NCBI RefSeq assembly: GCF_000585995.1
Contig: NZ_CP007410.1
Coordinates: forward strand, 924,001-988,000
Length of the DNA stretch: 64,000 nt
DNA from: Pseudomonas brassicacearum
Lineage (GTDB): Bacteria; Pseudomonadota; Gammaproteobacteria; Pseudomonadales; Pseudomonadaceae
Direction of reading: 5' to 3'
The notes under the pieces are model-generated. The model was not told the origin of the DNA, did no database searches, and saw nothing but the letters and a program-made list of their open reading frames with translations. Shown piece after piece: positions 1 to 64,000 of this stretch (within the stretch, counting starts at the first letter, position 1; every line of letters begins with the position of its first letter). The position numbers and the translations under genes were made by a program.

Positions 1-429
1 GCAAATAGCAGTAGTTGGCTGGCAACCGGGGACTTCGCGACGCTGCACGAAAACTCGGAGTTAGAGGTCATCGATCGCATGGAGGATTCGTTGACCGCCG
101 ATGGTATCCCCCTCAGTTCAGCCCTTGTGGAGCATCAGGCTCGATTGGTTCCAGGTGTTGCAGATGCAGCATTGCTGGTCACCGACGTTACCTCCGGCAG
201 GAGCGTGCTTGCTTGGGTGGCTATGCCTGAGGTCGATTCCGACTCAGTCACTGCCGAGCTCGAACAAATCCTTTCCAAGACCTTCAACGGGTGGCGTCCG
301 ACGCAGTTCACCGTCGTGGATGCGTTTCCGTATACAGCCTCTGCAAAGGTCCAGAAACACCTTCTCAAAGATCACATCGCTCAGTTGTACAAAGGCGATG
401 CGGCTTTGACTCCCACTTCCTCCTGCTGA
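1..429 (+). CDS. AMP-dependent synthetase/ligase, C-terminal part (5' end outside window)
   Basis: The reading frame is open from base 1 to the TGA at 427-429, so only about 142 C-terminal residues are present. The visible start contains W-L-A-T-G-D followed by V-I-D-R, the TGD and hinge (R) motifs where the ANL superfamily passes from the large adenylation domain to the small mobile lid. Near the end, a lysine in SAKVQKH sits where the family's catalytic PxTxxGKxxK lysine is expected. These enzymes activate carboxylates as acyl-adenylates and pass them to CoA or a carrier protein. The substrate cannot be read from this piece. The gene ends 10 bases before the RND exporter gene, so they are probably cotranscribed and the ligase may make the exported compound. 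Confidence 0.85.
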   Translation, partial: ANSSSWLATGDFATLHENSELEVIDRMEDSLTADGIPLSSALVEHQARLVPGVADAALLVTDVTSGRSVLAWVAMPEVDSDSVTAELEQILSKTFNGWRPTQFTVVDAFPYTASAKVQKHLLKDHIAQLYKGDAALTPTSSC

Positions 430-439
430 TGCCTGACTT

Positions 440-3400
440 ATGACGCAAATAACGAAAACTGCAGCGGTAGATTCTGTTCACGAAAGCGGCATCAAGAGTT
501 CATTGCCCTTGGAACGGTATGTGACCTGGGTGGTCGATCATCGGCGTTGGGTCATTGCCCTGATACTGGCTCTATCGGCGTTCTTCGGCTTTTTTGCAGC
601 CAAACAACAAGTGATCATCAACCCTGCCGCAGTTGTCCCGCAGAGCCATCCATACATCAAGGCGACCAATACGATCGAGAGGATCTTCGGTTCGAAGTAC
701 CTCGTGGTGATCGGTCTGACCCCAGCTCAGGGCGATGCGCTGCAACCTCAGGTGCTCGAAGCCGTGAAGCGCATCACGGACAAGCTCTATGCTGCGCCAT
801 CAGTGACCAAACAGACGCTGCTGAGTCTTTCCTCGCGGCAAGCAAAGAGTATCCGTGGGAACGCCGAAGGGTTTGAGGCCAAGCCGTTGCTCGGTGATCA
901 GATACCGACGACCGCAGAGCAACTGAGCGCCCTGAAGTCGGCCATCGATGCAAACCCGGTTTATCGGGACACCGTAATCTCCAGCGACTGGCGAACAGCT
1001 ACGATCATGCTGGAGCTCAAGGAAAATCCCAATGGTTTTGGGGCAATGCTCTCGGATGTTCATCAAATCCTGAGCCAGGAGAATACGCCAGGCGTCGAGA
1101 TCTCCTTGAGTGGCAATCCGGTGTTCCTGCACCAGGCTGAGGTTTTTGCAGATCGAATCAATTGGTTATTCCCCATCGCGGTGCTGGTGATTGGCTTGCT
1201 GCACTACGAAGCCTTCCGTACCCGTCAGGGACTGATTCTTCCCTTGGTCACAGCATTGCTCTCGGTGGTCTGGGGCGTCGGTATCATGGGATTGATGAAG
1301 GTGCCGATGGATATCTTCAATTCGCCCACGCCAATCCTGATTCTTGCCGTTGCGGCTGGGCACGCCGTTCAATTACTCAAACGCTACTACGAACACTTCA
1401 TCGAACTGGTCAACGGGCAGCACATGGCCCCAGAAGTGGCCAACCGGCTGGCGACGATTCAATCGCTCGTGGCAGTGGGTCCCGTTTTGGTGATTGCCGG
1501 TGGTGTCGCAGCTTTGGGTTTCTTCTCGTTGGTAGTGTTCGAGCTTGAAACCGTCCGGGCCTTCGGTATTTTCACGGGCATCGGCATCCTCGCCGCGGTG
1601 CTACTGGAGTTCACGTTCACCCCGGCAGTTCGTGCCAGCCTGAAACCCCCTTCGGCGGCACAGATTGATACCGAGACCAAACCGCGAATTTGGGATCGCC
1701 TGAGTGCTCGCATTGCTCATTTGGTAATCACGCCGCGCAGTCGTAGGCGGATCCTGGCGGCCTTCGTCGTATTGATAGGTGTTGCGATTGCTGGCTGGCC
1801 CAAGGTGCATGTCGATAACTCGAGCAAGAGTTTCTTCTCTGACTCACTGCCACTGCAGCGGGACGATAACCTGCTGAACGCACAGACTGGCGGTACCAAC
1901 GTTCTGTATGTAATGGTCGATACAGGGCAGGCCGATGGCGTGAAAGATCCACAGATCCTGAATGCTATCCGGGAGCTCCAGGCTGATGCCGCGAAGCGCT
2001 CGATCGTGGGTAAGACCTTGTCCATCGATGACTTTCTCCAGCGCATGCACGGCGCTGCATCTGGGGACACGGGTGCTATTAATCCACTACCTGACGATCG
2101 AAACCTGATCGCCCAGTACTTGTTCCTTTACTCGATGTCTGGCGATCCGGAAGACTTCTCGGCGCATGTCGATTATGACTACCAGCGAGCGAAGATCTCG
2201 ATCATGTTGCGGACCAACAGCAACGCTGAAATTGATCGGCTGGTCAACGAGCTGCGTGAAATTGCGAACCAACGCTTCCCCAAAAATGTAACGGTTTCGT
2301 TCGGCGGGGAGGTGGCGCAGACACTGGCAGTCACTGATGTGATGGTGCACAGCAAGCTGCTGAATATCGCACAAATCCTCGGTGTTATTTTTGCGGTATC
2401 CGTTATCGCCTTCCGTTCGTTCACCGCTGGCCTACTGGTGCTGTCGCCGCTACTTGTGGTCCTTTCGCTGGTCTTCGGCGTCATGGGCTACTTCGGTGTC
2501 CCTCTGAACATTCCCAACTCGTTGATCTCCGCCATGGCGGTGGGGATTGGCGCTGACTACGCGATCTATCTCATATACCGCATTGGTGAGTACACAGCCC
2601 AGGGCAAGGCTTTGCCTCAGGCCGTAGAAATGGCAATGAAAACCGCGGGTAAAGCCTGTCTGTTCGTTGCCACTGCTGTGGCAGGTGGCTATGCCGTCCT
2701 CATGTTCTCCTACGACTATAAGGTTCATATGTGGCTTTCTACTTTCATCGTGCTGGCGATGCTGGCAAGCGTGTTGGCAACCCTGACTCTCATTCCGAGC
2801 GCCATTCTGACCTTCAAACCAGCATTCATTTTCCAGCGTCGCTCGGGTGATCGTGGCGCAGTGCTGTTGATCATCCTGGCTGCTATCGGCTTCCTGACTT
2901 ACTCACAGGTAGGTTGGTCGGCAGAGTTGGAGGCGAAGCAAATCATGGAGCGCAATGCTGCTGTAACTCGCTTCAGCACTTCCACGGCGGATGCAGAGTT
3001 TGTGCTGCAGACCAAGGATGGTGGTAAGCGCGTTCGCAAGTCGAACATGGCGTCGAAACTTCAGGAAAATGGGCAAGACACTATGCGTCTGGTCCGCTTC
3101 GAAGCGCCGGCAGACATTCGCGGAACCACGACTTTGCTCGTTGAACGCTCGGCCCAGGATGACGATATGTGGGTATACCTGCCGGCGATGAAGCGTGTGC
3201 GCCGCCTGGTAGCCTCGAACAAAAAAGACAGCTTCATCGGTACTGATTTTAGTTATGGCGATGTCATGGGGCACAAGGTCGGCGACTGGAAGCACACCTT
3301 GCTCAGCCAGCAGGCACGTGACGGTGTTGAGCATTACGTCATTGAGTCGGTACCCGCTGAGGATAGCGTCCGCACTAATTCGGGATATGCCAAACGCATG

Positions 3401-3652
3401 ACTTGGGTGCGCAAGGACAATTTCGCCACGACTTACGTGGAAGCCTCGGATGCCAGTGGACAGCCTTACAAACAATTTTCCTTCGCGGACATCCAGTTGG
3501 TTGATTCAGCAAATGGAAAGTGGCAGCCAATGAAAACCGAGGGCAAGAATCTACAGAGTGGGCATACCACCACGATTACTTTCTCCAACTTCAAGGTCGG
3601 CGAGTCGCTGAGCGACAGCCTCTTCTCCGCGAACAACATAGCTTCCAAATAA
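440..3652 (+). CDS. RND/MMPL family exporter fused to a LolA-like outer-membrane lipoprotein-sorting domain
   Basis: 1070 residues. Residues about 1-795 form a complete RND permease of the MMPL/HAE-3 type: a membrane helix at about 35-53, a large periplasmic loop, a helix bundle at about 235-400, a second half starting with a helix at about 440-460, and a second bundle at about 635-785. A further hydrophobic segment (about 803-820) resembles a signal peptide ending G-W-S-A. It is followed by about 240 residues of the LolA_like/DUF1329-type family, with recognisable MRLVRFEAPADIRGTTTLLV, DDMWVYLPAMKRVRR and FIGTDFSYGD motifs. In relatives these are usually two adjacent genes; here the lipoprotein's signal peptide appears to have become a thirteenth helix that places the domain in the periplasm. 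Expected role: proton-driven export of a lipid-like substrate and hand-over toward the outer membrane. No strong ribosome site precedes the ATG. Confidence 0.85.
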   Translation: MTQITKTAAVDSVHESGIKSSLPLERYVTWVVDHRRWVIALILALSAFFGFFAAKQQVIINPAAVVPQSHPYIKATNTIERIFGSKYLVVIGLTPAQGDALQPQVLEAVKRITDKLYAAPSVTKQTLLSLSSRQAKSIRGNAEGFEAKPLLGDQIPTTAEQLSALKSAIDANPVYRDTVISSDWRTATIMLELKENPNGFGAMLSDVHQILSQENTPGVEISLSGNPVFLHQAEVFADRINWLFPIAVLVIGLLHYEAFRTRQGLILPLVTALLSVVWGVGIMGLMKVPMDIFNSPTPILILAVAAGHAVQLLKRYYEHFIELVNGQHMAPEVANRLATIQSLVAVGPVLVIAGGVAALGFFSLVVFELETVRAFGIFTGIGILAAVLLEFTFTPAVRASLKPPSAAQIDTETKPRIWDRLSARIAHLVITPRSRRRILAAFVVLIGVAIAGWPKVHVDNSSKSFFSDSLPLQRDDNLLNAQTGGTNVLYVMVDTGQADGVKDPQILNAIRELQADAAKRSIVGKTLSIDDFLQRMHGAASGDTGAINPLPDDRNLIAQYLFLYSMSGDPEDFSAHVDYDYQRAKISIMLRTNSNAEIDRLVNELREIANQRFPKNVTVSFGGEVAQTLAVTDVMVHSKLLNIAQILGVIFAVSVIAFRSFTAGLLVLSPLLVVLSLVFGVMGYFGVPLNIPNSLISAMAVGIGADYAIYLIYRIGEYTAQGKALPQAVEMAMKTAGKACLFVATAVAGGYAVLMFSYDYKVHMWLSTFIVLAMLASVLATLTLIPSAILTFKPAFIFQRRSGDRGAVLLIILAAIGFLTYSQVGWSAELEAKQIMERNAAVTRFSTSTADAEFVLQTKDGGKRVRKSNMASKLQENGQDTMRLVRFEAPADIRGTTTLLVERSAQDDDMWVYLPAMKRVRRLVASNKKDSFIGTDFSYGDVMGHKVGDWKHTLLSQQARDGVEHYVIESVPAEDSVRTNSGYAKRMTWVRKDNFATTYVEASDASGQPYKQFSFADIQLVDSANGKWQPMKTEGKNLQSGHTTTITFSNFKVGESLSDSLFSANNIASK

Positions 3653-3661
3653 GGAGAGGAG

Positions 3662-4906
3662 ATGAGCGGGTCCTTTTTGCCCTGGTGGCGGGCCGGTGCT
3701 GTCGCGCCCCTGATTCTCTGCGCGAGCGCTTTTGCCAGCGCGCCGGAAGTGACAGGTGAGGTCGCTTCAGGCGTGTGGTCATCCAACCGCATGTTGGATG
3801 ACCAACACGCGGTGTCCTCCAGTCGTGCCAAGCTTAAACTGGATTGGCAGGCGTCCGAAAGCCTGCAGTTGAACAGTGAGGTCTGGGCGCTATCGTCCCC
3901 GGAGCGTCTGGATGAGAAGCGTGAAGACGCAGGAGTCAATGAGCTGTATGTGAAAAGCAGTGAGACGGTGTGTGCGCCTGCCCTGGGCAAAAAGCTGGTG
4001 ATGTGGGGGCGTGCTGATGGGATCAATCCCACCGATCAGGTTTCACCGAGCAACTACCGAAGGTTGACCCCTGAGACGACTGATCAGCGCACGGGAAACT
4101 GGGGACTGCACCTGGACTGTGAGGTGGGCGCGGGAAAGCTGCAGGTGCATGTATTGGATCGATTCCAATTTAATGATGTGCCGCTGGAGAAGACACCAGG
4201 TGTGGTCTTCAGGGAGCAAGATCCAGATGTGCGCCCTACCGTTGCGGTGAAGTATGACGTGCTGGGTTCTGATGCTGATTGGTCGGTGAGTGTCATAGAC
4301 GGCCATGACTTGTTTCCAACCTTTGCGGTACGAAGTGCCACGTCTGAAGGCATCACGCTCGGTCAGCACGCTACTCGCATGCGCATGATCGGTAGCGACT
4401 TCACAATAGTCCGTGGGGAAATGGCCTATAGGGGGGAAATTGCTTGGGTGGATTTTGAGCAGTCATCGAATCCTGCTGTTGCCCGTCGACAGCCCTATAC
4501 CTCAGCAATTGGTGGTGCTGAGTGGTACGTCGGTGACCGCGAGACTGTTTCGTTGCAGGGCTTTTGGCGGCACTTGAGGTCAGTTTCGAGTCTGTCGAAC
4601 GACCCGTTGCTTGCTCAGGTACAAGCGGCACAGGCGCTGATCAGCAATGAGCTCGACCGTGATCAGTATGGGGTTACGCTCAGGTATGCCAAGCCACTGT
4701 TCGACTCAAAAGCCGACCTTGATCTCTTTGCCGTTTGGACTGAGCCCCGCAACGACTGGATGCTGCGAGGAAGACTCAAATACGCATTAACGGATTCGTG
4801 GCGGGTGAGCACCGGGTTCGACATCTTCAGGGGGCCCCAGGATTCCTTCCTGGGTCATTTGAGAACCAACTCATTAACGTTCGTTGAGGCAAGTTACAGC
4901 TGGTGA
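3662..4906 (+). CDS. outer-membrane beta-barrel protein of the RND/LolA-like export operon
   Basis: 414 residues. The N-terminus has a signal peptide (hydrophobic to about residue 24, then A-S-A). The body alternates short amphipathic beta strands with turns, and the chain ends in an aromatic residue (ASYSW), as outer-membrane barrel proteins do. A strong ribosome site (AGGAGAGGAG) directly precedes the ATG, which lies 9 bases after the exporter stop, so the two genes are coupled. In comparable operons the third gene is a DUF1302-like or porin-like barrel. I cannot assign a named family with certainty. By context it would be the outer-membrane end of the export route. Confidence 0.7.
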   Translation: MSGSFLPWWRAGAVAPLILCASAFASAPEVTGEVASGVWSSNRMLDDQHAVSSSRAKLKLDWQASESLQLNSEVWALSSPERLDEKREDAGVNELYVKSSETVCAPALGKKLVMWGRADGINPTDQVSPSNYRRLTPETTDQRTGNWGLHLDCEVGAGKLQVHVLDRFQFNDVPLEKTPGVVFREQDPDVRPTVAVKYDVLGSDADWSVSVIDGHDLFPTFAVRSATSEGITLGQHATRMRMIGSDFTIVRGEMAYRGEIAWVDFEQSSNPAVARRQPYTSAIGGAEWYVGDRETVSLQGFWRHLRSVSSLSNDPLLAQVQAAQALISNELDRDQYGVTLRYAKPLFDSKADLDLFAVWTEPRNDWMLRGRLKYALTDSWRVSTGFDIFRGPQDSFLGHLRTNSLTFVEASYSW

Positions 4907-5159
4907 TGCAGAGGCAGCAGCGCCAGTGGCGTCTGGTTTTTCACCATGCAGGCCGCTGAAGCAGGGCACAGCGCTGTGAACGCCGTCGAACTGGCTATCG
5001 CTTCTGATGCTTGGGATCGCTCCCTGCGTTCATACCCTCGATTTTTGGAAAAAGTCTTCCGCCGGGTTTTCCGCACCGGCATCGTCCTGACACCACCCAT
5101 TTGCTTGCCACCCTGGCCGCTTTGGCAATCCGCCTGAGCTTCTGAACCGGAGATACTTA

Positions 5160-5630
5160 ATGAAAGTCTTGTTCATGTGCACCCACAACAGCTGCCGCAG
5201 CATATTGTCGGAAGCACTGTTCAATCACCTGGCGCCCGAGGCAATGGAAGCGGTGAGCTCGGGAAGTTTTCCAAGTGGCAAGGTCAATGCTCAAGCGTTG
5301 AAGACTCTGGAAGCCGCCGGCGTTCCTACCAAAGGCCTATCAAGCAAGGCTTCGGATGCATTTGAAAATGCGCCACCGGACATTGTCATTACCGTGTGCG
5401 ATCGTGCAGCAGGCGAGGCGTGCCCGATCTTCTTCGGCCCTTCTCTCAAAGCCCATTGGGGCTTGGCTGACCCATCCGTCGCGACCGGTAGCGAAGCGGA
5501 GATCGAAGCTGCGTTCCAAGTGACGCTAGCCAAGATCGAGGAACGGGTCCGCGCATTCATAGCTCTGCCTGTAAGGCAAATGGGTGAGGATGACCTCAAA
5601 GCAGCGCTCGTCAGCATCGGTAGTCTCTAA
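5160..5630 (+). CDS. arsC: arsenate reductase, thioredoxin-coupled ArsC of the LMW tyrosine-phosphatase fold
   Basis: 156 residues. The P-loop CTHNSCRS starts at Cys7 and fits CX5R (Cys7, Arg13). An ADPS motif at about residues 103-106 supplies the general acid Asp. The redox cysteines typical of this ArsC class are at Cys80 and Cys88 (CDRAAGEACP). Together these separate it from ordinary LMW phosphatases, which lack the Cys pair. It would reduce arsenate to arsenite using thioredoxin. GGAG eight bases before the ATG supports the start. It stands alone: no arsR, arsB/acr3 or arsH is next to it, which is unusual for an ars gene. It sits between the export operon and the integrase relic. Confidence 0.88.
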   Translation: MKVLFMCTHNSCRSILSEALFNHLAPEAMEAVSSGSFPSGKVNAQALKTLEAAGVPTKGLSSKASDAFENAPPDIVITVCDRAAGEACPIFFGPSLKAHWGLADPSVATGSEAEIEAAFQVTLAKIEERVRAFIALPVRQMGEDDLKAALVSIGSL

Positions 5631-5636
5631 CGATTG

Positions 5637-5810
5637 GATTCAAGGGTTGGAATGGACGACAGCTGGCCAAACATTCAACCAGAGCGGGTCGATCTACCCG
5701 CCACTGAAGCCTGCCACCATCACTGAGGACGTCATCCTTGTCTCTCGGTTTGACCGCCTGAGCTGGCGGTTGGAGAGGCGGGTGGTTTATGCGCTCAGAG
5801 AAGTGCCCAT
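5637..5810 (-). pseudogene. N-terminal relic of a second ssrA-targeting tyrosine integrase
   Basis: On the minus strand, the ATG at 5810 is followed by a stop and then, in shifting frames, TTRLSNRQL and AVKPRDKDDVLSDG. These match TRLSDRQLKAVKATGKDFV and LSDGDGLQLRV at the start of the intact integrase encoded at 15760-17016. The + strand shows the same kinship: CTGAGGACG, TGAGCTGGCG and GGAGAGGCGGGT occur in the same order at both places. The relic keeps roughly 50 codons, carries at least one in-frame stop and a frameshift, and then fades out next to arsC. I infer the remains of an older related island whose integrase has decayed. Confidence 0.8.
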
Positions 5811-5840
5811 GACACCGTTTGACATTCTCAAGGTTAGCGC

Positions 5841-5927
5841 CGGGAGGCTGGGAATACCGAAACGGCTGGGGCTCAACAAGCTGTTGAGTAGCCCAGTAGC
5901 GCTGAAACCCTTGATTCACTGGATTTC
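5841..5927. repeat. diverged copy of the integrase-side attachment arm (relic island)
   Basis: The 87 bases left of the left repeat align with those left of the right repeat (17070-17159) with gaps and substitutions. Both contain a GGRATACC-type motif (GGAATACC at 5851-5858 here), then AAACGSCTGG, CTCA, a CCC run, and GCGCTGAAA about 30 bases before the repeat. Chromosomal DNA at a simple insertion would not be expected to resemble the island's integrase side, so this supports an earlier related insertion. Confidence 0.7.
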
Positions 5928-5984
5928 AGGCACAAAAAAAGACGTCCGTGGACGTCTTTAGATGATGAAATGGTGGAGCCGGGG
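5928..5984. repeat. attL: left direct repeat of the ssrA island
   Basis: 57 bases identical to 17160-17216 except position 5970 (A here, G at 17202). The repeat contains the ssrA transcription terminator (inverted repeat around GACGTCCGTGGACGTC) and the last 14 bases of the tmRNA gene (reads as GGCTCCACCA on the minus strand). Here the tmRNA portion ends after 14 bases, so it is a displaced 3' fragment, not a second gene. Confidence 0.93.
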
Positions 5985-6460
5985 TAATCTGAATTGATAT
6001 TGTATGTTACTGATTATTATAATTAATATATATTTTATATTTTAATTGGAATACCGATTGGAATACCTTCCGAAATAAACATTCGATCTGACAACCGCGC
6101 ACAACCGCACTGCATTTCAAGCGAGGAAAGAAGCGAATGTTGACCTACTGGCGCGTATGTCGGCAGCAAAAATGCTAGAGCCTTTCGGAGTCGAAGCGCT
6201 TTGCGAGGAGCACTGCTACGGCTTACACCGCCAAGCAGAAAGGCCCCAGTCGTTGGGAACCTACGTGGCGATAGCCACGGCTCCCATTCAACCTGCCTGA
6301 CGCCCCTTCATTCAAGGTTTCCACACCGTTACATGGCATTCCTCTGGGAAAGACTCAGTTTGGCAAACGACTCCACTTCTTGAATCTAACTGGGCGGTTG
6401 AATAGGTATACTCGGCACGGATTTCGTCGACGATGACGTGGAATGTAGCGGAGCCTCCCC
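5985..6460. other. left end of island, no convincing gene
   Basis: The first 80 bases are very AT-rich (runs of TATA/TTAA), as is common at attachment-site arms, and include the paired motif at 6045-6067. The rest has no open frame with a ribosome site. The last part must hold the promoter of the Mrr-STAND gene; I see no confident -35/-10 pair. Confidence 0.5.
6045..6067. repeat. paired GGAATACC motif, probable integrase arm sites (left)
   Basis: ATTGGAATACC occurs twice with a 12-base period, giving GGAATACC-N4-GGAATACC. The right end of the island has the same layout with GGGATACC. Matching arms at both ends of one element are expected for binding sites of the integrase's N-terminal arm-binding domain or of an excision factor. 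Confidence 0.6.
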
Positions 6461-8734
6461 TTGAACGAGTACGACTTTTCGCGGCTGAATGATAAAGAAT
6501 TTGAGGTCTTCTGTACGGACTTACTTGGTGCCCATGAAGGTGTAATTTTCGAGCGTTTCAAGCCAGGGCGAGATGGTGGAATTGACGGTCGTTACATCGT
6601 AAACTCTGAAACCTTATGGATAGTTCAGTGCAAGCATTGGGCTCCAGCAGGTCGTGATCAACTATTTAAAAAAATTTCAGTTGAGGAAAGAGAAAAGGTT
6701 ATAAAGCTAAATCCCCAGAGATATATCTTGGTGGTTTCTTTCAAGCTGTCGCCGAGCGATAAGAAGCGGTTGATGGAAGCATTGAGTCCGTTTGTAAAAA
6801 GCCCTAGCGATATTCTCGGTCAGGAAGATTTAAATGATCTTCTTGCTAAGTACCCAGCGGTAGAGTCTCGTCATTATAAGCTTTGGCTTGTTAGCTCAAA
6901 CTTGATGCGGTACTTTATGGATAAAGCTATTCATGATCGTAGCAGAAATACTATCGAAGAAATAATCAGTAAGTCAGCGGTCTACACGCAAACATCGAAT
7001 CACTCCGCCGCAATTGAACGGTTGGAAAAATATCATGTTGTCGTTTTGACCGGGGCCGCGGGTATTGGTAAGACGACACTGGCAGAACAGTTGATATTGC
7101 ACTATGTGGCACAGGGCTACTCGCTGGTAGAAATTTCTAAAGATGTCATTGAAGCAGAAAGTGTGTATCTGCCGGAAGAGAAGCAAATATTCTATTTTGA
7201 TGATTTCTTGGGGCGAAACTACTTGGAGGCGGTGAGTGGGGTTGAAAGCGCAGAAGTGGTCAGTTTTATAAGGAGGGTTGCAAGAGATAGAAATAAGCGT
7301 TTTGTCCTAACATCAAGGACTACTATTTTAAGTCAAGGGAAAATGCTCAGTGATGTTTTCGAGAATGGCAATGTGCACACAAAGGAGTATGAGATTACGC
7401 TTGATTCTCTAACAAGGTTAGATAAAGCGAATATTTTGTACAACCATATCTGGCACTCATCCTTGGGTATTGAGTTTATCGATCAGATTTACGAGTCTAA
7501 GCGCTATCGGGTTATTATCGATCATAAAAATTTTAACCCCCGACTGGTACAGTTTATCACCGATGCACAGCGGCTTGAAAACGTGGCGGTAAATTCATAC
7601 TGGCAGTACGCAGAGGGGCTGTTAAACAACCCGGAAAAGGTGTGGGATAACGTATTTGACGCTCTTTTAGACGATTGCGGTCGTGCCCTCGCTTTGCTAG
7701 TAGCAATGAATGGGCGTGAGATTTCTGAAGAAGCTCTTACCGAGGCGTTTGCTAGGTACATCAGCGCTCCCGGAGTAGGTGCATTATCTGGGAAAATGGA
7801 TTTTTCCATCAATGTGCGCCATTTATCAGGTTCTATACTGACTCGCATGATCCTGAGTAGCTCTATACCTTACCTGAAACTATTTAATCCTTCATTGGGC
7901 GACTATATATTAGCGAGGTACTGTAAGAATGCACCGGCTTTACGTGCATGCTTTAGCAGCTTGCTAACTATGCAGTCTCTAACCACTATTTCCGAGTTGG
8001 TTAAGAACGGGTTTATTTCAAGCCGTTATGCAGGCGAATTTATTGATTTCACTTTTAGGCGTTTAGGGGAGCAAGAGTTTTTCGGGGTGTCAGGCGAGTA
8101 CTTGGCAAATTTGTGCATGATAAGGGCTCAATACGTCCGCCCCCTGTGTGTTTCCGACAGTTCTCTTATTCGGGCAGTTGAAAAAATTCTAAGCGCTGAC
8201 TGTGGAATGGGCTATATGTACTCCGCTCAGATAATTCTCTGGGCTCTTGACAAGGATATTGCTGGCGAGGACTTGTCTCGCATACAACGGTTTTTGTCAG
8301 TTGCTTTCGAAAATCACCCTTCGGATAGAGAAATGATTGCTCTTGGAGGAGTCGTAGCTCACATGATTCGGCACGGGTACAGCTATCTGGGTAACCTCTA
8401 TGATGAAGTTGTTTCCTATCAGATGATAGAGGAGTTCGGAGATAACTTTCCTGAGGATCGAGTGTTCTCCGACATTAATACCGAGTCAAGTGCTAGGGCG
8501 AGACTTAAGGGGCTGATCTGTGAGTTGGCCGAAGAGTATGGCGCTGTAGATGTCTCCCATGTGGCTAGATCTGTTTATGACTCGATCGATCTGGAGCAGA
8601 AATTTTTTGAGCACTTCAATGAAGTAGATGCTGACTCACCTTCACCCTATGATCCACCTGTGAAGGCCAGGCCTCGTTTTGCCGATTTATCTAATGATGA
8701 AATAGATTACCTCTTTTCTCGAAACGACACTTGA
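6461..8734 (+). CDS. Mrr-like restriction endonuclease fused to a STAND NTPase (putative anti-phage protein)
   Basis: 757 residues. Residues about 1-140 are an Mrr/PD-(D/E)XK nuclease: GRDGGIDGRY with the catalytic acid (Asp38 or Asp42), then VQCKHW with Gln56 and Lys58. Residues about 170-370 are a STAND-type NTPase resembling nSTAND3: Walker A GAAGIGKTT (198-206), Walker B FYFDDF (244-249), an Arg-containing strand VLTSR (282-286), and NPR at about 359-361. The remaining 390 residues are alpha-helical, without a clear repeat, and should be the sensor. STAND proteins with nuclease N-termini (Avs and related) detect phage proteins and then degrade DNA; this one is much shorter than Avs. The start is TTG with GGAG seven bases upstream. 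The gene is AT-rich relative to its neighbours and has no partner gene nearby. Confidence 0.85.
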   Translation: MNEYDFSRLNDKEFEVFCTDLLGAHEGVIFERFKPGRDGGIDGRYIVNSETLWIVQCKHWAPAGRDQLFKKISVEEREKVIKLNPQRYILVVSFKLSPSDKKRLMEALSPFVKSPSDILGQEDLNDLLAKYPAVESRHYKLWLVSSNLMRYFMDKAIHDRSRNTIEEIISKSAVYTQTSNHSAAIERLEKYHVVVLTGAAGIGKTTLAEQLILHYVAQGYSLVEISKDVIEAESVYLPEEKQIFYFDDFLGRNYLEAVSGVESAEVVSFIRRVARDRNKRFVLTSRTTILSQGKMLSDVFENGNVHTKEYEITLDSLTRLDKANILYNHIWHSSLGIEFIDQIYESKRYRVIIDHKNFNPRLVQFITDAQRLENVAVNSYWQYAEGLLNNPEKVWDNVFDALLDDCGRALALLVAMNGREISEEALTEAFARYISAPGVGALSGKMDFSINVRHLSGSILTRMILSSSIPYLKLFNPSLGDYILARYCKNAPALRACFSSLLTMQSLTTISELVKNGFISSRYAGEFIDFTFRRLGEQEFFGVSGEYLANLCMIRAQYVRPLCVSDSSLIRAVEKILSADCGMGYMYSAQIILWALDKDIAGEDLSRIQRFLSVAFENHPSDREMIALGGVVAHMIRHGYSYLGNLYDEVVSYQMIEEFGDNFPEDRVFSDINTESSARARLKGLICELAEEYGAVDVSHVARSVYDSIDLEQKFFEHFNEVDADSPSPYDPPVKARPRFADLSNDEIDYLFSRNDT

Positions 8735-9465
8735 TTTGCTTACCTGTTGTCATGTCGTCGCGTAACTTCTAAATCATGAGATTGAATTGCCACATACCAA
8801 CTATAGACTGGCTGTCGCATTACTTTCTTAGTTATGCGACGGCTCGGTTTTAGTAAAGCTTCAGATAAAAGCGGCGAAAATGGCTGCTCAGGCTAGTCTG
8901 CACCCAAGGTGGCCTCAGGCCGGTAGGAGCCCTAACGCCATCCCTGGCTCACTTCGCAAAGCGGTCAAGGAGCTATTTCTAGTTGAATAGAAGCTGTATC
9001 AGGGGCTGTGCGGTGGTACTGGGGCAAATCGTTAGCCGCTTAGAGCCGTGAGAGTGACCCGGTCAGTAAATACATCAGCTTCGCTTCGGACATCAATGCG
9101 AATTTAGGTGACCCCGCAGGCTCTAGTTTCTAAGTGGTGCGATAACTAAGCTGATGCTGGGAATCCTTCGTTTTGGCCAGCATGAGTCGACTATAGAGGC
9201 CACTGGCAAAAAGCAGCATCCTTGGAGACATAGGAACTGTGGTAGGCGGTCTCGAATGAATTGCGATCGAATTCTGGTTTGGCTTATGAGTGTCCTTGGC
9301 GAGCCTACATCAGAAAAGCTGCCCTAGATTCGAGCTGAATTTAGCTCGCGGTCATTTAAATTTTTGAGGCAAATTGCTATCATGAGCTATTGGCTCAAAA
9401 TTTGAGTAGGCCCCGAATCGCATGCTTCAGCAATTCGGTAAATCAGTCGTGCAGCACCGCAGGGA
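8735..9465. other. 731-base gap between the two defence candidates
   Basis: No frame longer than about 30 codons looks coding. A hairpin at 8814-8840 (GTCGCAT / ATGCGAC) may end the upstream transcript, though it lacks a T-run. A short frame at 9043-9133 (ending ...NLGDPAGSSF then TAA) looks like it could be a gene tail, but it has no start or body. The final 120 bases are AT-rich and probably carry the promoter of the ATPase-TOPRIM gene. Relics or a small RNA are possible; neither is shown. Confidence 0.4.
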
Positions 9466-11301
9466 ATGCAAGCAAAATTGAATATAATTGAACTCAGAAA
9501 CTTTAAACGATTTTCAAATATTTCAATAAAGCTCAGAGATACGGGTTTAACTCTTATTTCGGGAACCAATAATTCCGGTAAGACAAGTATTTTGCACGCT
9601 TTGGCAATTTGGGAGTTCACCAAAATGCTATTGGTTAATTACAGAGGTAGTAAATCGCTGGCGCATGATTACGATTCTAAGAATGGTCTTGGCATTGCAC
9701 CTGAAGCTTTTTCACCGATAAGTATTCCTTCGCTTCGCTACCTGTGGAAGGACCAGAACACCAATGGGTCCTACGGACTAAAAATAAAAATTGGTTGGAG
9801 AGAATCAGGCCAGAGCTATCATCTTGAGTTAGCGTACTCATTGAATGGCAATAATTTCGCGATAAAAAAATCGGACTCCAATCTGCTCGCCGATACCAAG
9901 ATCCCTGTAATCGCTTATCTCCCACCATTTGGCGGGATGAACGAAAATGAAACTTGGCTATCCATCGCTGATCGGCGCAAGCTTATTGGCAAGGGACAGG
10001 CTGGTTCGGTGATCCGCAATCTGTTACTCGACCTGTATACTGCACACGAGCAAAAGATCAAGCAGGCCAAGGAAGAATTATTGGCAGGCAGGGTGCGGCT
10101 CCCTGCCGTAGACAAACAAAAATTGGAACTCGTGGACACCGAGTGGCGGCAGCTTGAGGAAATTCTCACGGACGTTTTCCGCGTAAAGCTTTGCCCAAAA
10201 CCATTCGACAGTAATTTCCACAATTTTGTGCACGTGGACGTGATTGACGTTGCCGTCAATACAACTACCGGTGCCAAGGAGGCCAGGCCTTCATCGCGGC
10301 GAGATCTGATGATCGAGGGTAGCGGATTCCTACAGTGGGTCAGCGTATTTGCTTTGGCACTAGACTCCAATAATGACATTTTACTACTAGATGAGCCTGA
10401 CGCACACCTGCACACCTCCCTCCAGTCGCTGCTTCTGGAAAAATTAGAAGGCATCTGCCTGCGCAAGAAGAAGCAGATTCTGATGGTAAGCCACAGCCCG
10501 GAGCTGATTAAATTAGTCGACTATGAGAAAATGCTCCACGTCGAGCAATCCAAAGCTTCGTATTTGCGTAACAAAGAGCAGAAGGTGCTCGTGCTGGAAG
10601 GGCTTGGAAGCAAGTACTTCCCGCTTCTTGATGACATCATAAGATATAAGAAAGTTCTTCTAGTCGAGAATGCTAGTGATGCCCGCGCCTTGCAAAGTAT
10701 TTGCAAGCAATTGGATATGAAATGGCCTGAAAACCTAGTTCTGTGGGTCACAAACAAGAAGCACTCGGAACGAAAGACACTGATCATCGAGCTTAATCAG
10801 AAGATCATGCAGGATACTCGTCAGCCGATCAACGCTTATAGCTTGCGTGACTTGGACGATGAAAATTACAGCACCACCAATGCCGACCTTCAATGGAATA
10901 CTGATCAGAGAGACGACTCTGGCAAGCACACGATCTTGAGGTATCGGACATTACGGCGTCGGGAGATTGAAAATTACCTAATCATTCCCACTGCGATATC
11001 TAGGTATATTTCCAAAAATCGTAAAAACAATGAAATCTCCACAGATGTTGATGCTGTCAATGAGTATTTACTGAAAAAGCATGGGCTGGTTGTGCCAAGC
11101 AACTATAAAGAAAGTGACCGCGAAAGTAATTCGGAGGGGCTTTTCAGCAAGGACGGCAAACAAGTTCTTGATGGCATTCGTCGCTACTTCAAAGTAAAAT
11201 TTAATAAAGAAGACTATATACAACAGATAGAAAAAGGTGAGGTGTGCGCGGATCTTATAACTATAATTAAAGAGCTTATAGATATGTGCAAGACCAAGTA
11301 G
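9466..11301 (+). CDS. ABC-type ATPase fused to a TOPRIM/DUF4435-like nuclease (OLD-like; possible fused PARIS AriA-AriB)
   Basis: 611 residues. The N-terminus LNIIELRNFKRF and Walker A GTNNSGKT (33-40) are typical of AAA_15/AAA_21 (RecF/OLD-like) ATPases. The other half-site is IEGSGFLQW (signature-like, about 283-291), Walker B DILLLDEPDAHLH (304-316) and the switch histidine in VSHSPEL. From about 395 a second domain starts with VLLVEN (Glu401), then RDLDDE (Asp462, Asp464) and RRREIENYL (497-505). Glu plus DxD is the TOPRIM nuclease layout, and E-I-E-N-Y-L is the kind of motif seen in DUF4435. OLD nucleases and PARIS (AriA ATPase, AriB DUF4435 effector, sometimes fused) both fit. No UvrD-like GajB gene follows, which argues against Gabija. 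The ATG is chosen for its fit to the family N-terminus; its ribosome site is poor. Confidence 0.82.
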   Translation: MQAKLNIIELRNFKRFSNISIKLRDTGLTLISGTNNSGKTSILHALAIWEFTKMLLVNYRGSKSLAHDYDSKNGLGIAPEAFSPISIPSLRYLWKDQNTNGSYGLKIKIGWRESGQSYHLELAYSLNGNNFAIKKSDSNLLADTKIPVIAYLPPFGGMNENETWLSIADRRKLIGKGQAGSVIRNLLLDLYTAHEQKIKQAKEELLAGRVRLPAVDKQKLELVDTEWRQLEEILTDVFRVKLCPKPFDSNFHNFVHVDVIDVAVNTTTGAKEARPSSRRDLMIEGSGFLQWVSVFALALDSNNDILLLDEPDAHLHTSLQSLLLEKLEGICLRKKKQILMVSHSPELIKLVDYEKMLHVEQSKASYLRNKEQKVLVLEGLGSKYFPLLDDIIRYKKVLLVENASDARALQSICKQLDMKWPENLVLWVTNKKHSERKTLIIELNQKIMQDTRQPINAYSLRDLDDENYSTTNADLQWNTDQRDDSGKHTILRYRTLRRREIENYLIIPTAISRYISKNRKNNEISTDVDAVNEYLLKKHGLVVPSNYKESDRESNSEGLFSKDGKQVLDGIRRYFKVKFNKEDYIQQIEKGEVCADLITIIKELIDMCKTK

Positions 11302-11349
11302 ACGTATTTATTCTTATGTTTAAGTAGTGCCGAAAGCGGTCGATGGCAA

Positions 11350-11520
11350 ATGCTCGCTATGTTGTGTTTAGGGGGGGCGGTTGCTCCTGGCCGATTGTTG
11401 CCTGCCGCAAATAGTCACAATCGACCCAAAACCGAAAGTATCATCGCCCAGGTGATCACCACGGAGCGTTTGAAGCAGGTTTCTGCTGCGGTTGCAGCGG
11501 ATGCTCATCATGCGTTGTGA
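11350..11520 (+). CDS. possible 56-residue small protein
   Basis: An ATG frame follows the ATPase-TOPRIM stop by 48 bases, in the same frame, ending TGA at 11518-11520. It reads a hydrophobic start (MLAMLCLGGAVAPG) and a helical tail (ITTERLKQVSAAVAADAHH). No clear ribosome site is present. The surrounding words (CCGAAAGCGGTCG, CCGATTGTTGCC) look like a degenerate intergenic repeat of pseudomonads, so this may not be a gene. The tail could also be the relic of a larger protein. Confidence 0.25.
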   Translation: MLAMLCLGGAVAPGRLLPAANSHNRPKTESIIAQVITTERLKQVSAAVAADAHHAL

Positions 11521-11595
11521 AGCCGTCACCTCCCAATCAACTAGTGTTGATGCCTGAGTCCGTAATTGACGTTTGAGATTTTGCTTTCCCCGCCC

Positions 11596-11639
11596 AACCC
11601 TCCGATCAAGCGATCTTTGATCGCGCCGATCGGAGGGTT
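11596..11639. terminator. long hairpin, terminator-like
   Basis: AACCCTCCGATC pairs perfectly with GATCGGAGGGTT. Inside it, GCGATC/GATCGC forms a second stem. A T-run (TTTTTTT) follows about ten bases later on the + strand. It lies after the ATPase-TOPRIM gene and may end its transcript. Confidence 0.6.
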
Positions 11640-11785
11640 CATTCGCTTTTTTTCGAAGCCACCGCTATCTACCGTCTAGCGCCACGCCTTTGCCCGTCAG
11701 TAATTTTCCCACCGGTATATATCGAGCGCTGTGCATCTACAGAGTGTCGTTGCAGCGATTGTCGTGGGTCTATGGTTACAGAGTT

Positions 11786-11862
11786 GGCGACACCGGCGAC
11801 ACCGGCGACAATCCATGCGGAGCTGGGCCTGGAGCATGGCGACAAAAATGGCGACAGTCGCC
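11786..11862 (-). repeat. GTCGCC repeat cluster A
   Basis: GGCGAC (minus-strand GTCGCC) occurs at 11786, 11795 and 11804 with exact 9-base spacing, then at 11838 and 11850, plus one GTCGCC at 11857. Read on the minus strand, the pattern (pair, gap of about 28, triplet at 9-base steps) matches cluster B at 14079-14159, including flanking words TTTGTCGCCA and ATTGTCGCCGGTGTCGCC. The two clusters are in opposite orientation. Confidence 0.65.
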
Positions 11863-12157
11863 ACTGCTTACCCGTTTTGGCAGTGACGCTTGACCAGCTT
11901 TTCGAGTGGGTATAACAATTGGCGCACGGACCGCTGTCGTTGACAGCACCAGCCCAGGTAGCCAAAACCTTCAAGGCTACGTCACTCGCGTGGTGGTGGT
12001 TCTTCCGAAGTGCGATTAGCATCCGGCGGCTCGCACGGTCACTCCCCAAGAGTGATGGATGCCTACTCGACTGAATCTGCCCACTGCGGCAGACGATGCA
12101 CCTTCCTCGCTGCGCTGCAGCAACCTCACCTTTCGGCACACTTCGCTGCGCCAGACT

Positions 12158-12192
12158 GCGCCCGTCTCTTTCTCCCGGAAAGAGACGGGCGC
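12158..12192. repeat. 14-bp perfect palindrome
   Basis: GCGCCCGTCTCTTT and AAAGAGACGGGCGC flank a 7-base loop. There is no T-run and no upstream gene to terminate, so a protein site, cruciform or processed RNA is more likely than a terminator. Confidence 0.6.
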
Positions 12193-12616
12193 TTGTACCG
12201 CTGCTGCAAGCTACGTAGTACAGGGCATTGCCGCAACTCTCCTCGTGACAATCGGCCTGACAAATCCGATTCGTCGCCATCCGCATCGACACAGGCACCG
12301 GTTGCCGCAGCCTTTGAAAAGGCTGCACCTGACTGACAGTCAGGCATGCCCAAGGTGTCCATGTCGTTGCCTTTTCCTGCTCAGGATCTCCAGGTGCCGA
12401 ACTCGTCAGTCGGCACAGCCTCCACCCGCCCGCATCTTCGGATGCGTCTAAGGAGGCCAGATTCATGGGGTCATACCCTTGCTCCCGGTCGTAAGGAGCC
12501 GTTCGTTCCGCGTCAGTGAACGCCTCACAGGCCGCAGGGGCCTTGATCCCTGATAACACTCAACAGCCGTGGCGGGGCTACGTGAGGATAACCAGCAATG
12601 AACGAGGAGAGGGCCC

Positions 12617-14023
12617 ATGCAGCAGTTAGATCCGAAGCTTGAACTACCGCGACCGCCTCGACCGCTGATTGAGTCGAATCCCGTGGCCCAGCCTTATCCG
12701 GTGCAGGCACTGGGTGGGATTCTGGGGCCTGCGGTGGAGCGCATGGCCGAGGTCATCGGCGTGCCCCAGGCGCTGGCCGCGCAATCGGTGTTGGCTGCCT
12801 CGGCGCTGGCGACCCAAGGTCATGCGGGCTTACAGCTCGACGGGAGAAATTATCCCCTGTCGCTGTACTTGATCACCGTGGCCGCGTCTGGGGATCGTAA
12901 AACGGCGGCAGATCGATGTGCATTGCTGCCTGCACGAGAATGGGAGCGTGAGCAGTGGCAGCGCTACCGCGAACAACTCTCCCGGTACCGTGCCGCACAG
13001 CGACAGGCGCAGCGTATCAACCCCGCCGATCCCGACTCCGCAAACAGCCTGCCGCTCGAAGCGGAGCCCTCGGCACCCCGGTTGATCACCACAGACCCGA
13101 CTATCGAAGCCCTGATCAAAGGGCTCTGTCATGACTTGCCTAGCATGGGCCTGTTCTGTGACGAAGGCGGACAGTTCCTCGGCAGCAGCACCATGAGTCG
13201 GGATAATCGTTTGAAAGCGGTCACGACCTTGTCGTCACTCTGGGACGGTAGCCCGATTGATCGCGCTCGCTCCATGGTAGGCGAAAGCTTTCGGGCTTAT
13301 GACCGACGCTTGAGCCTGCACCTCATGCTGCAACCGTACTTGGCCATGCAGTTACTCAGTGACCCGTTGCTGCAGGGGCAAGGCATCCTCGGTCGTTGTT
13401 TGATGACCTGGCCCACCAGCCTGGCCGGACAACGCAGCTACCAAGCTGTCGACTTATCCCAAGACGCTGCCCTAAAGCGCTATCACCACCGCCTTTCGGC
13501 GCTGTTTCATCTGCCCTGGTCACTTACCCCTGACGGTGCCCTGCAGCTATCACCGCTGACCCTCAGTCCGTTAGCCCGCCGTCGCTGGATTGATTTGCAT
13601 GATGCCATCGAAGCTCAGCTGGGTGAGTTTGGCGAGCTGGCCAGCGTACGGCCCAGCGGATCGAAGTCTGCCGATAACCTGCTGCGCGTCGCCGGCATTC
13701 TTGCAGTTGTGGAGGAGAGCAGCGTCGTGGAGGTCGACCATATCCAGCGGGCCTCGGCCTTAGTTGGCTACTACCTCACCGAGATCCAGCGTCTGACTGA
13801 GCAGGAGCCAGTGTGTCGAATTAAGGAGGAGGCTGACCGGCTGCTGCGCTGGCTGCAGATCAAAGATTGGAAGCGCTTCAGTATTCGGGAGCTGAATCGC
13901 AATGGTCCCCGCTTTGCCCGGAAGAGCAGTCGCCATGCCGCCAAGCTGCTGGTCGAGTTGCTTGAACATCAGTGGCTGATCACCGACGGTCACACCTTCG
14001 AGGTGCGCCATGTTCAATCTTGA
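12617..14023 (+). CDS. DUF3987 family protein, putative primase/helicase-like ATPase of the island
   Basis: 468 residues. The N-terminal half matches DUF3987 proteins: ALGGILGPAVERMAEVIGVP, then LYLITVAASGDRKTAADR (about 86-103), a divergent P-loop with S-G-D-R-K-T in place of GxxGxGKT, and later LFCDEGGQFLG (about 179-189), a Walker-B-like acidic strand. DUF3987 proteins are common in phages and islands and are thought to act in DNA replication; biochemical proof is thin. A strong ribosome site (GAGGAGAGGG) precedes the ATG. The stop overlaps the next gene's start by 14 bases, so the two are translationally coupled. Confidence 0.75.
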   Translation: MQQLDPKLELPRPPRPLIESNPVAQPYPVQALGGILGPAVERMAEVIGVPQALAAQSVLAASALATQGHAGLQLDGRNYPLSLYLITVAASGDRKTAADRCALLPAREWEREQWQRYREQLSRYRAAQRQAQRINPADPDSANSLPLEAEPSAPRLITTDPTIEALIKGLCHDLPSMGLFCDEGGQFLGSSTMSRDNRLKAVTTLSSLWDGSPIDRARSMVGESFRAYDRRLSLHLMLQPYLAMQLLSDPLLQGQGILGRCLMTWPTSLAGQRSYQAVDLSQDAALKRYHHRLSALFHLPWSLTPDGALQLSPLTLSPLARRRWIDLHDAIEAQLGEFGELASVRPSGSKSADNLLRVAGILAVVEESSVVEVDHIQRASALVGYYLTEIQRLTEQEPVCRIKEEADRLLRWLQIKDWKRFSIRELNRNGPRFARKSSRHAAKLLVELLEHQWLITDGHTFEVRHVQS

Positions 14024-14363
14024 TGAAGCGCTGCGCAACCATCTGGCTCAGCGCCAAAATGAACCGAAAGTGCGGTTTGTCGCCGCGAGTGTCGCCACTT
14101 TGTCGCCACGCTCAAAACCAGACAAGGCAAGGGTTGTCGCCGGTGTCGCCGATGTCGCCACCTTCCGTAAAGCTATCACCTCGCCGACAGCCATCCTTCA
14201 GTGGTTGAAAGAGGAAGGCGCGCATCTTTACGTCACCGACAACACGCTGTGTTTTCGCCCGACTGATTGGGCCCAGTTCGCTATCGTGAGTGTGCACTGG
14301 AGAGCCCTTTTGCATGATCTCGCGGCGGTCGATCAGGAGCAGGAAAATGACTCGGGTCGGTAA
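14010..14363 (+). CDS. small island protein of unknown function
   Basis: 117 residues overlapping the genes on both sides. Residues about 22-55 are coded by the GTCGCC-repeat cluster and read as repeated V-A (FVAASVATLS ... VVAGVADVAT), so the DNA repeat may constrain the protein. The C-terminal half (AILQWLKEEGAHLYVTDNTL) looks like an ordinary small alpha/beta fold. I do not recognise a family. The position between the DUF3987 and recombinase genes suggests a role in maintaining the island. Confidence 0.6.
   Translation: MFNLDEALRNHLAQRQNEPKVRFVAASVATLSPRSKPDKARVVAGVADVATFRKAITSPTAILQWLKEEGAHLYVTDNTLCFRPTDWAQFAIVSVHWRALLHDLAAVDQEQENDSGR
14079..14159 (+). repeat. GTCGCC repeat cluster B
   Basis: GTCGCC at 14079, 14091, 14102, then 14136, 14145 and 14154, the last three with exact 9-base spacing. 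It lies within a coding sequence and is the inverted counterpart of cluster A, 2.2 kb upstream, with the DUF3987 gene between them. Confidence 0.65.
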
Positions 14364-15327
14364 GCGAGCGGGGCGTAATTTTGGTTTTGGTCGCCAGCTC
14401 AGTTATGCCGGACCGCAAGCACTGAAAGATCTATTTGGCGATGGCCATTTTGCTACCGTCAAAGCCCATAGCGATCGCTGGCAGGCCTTCGTAAATTGGT
14501 GTCGATCCGATGAAGGGCCGAGGCTGAATGACGCGCGACAGATCGATCGTGAAATCCTCATGCGGTACGCCACTTATGTGCGGGAGCAGGTTGATCAGGG
14601 TAACGTCGGCATCGCCACCGCGCAGAACCGACTGTCCACAGTGAACCGAACGATGGCTGCGCTGCGCGGTGATCAGTACGTCAAAATCCCCAGTCCGAGC
14701 AAGGCGCTGGGTTTGCAACGCTCAAGCGTGCGCGGGGAGGCCCCGCAAGGCCAAGATCGTGCTCAGATCGAGTTGATCGCACGCGCACTGTCAGAGCGAG
14801 GTCAGCAGCGAGTGGCCGCAATTGTGCATCTGGGCCGGGAGACTGGTATGCGCCTGCGTGAAGCGATCTTGGCGGACCTGCCCCGACTGCAACGTGAGGC
14901 CGGGCAACTGGGCAAGATCAACATTCAGGACGGCACCAAAGGCGGTCGATCAGGCGCGTCAGCACCGCGTTGGATAGCGATCACTGATCAAATCCGTGGC
15001 GCCTTGGATAGGGCCTGGGAGGCTTCACCCAGTCGCAGTCGGAACCTGTTGGCCCCCAACGAGAGCTACAAAGAGTTTATGCAATCAGTTGTGCGACCGG
15101 CACGGGACATCTTGCATGAGCATGGATTGAAAGGCTTTCATGAGCTGCGGGCGGCTTACGCCTGTGAGCGTTATGAGCAACTGACTGGCTTGAATACACC
15201 CGTCAATGGCGGTCGTGTTCATCGAGAAGATCGAGAGCTTGATCAGCGTGCACGACAGAAGATCAGCCACGAATTGGGACATAACCGCATCGATGTGGTG
15301 AGTGCCTACATCGGAGGTCGGCGATGA
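14347..15327 (+). CDS. second tyrosine recombinase (integrase-domain protein) of the island
   Basis: 326 residues from the ATG at 14347, chosen because AGGAG lies about nine bases upstream and the longer frame runs back into the previous gene. A SAM-like N-terminal region is followed by the catalytic domain: Arg in TGMRLREA, H-E-L-R (HxxR), H in LGHNR, and the tyrosine in VSAYIGG. All recombinase residues are present, so it should be active. It differs from the P4-type integrase at 15760-17016 and is more like the Integrase_1-type proteins that travel with DUF3987 genes. It overlaps the preceding stop and the next start. It may resolve multimers, act on a second site, or help excision; I cannot tell which. 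Confidence 0.8.
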   Translation: MTRVGKRAGRNFGFGRQLSYAGPQALKDLFGDGHFATVKAHSDRWQAFVNWCRSDEGPRLNDARQIDREILMRYATYVREQVDQGNVGIATAQNRLSTVNRTMAALRGDQYVKIPSPSKALGLQRSSVRGEAPQGQDRAQIELIARALSERGQQRVAAIVHLGRETGMRLREAILADLPRLQREAGQLGKINIQDGTKGGRSGASAPRWIAITDQIRGALDRAWEASPSRSRNLLAPNESYKEFMQSVVRPARDILHEHGLKGFHELRAAYACERYEQLTGLNTPVNGGRVHREDRELDQRARQKISHELGHNRIDVVSAYIGGRR

Positions 15328-15593
15328 TGGCCGAGTTCGACATAGCGTTGTTTCTGCGCCCCGTGCTCAAAGGTGCACATGCCACGCGGCAGCGGCACAT
15401 CAGGCAAGCAGAAAGGATGCACGAGGTGATTCGTGAGCGCTGGGGTTGCGCGACTCCCTGGTCCTGGAGAGAAAAGCACGTGAGATGGTTTCTGAAGCAC
15501 TACCTGCGTTGCTCAGCTCCAGCTACCGTCTACTACTACGACTTAACAGCAGGGTTGATCCGCCGCAGAAAGGCAAAAGTCGTGGTTGCCTGA
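15324..15593 (+). CDS. small basic protein coupled to the recombinase
   Basis: 89 residues, very basic and rich in Arg, Trp and Tyr (ATPWSWREKHVRWFLKHYL, ending RRRKAKVVVA). Its ATGATG start overlaps the recombinase stop, showing coupling. A positive charge and small size fit a DNA-binding accessory factor such as an excisionase, but there is no recognised motif. Confidence 0.6.
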   Translation: MMAEFDIALFLRPVLKGAHATRQRHIRQAERMHEVIRERWGCATPWSWREKHVRWFLKHYLRCSAPATVYYYDLTAGLIRRRKAKVVVA

Positions 15594-15613
15594 TAGACCT
15601 TTAAACGTGAGCT

Positions 15614-15650
15614 CCTGAGTATGGGAATGCGGAGCCTTCCCATACTCAGG
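15614..15650. terminator. 13-14 bp perfect hairpin between convergent genes
   Basis: CTGAGTATGGGAA pairs with TTCCCATACTCAG around a 9-base loop, with one further C-G pair. It lies between the + strand backbone operon and the minus-strand integrase, so it could end transcripts from both sides although there is no T-run. Confidence 0.5.
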
Positions 15651-15759
15651 GGCTTGGCTGAAGAGGCGCAGGCATACCAGAGATCTAGCGACCGTCGTCA
15701 CTCCTTTCGCCCTGCTACACGACACGGATCGTAGCCGGTGTCGCGTACTTTTTGGATGC

Positions 15760-17016
15760 TCAGCGAATTGGTACGACATTGCGGTCCCTGGTTTGATTGA
15801 TGGCCGATGCCGACAGGCTGCCGGTGGCCGCCTTCTGGATATGTTCACTCCACCAAGCCATCATCGGACGCCGGCGTTCGATGTAGTCCGTCCTGTTGTA
15901 GGCGCTACGAACTTCGTCCTTGTCGACATGCGCCAGCGCGACCTCGATCAGTTCCGGATCCCAGCCATGCTCATTCAGGATGGTGCTCGCCATCGAGCGC
16001 AAGCCGTGGCTGACTAGACGGTCCTGAAAGCCCATGCGCTTCAACGCCATGTTGGCGGTCTGGCTATTGGCATGGGTGCGGGGATTTCTATCTGAGGGGA
16101 ACACGTACTCTCTGTTACCACTGAGTTGCTTGAGCGTCTCCAGTAACGACAGTGCCTGATCGGTAAGAGGGATTGTGTGCGGCCGACGCTTTTTCATGCG
16201 CTCTGGCGGAATGGTCCAAATGCACTTGTCGAAGTCGATATCTGCCCATCGTGTGGTGGCTGCTTCGGCAGGGCGGGTCATCGTGTGCAACTGCCATTCG
16301 ATCAGGCAGCGGGTCGTGCGCTTGATGCTGGCGTTCGCGATTTCCATCATGAGCTCGGGAAGCTCCTCAGGTGGTAGCGCAGCCATGTTCTCTTTCTTGG
16401 GTTTCTTGAACACCGCCCGAATTCCATTGAGGGGGTTCGCAAATATCAGCCCGGAGTTGACCCCATAGGTCATGATCTCGTTGAGTCGTTGACTCAATCT
16501 TTTCACGGTTTCGAGGCTCCCTTTGGCCTCGATTGGGCGAAGGATCTTGATAACCATCGGAGCGGTGATTTGAGAGAGCGGCGTTGTTTTCATGCTTGGG
16601 AAAACATGGAGTGTCAGCGATCTCCAAATGTCTTCGGCGTAGGCTTTGGTTACGGAGTCTTTCTTCAGCTCGAACCAGGCGGTGGCTACTTTCTCGAAAG
16701 TGTGTTCAGTCTCAGCAAGTTTGGCTTGCCTTACTTCATCACGCTGGGTTTTGGGATCAGTGCCCAAAGCGAGCAGCTCACGCGCCTCTGCGGCTTTCTT
16801 CCGGGCGTTGGCTAGCGAAAGGTCGGGGTATGGACCAAGCGCCATATTGATACGGCTTCTGGTCAGGGGCTCGCGGTAATTGAAATTCCACATCATTGAG
16901 CCGCTCGCGCGTACTCGAAGCTGTAAGCCATCGCCGTCGCTGAGGACGAAGTCTTTACCAGTTGCCTTGACTGCCTTGAGCTGGCGATCGGAGAGGCGGG
17001 TTGCGTTAGTAGGCAT
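15760..17016 (-). CDS. site-specific tyrosine integrase, P4/CP4-57 type, for ssrA
   Basis: 418 residues. The N-terminus MPTNATRLSDRQLKAVK and the LSDGDGLQLRV stretch are the DUF4102 arm-binding domain of P4-like integrases. The catalytic set is present: Arg in TMTRPAEAA, HGLR (HxxR), His in ALAHVD, and Tyr in VRSAYNR. The start is the ATG at 17016, supported by GGAGGT eight bases upstream; the frame can extend to 17091 but that part overlaps the arm sites. The gene points away from ssrA, and its start lies 187 bases from the tmRNA 3' end. It should recombine attP with the ssrA 3' end and reverse this with a helper. Confidence 0.93.
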   Translation of the reverse strand: MPTNATRLSDRQLKAVKATGKDFVLSDGDGLQLRVRASGSMMWNFNYREPLTRSRINMALGPYPDLSLANARKKAAEARELLALGTDPKTQRDEVRQAKLAETEHTFEKVATAWFELKKDSVTKAYAEDIWRSLTLHVFPSMKTTPLSQITAPMVIKILRPIEAKGSLETVKRLSQRLNEIMTYGVNSGLIFANPLNGIRAVFKKPKKENMAALPPEELPELMMEIANASIKRTTRCLIEWQLHTMTRPAEAATTRWADIDFDKCIWTIPPERMKKRRPHTIPLTDQALSLLETLKQLSGNREYVFPSDRNPRTHANSQTANMALKRMGFQDRLVSHGLRSMASTILNEHGWDPELIEVALAHVDKDEVRSAYNRTDYIERRRPMMAWWSEHIQKAATGSLSASAINQTRDRNVVPIR

Positions 17017-17040
17017 GGGGGCTACCTCCAGCACCGTTTT

Positions 17041-17090
17041 GGTATCCTGAAAATAGCATTTGGCAGTCCGGGATACCACCTGGGATACCA
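17041..17090. repeat. GGGATACC motifs, probable integrase arm sites (right)
   Basis: GGGATACC-ACCT-GGGATACC (12-base period) lies at 17070-17089, and an inverted copy (GGTATCC) at 17041-17047. The spacing equals that of the left pair at 6045-6067. They sit directly upstream of the integrase gene, where they could also let the integrase repress its own promoter. Confidence 0.62.
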
Positions 17091-17159
17091 AAACGCCTGG
17101 AACTCAGAAACCCTGTAAAGCCCCCATAAGCGCTGAAAGCCATGTATTTACTTGATTTT

Positions 17160-17216
17160 AGGCACAAAAAAAGACGTCCGTGGACGTCTTTAGATGATGA
17201 AGTGGTGGAGCCGGGG
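17160..17216. repeat. attR: right direct repeat at the ssrA 3' end
   Basis: 57 bases matching 5928-5984 with one mismatch. Here the repeat joins an intact tmRNA gene: its last 14 bases are the tmRNA 3' end, and the inverted repeat with an A-run (T-run on the minus strand) is the tmRNA terminator. Confidence 0.93.
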
Positions 17217-17596
17217 GGATTTGAACCCCCGTCCGCCAGTACTCCGCTGTCGGTACTACATGCGTAGCCGTGTCTATTAAGTTAACCCTCAGCGACCCGA
17301 CGGGCAGGGTGCTTTGGGCGAGTTGTGTAAGTTTTAGCCGCTTCGTCCACAACGTACTGCACGGCGATTCTGTTCTATATGACAATCACTTTGGGTTTAC
17401 AGACATCCCCTGATGATTGCTGGACCCGAAGGTACCAGAAGGGAAGGGCTAAGGCTGCTTACGCAGCGAGAGCGTATTCCCCGTAGGTTTCGTCATTGGC
17501 AACTATAAGAAGTTGCAACAGTGGATTTACGAGTTCTGTTACCAACTCGGCATGCACCTAAAGTTTCGCAACCGGCGTCGAATCCTAAACGGCCCC
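17203..17596 (-). ncRNA. ssrA: transfer-messenger RNA (tmRNA, 10Sa RNA)
   Basis: On the minus strand the RNA starts GGGGCCGTTTAGGATTCGAC and ends GTTCAAATCCCCCCGG then CTCCACCA. The 5' GGGGCCG pairs with CGGCTCC to form the alanine-type acceptor stem with one G-U pair. The tag frame at 17459-17500 reads ANDETYGEYALAA then TAA, as in P. fluorescens relatives. With SmpB (gene at 26919-27401) it frees stalled ribosomes and tags the incomplete protein for proteolysis. The gene is the integration site of the island, and its 3' 14 bases lie within the recombined repeat. Confidence 0.97.
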
Positions 17597-17662
17597 GAGC
17601 CTGTCGCTTCGTGGATCTTCTGAAGCGGCAGGCATTTGCAGTGTACGCCAATACGCGACTGA

Positions 17663-17682
17663 GGCCAACCCGAAGGTTGGCC
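17663..17682. terminator. GGCCAACC/GGTTGGCC hairpin
   Basis: An 8-bp perfect stem with a tetraloop (TTCG on the minus strand) lies just past the stop of the small secreted protein and before ssrA. There is no T-run, so it may mark a transcript end or processing point only. Confidence 0.45.
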
Positions 17683-17691
17683 GGGCGCGAA

Positions 17692-17982
17692 TTATTGCGG
17701 ATCACCTTTCGTGTTGTTCTGCAATTTCTGAATGGCCTGGGTGGTCAGCGAGATGCATCTTTTGGTGCCATCCTCGGTGCCTTTGGACTGTTCAGCCTTG
17801 GCCTGTCCAACGGTGGCATCAATATCGGCCTTCAGAGCACTGCTCATTTCCTCGGTGCTGACTTGGGCATCCTTGATCTTCTGCAAATTCACCTGGCAGA
17901 GGTCCGCTTGGCTGTTTGCGAACACCGGAGAGGCCAACAGTGCAGCGGAAATGAACAAGCCAGCAAATGCTATGTGCTTCAT
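17692..17982 (-). CDS. small secreted or periplasmic protein of unknown function
   Basis: 96 residues from the ATG at 17982, with AAGGAGAT upstream. The N-terminus is a clear signal peptide (MKHIAFAGLFISAALLASPV then FANS), cleaved near residue 23. The mature part is a predicted short helical protein with two cysteines (Cys29 and Cys76) that could form a disulfide. I recognise no family. It lies between ssrA and the lactate operon, on the same strand as both, separated from dld by a hairpin. Confidence 0.75.
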   Translation of the reverse strand: MKHIAFAGLFISAALLASPVFANSQADLCQVNLQKIKDAQVSTEEMSSALKADIDATVGQAKAEQSKGTEDGTKRCISLTTQAIQKLQNNTKGDPQ

Positions 17983-18049
17983 GTGTATCTCCTTGAACGT
18001 TTGGTCTCGGTGCTGCCGGTGGATCACGGTCGAGCCCGAGTCTAAAGGG

Positions 18050-18068
18050 GGCCCAACGGGGTTGGGCC
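18050..18068. terminator. GGCCCAAC/GTTGGGCC hairpin after dld
   Basis: An 8-bp perfect stem with a GGG/CCC loop lies just downstream of the dld stop on the minus strand, followed by CCCCTTTAG. It probably ends the lactate operon transcript. Confidence 0.55.
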
Positions 18069-18079
18069 TATTCAAGTGA

Positions 18080-20943
<2,864 letters not shown>

Positions 20944-20947
<4 letters not shown>

Positions 20948-21615
20948 TGGTCCTCCAGAATCAAAACCACCAGATCCTTCGGGCCGTGGGCGCCGTAGGC
21001 CAGGACTTGCTCGATGTCGGCGGTTTTCGAGGGGCCCGACACCAGTAGGGCGTTGGTAGGCATGCCTTGGGCCCATTTGAATTCCTGTTGCACTTCATAG
21101 AAGTTGTCGCGGATCTCGCTGGCTTTGAGCAGGGCGAAATGCACCGGCGGCACCAGGCTCATCAGTCGCGGTTCTTCCCGCGTCGGCCAGAGAATCAGGC
21201 TACCGGTCGCGGCGATGGCACCGAGGGTCGCGGTCAGGCTGGCAGGCGTGTCGTTGAACAGTTCGGCTTTCCATTCCTCTATCGGACGGTCATAGGCCTT
21301 GAGGGTCGGCAGGTCCGGATTGTTCGCCCAGAACTGTGTGATTCTTTGCCCATGGGGCGTGGCCGGGGCGATGAGCAGGCTCGGTAGCTGACGGTCGCGC
21401 AGCAATTGCGCGAGCAGGGCTGGCCAACCTTCCTCGGAGGTCAGGTGGATTTCGGTGTGCACCGCTTCCATCAGCTTGCGCAACTGGGGAATGCGTTCCT
21501 CCGGCGCGTAGCGGTAGGTTTGGGTCACCAGTTCGACATCGAAATTGTCGGCAACGGGTGTGGCGCCCGTCAGACTTTTGCGCAGCTTGGCGAGGATATT
21601 TTCCTTGGCGCTCAT
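20944..21615 (-). CDS. lutC: L-lactate utilisation protein LutC (LldG), LUD domain
   Basis: 223 residues. The C-terminal half has the LUD-domain pattern (GAIAATGSLILWP, PRLMSLVPPVHFALL, LLVSGPSKTADIEQVL ... GPKDLVVLI). With LutA and LutB it forms the three-part iron-sulfur L-lactate oxidase found in many bacteria. It overlaps lutB by four bases on one side and dld on the other, so the three must be made together. In pseudomonads this set is often accompanied by or replaced by LldD; no lldD is seen in this operon. Confidence 0.92.
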
Positions 21616-23069
21616 CGGCGGTCTCCCTGCTGGTTCAGGTGTTCGCGGGCCAGGTCATGCAATGAGCGGGCGGCGGGTTTCGGGGCGCTGTGGTTCTGGG
21701 TCCATGGGCCGACATTGTCAGGCACCAGGGCGCGCAGGCGCGTGGCGAGGAAGCCGAACAGCCGATATAGCCGCGGTGAGCTGTTGAGCCAGGCCCAGGC
21801 ATTCCAGATGAAGCGTTCCTTGGGCGAGTATTTGCTGCCCTGGCCGCGCATCACTGGGTTCGGGCTGTCCGGCGCCTTGACGTTCTCTTCTCGCAGCCGC
21901 CGCAGCAGCGCGGGGATCGGAATCTTCACCGGGCACACTTCACCGCAGGCGCCGCACAACGAAGACGCGCTCGGGTGGTCCGGCACCTTGGCCAGGCCGA
22001 CCATGTGTGGGGTGATGATTTTTCCGATAGGCCCTGGGTAAACCTCACCGTAGGCATGACCACCGATTCGGGTATAGACCGGGCAATGATTCATACAGGC
22101 GCCGCAGCGGATGCAGTTCAGGGTCTGGCGCAGTTCACTGTCGGCAAACGCTTGGCTGCGGCCGTTGTCCAGCAGCACCAGGTGGACTTCCTCGGGGCCA
22201 TCCAGTTCGTCAGCCTTGCGCGGGCCGGAGATCATGTTGACGTAGGTGGTGATCGGCTGGCCGAGGGCCGAGCGGGTCAGCAGGGAGAGCAGCGGCACGA
22301 CGTCGCGCAGGTTCTCCACCACTTTTTCGATGCCGGTCACGGCGATGTGCACCGGCGGTACCGTGGTGGACATCCGGCCGTTACCTTCGTTTTCCACCAG
22401 CAGCAGCGTGCCGGTTTCGGCGACAGCGAAGTTGACGCCCGAGACGCCGATGTCGGCCTCGAAGAATTTCTGCCGCAATACCTTGCGACCGATCTGAATG
22501 AGTTGGTCAACGTCCTTGGTGTACTCCACGCCGAGTTTGTCGTGGAACAAGGACGCGACCTGACCGGCGTTCTTGTGGATCGCCGGCATAATGATGTGTG
22601 AAGGCTTCTCGTGATCGAGCTGGACGATGTACTCCCCCATGTCGGACTCAAGACATTCAATGTCCCGGGCCTCGAGGAAGTGGTTCATCTCCATCTCTTC
22701 GCTGACCATCGATTTGCCCTTGATCACTTGCCGCGCCTCGTGAGCGCGGATGATCGAGAGGACGATGCCATTGGCTTCGTCCACCGTCTCCGCCCAGTGC
22801 ACGTTCACACCGTTGCGGGTCAGGTTGGTTTCAAGTTGCTCGAGCAGGTCGGGCAGCTTGGATAACGCACGGGCGCGGACGGCGTTGCCCAGCACTCGCA
22901 GGTGTTCTCTTTCGTGGGCATCGCTGAACGACGCTGCCCGCTTGGTCATCAGTGAATCCATCGCGCTGCGAAAGTTGTTTCGCAGTTGCGTGTCGTCCAG
23001 GGCCTTGTGGGCCCGGGCGCGAAAATCCTCTTGCACCTCAACAGTCGGGATCAGCGTCGGCGTGCTCAT
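21612..23069 (-). CDS. lutB: L-lactate utilisation iron-sulfur protein LutB (LldF)
   Basis: 485 residues from the ATG at 23069 (GGAGGTG upstream). The N-terminal LUD domain has VNFAVAETGTLLLVENEGNG and TVPPVHIAV. The C-terminal ferredoxin-like part has two 4Fe-4S sets, CIRCGACMNHCP and CGACGEVCP. It carries electrons in the LutABC complex that converts L-lactate to pyruvate. The start overlaps the lutA stop (ATGA). The apparent extension to 23174 runs into lutA and has no ribosome site. Confidence 0.93.
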   Translation of the reverse strand: MSTPTLIPTVEVQEDFRARAHKALDDTQLRNNFRSAMDSLMTKRAASFSDAHEREHLRVLGNAVRARALSKLPDLLEQLETNLTRNGVNVHWAETVDEANGIVLSIIRAHEARQVIKGKSMVSEEMEMNHFLEARDIECLESDMGEYIVQLDHEKPSHIIMPAIHKNAGQVASLFHDKLGVEYTKDVDQLIQIGRKVLRQKFFEADIGVSGVNFAVAETGTLLLVENEGNGRMSTTVPPVHIAVTGIEKVVENLRDVVPLLSLLTRSALGQPITTYVNMISGPRKADELDGPEEVHLVLLDNGRSQAFADSELRQTLNCIRCGACMNHCPVYTRIGGHAYGEVYPGPIGKIITPHMVGLAKVPDHPSASSLCGACGEVCPVKIPIPALLRRLREENVKAPDSPNPVMRGQGSKYSPKERFIWNAWAWLNSSPRLYRLFGFLATRLRALVPDNVGPWTQNHSAPKPAARSLHDLAREHLNQQGDRR

Positions 23070-23890
23070 GCCACACCTCCGGTACGCTGCCAGAGGAAGC
23101 TCGCCAGATGCTGGCCCCGTAGCGCCTCCTGCTGCTTCTCCAGTGCGCCATTGATGTTCATCAGGCAACCACAATCGGCGCTGACGACTTTATGTGCACC
23201 GGACTCCTTCAGCGCTCGGGTCTTGTCGGCCACCATCGCGCCGGAAATATCCGGCATGCGCACGCTGAACGTCCCACCAAAGCCACAGCATTCACTTTCA
23301 TGGCCGTGTTCGACGCGCTCCACATTGCGCAGCTGCGCCAACAACGCACGGCCATGCAAGTGGGTGTTCATTTCACGTCGTGCCGAGCAGGACGTGTGCA
23401 ACGCAATTTTCACCGGCGCGCCGCTGTCGTGAAGCTGCACCTTGCTGACAAACAGCAGAAATTCGGCCAATTCATAGGTCCGGGCCGCCAGGGCCTGGAC
23501 TTGCTTGAGCGTGTCGGGCTCGTCCTTGAACAGGTCGGCGTAGTGCTCGCGCAGCATGCCGGCGCAGGAGCCCGAGGGCACCACCACCGGATAGTCTTCG
23601 GCAAACAAGGCCAGTTGCGCCCGTGCCACCGTCCGCGCCTGCTCGGTATAGCCCGAGGTGTAGGCCGGTTGGCCGCAGCAACTTTGCCCTTGCGGGTACT
23701 CCACCCGGATCCCTTCGCGCTCCAGCAGATGAATCGCATCCATCCCGGCCTCGGGATAGAACAGGTCCACCACGCAGGTGCCGAACAGGTAGACCCGTGG
23801 CGGTTTTTCGCTGGGGTACTGCCGAGGTTCGGGCAATGGCGGGGCGACACGGGTCGCGTTCGGCACGGCGTTGTAAAAAAGCTCGCTCAT
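23066..23890 (-). CDS. lutA: L-lactate utilisation protein LutA (LldE)
   Basis: 274 residues from the ATG at 23890, with CGGAGA nine bases upstream. Two CCG cysteine-rich modules are visible: CVVDLFYPEAG with QSCCGQPAYTSGY, and SCSARREM with SECCGFGGTFSVR. CCG modules bind 4Fe-4S clusters in subunits of lactate, glycolate and heterodisulfide oxidoreductases. It is the first lut gene after lldP, 150 bases downstream across two hairpins, which may set the transporter-to-enzyme ratio. Confidence 0.93.
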   Translation of the reverse strand: MSELFYNAVPNATRVAPPLPEPRQYPSEKPPRVYLFGTCVVDLFYPEAGMDAIHLLEREGIRVEYPQGQSCCGQPAYTSGYTEQARTVARAQLALFAEDYPVVVPSGSCAGMLREHYADLFKDEPDTLKQVQALAARTYELAEFLLFVSKVQLHDSGAPVKIALHTSCSARREMNTHLHGRALLAQLRNVERVEHGHESECCGFGGTFSVRMPDISGAMVADKTRALKESGAHKVVSADCGCLMNINGALEKQQEALRGQHLASFLWQRTGGVA

Positions 23891-23929
23891 CAGGCGTGTC
23901 TCCGGGTGGTCCCGGTTATCCGTCCGCTG

Positions 23930-24019
23930 AGGCTGCTGAAATATAGACAGGAAATCTTTCAGCAGCCTTGCAGACCCGGTGATCAATAGCAGACGCCGAA
24001 TCGGGTTCGGCGTCGGTTT
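23930..24019. other. two hairpins between lldP and lutA
   Basis: The first is a 12-bp perfect stem, AGGCTGCTGAAA / TTTCAGCAGCCT (23930-23968). The second is a 9-bp stem, GACGCCGAA / TTCGGCGTC (23992-24015), with a T-run only on the + strand. For the minus-strand operon they are therefore not full terminators. Transcript stabilisation or partial termination after lldP is more likely. Confidence 0.5.
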
Positions 24020-24040
24020 TTTCAATGTTGTCTGTCGTAC

Positions 24041-25735
24041 TCAGTGCACCAGCATGCCGGTTAACCAGTAGGCCTGGGCCAACGTGATCAAGCCAACGAT
24101 CGTTGCAAAGAATAGGCTGTGTTTGAGGGTGAAACGGAACAGATCCGATTCCTTGCCCACCAGCCCGGTTGCCGCGCAGGCCACCGCGATCGATTGTGGC
24201 GAAATCATCTTGCCGGTCACGCCGCCGCTGGTGTTCGCCGCTACCAGCAAGGTGTCGTTGACGCCGATCTGGTGCGCGGTGGTGGCTTGCAGCGAGCTGA
24301 ACAGCGCGTTGGACGACGTATCGGAACCGGTCAGGAACACGCCCAGCCAACCCAGGAACGGCGAGAAGAACGGGAACGCTGCGCCCGTGCCGGCCAATAC
24401 CAGGGCCATGGTCGACGACATGCCCGAATAGTTGGTGACGAAGGCGAACGCGAGCACCATGCCGATGGACAGGATCGGCCAGCGCAGTTCGAAAAGTGTC
24501 TCTTTGAAAGTGGTAAGACCAGTCTTGACGTTGATTTTCAGCACCAGCATCGAGATCAATGCGGAGAAGAAAATCGCCGTGCCGGTGGCGGAAACCGGAT
24601 CAAGCTTGAACACGGCCGGAATGGCGGTGGGGTTGATCACGATGGGCGCGACCTTGATCACCATCTGATCCAGGTGCGGGATGGCGAAGTTGAATACCCA
24701 GCCGTACATCGAACCGCCCGCGGCGAACATCGCCTTGAATGGCTTCAGGGTCCAGATCGTCACCAGCACGGTGAGGATCAAGAACGGCGACCAGGCCTTG
24801 ATAATTTCCCCCAGGCTGTAGGGTGACGCCACGGTGCTGCGCGGCTGGCCGAAACCGCCGACACTGGCGGTAACGGCTGCGCTGGAGGTGGCGCCGGCAA
24901 TCTGCGCCCCGGCGGTGCGCTTGGGCTGCCAGATTTTCAGAAACAGCGTGAGAGAGATCAGGCTGGCCAGGGCCGAGGTGATGTCCGGCAGTTCCGGGCC
25001 GATGAAGTTGGAGGTGAAATACTGAGTGATGGCGAAGCTCAAGCCTGCCACTAGGGCCGCCGGCCAGGTTTCCCGCACGCCGCGCAGGCCGTCCATCATG
25101 AACACCAGCCAGAACGGCACGAACAGCGACAGCAGTGGCAACTGGCGACCGGTCATGGCGCCGATCTTGAACGCATCGATCCCGGTGACCTGGCCGGCCA
25201 CGATAATCGGAATGCCCAACGCGCCGAACGCCACCGGGGCGGTGTTGGCGATCAGGCACAGGCCTGCGGCGTACAGGGGGTTGAAGCCCAGGCCAACCAG
25301 CAACGCGGCAGTGATCGCCACTGGCGCACCGAAGCCGGCGGCACCTTCCAGAAAGGCACCGAAGCAAAAGCCGATCAGCAGCACTTGCAGGCGCTGGTCA
25401 TCGGTAATCGACAGCACCGAGCTGCGGATCACTTCGAACTGGCCGCTCTTGACCGTCAGTTTGTACAGGAACACCGCGGCGACGATGATCCAGGCGATGG
25501 GCCACAGGCCGTACGCAAAGCCATAGCCGGCGGCGGCGAACGCCATGTCTGCCGGCATCTGGAAGGCGAAGATCGCCACGACAATCGCCAGCGCCAGGGT
25601 GATGCTGCCGGCCACGTGCCCCTTGAGGCGAAACACCGCCAGGGCCAGGAAGAAAAATACGATGGGAATGACGGCCGCAAGTGCGGACAAGCCGAGGCTG
25701 CCGAGCGGGCTGTAGAGCTGTTGCCAGGTTTGCAT
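24041..25735 (-). CDS. lldP: L-lactate permease
   Basis: 564 residues with about 12-14 membrane helices. Family motifs include [46 protein letters not shown] and [13 protein letters not shown]. LctP-family permeases import lactate (and glycolate) with protons across the inner membrane. The gene is the first of the lldP-lutABC-dld operon and is divergent from the regulator gene lldR, sharing the intergenic operator. Length is normal for the family. Confidence 0.95.
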
Positions 25736-25788
25736 AATGGGTGGGCCCCTAATTGTTGTTGGTCAGGCACTGATCAGCGGTTTTGGCT

Positions 25789-25805
25789 AATTGGTAATAC
25801 CAATT
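25789..25805. promoter_or_regulatory. LldR-type operator between lldP and lldR
   Basis: AATTGGT-AAT-ACCAATT is a perfect 7-bp palindrome with a 3-base centre. It matches the TGGT-N-ACCA form used by FadR-subfamily lactate regulators. It lies 54 bases upstream of the lldP start, where repression would block the operon until L-lactate releases the regulator. Confidence 0.8.
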
Positions 25806-25998
25806 TACAATCGCTGTTGGCTAGGGTAAAAGCGTTGGTTGTCGTGTGTCAATTTGCCGCCCTGAAACTTTCGTCGAATAAGCGGTGCAGATGGCATCTG
25901 ATCCGTTTGAAAAAACGGCTTTTGCCGGGTGTGGACAAAGCCCGGATGGGCCAGAATAGAGAGCCCGGCGAGCCGTCGGGATCGTGGAGAATCGAGTT

Positions 25999-26766
25999 AT
26001 GGGGTTTGATCAGATTCGTCAGCGCCGTTTGTCCGACGATATTGTCGAGCGGCTTGAAGGAATGATCCTTGAGGGCACGTTGAAGTCTGGCGAACGGTTG
26101 CCGGCCGAACGGGCCTTGGCCGAGCAGTTCGGCGTATCGCGCCCTTCGTTGCGCGAGGCGATCCAGAAACTGGCCGCCAAGGGCTTGCTCGTCAGTCGCC
26201 AGGGCGGCGGTAACTATGTCGTGGAGTCGCTGGGCTCGACGTTCAGCGATCCGCTTCTGCAACTGTTGGAAAGCAATCCTGAAGCGCAGCGTGACTTGTT
26301 GGAGTTTCGCCACACCTTGGAGGCTTCCTGTGCCTATTACGCGGCACAACGGGCCACGGACGTGGATCGCGAACGGCTGACGGCGGCGTTCGAAGAACTG
26401 CAGGATTGTTATTCACGCCATGAAGAGGTGAGTCGGGCGGAGGAGGGCGCGGCGGACGCCCGGTTCCATCTGGCGATCGCCGAGGCCAGTCATAACGCGG
26501 TGTTGTTGCACACCATTCGCGGGTTGTTCGACCTGCTCAAGCGCAATGTGGTGACCAACATCGGCGGCATGTACAAGCAGCGCAGCGAAACCCGCGACAT
26601 GCTGATCAGCCAGCATCGGGAATTGTATCAAGCCATTATGGACGGGCACGCCGAGCAGGCGCGGGAAGTGTCCAGCCGACATATTTTGTATGTGCAGGAA
26701 GTATTGGAAGAGGTGCGTCAGGAAGTGCAGCGTGTGGCGCGGGCGGAGCGGCGCAAGGGGATGTAA
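25999..26766 (+). CDS. lldR: FadR-subfamily GntR regulator of lactate use (LldR)
   Basis: 255 residues. The winged-helix N-terminus (LKSGERLPAERALAEQFGVS then RPSLREAIQKL) is the GntR signature, followed by an all-helical FCD ligand domain (about 85-240) with Asp/His residues for a metal that helps bind lactate. The ATG at 25999 has GGAG nine bases upstream; a GTG at 25984 would add five residues. It is divergent from lldP and should repress the operon by binding the palindrome at 25789-25805. Confidence 0.9.
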   Translation: MGFDQIRQRRLSDDIVERLEGMILEGTLKSGERLPAERALAEQFGVSRPSLREAIQKLAAKGLLVSRQGGGNYVVESLGSTFSDPLLQLLESNPEAQRDLLEFRHTLEASCAYYAAQRATDVDRERLTAAFEELQDCYSRHEEVSRAEEGAADARFHLAIAEASHNAVLLHTIRGLFDLLKRNVVTNIGGMYKQRSETRDMLISQHRELYQAIMDGHAEQAREVSSRHILYVQEVLEEVRQEVQRVARAERRKGM

Positions 26767-26803
26767 CGCTGCCTGATACATCGATGCTGAATGTGTCGCC
26801 GTC

Positions 26804-26896
26804 ATCGCGAGCAAGCTCGCTCCCACATTGGATCTTCAGTGAACACAGGATATGTGTATTGCCGTGATCGGGTGTGGGAGCGAGCTTGCTCGCGAT
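26804..26896. repeat. REP pair (REPIN) between lldR and smpB
   Basis: CGCGAGCAAGCTCGCTCCCA (26807-26826) and its inverted copy TGGGAGCGAGCTTGCTCGCG (26875-26894) form a doublet of the repetitive extragenic palindrome typical of the P. fluorescens group. Such pairs are spread by a RAYT transposase encoded elsewhere. It lies between convergent genes. Confidence 0.85.
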
Positions 26897-26918
26897 AGCG
26901 GTCTCAACGACGAAAGAC

Positions 26919-27401
26919 TCAGTCTTCCTTGCCCTTGTTACGTACTGCACGCTGCAGCTCGCGACCGGCATCGCGTTCGCGTTCGGTATCGCGCTTGTCG
27001 TATTCCTTCTTGCCCTTGCCCAGCGCAATCTCGCACTTGATCAGGTGCTTGCTCCAGTACAACGACGTGCAGACGCAGGCGTAACCCTTCTGCTGCACCG
27101 ACGCGAAGAGCTTTTCCAGCTCGCGCCTGTTGAGCAGCAGTTTGCGCGAGCGTGTCGGATCAGCAATCACGTGGGTGCTGGCGGTGGTCAGCGGCGTGAT
27201 GTGACTGCCCAGCAGCCAGGCTTCGCCGTCCTTGAGCAGCACATAGCTGTCGACCAGTTGCGCCTTGCCGGCACGCAAGCTCTTTACTTCCCAGCCGGCC
27301 AGGACCATGCCAGCCTCGAAACGCTGTTCGATGAAGTAATCGTGTCGCGCCTTTTTATTTTGCGCGATGGTCCCTGTGGGGTGTTTCTTCTGTTTAGCCA
27401 T
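26919..27401 (-). CDS. smpB: SsrA-binding protein SmpB
   Basis: 160 residues from the ATG at 27401. Family motifs: [20 protein letters not shown], then [31 protein letters not shown] and the basic tail [16 protein letters not shown]. SmpB binds the tRNA-like part of tmRNA and the vacant decoding centre of stalled ribosomes. In E. coli it lies next to ssrA; here the lactate operon separates them by 9.3 kb. The frame extending to 27632 overlaps the divergent transporter gene and is not used. Confidence 0.96.
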
Positions 27402-27519
27402 AGGGGCGGCATTATAGGCAGTTGCGTGCGTGTCGGCTACGGTGAAGCTGCGTGCTTGAGCACGTTGAATGAATCCCGGACAATGCGGCCTCTTTTTTGA
27501 ACGCTTGGGCGTGATCACG

Positions 27520-28923
27520 ATGTCGACAGACAAGGTTTCTGTCCACGGCAGTTGGGCTAGCCGCTGGGTCTTTATACTCGCCGCGACCGGTTCTGCCGTG
27601 GGGCTGGGCAGTATCTGGAAGTTTCCGTACATGGTTGGCGTCTACGGTGGCGGCGCCTTCGTATTGATGTTCCTGGCGTGCATCGTGCTCATCGGGGCGC
27701 CGGTGATGCTGGCCGAAACCCTGATCGGTCGTCGCGCCCGGCAGAGCCCGGCGAATGCCTTGAAGGTGCTGGCCGTGGCGGCGGGACATTCGCCCAAGTG
27801 GTCGTGGGGCGCGTTCGCCGGCATGATCACGGCGCTGCTTATCCTGTCTTTCTATAGCGTGGTCGGCGGCTGGTCGCTGGATTACATCATCGACATGGGG
27901 CGTGGGGATTTTCAGGGCGCCACGCCGGACCAGGTGGGTGCCTATTTCGGCAACGTCATCGCCGACCCCTGGAGGTTGACCCTCTGGCACACGATTTTCA
28001 TGGTGCTCTCCGCCGTGGTGATCGCCCGTGGCGTGGTTGCCGGGCTTGAGCGCAGCCTGCGGATCATGATGCCGTTGCTGTTCGTGATGATCCTGGTGCT
28101 GCTGGGGTACAGCATGACCACCGGACATTTCATGGAAGGCGTGCATTTCATGTTCGACTTCAAGCCGGAGAAAGTCCTCGACGGCTTGCTGCCGGCCATG
28201 GGGCATGCGTTTTTCTCCCTGAGCGTCGGGGTCGGCTCGATCATGATCTACGGCGCCTACATGCCCAAGAACGCGTCCCTGACCCGAACCGTCGTCGGCG
28301 TCGCGCTGTTGGATACCTTCGTCTCGCTGCTGGCCGGTGTGGCATTGTTTCCGATTGTGTTTGCCGCGGGCCTGAACCCCAGCGAAGGACCGGGGCTGAT
28401 GTTTGTCAGCCTGCCCTTTGCTTTCGGCAGCATGGCGTTCGGCCAAGTGATGGGTGTGGTGTTTTTTGTCCTGGTGGCCATCGCGGCTTGGAGTTCGGCC
28501 ATTTCCCTGCTGGAGCCCATGGTGGCTTACCTGGTTGAGCGGACCCGTCTCAGCCGCGCCTGGGTGACATTCTGGCTGGCCTTCACCTGCTGGTTCGTGG
28601 GCCTGGGGACGGTTTTTTCCTTCAATATATGGAAGCAGGCGAAGTTTTTCGTGAACGAAGACGGGTTGTTCCGTCTCTACCAGTGGGGAGCAACCGGAGG
28701 GCTGGATTTCTTCGGCGTGATTGATTTCTTCACATCACGGATCATGCTGCCATTGGGTGGTTTGTGTTTCGTAGTGTTTGCAGGATGGATCATGGGGCGT
28801 GAAGCGGTGCGTGATGAGTTGTCGCTGCGCAACCCTGTATTGTTCGCCTTGAGCCTGTTCTTGATGCGCTATGTGGCGCCCATCGGCATTCTCGTAGTGT
28901 TTGCCGCCCAGCTGTGGAAGTGA
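27520..28923 (+). CDS. sodium-dependent transporter of the NSS/SNF family
   Basis: 467 residues with about 11-12 membrane helices. The first helix has [20 protein letters not shown] then [11 protein letters not shown], the family's sodium-binding signature. LeuT-fold NSS transporters import amino acids or similar compounds with sodium. The substrate cannot be set from sequence. The ATG at 27520 fits the family start; a GTG at 27511 is possible. It is divergent from smpB and followed after 7 bases by ratA, so it has been placed within an otherwise conserved smpB-ratA neighbourhood. Confidence 0.9.
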
Positions 28924-28930
28924 CGCTTAC

Positions 28931-29374
28931 ATGACGACACATATTCAACGCTCGGCCTTGCTGCCCTACCCGGCGCAGGCGCTCTATGACCTGGTCAATG
29001 ATGTGGCGAGTTATCCGCAATTCTTGCCTTGGTGCTCTTCCGCCGAGGTGCTTGAGAGTTCCGAAACCCATATGCGCGCCAGCCTTAACATCGCCAAGGG
29101 TGGATTGAGCCAGCGCTTCGTCACCCGCAATACCCTGGTGCCGGGGCAGTCCATCGAAATGAACCTGGAAGAGGGGCCTTTCAATCAGCTCCATGGCGTC
29201 TGGGTATTCAAGCCGCTCGGTGAAAAAGCCTGCAAGATCAGCCTCGACCTGTCATTCGATTACGCCGGCCCGCTGGTGCGCGCCACATTGGGGCCGTTGT
29301 TCAATCAGGCGGCCAATACCCTGGTCGACGCGTTCTGCCAACGCGCCAAGCAGAATGCCGAGCTCAAGCGTTGA
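28931..29374 (+). CDS. ratA: RatA/COQ10-type START-domain protein
   Basis: 147 residues. The N-terminus ALLPYPAQALYDLVNDVASY then PQFLPWCSSAEVL is the START/COQ10 (polyketide cyclase-like) signature. In E. coli RatA was described as binding 50S subunits and blocking 70S assembly, while the fold and COQ10 similarity point to ubiquinone binding; the role is therefore uncertain. It overlaps rnfH by four bases, and the order smpB-ratA-ratB-bamE is conserved with E. coli. Confidence 0.9.
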   Translation: MTTHIQRSALLPYPAQALYDLVNDVASYPQFLPWCSSAEVLESSETHMRASLNIAKGGLSQRFVTRNTLVPGQSIEMNLEEGPFNQLHGVWVFKPLGEKACKISLDLSFDYAGPLVRATLGPLFNQAANTLVDAFCQRAKQNAELKR

Positions 29375-29673
29375 TTGAAGTAGAAGTGGTGTATGCCTCT
29401 GTCGAGCGCCAGGTCCTGCGTACATTTGCAGTGCCGGAGGGCACGAGTGTTCGCGCAGCGCTGCTGGCTTCAGGTATTAAGGATGCGTTCCCGGAACTGG
29501 ATCTGGCGACCTGTCCGGTCGGGATTTTTGGCAAAGTGGTTGCTGATCCAGAGCGCCAGGTGGTGCAGGCGGCTGATCGGCTGGAGATTTATCGACCGTT
29601 GCTGGCTGATCCGAAAGAAATTCGTCGCCTGCGTGCGGCCAAGGCTGCCCAGGCACGTCAAACGGAGCAGTAA
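29371..29673 (+). CDS. rnfH: RnfH family (RatB) ubiquitin-like protein
   Basis: 100 residues starting at TTG that overlaps the ratA stop (TTGA). The N-terminus MIEVEVVYAS and the stretch LEIYRPLLADPKEIRRLRA are characteristic of RnfH/RatB, which has a beta-grasp fold. Its function is unknown; it travels with ratA. The TTG start is chosen because it gives the family N-terminus exactly and couples translation to ratA. Confidence 0.9.
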   Translation: MIEVEVVYASVERQVLRTFAVPEGTSVRAALLASGIKDAFPELDLATCPVGIFGKVVADPERQVVQAADRLEIYRPLLADPKEIRRLRAAKAAQARQTEQ

Positions 29674-29695
29674 TCCAGCCTGGATTGCAGGCGTT

Positions 29696-29721
29696 AAAAA
29701 ACCCGGCATGCCGGGTTTTTT
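29696..29721. terminator. bidirectional terminator between rnfH and bamE
   Basis: AAAAAACCCGGCATGCCGGG then TTTTTT: a GC stem flanked by an A-run and a T-run, able to stop transcripts from both convergent genes. Confidence 0.9.
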
Positions 29722-29732
29722 AATGTCGCCGT

Positions 29733-30260
29733 TTATTGCGGCGAGGTATCCAGAGGTTCTGGTGTCGGGACAGGTACAGTCTCGACTTTGTCCACATCCT
29801 TCTGGATCTGGTCCAGCAACGAACCTGGCTTGACCGGTTTTTCCGGTTTTGGCTGTTCGGTATTCTGGGTCGGGTCGGTGACCGTCGTGCCGCTGTCCTT
29901 GCCCATGATGGCCTCGTCGCGGCTCACGCCTGGCATGAAATCGCCCGACAGGCTGACGAGTTGGTCATTGGGGCTAAAGATAACGCTGATGCGTTCCTGC
30001 TGGCGCTCACCGCCGCCTGGCTGCAAGCTGTACAGATAATCCCAGCGATCGGCATGGAACGTGTCGGTCAGCAGGGGGTTACCCATGATAAACCGTACTT
30101 GCCGGCGGGTCATTCCCGGGCGTAACTGGTCTATCATGTCCTGCGTGACGACATTGCCCTGCTGGATGTCGATTTTGTAAACCCCGGGGAATGAACAACC
30201 GGCGAGTGCGAGCAGTCCCACAAAGGTGAAACTGGTTAGCAAGAGCTTGGTGTTTTGCAT
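29733..30260 (-). CDS. bamE: outer-membrane assembly lipoprotein BamE (OmlA)
   Basis: 175 residues. A lipoprotein signal peptide ends in LALAGC (Cys22 lipidated). The BamE core is visible: [19 protein letters not shown] and WDYLYSL. The long Pro/Glu/Thr-rich tail (about 125-175) exceeds the E. coli protein and is typical of Pseudomonas OmlA. It is an accessory part of the BAM complex that inserts barrel proteins. It is divergent from fur, as in other pseudomonads. Confidence 0.95.
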
Positions 30261-30357
30261 CGGTGGGCGACTTCCACTATCTTGGCTGGGACAACGTAAA
30301 CGCCGATCATACCCGCATTAAGAGAAGCTGCGAAGCAGCATCGCGAGAAAGCTGACC

Positions 30358-30762
30358 ATGGTTGAAAATAGCGAACTACGCAAAGCCGGCCTCAAAGTGA
30401 CCCTTCCAAGGGTCAAGATTCTACAAATGCTCGACTCCGCCGAGCAACGCCACATGAGTGCCGAGGATGTCTACAAGGCGCTGATGGAGGCTGGTGAGGA
30501 CGTCGGTCTGGCCACGGTTTACCGTGTTCTGACCCAGTTCGAGGCAGCTGGCCTTGTGGTGCGGCACAACTTCGACGGAGGCCATGCGGTCTTCGAGCTG
30601 GACGACGGCAAGCATCACGACCATATGGTCAACGTCGAGACCAGTGAAGTGATCGAATTCTTCGACGAAGAAATCGAGCGGCTGCAGAAAGCAATCGTCG
30701 ACAAGTATGGCTTCGAGATGGTCGATCACAATCTCGTACTGTACGTACGCAAGAAAAAGTAA
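30358..30762 (+). CDS. fur: ferric uptake regulator Fur
   Basis: 134 residues. Winged-helix N-terminus (LKVTLPRVKILQML, GLATVYRVLTQFEAAGLVV) and the metal-binding hinge HNFDGGHAVFEL with KHHDHMV. The protein has no cysteine at all: the CxxC structural zinc site of E. coli Fur is replaced by V-N-V-E. That matches the Pseudomonas form, which does not need the cysteine zinc site. With Fe(II) it represses iron uptake genes. It is divergent from bamE and followed by a strong hairpin. Confidence 0.97.
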   Translation: MVENSELRKAGLKVTLPRVKILQMLDSAEQRHMSAEDVYKALMEAGEDVGLATVYRVLTQFEAAGLVVRHNFDGGHAVFELDDGKHHDHMVNVETSEVIEFFDEEIERLQKAIVDKYGFEMVDHNLVLYVRKKK

Positions 30763-30796
30763 GCAGGTCGCGCGAACTTAAGGTTCGCGAAACGAG

Positions 30797-30822
30797 CGAA
30801 GGCGACCCTTGGGTCGCCTTCG
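30797..30822. terminator. hairpin terminator between fur and recN
   Basis: CGAAGGCGACCC and GGGTCGCCTTCG form a long stem between convergent genes fur and recN. No long T-run is present. Confidence 0.75.
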
Positions 30823-30837
30823 TGCTGTCTGTCGTTC

Positions 30838-32511
30838 TTATACTTTCGCGGTAACGACCATTTTTTTTGCGTGAGCCAGGGATTCCTTGGTGAGGTCGAT
30901 TCCCCCCAGCATCCGCGCCACTTCTTCCACCCGCTCGTTTTTGTTGAGTTTGGACACCGCGGTACGCGTAGCGTCCTGGCCGCGCACCTTGTGCACGAAT
31001 AAATGCTGGTGTCCCTGGGCGGCGACCTGGGGCAGGTGAGTGACCGTCAGCACCTGGCCGCGCTCCCCCAGCCGGCGCAGAAGTTGGCCGACAATTTCCG
31101 CGGTTGGCCCGCCAATGCCCACGTCCACTTCGTCGAATACCAGCGTCGGTACGCGGGAGGTCTGTGCCGTGATGACCTGGATGGCCAGGCTTATCCGTGA
31201 CAGTTCACCGCCGGACGCCACTTTCGCCAGTGCCTTGAGAGGTTGTCCGGGGTTGGCGCTGACCAGCAATTCCACCTGCTCCATCCCGTTGGGTTGAAGC
31301 TCGTCGCCAGCGTTGGGGCGCAGTTCGATGGTGAAGCGACCACCGGGCATGCCCAGGCGCTGGATTTCCTGCTCCACGGCGCTGGCCAGGCCGGTCGCGG
31401 CTTGACGGCGCAGTTCGCTGAGCTCGTTGGCTTTTTCCTGATAATGACGGGCATAGGAGGCCAGCTCGTCCCCCAGGCGCTCGATGGACTCATCGTTGGC
31501 GTTCAGGGTTTCCAGTTCTTCCAATAAGCGTTGCTGGAGTTCGGCGACATCGGTTGGCTGGACGCGGTGTTTGCGTGCCAGCGTATAGATAGTGTCCAGG
31601 CGCTCTTCCAGATATTGCAGGCGTGCCGGGTCGGCGTCGAAATGATCAAGGAACCGATTCAGTTCCCCGACCGCTTCTTCAACCTGAATCTGCGCGCTCG
31701 TCAGCAGGTTGGTCGCTTCGCTGAGGGCGCCCACCGAATTGTTGACGCTGGAAAGTCGGTTCAGGCTTGCTGTCAGCGCGTTAAGCACATTGCCTGAATC
31801 GTTCTCGCTGCATTGCTCGACCACTTGTCGGCAGATGCCCAGCAGGGTTTCGGCGTTGGTCAGGTTCTTGTGTTCCTGCTCCAGCTCCTCCAGTTCGTTT
31901 TCACCCAGGGCCAGGTTCTCCAGCTCCTCGAGCTGATAGCTCAATAACTGATGGCGGGCACGCTGTTCGTCACCGGAGTTGGAGAGGCGGTCCAGTTCCT
32001 GGCGAGTCTGGCGCCAGCGTTGGGCGGCTAGCTGCACCTGGCGAGCCAGATCGGTGGCGCCGGCGTATTCGTCCAGCAGGCGGCGATGGGTATCGGTCTT
32101 GAGCAGGGACTGGTGTTCATGCTGGCTGTGGATGTCGATCAGCAGTTCGCCGAGGGCCTTGAGGTCGCCCAAGGGGCAGGGCGTACCGTTGATGTAGCCC
32201 CGGGAGCGGCCTTCGGCGGTGATGACGCGGCGCAAGATGCACAAGCCGTCGGTGTCCAGGTCGCGCTCGGCCAGCCAGGTGCTGGCCTCGGGGATATCGA
32301 CCAGGTCGAAGGTGGCCAGGATGTCGGCCTTGTCCGCTCCGGGACGCACCACACCACTGTCGGCACGATCACCCAGTGTCAGGCCCAGGGCGTCGAGCAT
32401 GATGGATTTGCCAGCACCGGTTTCACCGGTGATCACACTCATGCCTCGATCGAGTTCGAGGTCGAGGTGTTCGACGATGGCGTAATTATGTACGGACAGG
32501 TGCACCAGCAT
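30838..32511 (-). CDS. recN: DNA repair protein RecN (SMC-like ATPase)
   Basis: 557 residues. Walker A GETGAGKSIMLDAL (29-42) at the N-terminus, a central coiled coil (about 155-365), and the C-terminal head with LAKVASGGELSRISLA (ABC signature) and VFDEVDVGIGG (Walker B). RecN holds broken chromosome ends during double-strand break repair and is normally LexA-controlled; I do not see a convincing LexA box upstream by eye. It is divergent from grpE, an order shared with E. coli relatives. Confidence 0.95.
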   Translation of the reverse strand: MLVHLSVHNYAIVEHLDLELDRGMSVITGETGAGKSIMLDALGLTLGDRADSGVVRPGADKADILATFDLVDIPEASTWLAERDLDTDGLCILRRVITAEGRSRGYINGTPCPLGDLKALGELLIDIHSQHEHQSLLKTDTHRRLLDEYAGATDLARQVQLAAQRWRQTRQELDRLSNSGDEQRARHQLLSYQLEELENLALGENELEELEQEHKNLTNAETLLGICRQVVEQCSENDSGNVLNALTASLNRLSSVNNSVGALSEATNLLTSAQIQVEEAVGELNRFLDHFDADPARLQYLEERLDTIYTLARKHRVQPTDVAELQQRLLEELETLNANDESIERLGDELASYARHYQEKANELSELRRQAATGLASAVEQEIQRLGMPGGRFTIELRPNAGDELQPNGMEQVELLVSANPGQPLKALAKVASGGELSRISLAIQVITAQTSRVPTLVFDEVDVGIGGPTAEIVGQLLRRLGERGQVLTVTHLPQVAAQGHQHLFVHKVRGQDATRTAVSKLNKNERVEEVARMLGGIDLTKESLAHAKKMVVTAKV

Positions 32512-32670
32512 AAGGCCGCTCCCAGGCTTTAGGTCTGGTTATTTATACAGTGTTTTGTTTCGAGCTGACAATGCCTGCGCTTAGCTCGATTTGCTTGGGT
32601 TGATGAGTTTCTTAGCGCTGTCTGGAATGGAATGCAGCTGTTTTTTGTAAGGGTAATTCGTCGGACGGCC

Positions 32671-32698
32671 CTTGAAGCTTAAAAACCCGGCCCCATAT
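32671..32698 (+). promoter_or_regulatory. sigma-32 heat-shock promoter of grpE
   Basis: CTTGAAG (32671-32677) and CCCCATAT (32691-32698) with a 13-base spacer match the sigma-32 consensus CTTGAAA-N13-15-CCCCATNT closely. Transcription should start about 50 bases before the grpE ATG. Confidence 0.85.
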
Positions 32699-32751
32699 AC
32701 CGGGGCAGAAGCGCGAGTCGAGCTCGCGGACGAAGTTGAAAGGAGAAATCT

Positions 32752-33318
32752 ATGGCTGACGAACAGACGCAGGATACGCAAAATCTAGACGCCAATCAGG
32801 CTCCCCAGGATTCGGGTGACGACCTGGCGGCACGTGTACAAGTGCTCGAGGAGCAGCTGGCCGGTGCGCAGGATCAGGCGTTGCGTGTAGCAGCCGACCT
32901 GCAGAATGTCCGCCGTCGCGCCGAGCAGGATGTAGAAAAGGCTCATAAATTCGCCTTGGAGCGTTTTGCCAGCGACCTGCTGCCGATCATCGACAGCCTG
33001 GAGCGCGGCCTCGAGCTGTCCAATCCGGATGACGAAAACATTCGTCCGATGCGTGAAGGCATCGAGCTGACCCTGAAAATGTTCCAGGACACCCTCAAGC
33101 GTTATCAGCTCGAAGCCATTGATCCACATGGCGAACCCTTCAACGCCGAACACCACCAGGCCATGGCGATGCAGGAAAGCGCAGACGTCGAGCCCAACAG
33201 TGTCTTGAAGGTTTTCCAGAAGGGCTATCTGCTCAATGGTCGCCTGTTGCGCCCGGCCATGGTTGTGGTCAGCAAGACGCCGGCACCGGTTTCGCCTTCT
33301 ATTGATGAGCAGGCTTGA
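32752..33318 (+). CDS. grpE: nucleotide exchange factor GrpE
   Basis: 188 residues. An acidic, Gln-rich N-terminus, a long coiled coil ([34 protein letters not shown]), and the beta domain with [15 protein letters not shown] and [19 protein letters not shown]. GrpE releases ADP from DnaK. It lies upstream of dnaK and has its own heat-shock promoter. The stop overlaps the -35 element of a second heat-shock promoter for dnaK. Confidence 0.96.
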
Positions 33319-33342
33319 AATCGGTCGAAACGGCCCCCATTA
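33314..33342 (+). promoter_or_regulatory. sigma-32 heat-shock promoter of dnaK
   Basis: CTTGAAA (33314-33320), containing the grpE stop codon, and CCCCATTA (33335-33342) with a 14-base spacer. It gives dnaK extra heat-induced transcription beyond read-through from grpE. Confidence 0.85.
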
Positions 33343-33420
33343 AGAAGTCAAGCGTTTAAGTGCTACCGCAGTTAGCCACCACTGCTGCGGCAACCAAATC
33401 CAAGTTCCGGGAGAGTTAAC

Positions 33421-35337
<1,917 letters not shown>

Positions 35338-35659
35338 TCGCTTGTTGGTCGGCCGGTTGACTGCATTTGTGCGGTGGCTGGTAGGATGTCGCCGCGCGGG
35401 AGCTTGCTCCCGCGTTGGCGTGTCTGGAGCCAGTGAATTTTTACAGCATGCGACAACGCTCGGGTGCTGGCGGTGTGATCGGGAATGCTCCTGCTTTCCG
35501 AACGACGGACACTGCGTTTTGGCCGGGGCCCTGGCTGAAAAATTTAAGACCAGGATCGTTGAATTGACGTGAGTTGGGTCCGGGCCTGTATTGGGGCTCA
35601 ACGAGTTTGGCAAGGTTCAGGAGAGGTTTGCCGGACGTCCTATAAGAGTGCAAAGACTA
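35338..35659. other. dnaK-dnaJ intergenic region with a REP palindrome
   Basis: 322 bases, long for this operon. It holds a REP-like palindrome CGCGGGAGCTTGCTCCCGCG (35395-35414) and a candidate sigma-70 promoter (TTGACG at 35564, TGTATT at 35587, 17-base spacer). No gene is convincing. dnaJ may therefore be made partly on its own. Confidence 0.5.
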
Positions 35660-36784
35660 ATGGCAAAGCGTGACTATTACGAAGTATTGGGTGTGGAGCG
35701 GGGGGCCAGCGAGGCGGACCTGAAGAAGGCCTATCGTCGCCTGGCGATGAAGCACCACCCGGACCGTAATCCCGACGATAAAGCGTCGGAAGAAATGTTC
35801 AAGGAGGCCAATGAGGCCTACGAAGTACTGTCCGATTCGAGCAAGCGCGCGGCTTACGACCAGTATGGTCATGCCGGTGTCGACCCAAGCATGGGCGGCG
35901 GCGGTGCCGGTTTTGGCGGTCAGAATTTCTCCGATATTTTCGGCGACGTGTTCAGCGATTTCTTCGGCGGTGGTCGCGGCGGTGCCCGTGGTGGCGCCCA
36001 GCGTGGCAGCGACTTGCGCTACACGTTGGAGCTGAACCTGGAAGAGGCGGTGCGCGGTACCACTGTCAATATCCGCGTTCCAACGCTCGTCAATTGCAAG
36101 CCGTGCGATGGCTCGGGCGCCAAGAAGGGCTCCTCGCCCGTCACTTGCCCGACCTGTGGCGGCATTGGTCAGGTTCGCATGCAGCAGGGCTTCTTCTCGG
36201 TGCAGCAGACCTGCCCGCGTTGCCATGGCCAGGGCAAGATAATTTCCGATCCGTGCGACTCCTGCCACGGCGAAGGGCGCGTCGAAGAGTACAAGACGCT
36301 TTCGGTGAAGGTGCCGGCCGGTGTCGATACCGGTGACCGCATTCGCCTGTCCGGCGAAGGTGAGGCGGGTGCCCAGGGCGGTCCGACCGGCGATCTGTAC
36401 GTCGTCATCAATGTTCGCGAGCACGCGATTTTCCAGCGCGACGGCAAGCATCTGTTCTGCGAAGTGCCGATCAGCTTTGTCGATGCAGCCTTGGGTGGCG
36501 AGCTTGAGATCCCGACCCTCGACGGTCGCGTCAAGCTGAAAATCCCTGAGGGTACGCAGACCGGCAAGCAGTTCCGGATTCGCGGCAAGGGCGTCGCGCC
36601 AGTGCGTGGCGGTGGCGCAGGCGACCTGATGTGTCGGGTGGCGGTGGAAACTCCGGTGAATCTGAGCCGACGCCAGCGTGAACTGCTGGAAGAGTTCCGC
36701 AGCTCGCTGGCGGATGACAACAGTCACTCCCCGAAAACGACGGGTTGGTTCGAAGGCGTGAAGCGCTTCTTCGGCGATCTGTAA
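35660..36784 (+). CDS. dnaJ: chaperone DnaJ (Hsp40)
   Basis: 374 residues from the ATG at 35660. J domain with [15 protein letters not shown] and HHPDRNP (HPD loop), a Gly/Phe-rich stretch ([12 protein letters not shown]), four zinc-finger repeats ([32 protein letters not shown]) and the C-terminal substrate-binding domain. It delivers clients to DnaK and stimulates its ATPase. The in-frame extension to 35591 is not part of the family. dapB follows after 9 bases. Confidence 0.97.
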
Positions 36785-37600
<816 letters not shown>

Positions 37601-37613
37601 TGTCATTGGACGC

Positions 37614-37637
37614 GGGGTTCAGGTTATACTGAGCCCC
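37614..37637 (+). terminator. hairpin after dapB, overlapping a possible promoter
   Basis: GGGGTTCAG pairs with CTGAGCCCC around GTTATA, followed by CGTTTTAC. It can act as a terminator for dapB. The same bases include TATACT, which could be a -10 box for carA transcription, so the two readings compete. Confidence 0.5.
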
Positions 37638-37774
37638 CGTTTTACACCGCTTCGCGACGGCCTGTCGCATTCCCCTGCCTTTAAGGCTCATTAGCGGTGG
37701 ACCAAAAAAGCCTTTTTCTGTAAGCTACAGCTTTAGTGTGTCCACTAAAAGCGCGCAGAATAATTCAGTGAACA

Positions 37775-37811
37775 AGCGGGGTGACGTGTCCATACGTCAC
37801 TCCGCTTTTTT
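37775..37811 (+). terminator. strong terminator just before carA (attenuator candidate)
   Basis: AAGCGGGGTGACGTG and ACGTCACTCCGCTT form a 13-bp stem with a short loop followed by six T. It lies 46 bases before the carA start and after the possible promoter at 37625, so transcription of carA must pass or avoid it. Pyrimidine- or arginine-linked attenuation is plausible but not shown. Confidence 0.75.
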
Positions 37812-37856
37812 ACAACCTGCGATCGCCCTTTCAGGCTTTATTTACGGGAGGTCTTC

Positions 37857-38993
37857 TTGACTAAGCCAGCCATACTCGCCCTTGCTGATGGCAGCATTTT
37901 TCGCGGCGAAGCCATTGGAGCCGACGGTCAGACCGTTGGTGAGGTGGTGTTTAACACCGCAATGACCGGCTATCAGGAAATTCTTACCGATCCTTCCTAC
38001 GCCCAGCAAATCGTTACCCTGACTTACCCGCACATCGGCAACACCGGCACCACGCCGGAAGATGCCGAGTCTGATCGTGTCTGGTCCGCTGGCCTGGTCA
38101 TTCGTGACCTGCCGCTGGTAGCGAGCAACTGGCGTAACACGATGTCCCTGTCCGATTACCTGAAAGCCAACAATGTCGTGGCGATCGCAGGTATCGACAC
38201 CCGTCGCCTGACCCGCATCCTGCGGGAAAAAGGCGCGCAGAACGGCTGCATCATGGCCGGTGACAACATTTCCGAAGAAGCTGCCATCGCCGCCGCCCAG
38301 GGTTTCCCTGGCCTCAAGGGCATGGATTTGGCGAAAGTCGTCAGCACCAAGAAGCCGTACGAGTGGCGCTCCACGGTCTGGGACCTGAAAACCGACAGTC
38401 ACGCGACGATCGAAGCCTCCGAGCTGCCGTACCACGTGGTTGCGTACGACTACGGCGTCAAGCTGAACATCCTGCGCATGCTGGTGGAACGTGGTTGCCG
38501 CGTGACCGTGGTGCCTGCGCAAACCCCGGCCGCCGATGTCCTGGCCCTCAAGCCCGATGGCGTGTTCCTGTCCAACGGCCCTGGCGACCCTGAGCCATGC
38601 GACTACGCGATCCAGGCGATCAAGGACGTGCTGGAAACCGAGATCCCGGTATTCGGCATCTGCCTCGGTCACCAGTTGCTGGCCCTCGCTTCGGGCGCCA
38701 AGACCTTGAAGATGGGTCACGGCCACCACGGTGCCAACCACCCGGTGCAGGACCTGGACACCGGCGTCGTGATGATCACCAGCCAGAACCATGGTTTTGC
38801 GGTGGATGAAGCGACCTTGCCGGCCAACGTGCGGGCGATCCATAAGTCGCTGTTCGACGGCACGTTGCAGGGCATCGAGCGTACCGACAAGAGCGCGTTC
38901 AGCTTCCAGGGCCACCCTGAAGCGAGCCCGGGCCCGAACGATGTGGCGCCGCTGTTCGATCGCTTCATCAATGAGATGGCCAAGCGACGCTGA
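37857..38993 (+). CDS. carA: carbamoyl-phosphate synthase small (glutaminase) subunit
   Basis: 378 residues, starting at TTG with GGGAGG seven bases upstream. N-terminal [16 protein letters not shown] and the class-I glutamine amidotransferase domain with nucleophile Cys269 ([11 protein letters not shown]) and the His/Glu pair ([11 protein letters not shown]). It supplies ammonia from glutamine to CarB for carbamoyl phosphate, used in arginine and pyrimidine synthesis. carB follows after 104 bases. Confidence 0.97.
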
Positions 38994-39097
38994 CCGCGTG
39001 AAGCCCGATGGCGGCCCCTAGCGCGGCGGCCCCTCGGGCGCTTCAAAGATTGTTCGACGGCCTAGCCGACTGACCTGCGGATTTGAGTGACAAACCC

Positions 39098-42315
<3,218 letters not shown>

Positions 42316-42319
<4 letters not shown>

Positions 42320-42798
42320 GCATAACCAAGTACCCGATGACCGTTCAGGGCGCGAAGGCCCTGGAAGAAGAACACGCCCACCTGACCAAGGTCGTTCGTC
42401 CGAAGCTCAGCCAGGACATCGGTACGGCCCGGGAGCTGGGAGACCTGAAGGAAAACGCCGAATACCATGCTGCTCGCGAGCAGCAGGGTATGGTCGAGGC
42501 GCGTATCCGTGACATCGAAGGCCGCATGCAGAATGCGGTCGTCATCGATGTCACGACGATTCCGCACACCGGCAAGGTGATCTTTGGTACCACCGTGGAA
42601 ATCGCCAACGTCGAGACCGATGAAAGCGTCACTTACCAGATCGTTGGCGAGGACGAGGCAGACATCAAGCTCGGCAAGATTTCCGTCGGTTCGCCTATCG
42701 CTCGCGCCTTGATCGCCAAGGAAGAGGGGGATGTGGTGGTTGTGAAGACGCCGAGTGGCGTCATCGAGTATGAGATTGTCGAAGTCCGTCATATCTGA
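42316..42798 (+). CDS. greA: transcription elongation factor GreA
   Basis: 160 residues. An N-terminal coiled coil with [18 protein letters not shown] (acidic tip that reaches into RNA polymerase) and the C-terminal FKBP-like domain with [19 protein letters not shown]. It rescues backtracked polymerase by stimulating transcript cleavage. It is translationally coupled to carB. Confidence 0.96.
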
Positions 42799-42826
42799 AC
42801 GAAGGCGCCCGCTACGCGCTGGCGCC

Positions 42827-43231
42827 ATGATTTGGCAGCTCACCCAGATGTTGTGGGTGGGCGGTCTTTGGTTGTTGCACATCGGTCTGCTGCCGGTGTT
42901 GGGTCGAGTCGGCCTGGCACCGCTGCTCATCGATGAAATCGCAGGCATGCTGACGGCGCTGCTGGTGGGGTTTTCCGCGGCATGTGTGGTGTTTCAGGCT
43001 TTGGTGCTGGTTCAGGCCGAGGGCCTTGCCAGTCTATGGCGTGACATGCGTGGGCAGTTGCTGCTCATGTCGATGTACGCGTGTGGGATGTTTTTTGCGG
43101 TGCGTCTCGGCTGGCCGGAAGCGAGCCAGTGGCAGGTGTTCAGTTACCTGGTGCTGGGTTTTTCCGGACTGGTGCTGGTGATGCAGCCGGTTCCCGGATG
43201 GGGTGGCAGGGTGCGCGAAGCACACCCTTGA
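42827..43231 (+). CDS. DUF4149-type small membrane protein
   Basis: 134 residues from the ATG at 42827. Four hydrophobic segments are visible: WVGGLWLLHIGLLPVLG, ALLVGFSAACVVFQALVLVQ, LLLMSMYACGMFFAV and VFSYLVLGFSGLVLVM. Sequence and position next to greA and yhbY resemble the DUF4149 proteins of pseudomonads. Function unknown. It lies 28 bases after greA and is probably cotranscribed. Confidence 0.75.
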   Translation: MIWQLTQMLWVGGLWLLHIGLLPVLGRVGLAPLLIDEIAGMLTALLVGFSAACVVFQALVLVQAEGLASLWRDMRGQLLLMSMYACGMFFAVRLGWPEASQWQVFSYLVLGFSGLVLVMQPVPGWGGRVREAHP

Positions 43232-43241
43232 CCCTTTGGTG

Positions 43242-43550
43242 TCACTTGAAGCGGTGAACGTTCGACAGTTGCTTGTTGACGCTGAAATTCTTGCGATAAA
43301 TCAGCGCCATCTTGCCGATGACCTGTACCAGGTCTGCCTTGCCGGTCTTGCACAGTTCAGCAACGGCAGCCAGGCGGGCTTCGCGGTCGAGGATGTTGAG
43401 CTTGATCTTGATCAGCTCGTGATCGCCCAATGCGCGTTCCAGTTCGGCGAGTACGCCTTCAGTCAAACCGTTGTCAGCCACAGTCAAAACCGGTTTCAGA
43501 TGGTGGCCAATGGATTTGTATTGTTTCTTCTGCTCTTGAGTGAGCGGCAT
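43242..43550 (-). CDS. yhbY: ribosome assembly RNA-binding protein YhbY (CRM domain)
   Basis: 102 residues. A CRM domain: PLTQEQKKQYKSIGHHLKPV, the GxxG-type NGLTEGVLAELE, ELIKIKLN, and TGKADLVQVIGKMALIYRKN. YhbY associates with precursors of the 50S subunit. It is divergent from rlmE, as in E. coli. Confidence 0.94.
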   Translation of the reverse strand: MPLTQEQKKQYKSIGHHLKPVLTVADNGLTEGVLAELERALGDHELIKIKLNILDREARLAAVAELCKTGKADLVQVIGKMALIYRKNFSVNKQLSNVHRFK

Positions 43551-43656
43551 AATCTGACCCCTGCGTCTGATCTTGTAAAAAGCGGCGGCCAGTTTACCCG
43601 AGCGAGTCCGGGACCGCCCACTTAATCACGACCCGTTTTATTTTTAGAGGTGGCCC

Positions 43657-44307
43657 GTGGCCCGTTCCAAGACTAGCCAGAACTGGCTCAGAGAGCACTT
43701 CAACGATCCGTACGTCAAAATGGCGCAAAAAGACGGCTATCGTTCGCGTGCCAGCTATAAATTGCTGGAGATCCAGGAGAAGGATCGTCTGATCCGTCCA
43801 GGCATGACCGTGATTGACCTTGGCGCTGCGCCAGGTGGGTGGTCCCAGGTGACCAGTCGTCTGATCGGCGGCCAGGGACGGTTGATCGCCTCCGATATCC
43901 TGGAAATGGACAGCATCCCCGATGTGACCTTCATCCAGGGCGATTTCACCGAAGACGCCGTGCTGGCAAAAATTCTGGAGGCTGTCGGAAATACGCAGGT
44001 TGACCTTGTGATTTCCGATATGGCCCCCAATATGAGTGGATTAGCGGCTGTCGACATGCCTCGTGCGATGTTCCTCAGCGAGCTGGCCCTGGATCTTGCC
44101 GGGCGGGTTTTGCGACCAGGTGGCGATTTTTTGATCAAGGTCTTCCAGGGTGAGGGCTTCGATCAGTACCACAAAGGCATGCGCAAACTGTTCGATAAGG
44201 TGCAAATGCGCAAGCCATTGTCGTCGCGCGACCGCTCTCGCGAGCAGTATCTGCTGGCGCGGGGCTTTCGCGGGATTGAAGGCGCAGCTAGCGATGAGCG
44301 TCTTTAA
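43657..44307 (+). CDS. rlmE: 23S rRNA (uridine-2'-O)-methyltransferase RlmE
   Basis: 216 residues starting GTG after AGAGG. SAM-binding [20 protein letters not shown] and the K-D-K-E catalytic set visible as [16 protein letters not shown] and [10 protein letters not shown]. It methylates U2552 of 23S rRNA on the 50S subunit, a late step in assembly. It lies upstream of ftsH as in many gamma-proteobacteria. Confidence 0.96.
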
Positions 44308-44490
44308 TACAGGGCGATAGTTTTTTTTGTCTCGCATTGCGAAAGTCGTGTAACGAAAATTACGCGGTCAAAGTTTCACAAAGGGTTACAGACGGCGCCT
44401 GCCAGAGTCGTAGGTAATGTAGTAAGTTAGGCCGGTGAATATCATGCGAAGCGCGCGCCAATAGCGGAGCTTGCTTCAGAGGGTAGTTAA

Positions 44491-46410
<1,920 letters not shown>

Positions 46411-46418
46411 GGCTTGAA

Positions 46419-47270
46419 ATGACTTCTGTTCAGTCCTCAACCCGGTTGCCTTGCGGCAACCGGGTTCTTGATTTGTCCCATACGCATGTCATGGGCATTC
46501 TCAATGTCACGCCCGATTCCTTTTCCGATGGTGGCCGGTTCAGCCAGCTCGATGCTGCGCTGCGGCACGCCGAGGCGATGGTGGCGGCTGGTGCGACGCT
46601 GATCGATGTCGGCGGCGAATCGACCCGTCCGGGCGCGCGAGCGGTCTCGCCTACCGAAGAGCTGGAGCGTGTCGCGCCGATTGTCGAGCGCATACATCGC
46701 GAGCTCGATGTCATTATCTCGGTCGATACGTCCACGCCGGCGGTCATGCGTGAGACTGCGCGACTGGGCGCGGGGCTGATCAACGATGTACGATCCTTGC
46801 AGCGCGATGGCGCCCTGGATGCCGCGGCGGCCACTGGGTTGCCGGTTTGCCTGATGCATATGCTCGGCGAGCCCGGCACCATGCAGAATGACCCGCACTA
46901 TCAGGACGTGACCAGGGAAGTCGGTGAGTTTCTGGCGGAGCGTTTAAACCAGTGCGTGGCGGTGGGCATTCCCGTCGAGCGGATCATTCTTGATCCTGGG
47001 TTTGGCTTTGCCAAGACGCTGGCTCACAATCTGAGCCTGTTCAAGCACATGGACGCCTTGCATGCCCTGGGGCGCCCCCTGTTGGTCGGGGTTTCGCGAA
47101 AGAGCATGATAGGTAATGCCTTGGGTCGTCCGGTGGGGGAGCGCCTGTATGGTGGCCTTGCGCTCGCTGCCTTGGCCATCGCAAAAGGTGCGCGCATATT
47201 GCGGGTGCATGATGTGGCCGAAACAATGGATGTTGTGCGGATGATCGCAGCAGTGGATTCAGCCGAATAA
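46419..47270 (+). CDS. folP: dihydropteroate synthase
   Basis: 283 residues. Motifs [46 protein letters not shown] and GVSRKSMIG cover the pterin and pABA sites. It joins pABA with the pterin diphosphate in folate synthesis and is the sulfonamide target. It follows ftsH by 8 bases and precedes glmM. Confidence 0.97.
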
Positions 47271-47286
47271 GAATGACGGAGCACTT

Positions 47287-48624
47287 ATGAGCAAGAAATA
47301 TTTTGGCACCGACGGTATCCGTGGTCGGGTCGGTGAATACCCCATTACCCCTGATTTCATGCTCAAGCTCGGCTGGGCGGCTGGTATGGCGTTCCGCAAA
47401 ATGGGCGCCTGCAAGGTGCTGGTTGGCAAGGACACGCGCATTTCCGGTTATATGTTCGAATCGGCCCTGGAGGCTGGCCTGACTTCGGCGGGTGCCGATG
47501 TAATGCTGCTGGGGCCGATGCCGACACCTGCCATCGCGTACCTGACGCGTACGTTCCAGGCGCAGGCGGGTATCGTGATCAGTGCCTCGCACAACCCTCA
47601 CGATGACAACGGCATCAAGTTCTTCTCCGGCCAGGGCACCAAGCTTCCGGATGAAATCGAACTGATGATCGAAGAGCTGCTGGACACACCGATGACTGTG
47701 GTTGAGTCGAGCAAGATCGGTAAAGTGTCGCGGATCAACGATGCGTCGGGTCGCTACATCGAGTTCTGCAAAGGCAGCGTGCCGACCGGTACCAGCTTTT
47801 CGGGGCTGAAAATCGTCGTCGATTGTGCCCATGGCGCAACCTATAAAGTCGCGCCGAGCGTATTTCGCGAGTTGGGAGCCGACGTGGTCGTGCTCTCCGC
47901 CCAGCCAAATGGGTTGAATATCAACCACAACTGCGGCTCCACCCATACCGAGGCGTTGCAGGCTGCGGTGCTGGCTGAGCACGCTGATCTGGGGATCGCT
48001 TTCGATGGCGACGGTGACCGGGTCCTGATGGTCGATCACACCGGTACGGTCGTCGACGGCGATGAGTTGCTATTTATCATCGCCCGCGATCTGCGCGCGC
48101 GCGGCAAGCTGCAGGGCGGAGTGGTCGGTACGCTGATGAGCAATCTCGGACTCGAGCTGGCCCTGACGGACTTGGACATTCCCTTCGTGCGGGCCAATGT
48201 GGGCGACCGCTATGTGATCTCGGAGCTGCTGGAGCGCAACTGGGTGATCGGTGGCGAGAACTCTGGTCATATCGTGTGCTTCGACCATACCACCACTGGT
48301 GACGCGATCATTGCTGCCCTGCAAGTACTGATGGCGCTCAAGGCGCGCAATGAGGGGCTTGCCCAGTCTCGCCAAGCGTTGCGCAAATGCCCGCAAGTGT
48401 TGATCAACGTGCGTTTCGGTGGCGGTGCGAATCCTATCGAGCATGCAACGGTCAAGCAGGCCAGCGAGCGTGTAACGCAAGCGATGGCCGGGCGTGGGCG
48501 TGTGCTGTTGCGCAAGTCCGGCACAGAGCCTTTGGTGCGCGTCATGGTCGAAGGTGAGGATGAAGCACAAGTTCGCGGTTACGCTGAAGAGCTGGCGAAA
48601 CTGGTTACTGAAGTTTCTGCCTGA
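47287..48624 (+). CDS. glmM: phosphoglucosamine mutase
   Basis: 445 residues. The catalytic Ser101 lies in [16 protein letters not shown], the magnesium loop is [13 protein letters not shown], and the sugar-binding loop [12 protein letters not shown] and phosphate-binding [12 protein letters not shown] follow. It converts glucosamine-6-phosphate to glucosamine-1-phosphate for UDP-GlcNAc, peptidoglycan and LPS. Confidence 0.97.
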
Positions 48625-48690
48625 ATTCGGCTTGCCAGTCATGAATCGGTTGGGTAACATCTGCGCCCACTTTGACCGACGAGGTACAGC

Positions 48691-49446
48691 ATGCGTCGCC
48701 CTATGGTAGCTGGTAACTGGAAGATGCACGGTACCCGCGCCAGCGTCGCTGAGCTGATCAAAGGCCTTCGTCATCTGGCCTTGTCAAGCGGTGTTGATGT
48801 CGCGGTATTCCCGCCCTGCTTGTATATCAATCAAGTGATTGATGGCTTGAAGGGTAAGTCGATTTCGGTCGGCGCGCAGAACTCTGCGGTGGAATCCATG
48901 CAAGGCGCGTTGACCGGTGAGATTGCGCCGAGTCAATTGGTGGATGCAGGTTGCTCCCTGGTCCTGGTTGGACACTCCGAGCGTCGCCAGATCATGGGCG
49001 AGCAGGATAAAGCCCTGACTCGCAAATTTTCTGCGGCCCAGGCCTGTGGTCTGATCCCGGTGCTGTGTGTAGGGGAAACCCAGGAACAGCGCGAGGCCGG
49101 AAAGACTCTTGAAGTTGTCGGGCGTCAGCTGGGCGGCATCATCGAAGAGCTGGGTGTCGATGCTTTTGCAAAGGCAGTCATTGCTTACGAGCCGGTCTGG
49201 GCCATTGGCACCGGGCTGACTGCTTCGCCGCAACAAGCGCAGGATGTGCACGCCGCCATCCGCGCGCAATTGGCGGCAGAGAATTCTGAAGTGGCACGAG
49301 GTGTGCGGCTTCTATACGGCGGCAGCGTGAAGGCGGCCAATGCGGCCGAACTGTTCGGCATGCCGGATATCGATGGGGGGCTCATTGGTGGAGCGTCCCT
49401 GAATGCAGATGAGTTCGGTGCGATCTGTCGCGCCGCGGGAAACTGA
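48691..49446 (+). CDS. tpiA: triose-phosphate isomerase
   Basis: 251 residues. GNWKMHG with the catalytic lysine, VGHSERRQ with His95, [11 protein letters not shown] with Glu167 (general base), and the phosphate loop [11 protein letters not shown]. It interconverts dihydroxyacetone phosphate and glyceraldehyde-3-phosphate. It lies between glmM and secG, as usual in pseudomonads. Confidence 0.97.
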
Positions 49447-49450
49447 AAAA

Positions 49451-49834
49451 ATGCTGGAAACAGTCGTAGTCGTTTTTCATCTGCTGGGCGCGCTGGGTGT
49501 AGTTGCTCTCGTATTGCTGCAGCAGGGTAAAGGTGCGGATGCTGGTGCGTCTTTCGGTGCAGGTGCTTCAAATACTGTGTTCGGAAGCCAAGGTTCCTCT
49601 ACCTTTCTTAGTAAGTTTACTGCTATACTTGCCGCCGGTTTCTTCATAACCAGCTTGGGGTTAGGTTACTTTGCTAAAGAGAAAGCTCATGAGCTGACTC
49701 AAGTAGGTTTGCCAAACCCAGCGGTGTTGGAAGCGCCAAAGCAACAACCGGCTTCTGATGATGTCCCGGTGCTTCAAGAGCAAAAGTCGGCCAACCCGGC
49801 GACTGACGTGCCTCCAGCTCAAGAGCAGAAGTAA
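49451..49834 (+). CDS. secG: preprotein translocase subunit SecG
   Basis: 127 residues from the ATG at 49451. Two membrane helices ([37 protein letters not shown]) with the conserved cytoplasmic loop [20 protein letters not shown]. It completes SecYEG and assists SecA-driven export. The C-terminal Pro/Gln-rich tail is variable in the family. Confidence 0.96.
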
Positions 49835-49855
49835 GAAGGTTTCAAACGCTGTATT

Positions 49856-49941
49856 GCCGAGGTGGTGGAATTGGTAGACACGCAACCTTGAGGTGGTTGT
49901 GCCCATAGGGTGTAGGGGTTCGAGTCCCCTTCTCGGTACCA
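49856..49941 (+). tRNA. tRNA-Leu (anticodon GAG)
   Basis: 86 bases with a long variable arm, CCA encoded, stem CAACC/GGTTG around TTGAGGT (anticodon GAG), and T-arm GGGGTTCGAGTCCCC. It lies just after secG, as in other gamma-proteobacteria. Confidence 0.96.
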
Positions 49942-49952
49942 ATTATCAGGAG

Positions 49953-49975
49953 AGCCCGCGATTGCGGGCTTTCTT
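49953..49975 (+). terminator. terminator after tRNA-Leu
   Basis: AGCCCGC-GATT-GCGGGCT followed by TTCTT. Confidence 0.8.
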
Positions 49976-50038
49976 GTAGGTGGAAGGGTTACATTGACCC
50001 TGTAAGGGATCGGTCGTATACTTCCGCCCCAGCTTTGT

Positions 50039-50115
<77 letters not shown>

Positions 50116-50124
50116 GTTTCAGGG

Positions 50125-50145
50125 GCCCCTTCCAAGGGGCTTTTT
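50125..50145 (+). terminator. terminator after tRNA-fMet
   Basis: GCCCCTT-CC-AAGGGGC followed by TTTTT. Confidence 0.85.
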
Positions 50146-50191
50146 GTTAGCTGGACACTTTATAACGCCGCTGTTCGACGGCGTTTCAGGG

Positions 50192-50216
50192 ATGGGCGAT
50201 TCGCCCATTTTTTTTT
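50192..50216 (+). terminator. second terminator before rimP
   Basis: ATGGGCG-ATT-CGCCCAT followed by nine T. Two terminators in a row before rimP suggest that read-through from the tRNA is limited, or that this is an attenuator for the rimP operon. Confidence 0.8.
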
Positions 50217-50255
50217 ATTTGCACAGCATGCACAAACATGCACGAGGGGGTTCAG

Positions 50256-50714
50256 GTGTCGAGCAAGCTAGAACAGTTGCAGGCCTTGTTGGCCCCGGTG
50301 GTCGTGGCCCTTGGCTATGAATGCTGGGGTATTGAGTTTTCGGCTCAAGGTCGCCACTCACTGTTGCGCGTTTATATCGATAAGGAAGGCGGCGTGTTGG
50401 TGGATGATTGCGCCATCGTCAGCCGTCAGATCAGCGGTGTATTGGATGTCGAAGATCCAATCACCTCCGAATACACCCTTGAAGTTTCCTCGCCTGGCAT
50501 GGAACGCCCTCTGTTCACCCTTGAACAGTTCGCTTCGTTTGCCGGTGAACAAGTGAAAATCAAGCTGCGCTCGCCCTTCGAAGGCCGACGCAACTTTCAA
50601 GGCCTTCTGCGCGGTGTAGAAGAGCAGGACGTCGTGGTGCAGGTAGAAGACCATGAGTTCCTGTTGCCGATCGATATGATCGACAAGGCCAACATTATTC
50701 CCAGTTTTGACTGA
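50256..50714 (+). CDS. rimP: ribosome maturation factor RimP
   Basis: 152 residues starting GTG at 50256 (GAGGGGG upstream); the ATG at 50238 would precede that ribosome site. Family motifs: [44 protein letters not shown] and the SH3-like C-terminal half. It acts in 30S subunit assembly. It leads the rimP-nusA-infB operon. Confidence 0.95.
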
Positions 50715-50773
50715 TACGTGCCAGATACTGCGGATCCCGCGGATCCAATGGCTTGCGAAAGGCGAGGCGTACG

Positions 50774-52255
50774 ATGAGCAAAGAAGTACTGCTGGTTGTT
50801 GAGTCGGTATCCAATGAAAAGGGCGTACCGGCTAACGTTATTTTTGAAGCGCTGGAGTTGGCCCTGGCCACTGCCACTAAAAAGCGGTTTGAAGACGAAG
50901 TTGATTTGCGTGTGGAAATTAATCGCCACACAGGTGCCTATGAGACGTTCCGTCGCTGGACGGTAGTCGAGGAAGCCGACCTGGACGATCCGGCTATCGA
51001 AACCTGGCCGAGCAAGGTTGCAGAGACGCATCCTGGCGCCAAGGTCGGTGATGTCGTCGAAGAAAAAATCGAGTCCATCGAATTCGGTCGCATCGCTGCA
51101 CAGACTGCCAAGCAGGTCATTGTGCAAAAAGTTCGCGAAGCCGAGCGTGCACAAGTCGTCGATGCCTATCGCGAGCGCCTGGGGGAAATCATCTCCGGCA
51201 CCGTGAAAAAAGTCACCCGCGACAACGTGATCGTCGACCTGGGCAACAACGCCGAAGCGTTGCTGGCCCGTGAAGACATCATTTCTCGCGAAACTTTCCG
51301 GGTTGGCGTGCGCCTGCGTGCGCTGCTCAAGGAAATCCGCACCGAGAACCGCGGCCCGCAGCTGATCCTGTCGCGTACTGCGCCGGAAATGCTGATCGAG
51401 TTGTTCCGCATCGAAGTGCCGGAAATTGCTGAAGGCCTGATCGAAGTAATGGCTGCCTCCCGTGATCCGGGTTCGCGTGCCAAGATCGCGGTCCGCTCCA
51501 AGGACAAGCGCATCGACCCGCAAGGTGCCTGCATCGGCATGCGTGGTTCGCGTGTCCAGGCCGTATCCGGCGAGTTGGGCGGCGAGCGCGTGGATATCGT
51601 CCTGTGGGACGACAACCCGGCTCAGTTCGTGATCAATGCCATGTCGCCAGCTGAAGTGGCGGCAATTATCGTTGACGAAGATGCCCATGCAATGGACATC
51701 GCCGTTGGCGCAGACAATCTCGCTCAGGCCATCGGTCGCGGTGGTCAGAACGTGCGTCTGGCCAGCCAGTTGACCGGCTGGACCCTGAACGTGATGACCG
51801 AATCGGACATCCAGGCTAAGCAGCAAGCTGAAACCGGCGACATCCTGCGCAACTTCATCGACGAGCTGGAAGTCGACGAAGAGCTCGCACAGGTGCTGGT
51901 GGATGAAGGCTTTACCAGCCTGGAAGAGATTGCCTACGTACCGGTGGAAGAGATGCTCAACATCGACGGCTTTGACGAGGAAATCGTCAACGAGCTTCGC
52001 GCTCGGGCCAAGGATCGTTTGTTGACCAAAGCTATCGCTACTGAGGAAAAGCTGGCAGACGCCCATCCGGCCGAAGACCTGCTCTCGCTTGAGGGCATGG
52101 ACAAGGATTTGGCGATGGAACTGGCGGTGCGCGGCGTAATTACCCGCGAAGACCTGGCCGAGCAGTCTATTGACGATCTGCTCGACATCGACGGCATTGA
52201 CGATGATCGTGCCGGCAAGTTGATCATGGCCGCCCGAGCCCACTGGTTCGAGTAA
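50774..52255 (+). CDS. nusA: transcription termination/antitermination factor NusA
   Basis: 493 residues from the ATG at 50774. N-terminal RNA-polymerase-binding domain, S1 domain ([19 protein letters not shown]), two KH domains ([38 protein letters not shown]) and two acidic C-terminal repeats. It modulates pausing, termination and antitermination. infB follows after 27 bases. Confidence 0.97.
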
Positions 52256-52282
52256 TTAGGCGCGGCCTGAGGAGAGAAGTGC

Positions 52283-54811
52283 ATGACGCAAGTCACGGTG
52301 AAACAACTGGCCGATGAGGTCAAAACACCGGTAGAGCGCCTGTTGCAGCAGATGCGTGAGGCAGGTCTGCCGCACACCGCCGCCGAGGAACATGTGACCG
52401 ACAGTGAGAAGCAGTCCCTGCTGACTCACTTGAAGAGCAGTCACAAGGCGAAAGTGGAAGAACCGCGCAAGATCACTCTGCAGCGTAAAACCACCAGCAC
52501 CCTGCGTGTTGCCGGTAGCAAAAGCATCAGCGTTGAAGTACGCAAGAAGAAAGTCTTCGTACAGCGCAGCCCGGAAGAAATCGAAGCCGAGCGCAAACGC
52601 GAACTGGAAGAACGTCGCGCAGTAGAAAATGCTGCCCGTCAGAAGGCTGAAGAAGAAGCCAAGCGTCGCGCCGAAGAAGAAGCGCGTCGCCAGCCTGCTG
52701 CTGCGCAATCCGCTCCGGTCGAAGCCGTTGCGGCACCTGCCGCAGTTGCCGAGCCTGTGCGTGAAAGCGCACCGGTCGTGCCGGCAGCGCCTGCATCTGC
52801 ACCTGCGGCTGATACTCGCAAGCGCGATGAACAGCGTCGTCCGGACAAACCGCGTGCCGACGACAACCGTCGTGGCAGTGGCGATGGCGAGCGCAAAAAC
52901 GCTCCTCATCGTGCCTCGGTCAAGGAAAAGGCGCCGGCACCACGTGTTGCGCCACGTACCACCGACGAAGAAAGCGATGGCTTCCGTCGCGGCGGTCGCG
53001 GCAAGGCCAAGCTGAAGAAACGCAACGCCCACGGTTTCCAGAGCCCTACCGGCCCTGTCGTGCGTGAAGTGAAGATCGGCGAGACCATCACTGTGGGCGA
53101 TCTGGCCCAGCAGATGTCGGTCAAGGCTGCTGAAATCATCAAGTTCATGTTCAAGCTGGGCACGCCGGCCACCATCAACCAGGTACTGGATCAGGAAACT
53201 GCCCAACTGGTTGCCGAAGAGCTGGGCCACAAAGTGACCCTGGTCAGCGACACGGCCCTGGAAGATTCCCTGGCCGAGTCCCTGAAGTTTGAAGGTGAGG
53301 CGGTTTCCCGTGCGCCGGTCGTGACCGTAATGGGCCACGTTGACCACGGTAAAACTTCCCTGCTCGACTATATCCGTCGTGCGAAGGTTGCGGCAGGTGA
53401 GGCTGGCGGTATTACCCAGCACATCGGCGCCTACCACGTTGAAACCGACCGGGGCATGGTGACGTTCCTCGACACCCCGGGTCACGCCGCGTTTACCGCG
53501 ATGCGTGCCCGTGGTGCCAAGGCGACCGACATTGTGATCCTGGTGGTGGCGGCGGACGACGGCGTGATGCCACAAACCATCGAAGCGGTCCAGCATGCCA
53601 AGGCAGCTGGCGTACCTCTGGTGGTTGCGGTGAACAAGATCGACAAGCCGGGTGCCGACCTCGATCGCATCCGTAGCGAATTGTCGGTGCACGGTGTGAC
53701 TTCCGAAGAGTGGGGTGGCGACACTCCATTCGTACCGGTCTCCGCGAAGATGGGTACCGGCGTCGACGAACTGCTCGAAGCTGTTCTGTTGCAAGCCGAG
53801 GTTCTGGAACTGACCGCTACACCTTCGGCTCCTGGCCGTGGTGTGGTCGTTGAATCCCGTCTCGACAAGGGCCGTGGCCCGGTTGCGACCGTCCTGGTTC
53901 AAGACGGTACCCTGCGCCAAGGCGACATGGTGCTGGTCGGTTCGAACTATGGCCGTGTGCGCGCCATGCTCGACGAGAACGGCAAGTCCATCAAGGAAGC
54001 GGGTCCCGCGATTCCGGTCGAGATCCTCGGCCTGGATGGCACTCCGGATGCTGGCGACGAGATGAGCGTTGTGGCTGACGAGAAGAAAGCCCGTGAAGTG
54101 GCTCTGTTCCGTCAAGGCAAGTTCCGCGAAGTCAAACTGGCTCGCGCTCACGCCGGCAAGCTGGAAAACATCTTCGAGAACATGGGGCAGGAAGAGAAGA
54201 AGACGCTCAACATCGTCCTCAAATCCGACGTCCGTGGTTCGCTGGAAGCGTTGAACGGCGCCTTGAACGGCCTGGGTAACGACGAAGTGCAAGTGCGCGT
54301 GGTCGGTGGCGGTGTCGGTGGTATCACCGAATCCGACGCCAACCTGGCACTGGCCTCCAACGCTGTACTGTTCGGCTTCAACGTGCGTGCCGATGCCGGC
54401 GCTCGCAAGATCGTCGAGCAGGAAGGCCTGGATATGCGTTACTACAACGTGATCTACGACATCATCGAAGACGTCAAGAAAGCCCTGACCGGTATGCTGG
54501 GCAGCGATGTTCGCGAGAACATCCTGGGTACCGCCGAAGTGCGTGACGTGTTCCGTTCGCCGAAGTTTGGCGCGATCGCCGGTTGCATGGTGATCGAAGG
54601 CGTTGTTCACCGTAACCGTCCAATCCGTGTACTGCGTGAAGACATCGTTATCTTCGAAGGCGAGCTGGAATCCCTGCGCCGCTTCAAGGATGACGCTTCG
54701 GAAGTACGTGCCGGCATGGAATGCGGTATTGGCGTCAAGAGCTACAACGACGTCAAGGTCGGCGACAAGATCGAAGTCTTCGAGAAGGTCCAGGTTGCTC
54801 GCAGCCTCTGA
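52283..54811 (+). CDS. infB: translation initiation factor IF-2
   Basis: 842 residues. N-terminal helix-rich domain ([19 protein letters not shown]), a long charged Ala/Glu/Arg linker (about 80-250), and the GTPase core with [14 protein letters not shown] (G1), DTPGHAAF (G3) and NKIDKP (G4), then beta-barrel and C-terminal domains that bind initiator tRNA. It brings fMet-tRNA to the 30S subunit and promotes subunit joining. Confidence 0.97.
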
Positions 54812-54882
54812 CTCGCGCACTTCAAGAGCCACACCGGGCAGCCGCATGAACATGCGCTGCCTGGCTGGCGGACTCTAAACGC

Positions 54883-54917
54883 AACGCCCGGTCTGGCTTT
54901 TGTCAGGCCGGGCGTTT
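54883..54917 (+). terminator. hairpin between infB and rbfA
   Basis: AACGCCCGG and CCGGGCGTT pair, with TCTG/CAGG continuing inward with a bulge, but no T-run follows. It lies inside an operon, so partial termination or processing is likely. Confidence 0.6.
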
Positions 54918-54970
54918 GCCGCTTTCAGACCTCACGGGTTTGACCGTGGGGCAGTAACAGGTAACAAGAC

Positions 54971-55372
54971 ATGGCAAAAGAATATAGCCGTACCCAACGA
55001 ATCGGTGATCAGATGCAGCGCGAGCTGGCCCAACTGATCCGCCGCGAAGTCAAAGACCCGCGCGTCGGTCTGGTCACCATCACCGCAGTGGAAGTCAGCC
55101 GTGACGTCGGTCATGCGAAGATTTTCATCACCGTGATGGGCCAGGACAGCGCCGAAGAAATCGCCCAAAGCATCAAGGTGCTCAACTCCGCTGCCGGTTT
55201 CCTGCGCATGCAGTTGGCCCGGGAGATGAAGTTGCGCAGCGTCCCACAGTTGCACTTCCACTACGACGAAAGCGTCGTGCGGGGTGCGCACCTGTCGGCG
55301 TTGATCGAACGCGCCGTGGCTGAAGACAGTCAGCACCCGGTTGCGGCTGAACCTGAAGACACCAAGGAGTAA
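54971..55372 (+). CDS. rbfA: ribosome-binding factor A
   Basis: 133 residues. [39 protein letters not shown], and [18 protein letters not shown] form the KH-like RbfA fold. It matures the 5' end of 16S rRNA and is important in the cold. truB follows after 4 bases. Confidence 0.96.
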
Positions 55373-55376
55373 TTCG

Positions 55377-56294
55377 GTGGCTCAGGTCAAACGTATCCGT
55401 CGTAACGTCAGCGGCATCATCCTGCTCGACAAACCGCTGGGGTTCACCTCCAACGCGGCGTTGCAGAAGGTCCGCTGGCTGCTCAACGCCGAGAAAGCCG
55501 GGCACACCGGTAGCCTCGATCCGCTGGCTACTGGCGTATTACCGCTGTGCTTCGGCGAAGCGACCAAGTTCTCTCAATACCTGCTCGACTCCGACAAGGG
55601 GTATGAAACCCTGGCGCAACTGGGCAAGACCACCACCACGGCGGACGCCGAAGGTGAGGTTCTGCTGGAGCGCCCGGTGACCGTTGGTCAGGCGGATGTC
55701 GAGGCCGTATTGCCGCATTTTCGCGGGCAAATCAGTCAGATACCGCCGATGTACTCCGCCCTCAAGCGTGATGGCCAGCCGTTGTACAAGCTGGCCCGTG
55801 CAGGCGAAGTAGTGGAGCGTGAACCGCGTTCTGTTACTATTGCGCGCTTGGAATTGCTGGCCTTTGACGGTAATACTGCACGGCTCGCCGTGGATTGCAG
55901 CAAAGGCACCTATATCCGCACCCTGGTGGAGGATATCGGTGAGCAGCTCGGCTGTGGCGCGTACGTGGCAGAATTGCGACGGACCCAGGCCGGGCCTTTC
56001 ACGTTGGCCCAGACGGTCACGCTGGAAGAGCTCGAAGCGGTGCATGCCGAAGGCGGCAACGAAGCGGTCGACCGTTTCCTGATGCCATCGGACAGCGGGT
56101 TGCTGGATTGGCCGCTGTTGCAGTTCTCGGAACACAGCGCGTTCTACTGGCTAAACGGCCAGCCGGTACGTGCCCCGGATGCACCGAAGTTCGGCATGGT
56201 TCGGGTACAGGATCACAACGGTCGCTTCATCGGCATCGGTGAAGTGAGCGAAGACGGGCGCGTTGCGCCGCGTCGACTGATTCGGTCGGAATGA
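55377..56294 (+). CDS. truB: tRNA pseudouridine(55) synthase TruB
   Basis: 305 residues starting GTG at 55377, with AAGGAG upstream. [20 protein letters not shown], catalytic Asp48 in [15 protein letters not shown], and a C-terminal RNA-binding tail. It makes pseudouridine in the T loop of all tRNAs. Confidence 0.96.
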
Positions 56295-56300
56295 CCGGAA

Positions 56301-56324
56301 CCAGCCTGCGTAACAGCAGGCTGG
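56301..56324. terminator. hairpin after truB
   Basis: CCAGCCTGC / GCAGGCTGG around a 6-base loop, no T-run. It precedes the rpsO leader. Confidence 0.55.
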
Positions 56325-56433
56325 CGAGTGTGGCTGTTAACAGGCACGGTCACTACTCATTTATAGATACAGGGATTTGTCCCTGGCCTGTTGAAACCGC
56401 CCCTGGGTGGTTTCCTGATAAAAGGATTGCCTC

Positions 56434-56703
56434 ATGGCTCTCGACGTTCAAGAAAAAGCACAAATCGTAGCTGACTACCAGCAAGCTGTTGGTGACACTG
56501 GTTCGCCAGAAGTGCAAGTTGCACTGCTGACCCACAACATCAACAAGCTGCAAGGTCACTTCAAGGCCAACGGTAAAGATCACCACTCCCGTCGTGGTCT
56601 GATCCGCATGGTAAACCAGCGCCGTAAGCTGCTGGACTACCTGAAAGGCAAGGATCTGGGTCGTTATCAGGCTCTGATCGGTCGCCTGGGTCTGCGTCGC
56701 TAA
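56434..56703 (+). CDS. rpsO: 30S ribosomal protein S15
   Basis: 89 residues. [54 protein letters not shown]. It binds 16S rRNA early in assembly. The 139-base leader has further small hairpins (AGGGATTTGTCCCT, AAACCGCCCCTGGGTGGTTT) that may serve as an S15 autoregulatory site, as in E. coli. Confidence 0.98.
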
Positions 56704-56896
56704 TCAGCGATTGCGCTAGAGGTTGGTTGTTTGCCGTGTGCCGGTGGGGTTCCCGCTGGCCATGGCAGGCTTCCAGCCTCAAGTTTTATCTGGATACACG
56801 TTTTACCCTGGACAAGGGTTGGGCCGACTCCCGACATTGCCCAAGAATTTCGCAAGAAGACAAGTTCCCCAAGAGCCACAAAGAAGGTAGGACACC

Positions 56897-59002
56897 GTGA
56901 ACCCGGTAATCAAAAAATTCCAATTCGGTCAGTCGACCGTTACCCTCGAGACCGGCCGTATCGCCCGTCAGGCCTCCGGCGCAGTGCTGGTCACCGTTGA
57001 CGACGACGTCAGCGTATTGGTGACCGTTGTCGGTGCCAAGCAAGCCGATCCAGGCAAGGGTTTCTTCCCTCTGTCTGTTCACTACCAGGAAAAGACTTAC
57101 GCTGCCGGTAAGATCCCTGGCGGTTTCTTCAAGCGCGAAGGCCGTCCTTCCGAGAAAGAAACCCTGACTTCCCGACTGATCGACCGTCCGATCCGTCCGC
57201 TGTTCCCAGAAGGTTTCATGAACGAAGTGCAGGTTGTCTGCACCGTCGTTTCCACCAGCAAGAAAACCGATCCGGACATCGCAGCGATGATCGGTACCTC
57301 GGCTGCCCTGGCCATCTCCGGCATTCCTTTCGATGGCCCGATCGGCGCTGCCCGCGTAGCGTTCCACGAAAGCACCGGCTATCTGCTGAACCCAACCTAC
57401 GAGCAACTGAAAGCCTCGAGCCTGGACATGGTCGTGGCCGGTACTTCCGAAGCCGTGCTGATGGTTGAATCCGAAGCCAAAGAGCTGACCGAAGACCAGA
57501 TGCTGGGCGCCGTACTGTTCGCCCACGACGAGTTCCAGGTGGTGATCAACGCCGTCAAGGAACTGGCTGCCGAGGCCGCCAAGCCAACCTGGTCCTGGGC
57601 TCCGCAAGCCGAAGCCACCGAGCTGCTGGGCGCTATCCGTGCCGAGTTCGGCGAAGCGATCTCCCAGGCCTACACCATCACCGTCAAGGCCGACCGTTAT
57701 GCGCGTCTGGGCGAGCTGAAAGACCAGGTGGTTGCCAAGCTGTCCGGCGAAGAAGGCCAGCCGTCTTCCGCTGAAGTCAAAGCCGCTTTCGGTGAAATCG
57801 AATACCGCACCGTTCGCGAAAACATCGTTAACGGCAAGCCGCGTATCGACGGTCGCGACACCCGCACCGTACGTCCGCTGAACATCGAAGTCGGCGTTCT
57901 GCCAAAGACCCACGGTTCGGCACTGTTCACCCGTGGCGAAACCCAGGCGCTGGTCGTTGCCACGCTGGGCACCGCCCGTGACGCGCAACTGCTGGACACC
58001 CTGGAAGGCGAAAAGAAAGACCCGTTCATGCTGCACTACAACTTCCCTCCGTTCTCGGTGGGCGAGTGTGGTCGCATGGGTGGCGCCGGTCGTCGCGAAA
58101 TCGGTCACGGCCGTCTGGCCCGTCGTTCGGTCCAGGCCATGCTGCCAGCCGCTGACGTGTTCCCGTACACCATTCGTGTGGTGTCGGAAATCACCGAGTC
58201 CAACGGCTCGAGCTCCATGGCTTCGGTCTGCGGTGCTTCCCTGGCCCTGATGGACGCCGGTGTGCCAATGAAGGCGCCGGTTGCCGGTATCGCCATGGGT
58301 CTGGTGAAAGAAGGCGAGAAATTCGCTGTCCTGACCGACATCCTGGGTGACGAAGACCACCTGGGCGACATGGACTTCAAAGTGGCCGGTACCGCCAAGG
58401 GCGTGACCGCACTGCAGATGGACATCAAGATCAAGGGCATCACCGAAGAGATCATGGAAATCGCCCTGGGCCAAGCCCTGGAAGCGCGCCTGAACATCCT
58501 CGGCCAGATGAACCAGATCATCGGTCAGTCCCGTACCGAGCTGTCGGAAAATGCTCCGACCATGATCGCGATGAAAATCGACACCGACAAAATCCGTGAT
58601 GTCATCGGTAAAGGCGGCGCGACCATCCGTGCGATCTGTGAAGAAACCAAGGCTTCGATCGACATCGAAGACGACGGCTCGATCAAGATCTTCGGCGAAA
58701 CCAAGGAAGCGGCAGAAGCAGCACGCCAGCGTGTCCTGGGCATCACTGCCGAAGCCGAGATCGGTAAGATCTACGTCGGCAAGGTTGAGCGCATCGTCGA
58801 CTTCGGCGCCTTCGTCAACATCCTGCCGGGCAAGGACGGTCTGGTCCACATCTCCATGCTGAGCGATGCTCGCGTCGAGAAAGTGACCGATATCCTCAAA
58901 GAAGGCCAGGAAGTGGAAGTGCTGGTACTGGACGTGGACAACCGCGGCCGTATCAAGCTGTCCATCAAGGACGTGGCTGCAGCCAAGGCATCGGGCGTTT
59001 AA
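56897..59002 (+). CDS. pnp: polynucleotide phosphorylase
   Basis: 701 residues. Two RNase PH domains ([20 protein letters not shown] at the start; [17 protein letters not shown] in the second, with [20 protein letters not shown]), a KH domain ([15 protein letters not shown]) and an S1 domain ([20 protein letters not shown]). It degrades RNA from the 3' end with phosphate and works in the degradosome. The 193-base leader may hold the usual RNase III autoregulation hairpin, but I cannot define it. Confidence 0.98.
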
Positions 59003-59031
59003 TCACCCCCTCGCTTAGCCGCTGAACAAGC

Positions 59032-59059
59032 AAACGCCCCGACTGGTTCGGGGCGTTTT
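59032..59059 (+). terminator. terminator after pnp
   Basis: AAACGCCCCGA-CTGG-TTCGG then GGCGTTTT: a strong stem with A and T flanks. Confidence 0.88.
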
Positions 59060-59127
59060 GCTGTGTGGCGAAAATCCCTGTGCCGCGGGTTGCCTGGCCA
59101 CTGGGGACGATGCTAGGTTTAGCCACC

Positions 59128-59203
59128 GCCCGTGTAGCTCAGTCGGTAGAGCAGCGCACTCGTAACGCGAAGGTCGCAGGTTCGATTCCTGTCTCGGGCA
59201 CCA
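59128..59203 (+). tRNA. tRNA-Thr (anticodon CGT)
   Basis: 76 bases, GCCCGTGTAGCTCAGTCGGT start, anticodon loop CTCGTAA, T-arm GCAGGTTCGATTCCTGT, CCA encoded. One mismatch (T-T) lies in the acceptor stem. Confidence 0.94.
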
Positions 59204-59213
59204 TCTCCCCTCG

Positions 59214-59759
59214 TTATTTCACCTTCCTGCTCAGCTCCTCGACCGTACGCTTGAGCTGGTTCATCTCGTTATCCTGATCGCTGAGTTCCCGTTTCAGGGA
59301 CGAAATCTCGCTATTGCTCGAACTTGAACTGGAACCGCTATTGCGCTTGAGTTCTTCCACTTGCTTACCGAGGTCGTTCAGATCGCGTTCCTGTTCTTTG
59401 ATGGTGTGCTTGAGATCGTCAACCTCTTTGCTGCTGGAGGAGGAGCTGGACCCGCTGTTGCGCTTGAACTCCTCGATTTGGCGTGCCTGTTCGCTGAGCG
59501 TGCGCTTCTGGCTTTCCAGTTCGGCGGTGTTATCTTCCACAGCCTTTGGCAGTTTTTCCAATGCTCCGACGTTAACGTTGGTCTTGACGAGTATGTACTT
59601 GTCATTTGAATAGCGAAGGGCAGGGATAGTGTCGGAAGAGAGCGGAAAATCGGAAGTGGCTTCGACAGCCGCTTGAGCGACGCTGGCTAATGTCAAGCCA
59701 CTGAGCAGCAGGGCTACGCTGGTGAGCCGGGTAGACGAAAGCTTCAAGTTACTGCGCAT
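59214..59759 (-). CDS. secreted coiled-coil protein with Ser-rich linkers, unknown function
   Basis: 181 residues from the ATG at 59759 (AAGGAA upstream). A signal peptide ends around VAQAA (residue 30). After a short globular part, the chain is coiled coil broken by two almost identical linkers: FKRNSGSSSSSSSKE and LKRNSGSSSSSSNSE. The repeat unit is about 40 residues. The serines are coded by different codons in the two copies, so the similarity is kept at protein level. I recognise no family. It lies convergent to the tRNA-Thr gene. Confidence 0.75.
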   Translation of the reverse strand: MRSNLKLSSTRLTSVALLLSGLTLASVAQAAVEATSDFPLSSDTIPALRYSNDKYILVKTNVNVGALEKLPKAVEDNTAELESQKRTLSEQARQIEEFKRNSGSSSSSSSKEVDDLKHTIKEQERDLNDLGKQVEELKRNSGSSSSSSNSEISSLKRELSDQDNEMNQLKRTVEELSRKVK

Positions 59760-60062
59760 CACTGGGGTTCCTTGTGAAGTGCTGATATGGCACATGGCTA
59801 TGACTGGTTGTTTTGATAGTTGTTCCCAAGGCCCTGTCTTCTTATGCACATGATTTTTTGTGGGATAGATGTAAAGAGCCGTGTAAATCGCTGGCAAAAC
59901 GTCCTATATTCGTTGCCTGCATGAGCATCGCCCAGCAGTTTTCAGATGATCCCCGAATGGTTCTGAAGGCCAGATAAACCGGGCTTTTAAACGGTTTTCT
60001 GCGTCAGAGAGATCCTTGATGATCCAGATCCATCTTCCATTCCCCAGATCAGCGAGAACGCC
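59760..60062. other. intergenic region, nothing recognised
   Basis: 303 bases between two divergent genes. It must hold promoters for both. No palindrome, RNA or further gene stands out; two GATCC words near 60010-60025 are inverted but short. Confidence 0.3.
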
Positions 60063-60368
60063 ATGACCGTTAAAGAATTGACCCAGGAAGCCAGGCACGA
60101 AGAAGCGCTGAAAAAATACGTACTGGATGCGCCCCAGTTGCTGGAAGAGATCAAGGACTTGCCCTCCGACGATCAGAAAGACCAGATCCAGTGGGCGTTC
60201 GAGGACGAGGCCGAGGCCCAGGGGCTGCAGCCTTGGGAGCTGACGCTCAAGTACACCAGCACGCCTGAAGAATTCGAGGCGCAGCGCCTTGCGTTGCACA
60301 AGGAAGCGGCCGAGGTGTTGGGTGTGGAATGGGATGAATACTGCGAGATGAATAATCTTGTAGTTTAG
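60063..60368 (+). CDS. DUF6388-like small acidic protein
   Basis: 101 residues, acidic and predicted helical. The stretch DQIQWAFEDEAEAQGLQPWE followed by LTLK resembles a family annotated DUF6388 in pseudomonads; I am fairly but not fully sure. No signal peptide or catalytic motif. Function unknown. It stands alone, with a REP pair downstream. Confidence 0.65.
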   Translation: MTVKELTQEARHEEALKKYVLDAPQLLEEIKDLPSDDQKDQIQWAFEDEAEAQGLQPWELTLKYTSTPEEFEAQRLALHKEAAEVLGVEWDEYCEMNNLVV

Positions 60369-60370
60369 AA

Positions 60371-60434
60371 GCAGCTTCAAGCTACAAGCTGCAAGGCAAG
60401 CGTCGAACCGCTTGAAGCTTGCAGCTTGAAGCTC
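60371..60434. repeat. REP pair between DUF6388 gene and nadC
   Basis: GCAGCTTCAAGCTACAAGCT and the inverted GCTTGCAGCTTGAAGCT face each other across about 15 bases. This AGCTTGCAGCTTGAAGCT type is a common pseudomonad REP class and differs from the one at 26804-26896. It lies between convergent genes. Confidence 0.75.
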
Positions 60435-60445
60435 CCCACTGCTCC

Positions 60446-61294
60446 TCAGATACTGAGCCGCATCGACAGATCCACCGCTTTCACATCCTTGGTCATCGCC
60501 CCGATCGAGATGTAGTCCACCCCGGTCTCGGCAATCGGGCGCAACGTGCTTTCGTTGATCCCGCCACTGGCCTCCAGCTTCGCCTTGCCGCCGTTCAGGC
60601 GTACGGCTTCACGCATGTCGTCCAGGCTCAGTTCGTCGAGCATGATGATGTCGGCGTTGGCCGCCAGTGCTTCTTTCAATTCCGCCAGGCTTTCCACTTC
60701 GATTTCCACCGGTTTACCCGGTGCGATCTTGTGGGCGGCAGCAATGGCCTGGGCGACGCCGCCACAGGCAGCAATGTGGTTTTCCTTGATCAGGAACGCA
60801 TCGTAAAGGCCGATGCGGTGGTTATGGCAACCGCCGCAGGTGACGGCGTACTTCTGGGCCAGGCGCAGCCCAGGCAGGGTCTTGCGGGTGTCCAGCAGCT
60901 TGACCTGGGTGTCGGCGACAAAGTCGGCCAGGTAGCGGGCTCGGGTGGCAACGCCCGAGAGCATTTGCAGGAAGTTCAGCGCGCTGCGTTCGCCGGTCAG
61001 CAGCGAGCGGGCCGGGCCTTCGAGGTGGAACAGCGCCTGATCGGGGTTCACCCGGTCGCCGTCACGCACTTGCCAATGCACCGCGACGCGCGGGTCCAGT
61101 TGCCGGAACACGGCATCGACCCAGGCGGTGCCGCTGATGGTCGCGGCTTCGCGGGTAATGATGGTGGCCTTGGCCAGGCGTTCGGCAGGGATCAGTTGCG
61201 CGGTGATGTCGCCGCTGCCGATGTCTTCGAGCAACGCACGGCGCACGTTGGCTTCGATTTCAGCGGTCAGATCGGCGAGACGTAGGTTCGGCAT
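60446..61294 (-). CDS. nadC: nicotinate-nucleotide pyrophosphorylase (quinolinate phosphoribosyltransferase)
   Basis: 282 residues from the ATG at 61294. [65 protein letters not shown] and LEASGGINE mark the active site. It converts quinolinate and PRPP to nicotinate mononucleotide in NAD synthesis. The nadC-ampD neighbourhood is also known from P. aeruginosa. Confidence 0.96.
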
Positions 61295-61563
61295 AACGGG
61301 CTCCACAAACAAAGTGGCCCGATTATAGGGCCAGGCCGCGAGCGAACCCAAGGCGCTGGATGTCTGCTGCCGCCATCGAAACCTGCATTTGGTCGCATCC
61401 TCGCAACATTTCCGCGATTAACCGGTCACTTATTGCGAAGTATTTCGAGCTGAGTCACAGAGTACTGCTGGTACGACGGGGTTCTTTGCCAGATAATCCG
61501 CCTTTCGATTGACGTCATAGCTTTGACGTCGCGAACCGAAGAATGCCGTTTCAGGGGGCCAGG

Positions 61564-63777
61564 ATGCATAACGACGGGAATGTAGTGCCTTTGCACAAGG
61601 CTTCTACCGATCAGGCGAATCATTCGCCGCTCGCCCGCCTGCCTGTGATTCTGTTGCAGGTTCGCGACAAGGCGGCGCAGCAGTTGCGCTTTGGCTTGCA
61701 GGGGTTGTTCGATAACGCCGACGATACGCTGTTCGAAATGGCCGACCGGGCACGCAATGATGTCGAGCAGAACCTGTTCTTCGAAGCCATGCGGGACCTG
61801 CGCCTGAAACGCAAAAGTATTGAACGCGGGTTTATCGAACAGTTTTTCGAGGCGTTTGTCAGCCTCGCCCAATACGACCTGGCGCAAGCCGCCTTGGCGC
61901 CCGTGCTGGCGCCAGGTCCCCAGGCTCAGGCGACGCATGATGACCTGGAGCGCCATTTGGCCGTTGAGGCCATGGTCACACGGGTACTCGGTCGTGATGG
62001 TGTGTCGCTCGATCAACTGACGGCACGCCTCAGCGTGCTGCTGGAACGGTCGCTGACGAATCAGCAGAACCCCCTGAGCCCCGCGCGGCTGTGTGAGAAT
62101 TTTCTACAGGCCGGGCGCAACCTGGGGGTAGGGATCAAGGTCAAGCTGATCCTGCTCAAACTGTTCGAGCGCTATGTGCTCAGCGAGTGCGACCAGCTCT
62201 ATACCGAGGCCAACCAGTTGCTGGCCGCCACCGGTATCTTGCCGGACCTGAAGGTCACGCTTTCCCGACGTGCTTCGGACCGTATCGACGATAGTCCGGC
62301 GCCCAAGGTCGACAGCGTGACCCGGCCCAAGGCCGCGGAGGTCGATGACAGCGTGCAGGAGGTGTTCGCTGCGCTGCAGAAACTCTTGCTGCAGGTGCGT
62401 GGCAGTGTGGCGCCGACGCTGGAGGCCAGCGCTGCGGCCCAGCCGATCTCGACCCGTGACCTGTTGCGGTTGCTCTCCCACCTGCAACAATACGTTCCCG
62501 CGCCCACCGTCCATGACGAGTTCGATCTGCGTAGCCAGCTCGAACAACTGCTGACCCGGGTCAGCGTCAGGAGCGGCAGGTCCCGGGTGGTCGAAGGCGC
62601 CGACGAAGACGTCATTAATCTGATCTCGATGATGTTCGAATTCATCCTCGACGACCATAACCTGCCGGACTCCCTCAAGGCCTTGATCGGCCGCCTGCAG
62701 ATCCCAATGCTCAAGGTCGCGGTGCAGGACAAGAGTTTCTTCAGTCGCGGCAATCATCCGGCTCGACGGCTGCTCAATGAAATCGCCGCGGCGGCCATGG
62801 GCTGGGGCGCTTGCGACGATCATCAGCGCGACAGCCTTTATCTGCGCATCGAACAAGTGGTGCAGCGCTTGTTGAATGACTTCGTCGATGACCCGGCGAT
62901 TTTCTCCGAATTGCTCGCCGACTTCCTGGCCTTCACCAGTGACGAGCGGCGCCGCAGTGAATTGCTCGAACAGCGCATTCGTGACGCTGAAGAGGGGCGG
63001 GCCAAGGCCGAGCTGGCGCGCCTGCGAGTCGAAGGGGCTCTGAACCAGGTCATGTTGGGCAAGGTGTTGCCGCAAGCCGTGGTGGAGTTCGTGCAGCAGG
63101 CCTGGAGCCAGGTGTTGTTGCTGACCTGTTTCAAACACGGCAAGTATTCAGCCGAGTGGCAGGCCGACGTATCGACCCTGGAACAATTGATCTGGAGTGT
63201 CCAGCCTCACGATGAGCCCGACGCTGGCTTGCGTTTACTGGCGATCGTGCCGGAATTGCTCAAGGCCTTGCGCGACGGCCTGAACCGTTCGGCGTTCGAC
63301 CCGTTTGCCACCAGCGAGTTTTTCAGTGAGCTGGAAGCCTTGCATGTTCAGGCCCTTGAGCAGGTGGGGCAGGCAACGGACCCGGTTCAGTCGCTCAATG
63401 CGCCGGTCATGGTCCAGGTGCGCGAGAAAATTGTCCTGCGCACCGCCCAGCATGCGCCGGCGGACAACGCAGAGGTACGCTTGCCGGCCGATGACGTGGG
63501 CCTGATGCAGGTCGACCAATTGCGCCTGGGAAGCTGGGTGGAGTTCCAGGAAGACGATGACAACAGCCTGCGTTGCAAACTGGCGGCGATCATCGAGGCC
63601 ACCGGCAAGTACATCTTCGTCAACCGCACTGGCTTGAAAGTGCAGGAGCACAGCCGCACCAGCCTGGCCTTGGAGTTTCGCCGGGGCGCGGTACGCCTGT
63701 TGGACGACACCCTGCTGTTCGACCGGGCACTGGAGTCGGTGCTGGGCAATCTGCGTCAGCTCAATCGCGGCAAGTGA
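61564..63777 (+). CDS. DUF1631 family protein
   Basis: 737 residues from the ATG at 61564 (GGGGGCC directly upstream; an ATG at 61543 is also in frame). All-helical and long, with LRFGLQGLFDNADDTLFEMA near the start and a PilZ-like C-terminal part (LRLGSWVEFQEDDDNSLRCK, YIFVNRTGLKVQEHS). DUF1631 proteins are widespread in pseudomonads next to nadC. The end segment suggests, but does not prove, c-di-GMP linkage: the RxxxR of true PilZ domains is not obvious. Confidence 0.85.
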   Translation: MHNDGNVVPLHKASTDQANHSPLARLPVILLQVRDKAAQQLRFGLQGLFDNADDTLFEMADRARNDVEQNLFFEAMRDLRLKRKSIERGFIEQFFEAFVSLAQYDLAQAALAPVLAPGPQAQATHDDLERHLAVEAMVTRVLGRDGVSLDQLTARLSVLLERSLTNQQNPLSPARLCENFLQAGRNLGVGIKVKLILLKLFERYVLSECDQLYTEANQLLAATGILPDLKVTLSRRASDRIDDSPAPKVDSVTRPKAAEVDDSVQEVFAALQKLLLQVRGSVAPTLEASAAAQPISTRDLLRLLSHLQQYVPAPTVHDEFDLRSQLEQLLTRVSVRSGRSRVVEGADEDVINLISMMFEFILDDHNLPDSLKALIGRLQIPMLKVAVQDKSFFSRGNHPARRLLNEIAAAAMGWGACDDHQRDSLYLRIEQVVQRLLNDFVDDPAIFSELLADFLAFTSDERRRSELLEQRIRDAEEGRAKAELARLRVEGALNQVMLGKVLPQAVVEFVQQAWSQVLLLTCFKHGKYSAEWQADVSTLEQLIWSVQPHDEPDAGLRLLAIVPELLKALRDGLNRSAFDPFATSEFFSELEALHVQALEQVGQATDPVQSLNAPVMVQVREKIVLRTAQHAPADNAEVRLPADDVGLMQVDQLRLGSWVEFQEDDDNSLRCKLAAIIEATGKYIFVNRTGLKVQEHSRTSLALEFRRGAVRLLDDTLLFDRALESVLGNLRQLNRGK

Positions 63778-63841
63778 TCGCGCAGCCTGGCCCGATCACG
63801 GCATACTGACGGCATTCACGGTCGTCTTCCAAGGAACCTGT

Positions 63842-64000
63842 ATGCAGCTGGACTCCGCGAGCGGTTGGTGCGATGGCGTGCGTCATTGCCCATCGCCCAA
63901 CTTCAATGCGCGCCCCGAGGGCGAGATTTCCCTGCTGGTGATCCACAACATCAGCCTGCCGCCGGCACAATTCGCCACGGGCAAGGTGCAGGAGTTCTTC
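63842..64000 (+). CDS. ampD: 1,6-anhydro-N-acetylmuramyl-L-alanine amidase AmpD, N-terminal part (3' end outside window)
   Basis: 53 residues seen. MQLDSASGWCDGVRHCPSPN then FNARPEGEISLLVIHNISLP is the AmpD start; the His in VIHNISLP is the first zinc ligand of the amidase_2 fold. AmpD cleaves cytoplasmic anhydromuropeptides in cell-wall recycling; its loss derepresses AmpC beta-lactamase. AAGGAA precedes the ATG. Confidence 0.93.
   Translation, partial: MQLDSASGWCDGVRHCPSPNFNARPEGEISLLVIHNISLPPAQFATGKVQEFF

What the first reader, a model, noticed from the sequence alone, without database searches (positions are those of the whole stretch)
6461..8734. Compact Mrr-nuclease/STAND protein as a candidate single-gene anti-phage system
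A nuclease domain (GRDGGID, VQCKHW) joins a STAND NTPase (GAAGIGKTT, FYFDDF, NPR) and a helical C-terminal part of about 390 residues. Known nuclease-STAND sensors (Avs) are about twice as long with TPR sensors. A compact form in a mobile island, with no partner gene, could be a distinct defence type.
Basis: partly seen in the sequence, partly recalled or inferred. Interest (0 to 1): 0.8.

Follow-up and report, generated by a model that had tools for sequence, protein, structure and literature searches.

The report
Compact nuclease-STAND receptor with swappable sensor
A single bacterial gene on a small mobile island encodes a likely virus-sensing protein that cuts DNA when triggered; it belongs to an already catalogued defence-candidate family in which, in one group of relatives, the sensing part is exchanged while the cutting part and a short tail stay the same.

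Summary
Window 6461-8734 (+, TTG start) encodes a 757-aa protein: Mrr-type nuclease, nSTAND3 NTPase, lid/winged-helix region, alpha-helical solenoid, disordered acidic linker, short C-terminal helix. It lies on an 11.2-kb island bounded by a 57-bp repeat at ssrA.

The family is not new: PADLOC's candidate PDC-S73 matches end to end (900.6 bits); two protein searches scored 2313 and 3636 relatives. No held paper names PDC-S73. The best solved-structure match is Avs4, over residues 1-519.

(1) Residues about 510-735 are the fast, exchangeable part: in a Psychrobacter-like group 133 of 161 pairs with a 90%-identical N-terminal module have under 60% identity there, and syntenic genomes differ in that segment. 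(2) A C-terminal tail, consensus I-D-D-L-F-x-R, stays (78 of 79 genome-derived proteins; 3.7 expected).

Best reading: an Avs-like receptor whose solenoid senses an invader protein, whose NTPase oligomerises and whose nuclease then cuts DNA. Function is inferred, not shown; sensor exchange is not shown for the window's own copy. New variant of a known kind.

The parts
6461..8734 (+). Gene for the Mrr nuclease - nSTAND3 NTPase - helical sensor protein (757 aa; PADLOC PDC-S73)
6450..6453 (+). GGAG, likely ribosome-binding site 7 bases before the TTG start
   Evidence: read from the sequence
6461..6889 (+). Mrr-type nuclease domain, residues about 1-143 (D38/D42, Q56-x-K58)
   Evidence: Pfam Mrr_cat 8-62; E15, D38, D42, Q56, K58 in 79 of 79; upper border set by eye
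6983..7456 (+). nSTAND3 NTPase, residues 175-332 (Walker A K204, Walker B D247/D248, R286)
7457..7930 (+). lid and winged-helix-like region, residues about 333-490 (N359-P360-R361; N476-P477-S478)
   Evidence: structure aligned to Avs4 up to residue 519
7931..8620 (+). alpha-solenoid, proposed sensor, residues about 491-720; the fast-evolving part
8621..8692 (+). disordered linker, residues 721-744
   Evidence: pLDDT under 50; acidity of the last 40 residues
8702..8716 (+). conserved C-terminal tail motif, residues 748-752 (IDYLF here; family IDDLF)
5928..5984 (.). left repeat of the island
17160..17216 (.). right repeat: last 14 bases of ssrA and 43 bases beyond its 3' end
15760..17091 (-). 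tyrosine integrase next to ssrA
   Evidence: (Phage_integrase, Phage_int_M, Arm-DNA-bind_3)
17203..17596 (-). ssrA (tmRNA), insertion target
9466..11301 (+). neighbour about 0.73 kb downstream: OLD-like AAA_15 ATPase; possible second defence gene

Best explanation
A single-gene STAND immune receptor that works like the Avs proteins. The C-terminal solenoid (residues about 510-735) binds a protein of an invading phage or other element (inferred). Binding frees the nSTAND3 module to bind ATP and oligomerise (inferred from fold and conserved NTPase residues). Oligomerisation brings the N-terminal Mrr nucleases together and switches them on, so that phage and probably host DNA is cut and the infection aborts (inferred from Avs1-4). 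The sensor behaves as a cassette replaced between the conserved N-terminal module and the conserved tail (shown by sequence for a Psychrobacter-like group of the same family, not for the window's own copy). The I-D-D-L-F tail probably docks on a conserved surface of the protein itself or of a neighbouring subunit, as a latch or assembly contact (hypothesis).
Confidence: 0.7

Rival explanations
1. A modification-dependent (type IV, Mrr-like) restriction enzyme: the protein recognises foreign or modified DNA directly and the NTPase serves cleavage rather than protein sensing.
For: Mrr_cat nuclease; NTPase-coupled restriction such as McrBC exists (recalled).
Against: The NTPase is nSTAND3, of the STAND switch class, and the fold match runs along Avs4 up to its residue 512. 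The C-terminal part is a predicted alpha-solenoid without a DNA-binding family hit. Sensor replacement does not decide this, since DNA-specificity subunits are also exchanged (recalled).
Confidence: 0.12
2. The target is not phage but plasmids, conjugative elements or competing islands (element exclusion).
For: It sits on an integrative island, and 30 of 53 plasmid records with a relative are typed conjugative, so mobile elements carry it.
Against: Carriage does not show the target. The best structural relatives, Avs3-5, are described as sensing phage components (PMC12931631 and PMC12724215, passages seen).
Confidence: 0.13
3. It is one half of a two-gene system with the neighbouring OLD-like ATPase (9466-11301).
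For: In 6 loci an OLD-family gene lies beside it, by crude ORF ends without a gap in two and 3 bases away in one; the trait needs 6 changes on the tree.
Against: Most loci have no such neighbour: AAA_15 in 7 of 115 nearest neighbours scanned. In the window the gap is about 0.73 kb, and its ATPase is only weakly like the one compared (L067, E 5e-5 over 127 residues). OLD genes are common in defence islands (recalled).
Confidence: 0.05

Closest known systems
PDC-S73 (PADLOC-DB 2.0 candidate phage-defence family)
   Same: Whole protein matches, 1-754 against model 1-751 of 752, 900.6 bits. This is the same family; the Psychrobacter L048 protein matches it too (852.3 bits).
   Different: No difference in domain content found. 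The entry carries no description in the library; whether its authors noted sensor exchange or the tail could not be read here.
Avs4 (AVAST type 4)
   Same: Best solved-structure match; N-terminal domain, STAND core and following region align over 1-519. Avs1-4 act through nucleases (PMC12931631, passage).
   Different: Avs4 chain 1534 residues against 757 here; sensor much shorter; no Avs-named model among the PADLOC hits at E up to 1; no Avs4 sequence hit at E up to 1.
Avs5 (AVAST type 5)
   Same: Same Pfam STAND type (nSTAND3), similar size, variable C-terminal helical repeats that are essential for immunity (PMC12931631, passages).
   Different: SIR2 effector instead of Mrr nuclease. A conserved tail is not mentioned in the passages seen.
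bNACHT / NLR-like bacterial proteins
   Same: Single-gene effector-NTPase-sensor plan (recalled; DS-8 in PMC13092281 is a single-protein NACHT example, passage).
   Different: NACHT scores below its Pfam cut-off here (22.3 against 26.7); the NCBIfam DS8 model gives 17.5 bits against a cut-off of 790.
Putative antigen sensors diversified by DGRs in multicellular bacteria (PMC10907252; start of abstract in search listings only)
   Same: Diversification of putative sensors of conflict systems.
   Different: There by error-prone reverse transcription; here by replacement of a whole segment.

Membership tests
PDC-S73 | full-length match to the PADLOC model | tested here: met
   900.6 bits, E 2.9e-271, positions 1-751 of 752
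PDC-S73 | experimentally shown anti-phage activity | not tested
   no held paper names PDC-S73; PDCs are called unvalidated in PMC12988326 (passages)
Avs (AVAST) 1-5 | N-terminal effector, central STAND NTPase, C-terminal repeat sensor | tested here: met
   by profile and predicted structure; that the solenoid senses anything is inferred
Avs (AVAST) 1-5 | match to a curated Avs sequence model | tested here: inconclusive
   14 PADLOC families at E up to 1, none named Avs; none among 20 NCBIfam rows. That PADLOC holds Avs models is recalled; an attempt to find a positive control among fetched larger nSTAND proteins gave none
Avs4 | same fold of effector and STAND core | tested here: inconclusive
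Avs4 | recognition of the phage portal | not testable with these tools
   needs experiment
Avs5 | SIR2 effector | tested here: not met
   N-terminal domain is Mrr_cat
Type IV restriction (Mrr) | Mrr catalytic domain | tested here: met
   27.3 bits, cut-off 21
Type IV restriction (Mrr) | recognition of modified DNA | not testable with these tools
   needs experiment
OLD-partner two-gene system | constant neighbouring OLD gene | tested here: not met
   AAA_15 in 7 of 115 nearest neighbours scanned

The most novel reading that the evidence does not exclude
A bacterial immune receptor built for sensor exchange: a constant nuclease-NTPase module and a constant C-terminal docking peptide hold a solenoid cassette that recombination replaces wholesale, giving one chromosomal locus many recognition alleles, comparable to exchange of DNA-specificity subunits or to plant NLR allelic series. 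The tail is a new kind of latch or assembly contact in STAND proteins.
Probability: 0.4. Interest if true: 0.72.

Novelty: new variant of a known kind. Interest (0 to 1): 0.52.

Why it matters
How bacterial STAND receptors change what they recognise is largely open (my judgement). This family offers natural alleles that are about 95% identical except in the sensor, at one locus, so target specificity could be mapped to the sensor without engineering. The nearly invariant tail gives a small testable residue set (I748, L751, F752) for how activation is held back or passed on. If the family is confirmed as defence, a catalogued candidate with thousands of relatives gets a mechanism.

Tried and rejected
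Sensor replacement by unrelated folds as the general picture: not favoured. Plasmid relatives seemed to share at most residues 1-528 (rows listed). Of 79 C-terminal parts, 51 fall in one BLAST cluster with the query; profile comparison ties in the 15-member group (probability 99.6), L085 (97.6), L057 (85.5) and L075 (83.3), 69 of 79 in all. It does not tie in the L087 group (5 rows, 9.9), L082 (6.7), L094 (5.0), L090 (0.2) and L007/L008 (0.1).

Relatives elsewhere: viral contigs, none by six peptide patterns; phages, 2 of 50,697 records, partial; E. coli genomes by distant DNA search, none; plasmids with the C-terminal part alone, none at E up to 0.1.

Beta-clamp-binding motif for the tail: considered because of the -LF ending; not favoured, because aligned column 748 holds I 69, V 6, L 2 and a gap 1 of 79 where the clamp motif has Q (recalled), and the model makes it a helix. 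SSB-like tip: not favoured, because residues follow the F.

Tail in more distant kin: L117, L118 and L119 keep a variant, but L009-L013 show no such ending.

An Avs chain in PDB sequences: not listed; that is not exclusion.

Searches of print: PDC-S73 (none), nSTAND3 (two papers), further. Apart from the named passages only listings were seen. None listed appears by title or abstract start to report sensor exchange in this family; preprints and most subscription journals are not held. Two sought papers were not held. Passages of PMC12629846 and PMC7159879 were seen and not used.

Full report
WHAT IS THERE. The reported ORF is real: 6461-8734 on the + strand, 757 aa, TTG start, supported by relatives that begin at the same residue and a GGAG 7 bases upstream. 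Pfam finds Mrr_cat at 8-62 and nSTAND3 at 175-332, both above their cut-offs. The AlphaFold model (mean pLDDT 83.9, pTM 0.58, so the placing of domains is uncertain; made on database representative P0001, which differs at residues 1, 541 and 757) shows nuclease, NTPase, lid/winged-helix region, a helical solenoid mostly above pLDDT 90, a stretch under 50 at 721-744 and a last short helix at 746-752. The C-terminal part folded alone from the window's own sequence reaches pLDDT 91.3 and pTM 0.82, with 14 helices before the linker.

WHERE IT SITS. The window is G000:C1:924001-988000. The gene lies on an island of about 11.2 kb: a 57-bp direct repeat (42 exact, one mismatch, 14 exact) at 5928-5984 and 17160-17216, the second made of the last 14 bases of ssrA (17203-17596, minus strand) and the 43 bases beyond, with an integrase at 15760-17091. 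The first half of the island has GC 0.44-0.49 against 0.54-0.56 in the left flank. A further exact 50-bp copy (of window 5920-5969) lies 10.4 kb before the window (G000:C1:913544-913593), so the island may be one of a tandem series at ssrA. The own genome has one copy of the protein.

HOW COMMON. PADLOC's model PDC-S73 matches the whole protein, so the family was already catalogued as a candidate. A search of 5.8 billion proteins scored 2313 relatives (120 listed); one from a Psychrobacter member scored 3636 (120 listed); both were capped at about 7990 candidates. In Pseudomonas 13 of 199 genomes had a match, 6 of them over at least 95% of the query, own genome included; in a larger draw with another query 22 of 398 matched, 9 full length. 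In 84,980 species genomes two N-terminal peptide patterns gave 229 confirmed stretches, of which the best 80 were kept, from Pseudomonadota, Campylobacterota, Bacteroidota, Planctomycetota, Cyanobacteriota, Parcubacteria and others; on a tree of 78 rows the phylum labels need 13 changes where 9 is the least possible, against 24.4 in shuffles. So lineages are partly kept, with some crossing between phyla. The spread is patchy, as is usual for defence genes (recalled).

THE SENSOR EVOLVES FAST. In 79 proteins the length is nearly constant (median 756; 72 of 79 between 740 and 790), yet identity to the query falls from 24-62% per 25-residue bin up to residue 525 to 10-16% in the nine bins from 526 to 750, with occupancy 0.93-0.99 in eight of them and 0.81 in the last. 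By BLAST and profile comparison 69 of 79 C-terminal parts form one co-linear domain; ten could not be tied in. In close pairs dN/dS is higher at 491-720 than at 171-400 in the 13 of 15 pairs where both could be computed; the pairs overlap, and in L028/L081 the difference is 0.01. Values at 491-720 are 0.06-0.42, so positive selection is not shown.

THE SENSOR IS EXCHANGED IN ONE GROUP. Two records named Psychrobacter glacincola (L048, L053) are syntenic over the 21 kb held. Nucleotide alignment runs at 90% up to L048 position 11513 and at 96% from 12186 on; the gap between is codons about 509 to 733 of this gene. There the proteins are 30-34% identical, against 96-97% in the N-terminal module. 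A fourth, L059, lies at the same locus with 78-84% flanks. Of 105 genomes of this genus 6 matched, 4 of them full length. The L048 protein is a full-length PDC-S73 match. A Psychrobacter-like set of 32 proteins was made of 29 of the 31 closest hits (those with at least 730 aa) plus L048, L053 and L059; many come from unnamed contigs, and P0127 repeats L059. Of 496 pairs 161 have an N-terminal module at least 90% identical; 133 of these 161 have under 60% identity at 510-732 and 106 under 45%. N- and C-terminal identities do not correlate (Spearman 0.06, p 0.15); at 70% identity there is 1 N-terminal cluster and 11 sensor types. The identity profile of the 133 pairs falls at residue 510 and returns at 750. 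Outside this group, 6 of 315 pairs with N-terminal identity of 85% or more have under 60% in the C-terminal part and none under 50%; hits ranked by overall likeness disfavour such pairs. For the window's own protein the nearest relative is 69-80% identical in the three blocks of 1-490 and 52% at 491-735: faster change, no proof of exchange.

THE TAIL. After the acidic linker (last 40 residues 26% D+E against 16% overall) nearly every relative ends in I-D-D-L-F-x-R or a close variant. The pattern [IVLM]xx[LIVM]F lies in the last 25 residues of 78 of 79 genome-derived proteins, against 3.7 expected from shuffling their last 60 residues, and of 116 of 120 proteins; three of the four exceptions are short copies (585-673 aa), the fourth (745 aa) also ends otherwise. 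In the alignment of 64 C-terminal parts the only invariant column is F752. Relatives at 32-33% identity on plasmids of Pseudomonas, Prosthecochloris and Streptomyces keep a variant (LRDLF, IVEMF, IDGMF); more distant ones (L009-L013) do not show it. In the Psychrobacter-like set it is found in 31 of 32 proteins, always I-D-[DE]-L-F, hence in at least 10 of the 11 sensor types. The searches did not select for it: genome patterns lay in the nuclease and NTPase parts, and protein search words come from the first 500 residues (tool description). A motif kept while the adjoining domain is replaced is most simply explained by contact with the conserved part of the protein or with a host factor; which of these is open.

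NEIGHBOURS. The most frequent neighbour is an OLD-family ATPase: PADLOC Old in 6 and Pfam AAA_15 in 7 of 115 nearest neighbours scanned. Six loci form one cluster, and the trait needs six changes on the tree. No control with distant genes was run. The window's own neighbour at 9466-11301 is a more distant OLD-like ATPase. This fits a defence setting but not an obligate partner.

MECHANISM, SHOWN AND INFERRED. Shown by computation: domain order, conserved nuclease and NTPase residues, mobile island, fast sensor, exchanged sensor in one group, constant tail. Inferred: sensing of a phage protein, ATP-driven oligomerisation, DNA cleavage and abortive infection, tail as latch or contact. The first steps follow from Avs proteins (PMC12931631 and PMC12724215, passages seen).

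VERDICT. The finding is sound, but the family is already listed as a candidate and compactness is not what sets it apart. What I did not find in the searches of print named above is the exchangeable sensor under a constant effector and tail. I rate it a new variant of a known kind.

Noticed in passing
window 5920-5984 and 17160-17216; G000:C1:913544-913593: A further exact 50-bp copy of window 5920-5969 lies 10.4 kb before the window, suggesting tandem islands at ssrA.
   Followed up: partly
window 11916-12062 (+): radC RNA motif (RF01754, 90.4 bits, gathering 40) inside the island, between the OLD-like ATPase and a DUF3987 gene.
   Followed up: no
window 12001-16000: The second half of the island has GC 0.57-0.62 and carries a DUF3987 protein (12617-14023) and an Integrase_1 protein (14290-15327), so the island looks composite.
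   Followed up: no
window 9466-11301: OLD-like ATPase (AAA_15, 74 bits) without an evident partner; best PADLOC hits are AriA, AriAB, ATPase-Toprim, PtuA and GajA models, at most 73.8 bits.
   Followed up: partly
residues 3-187 of the protein (window 6467-7021): The nuclease half also matches PADLOC models named Aga_TIR-PNTD1-PNTD2 (E 1.1e-40) and Aga_REase-TIR-PNTD1-PNTD2 (E 8.1e-28), pointing to an effector module shared with other systems.
   Followed up: no
G101:C54 270331 and 273335 (L140, L149); G059:C1 2427838 and 2432080 (L142, L150): Two distant nSTAND3-like frames (about 765 and 1357-1377 aa) match within about 5 kb of each other in two Pseudomonas genomes.
   Followed up: no
G157:C111:15300-15440 (L014, L148): A remnant of the first 46-48 codons of a second copy lies beside the full gene, a possible trace of recombination or duplication.
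   Followed up: no
L153 (1492-4293, frame open at the end of the locus): A longer relative in Psychrobacter (934 aa held, 1166 in the open frame) matches PDC-S73 at 258.5 bits over 4-686 of the model, so longer versions of this plan exist.
   Followed up: no
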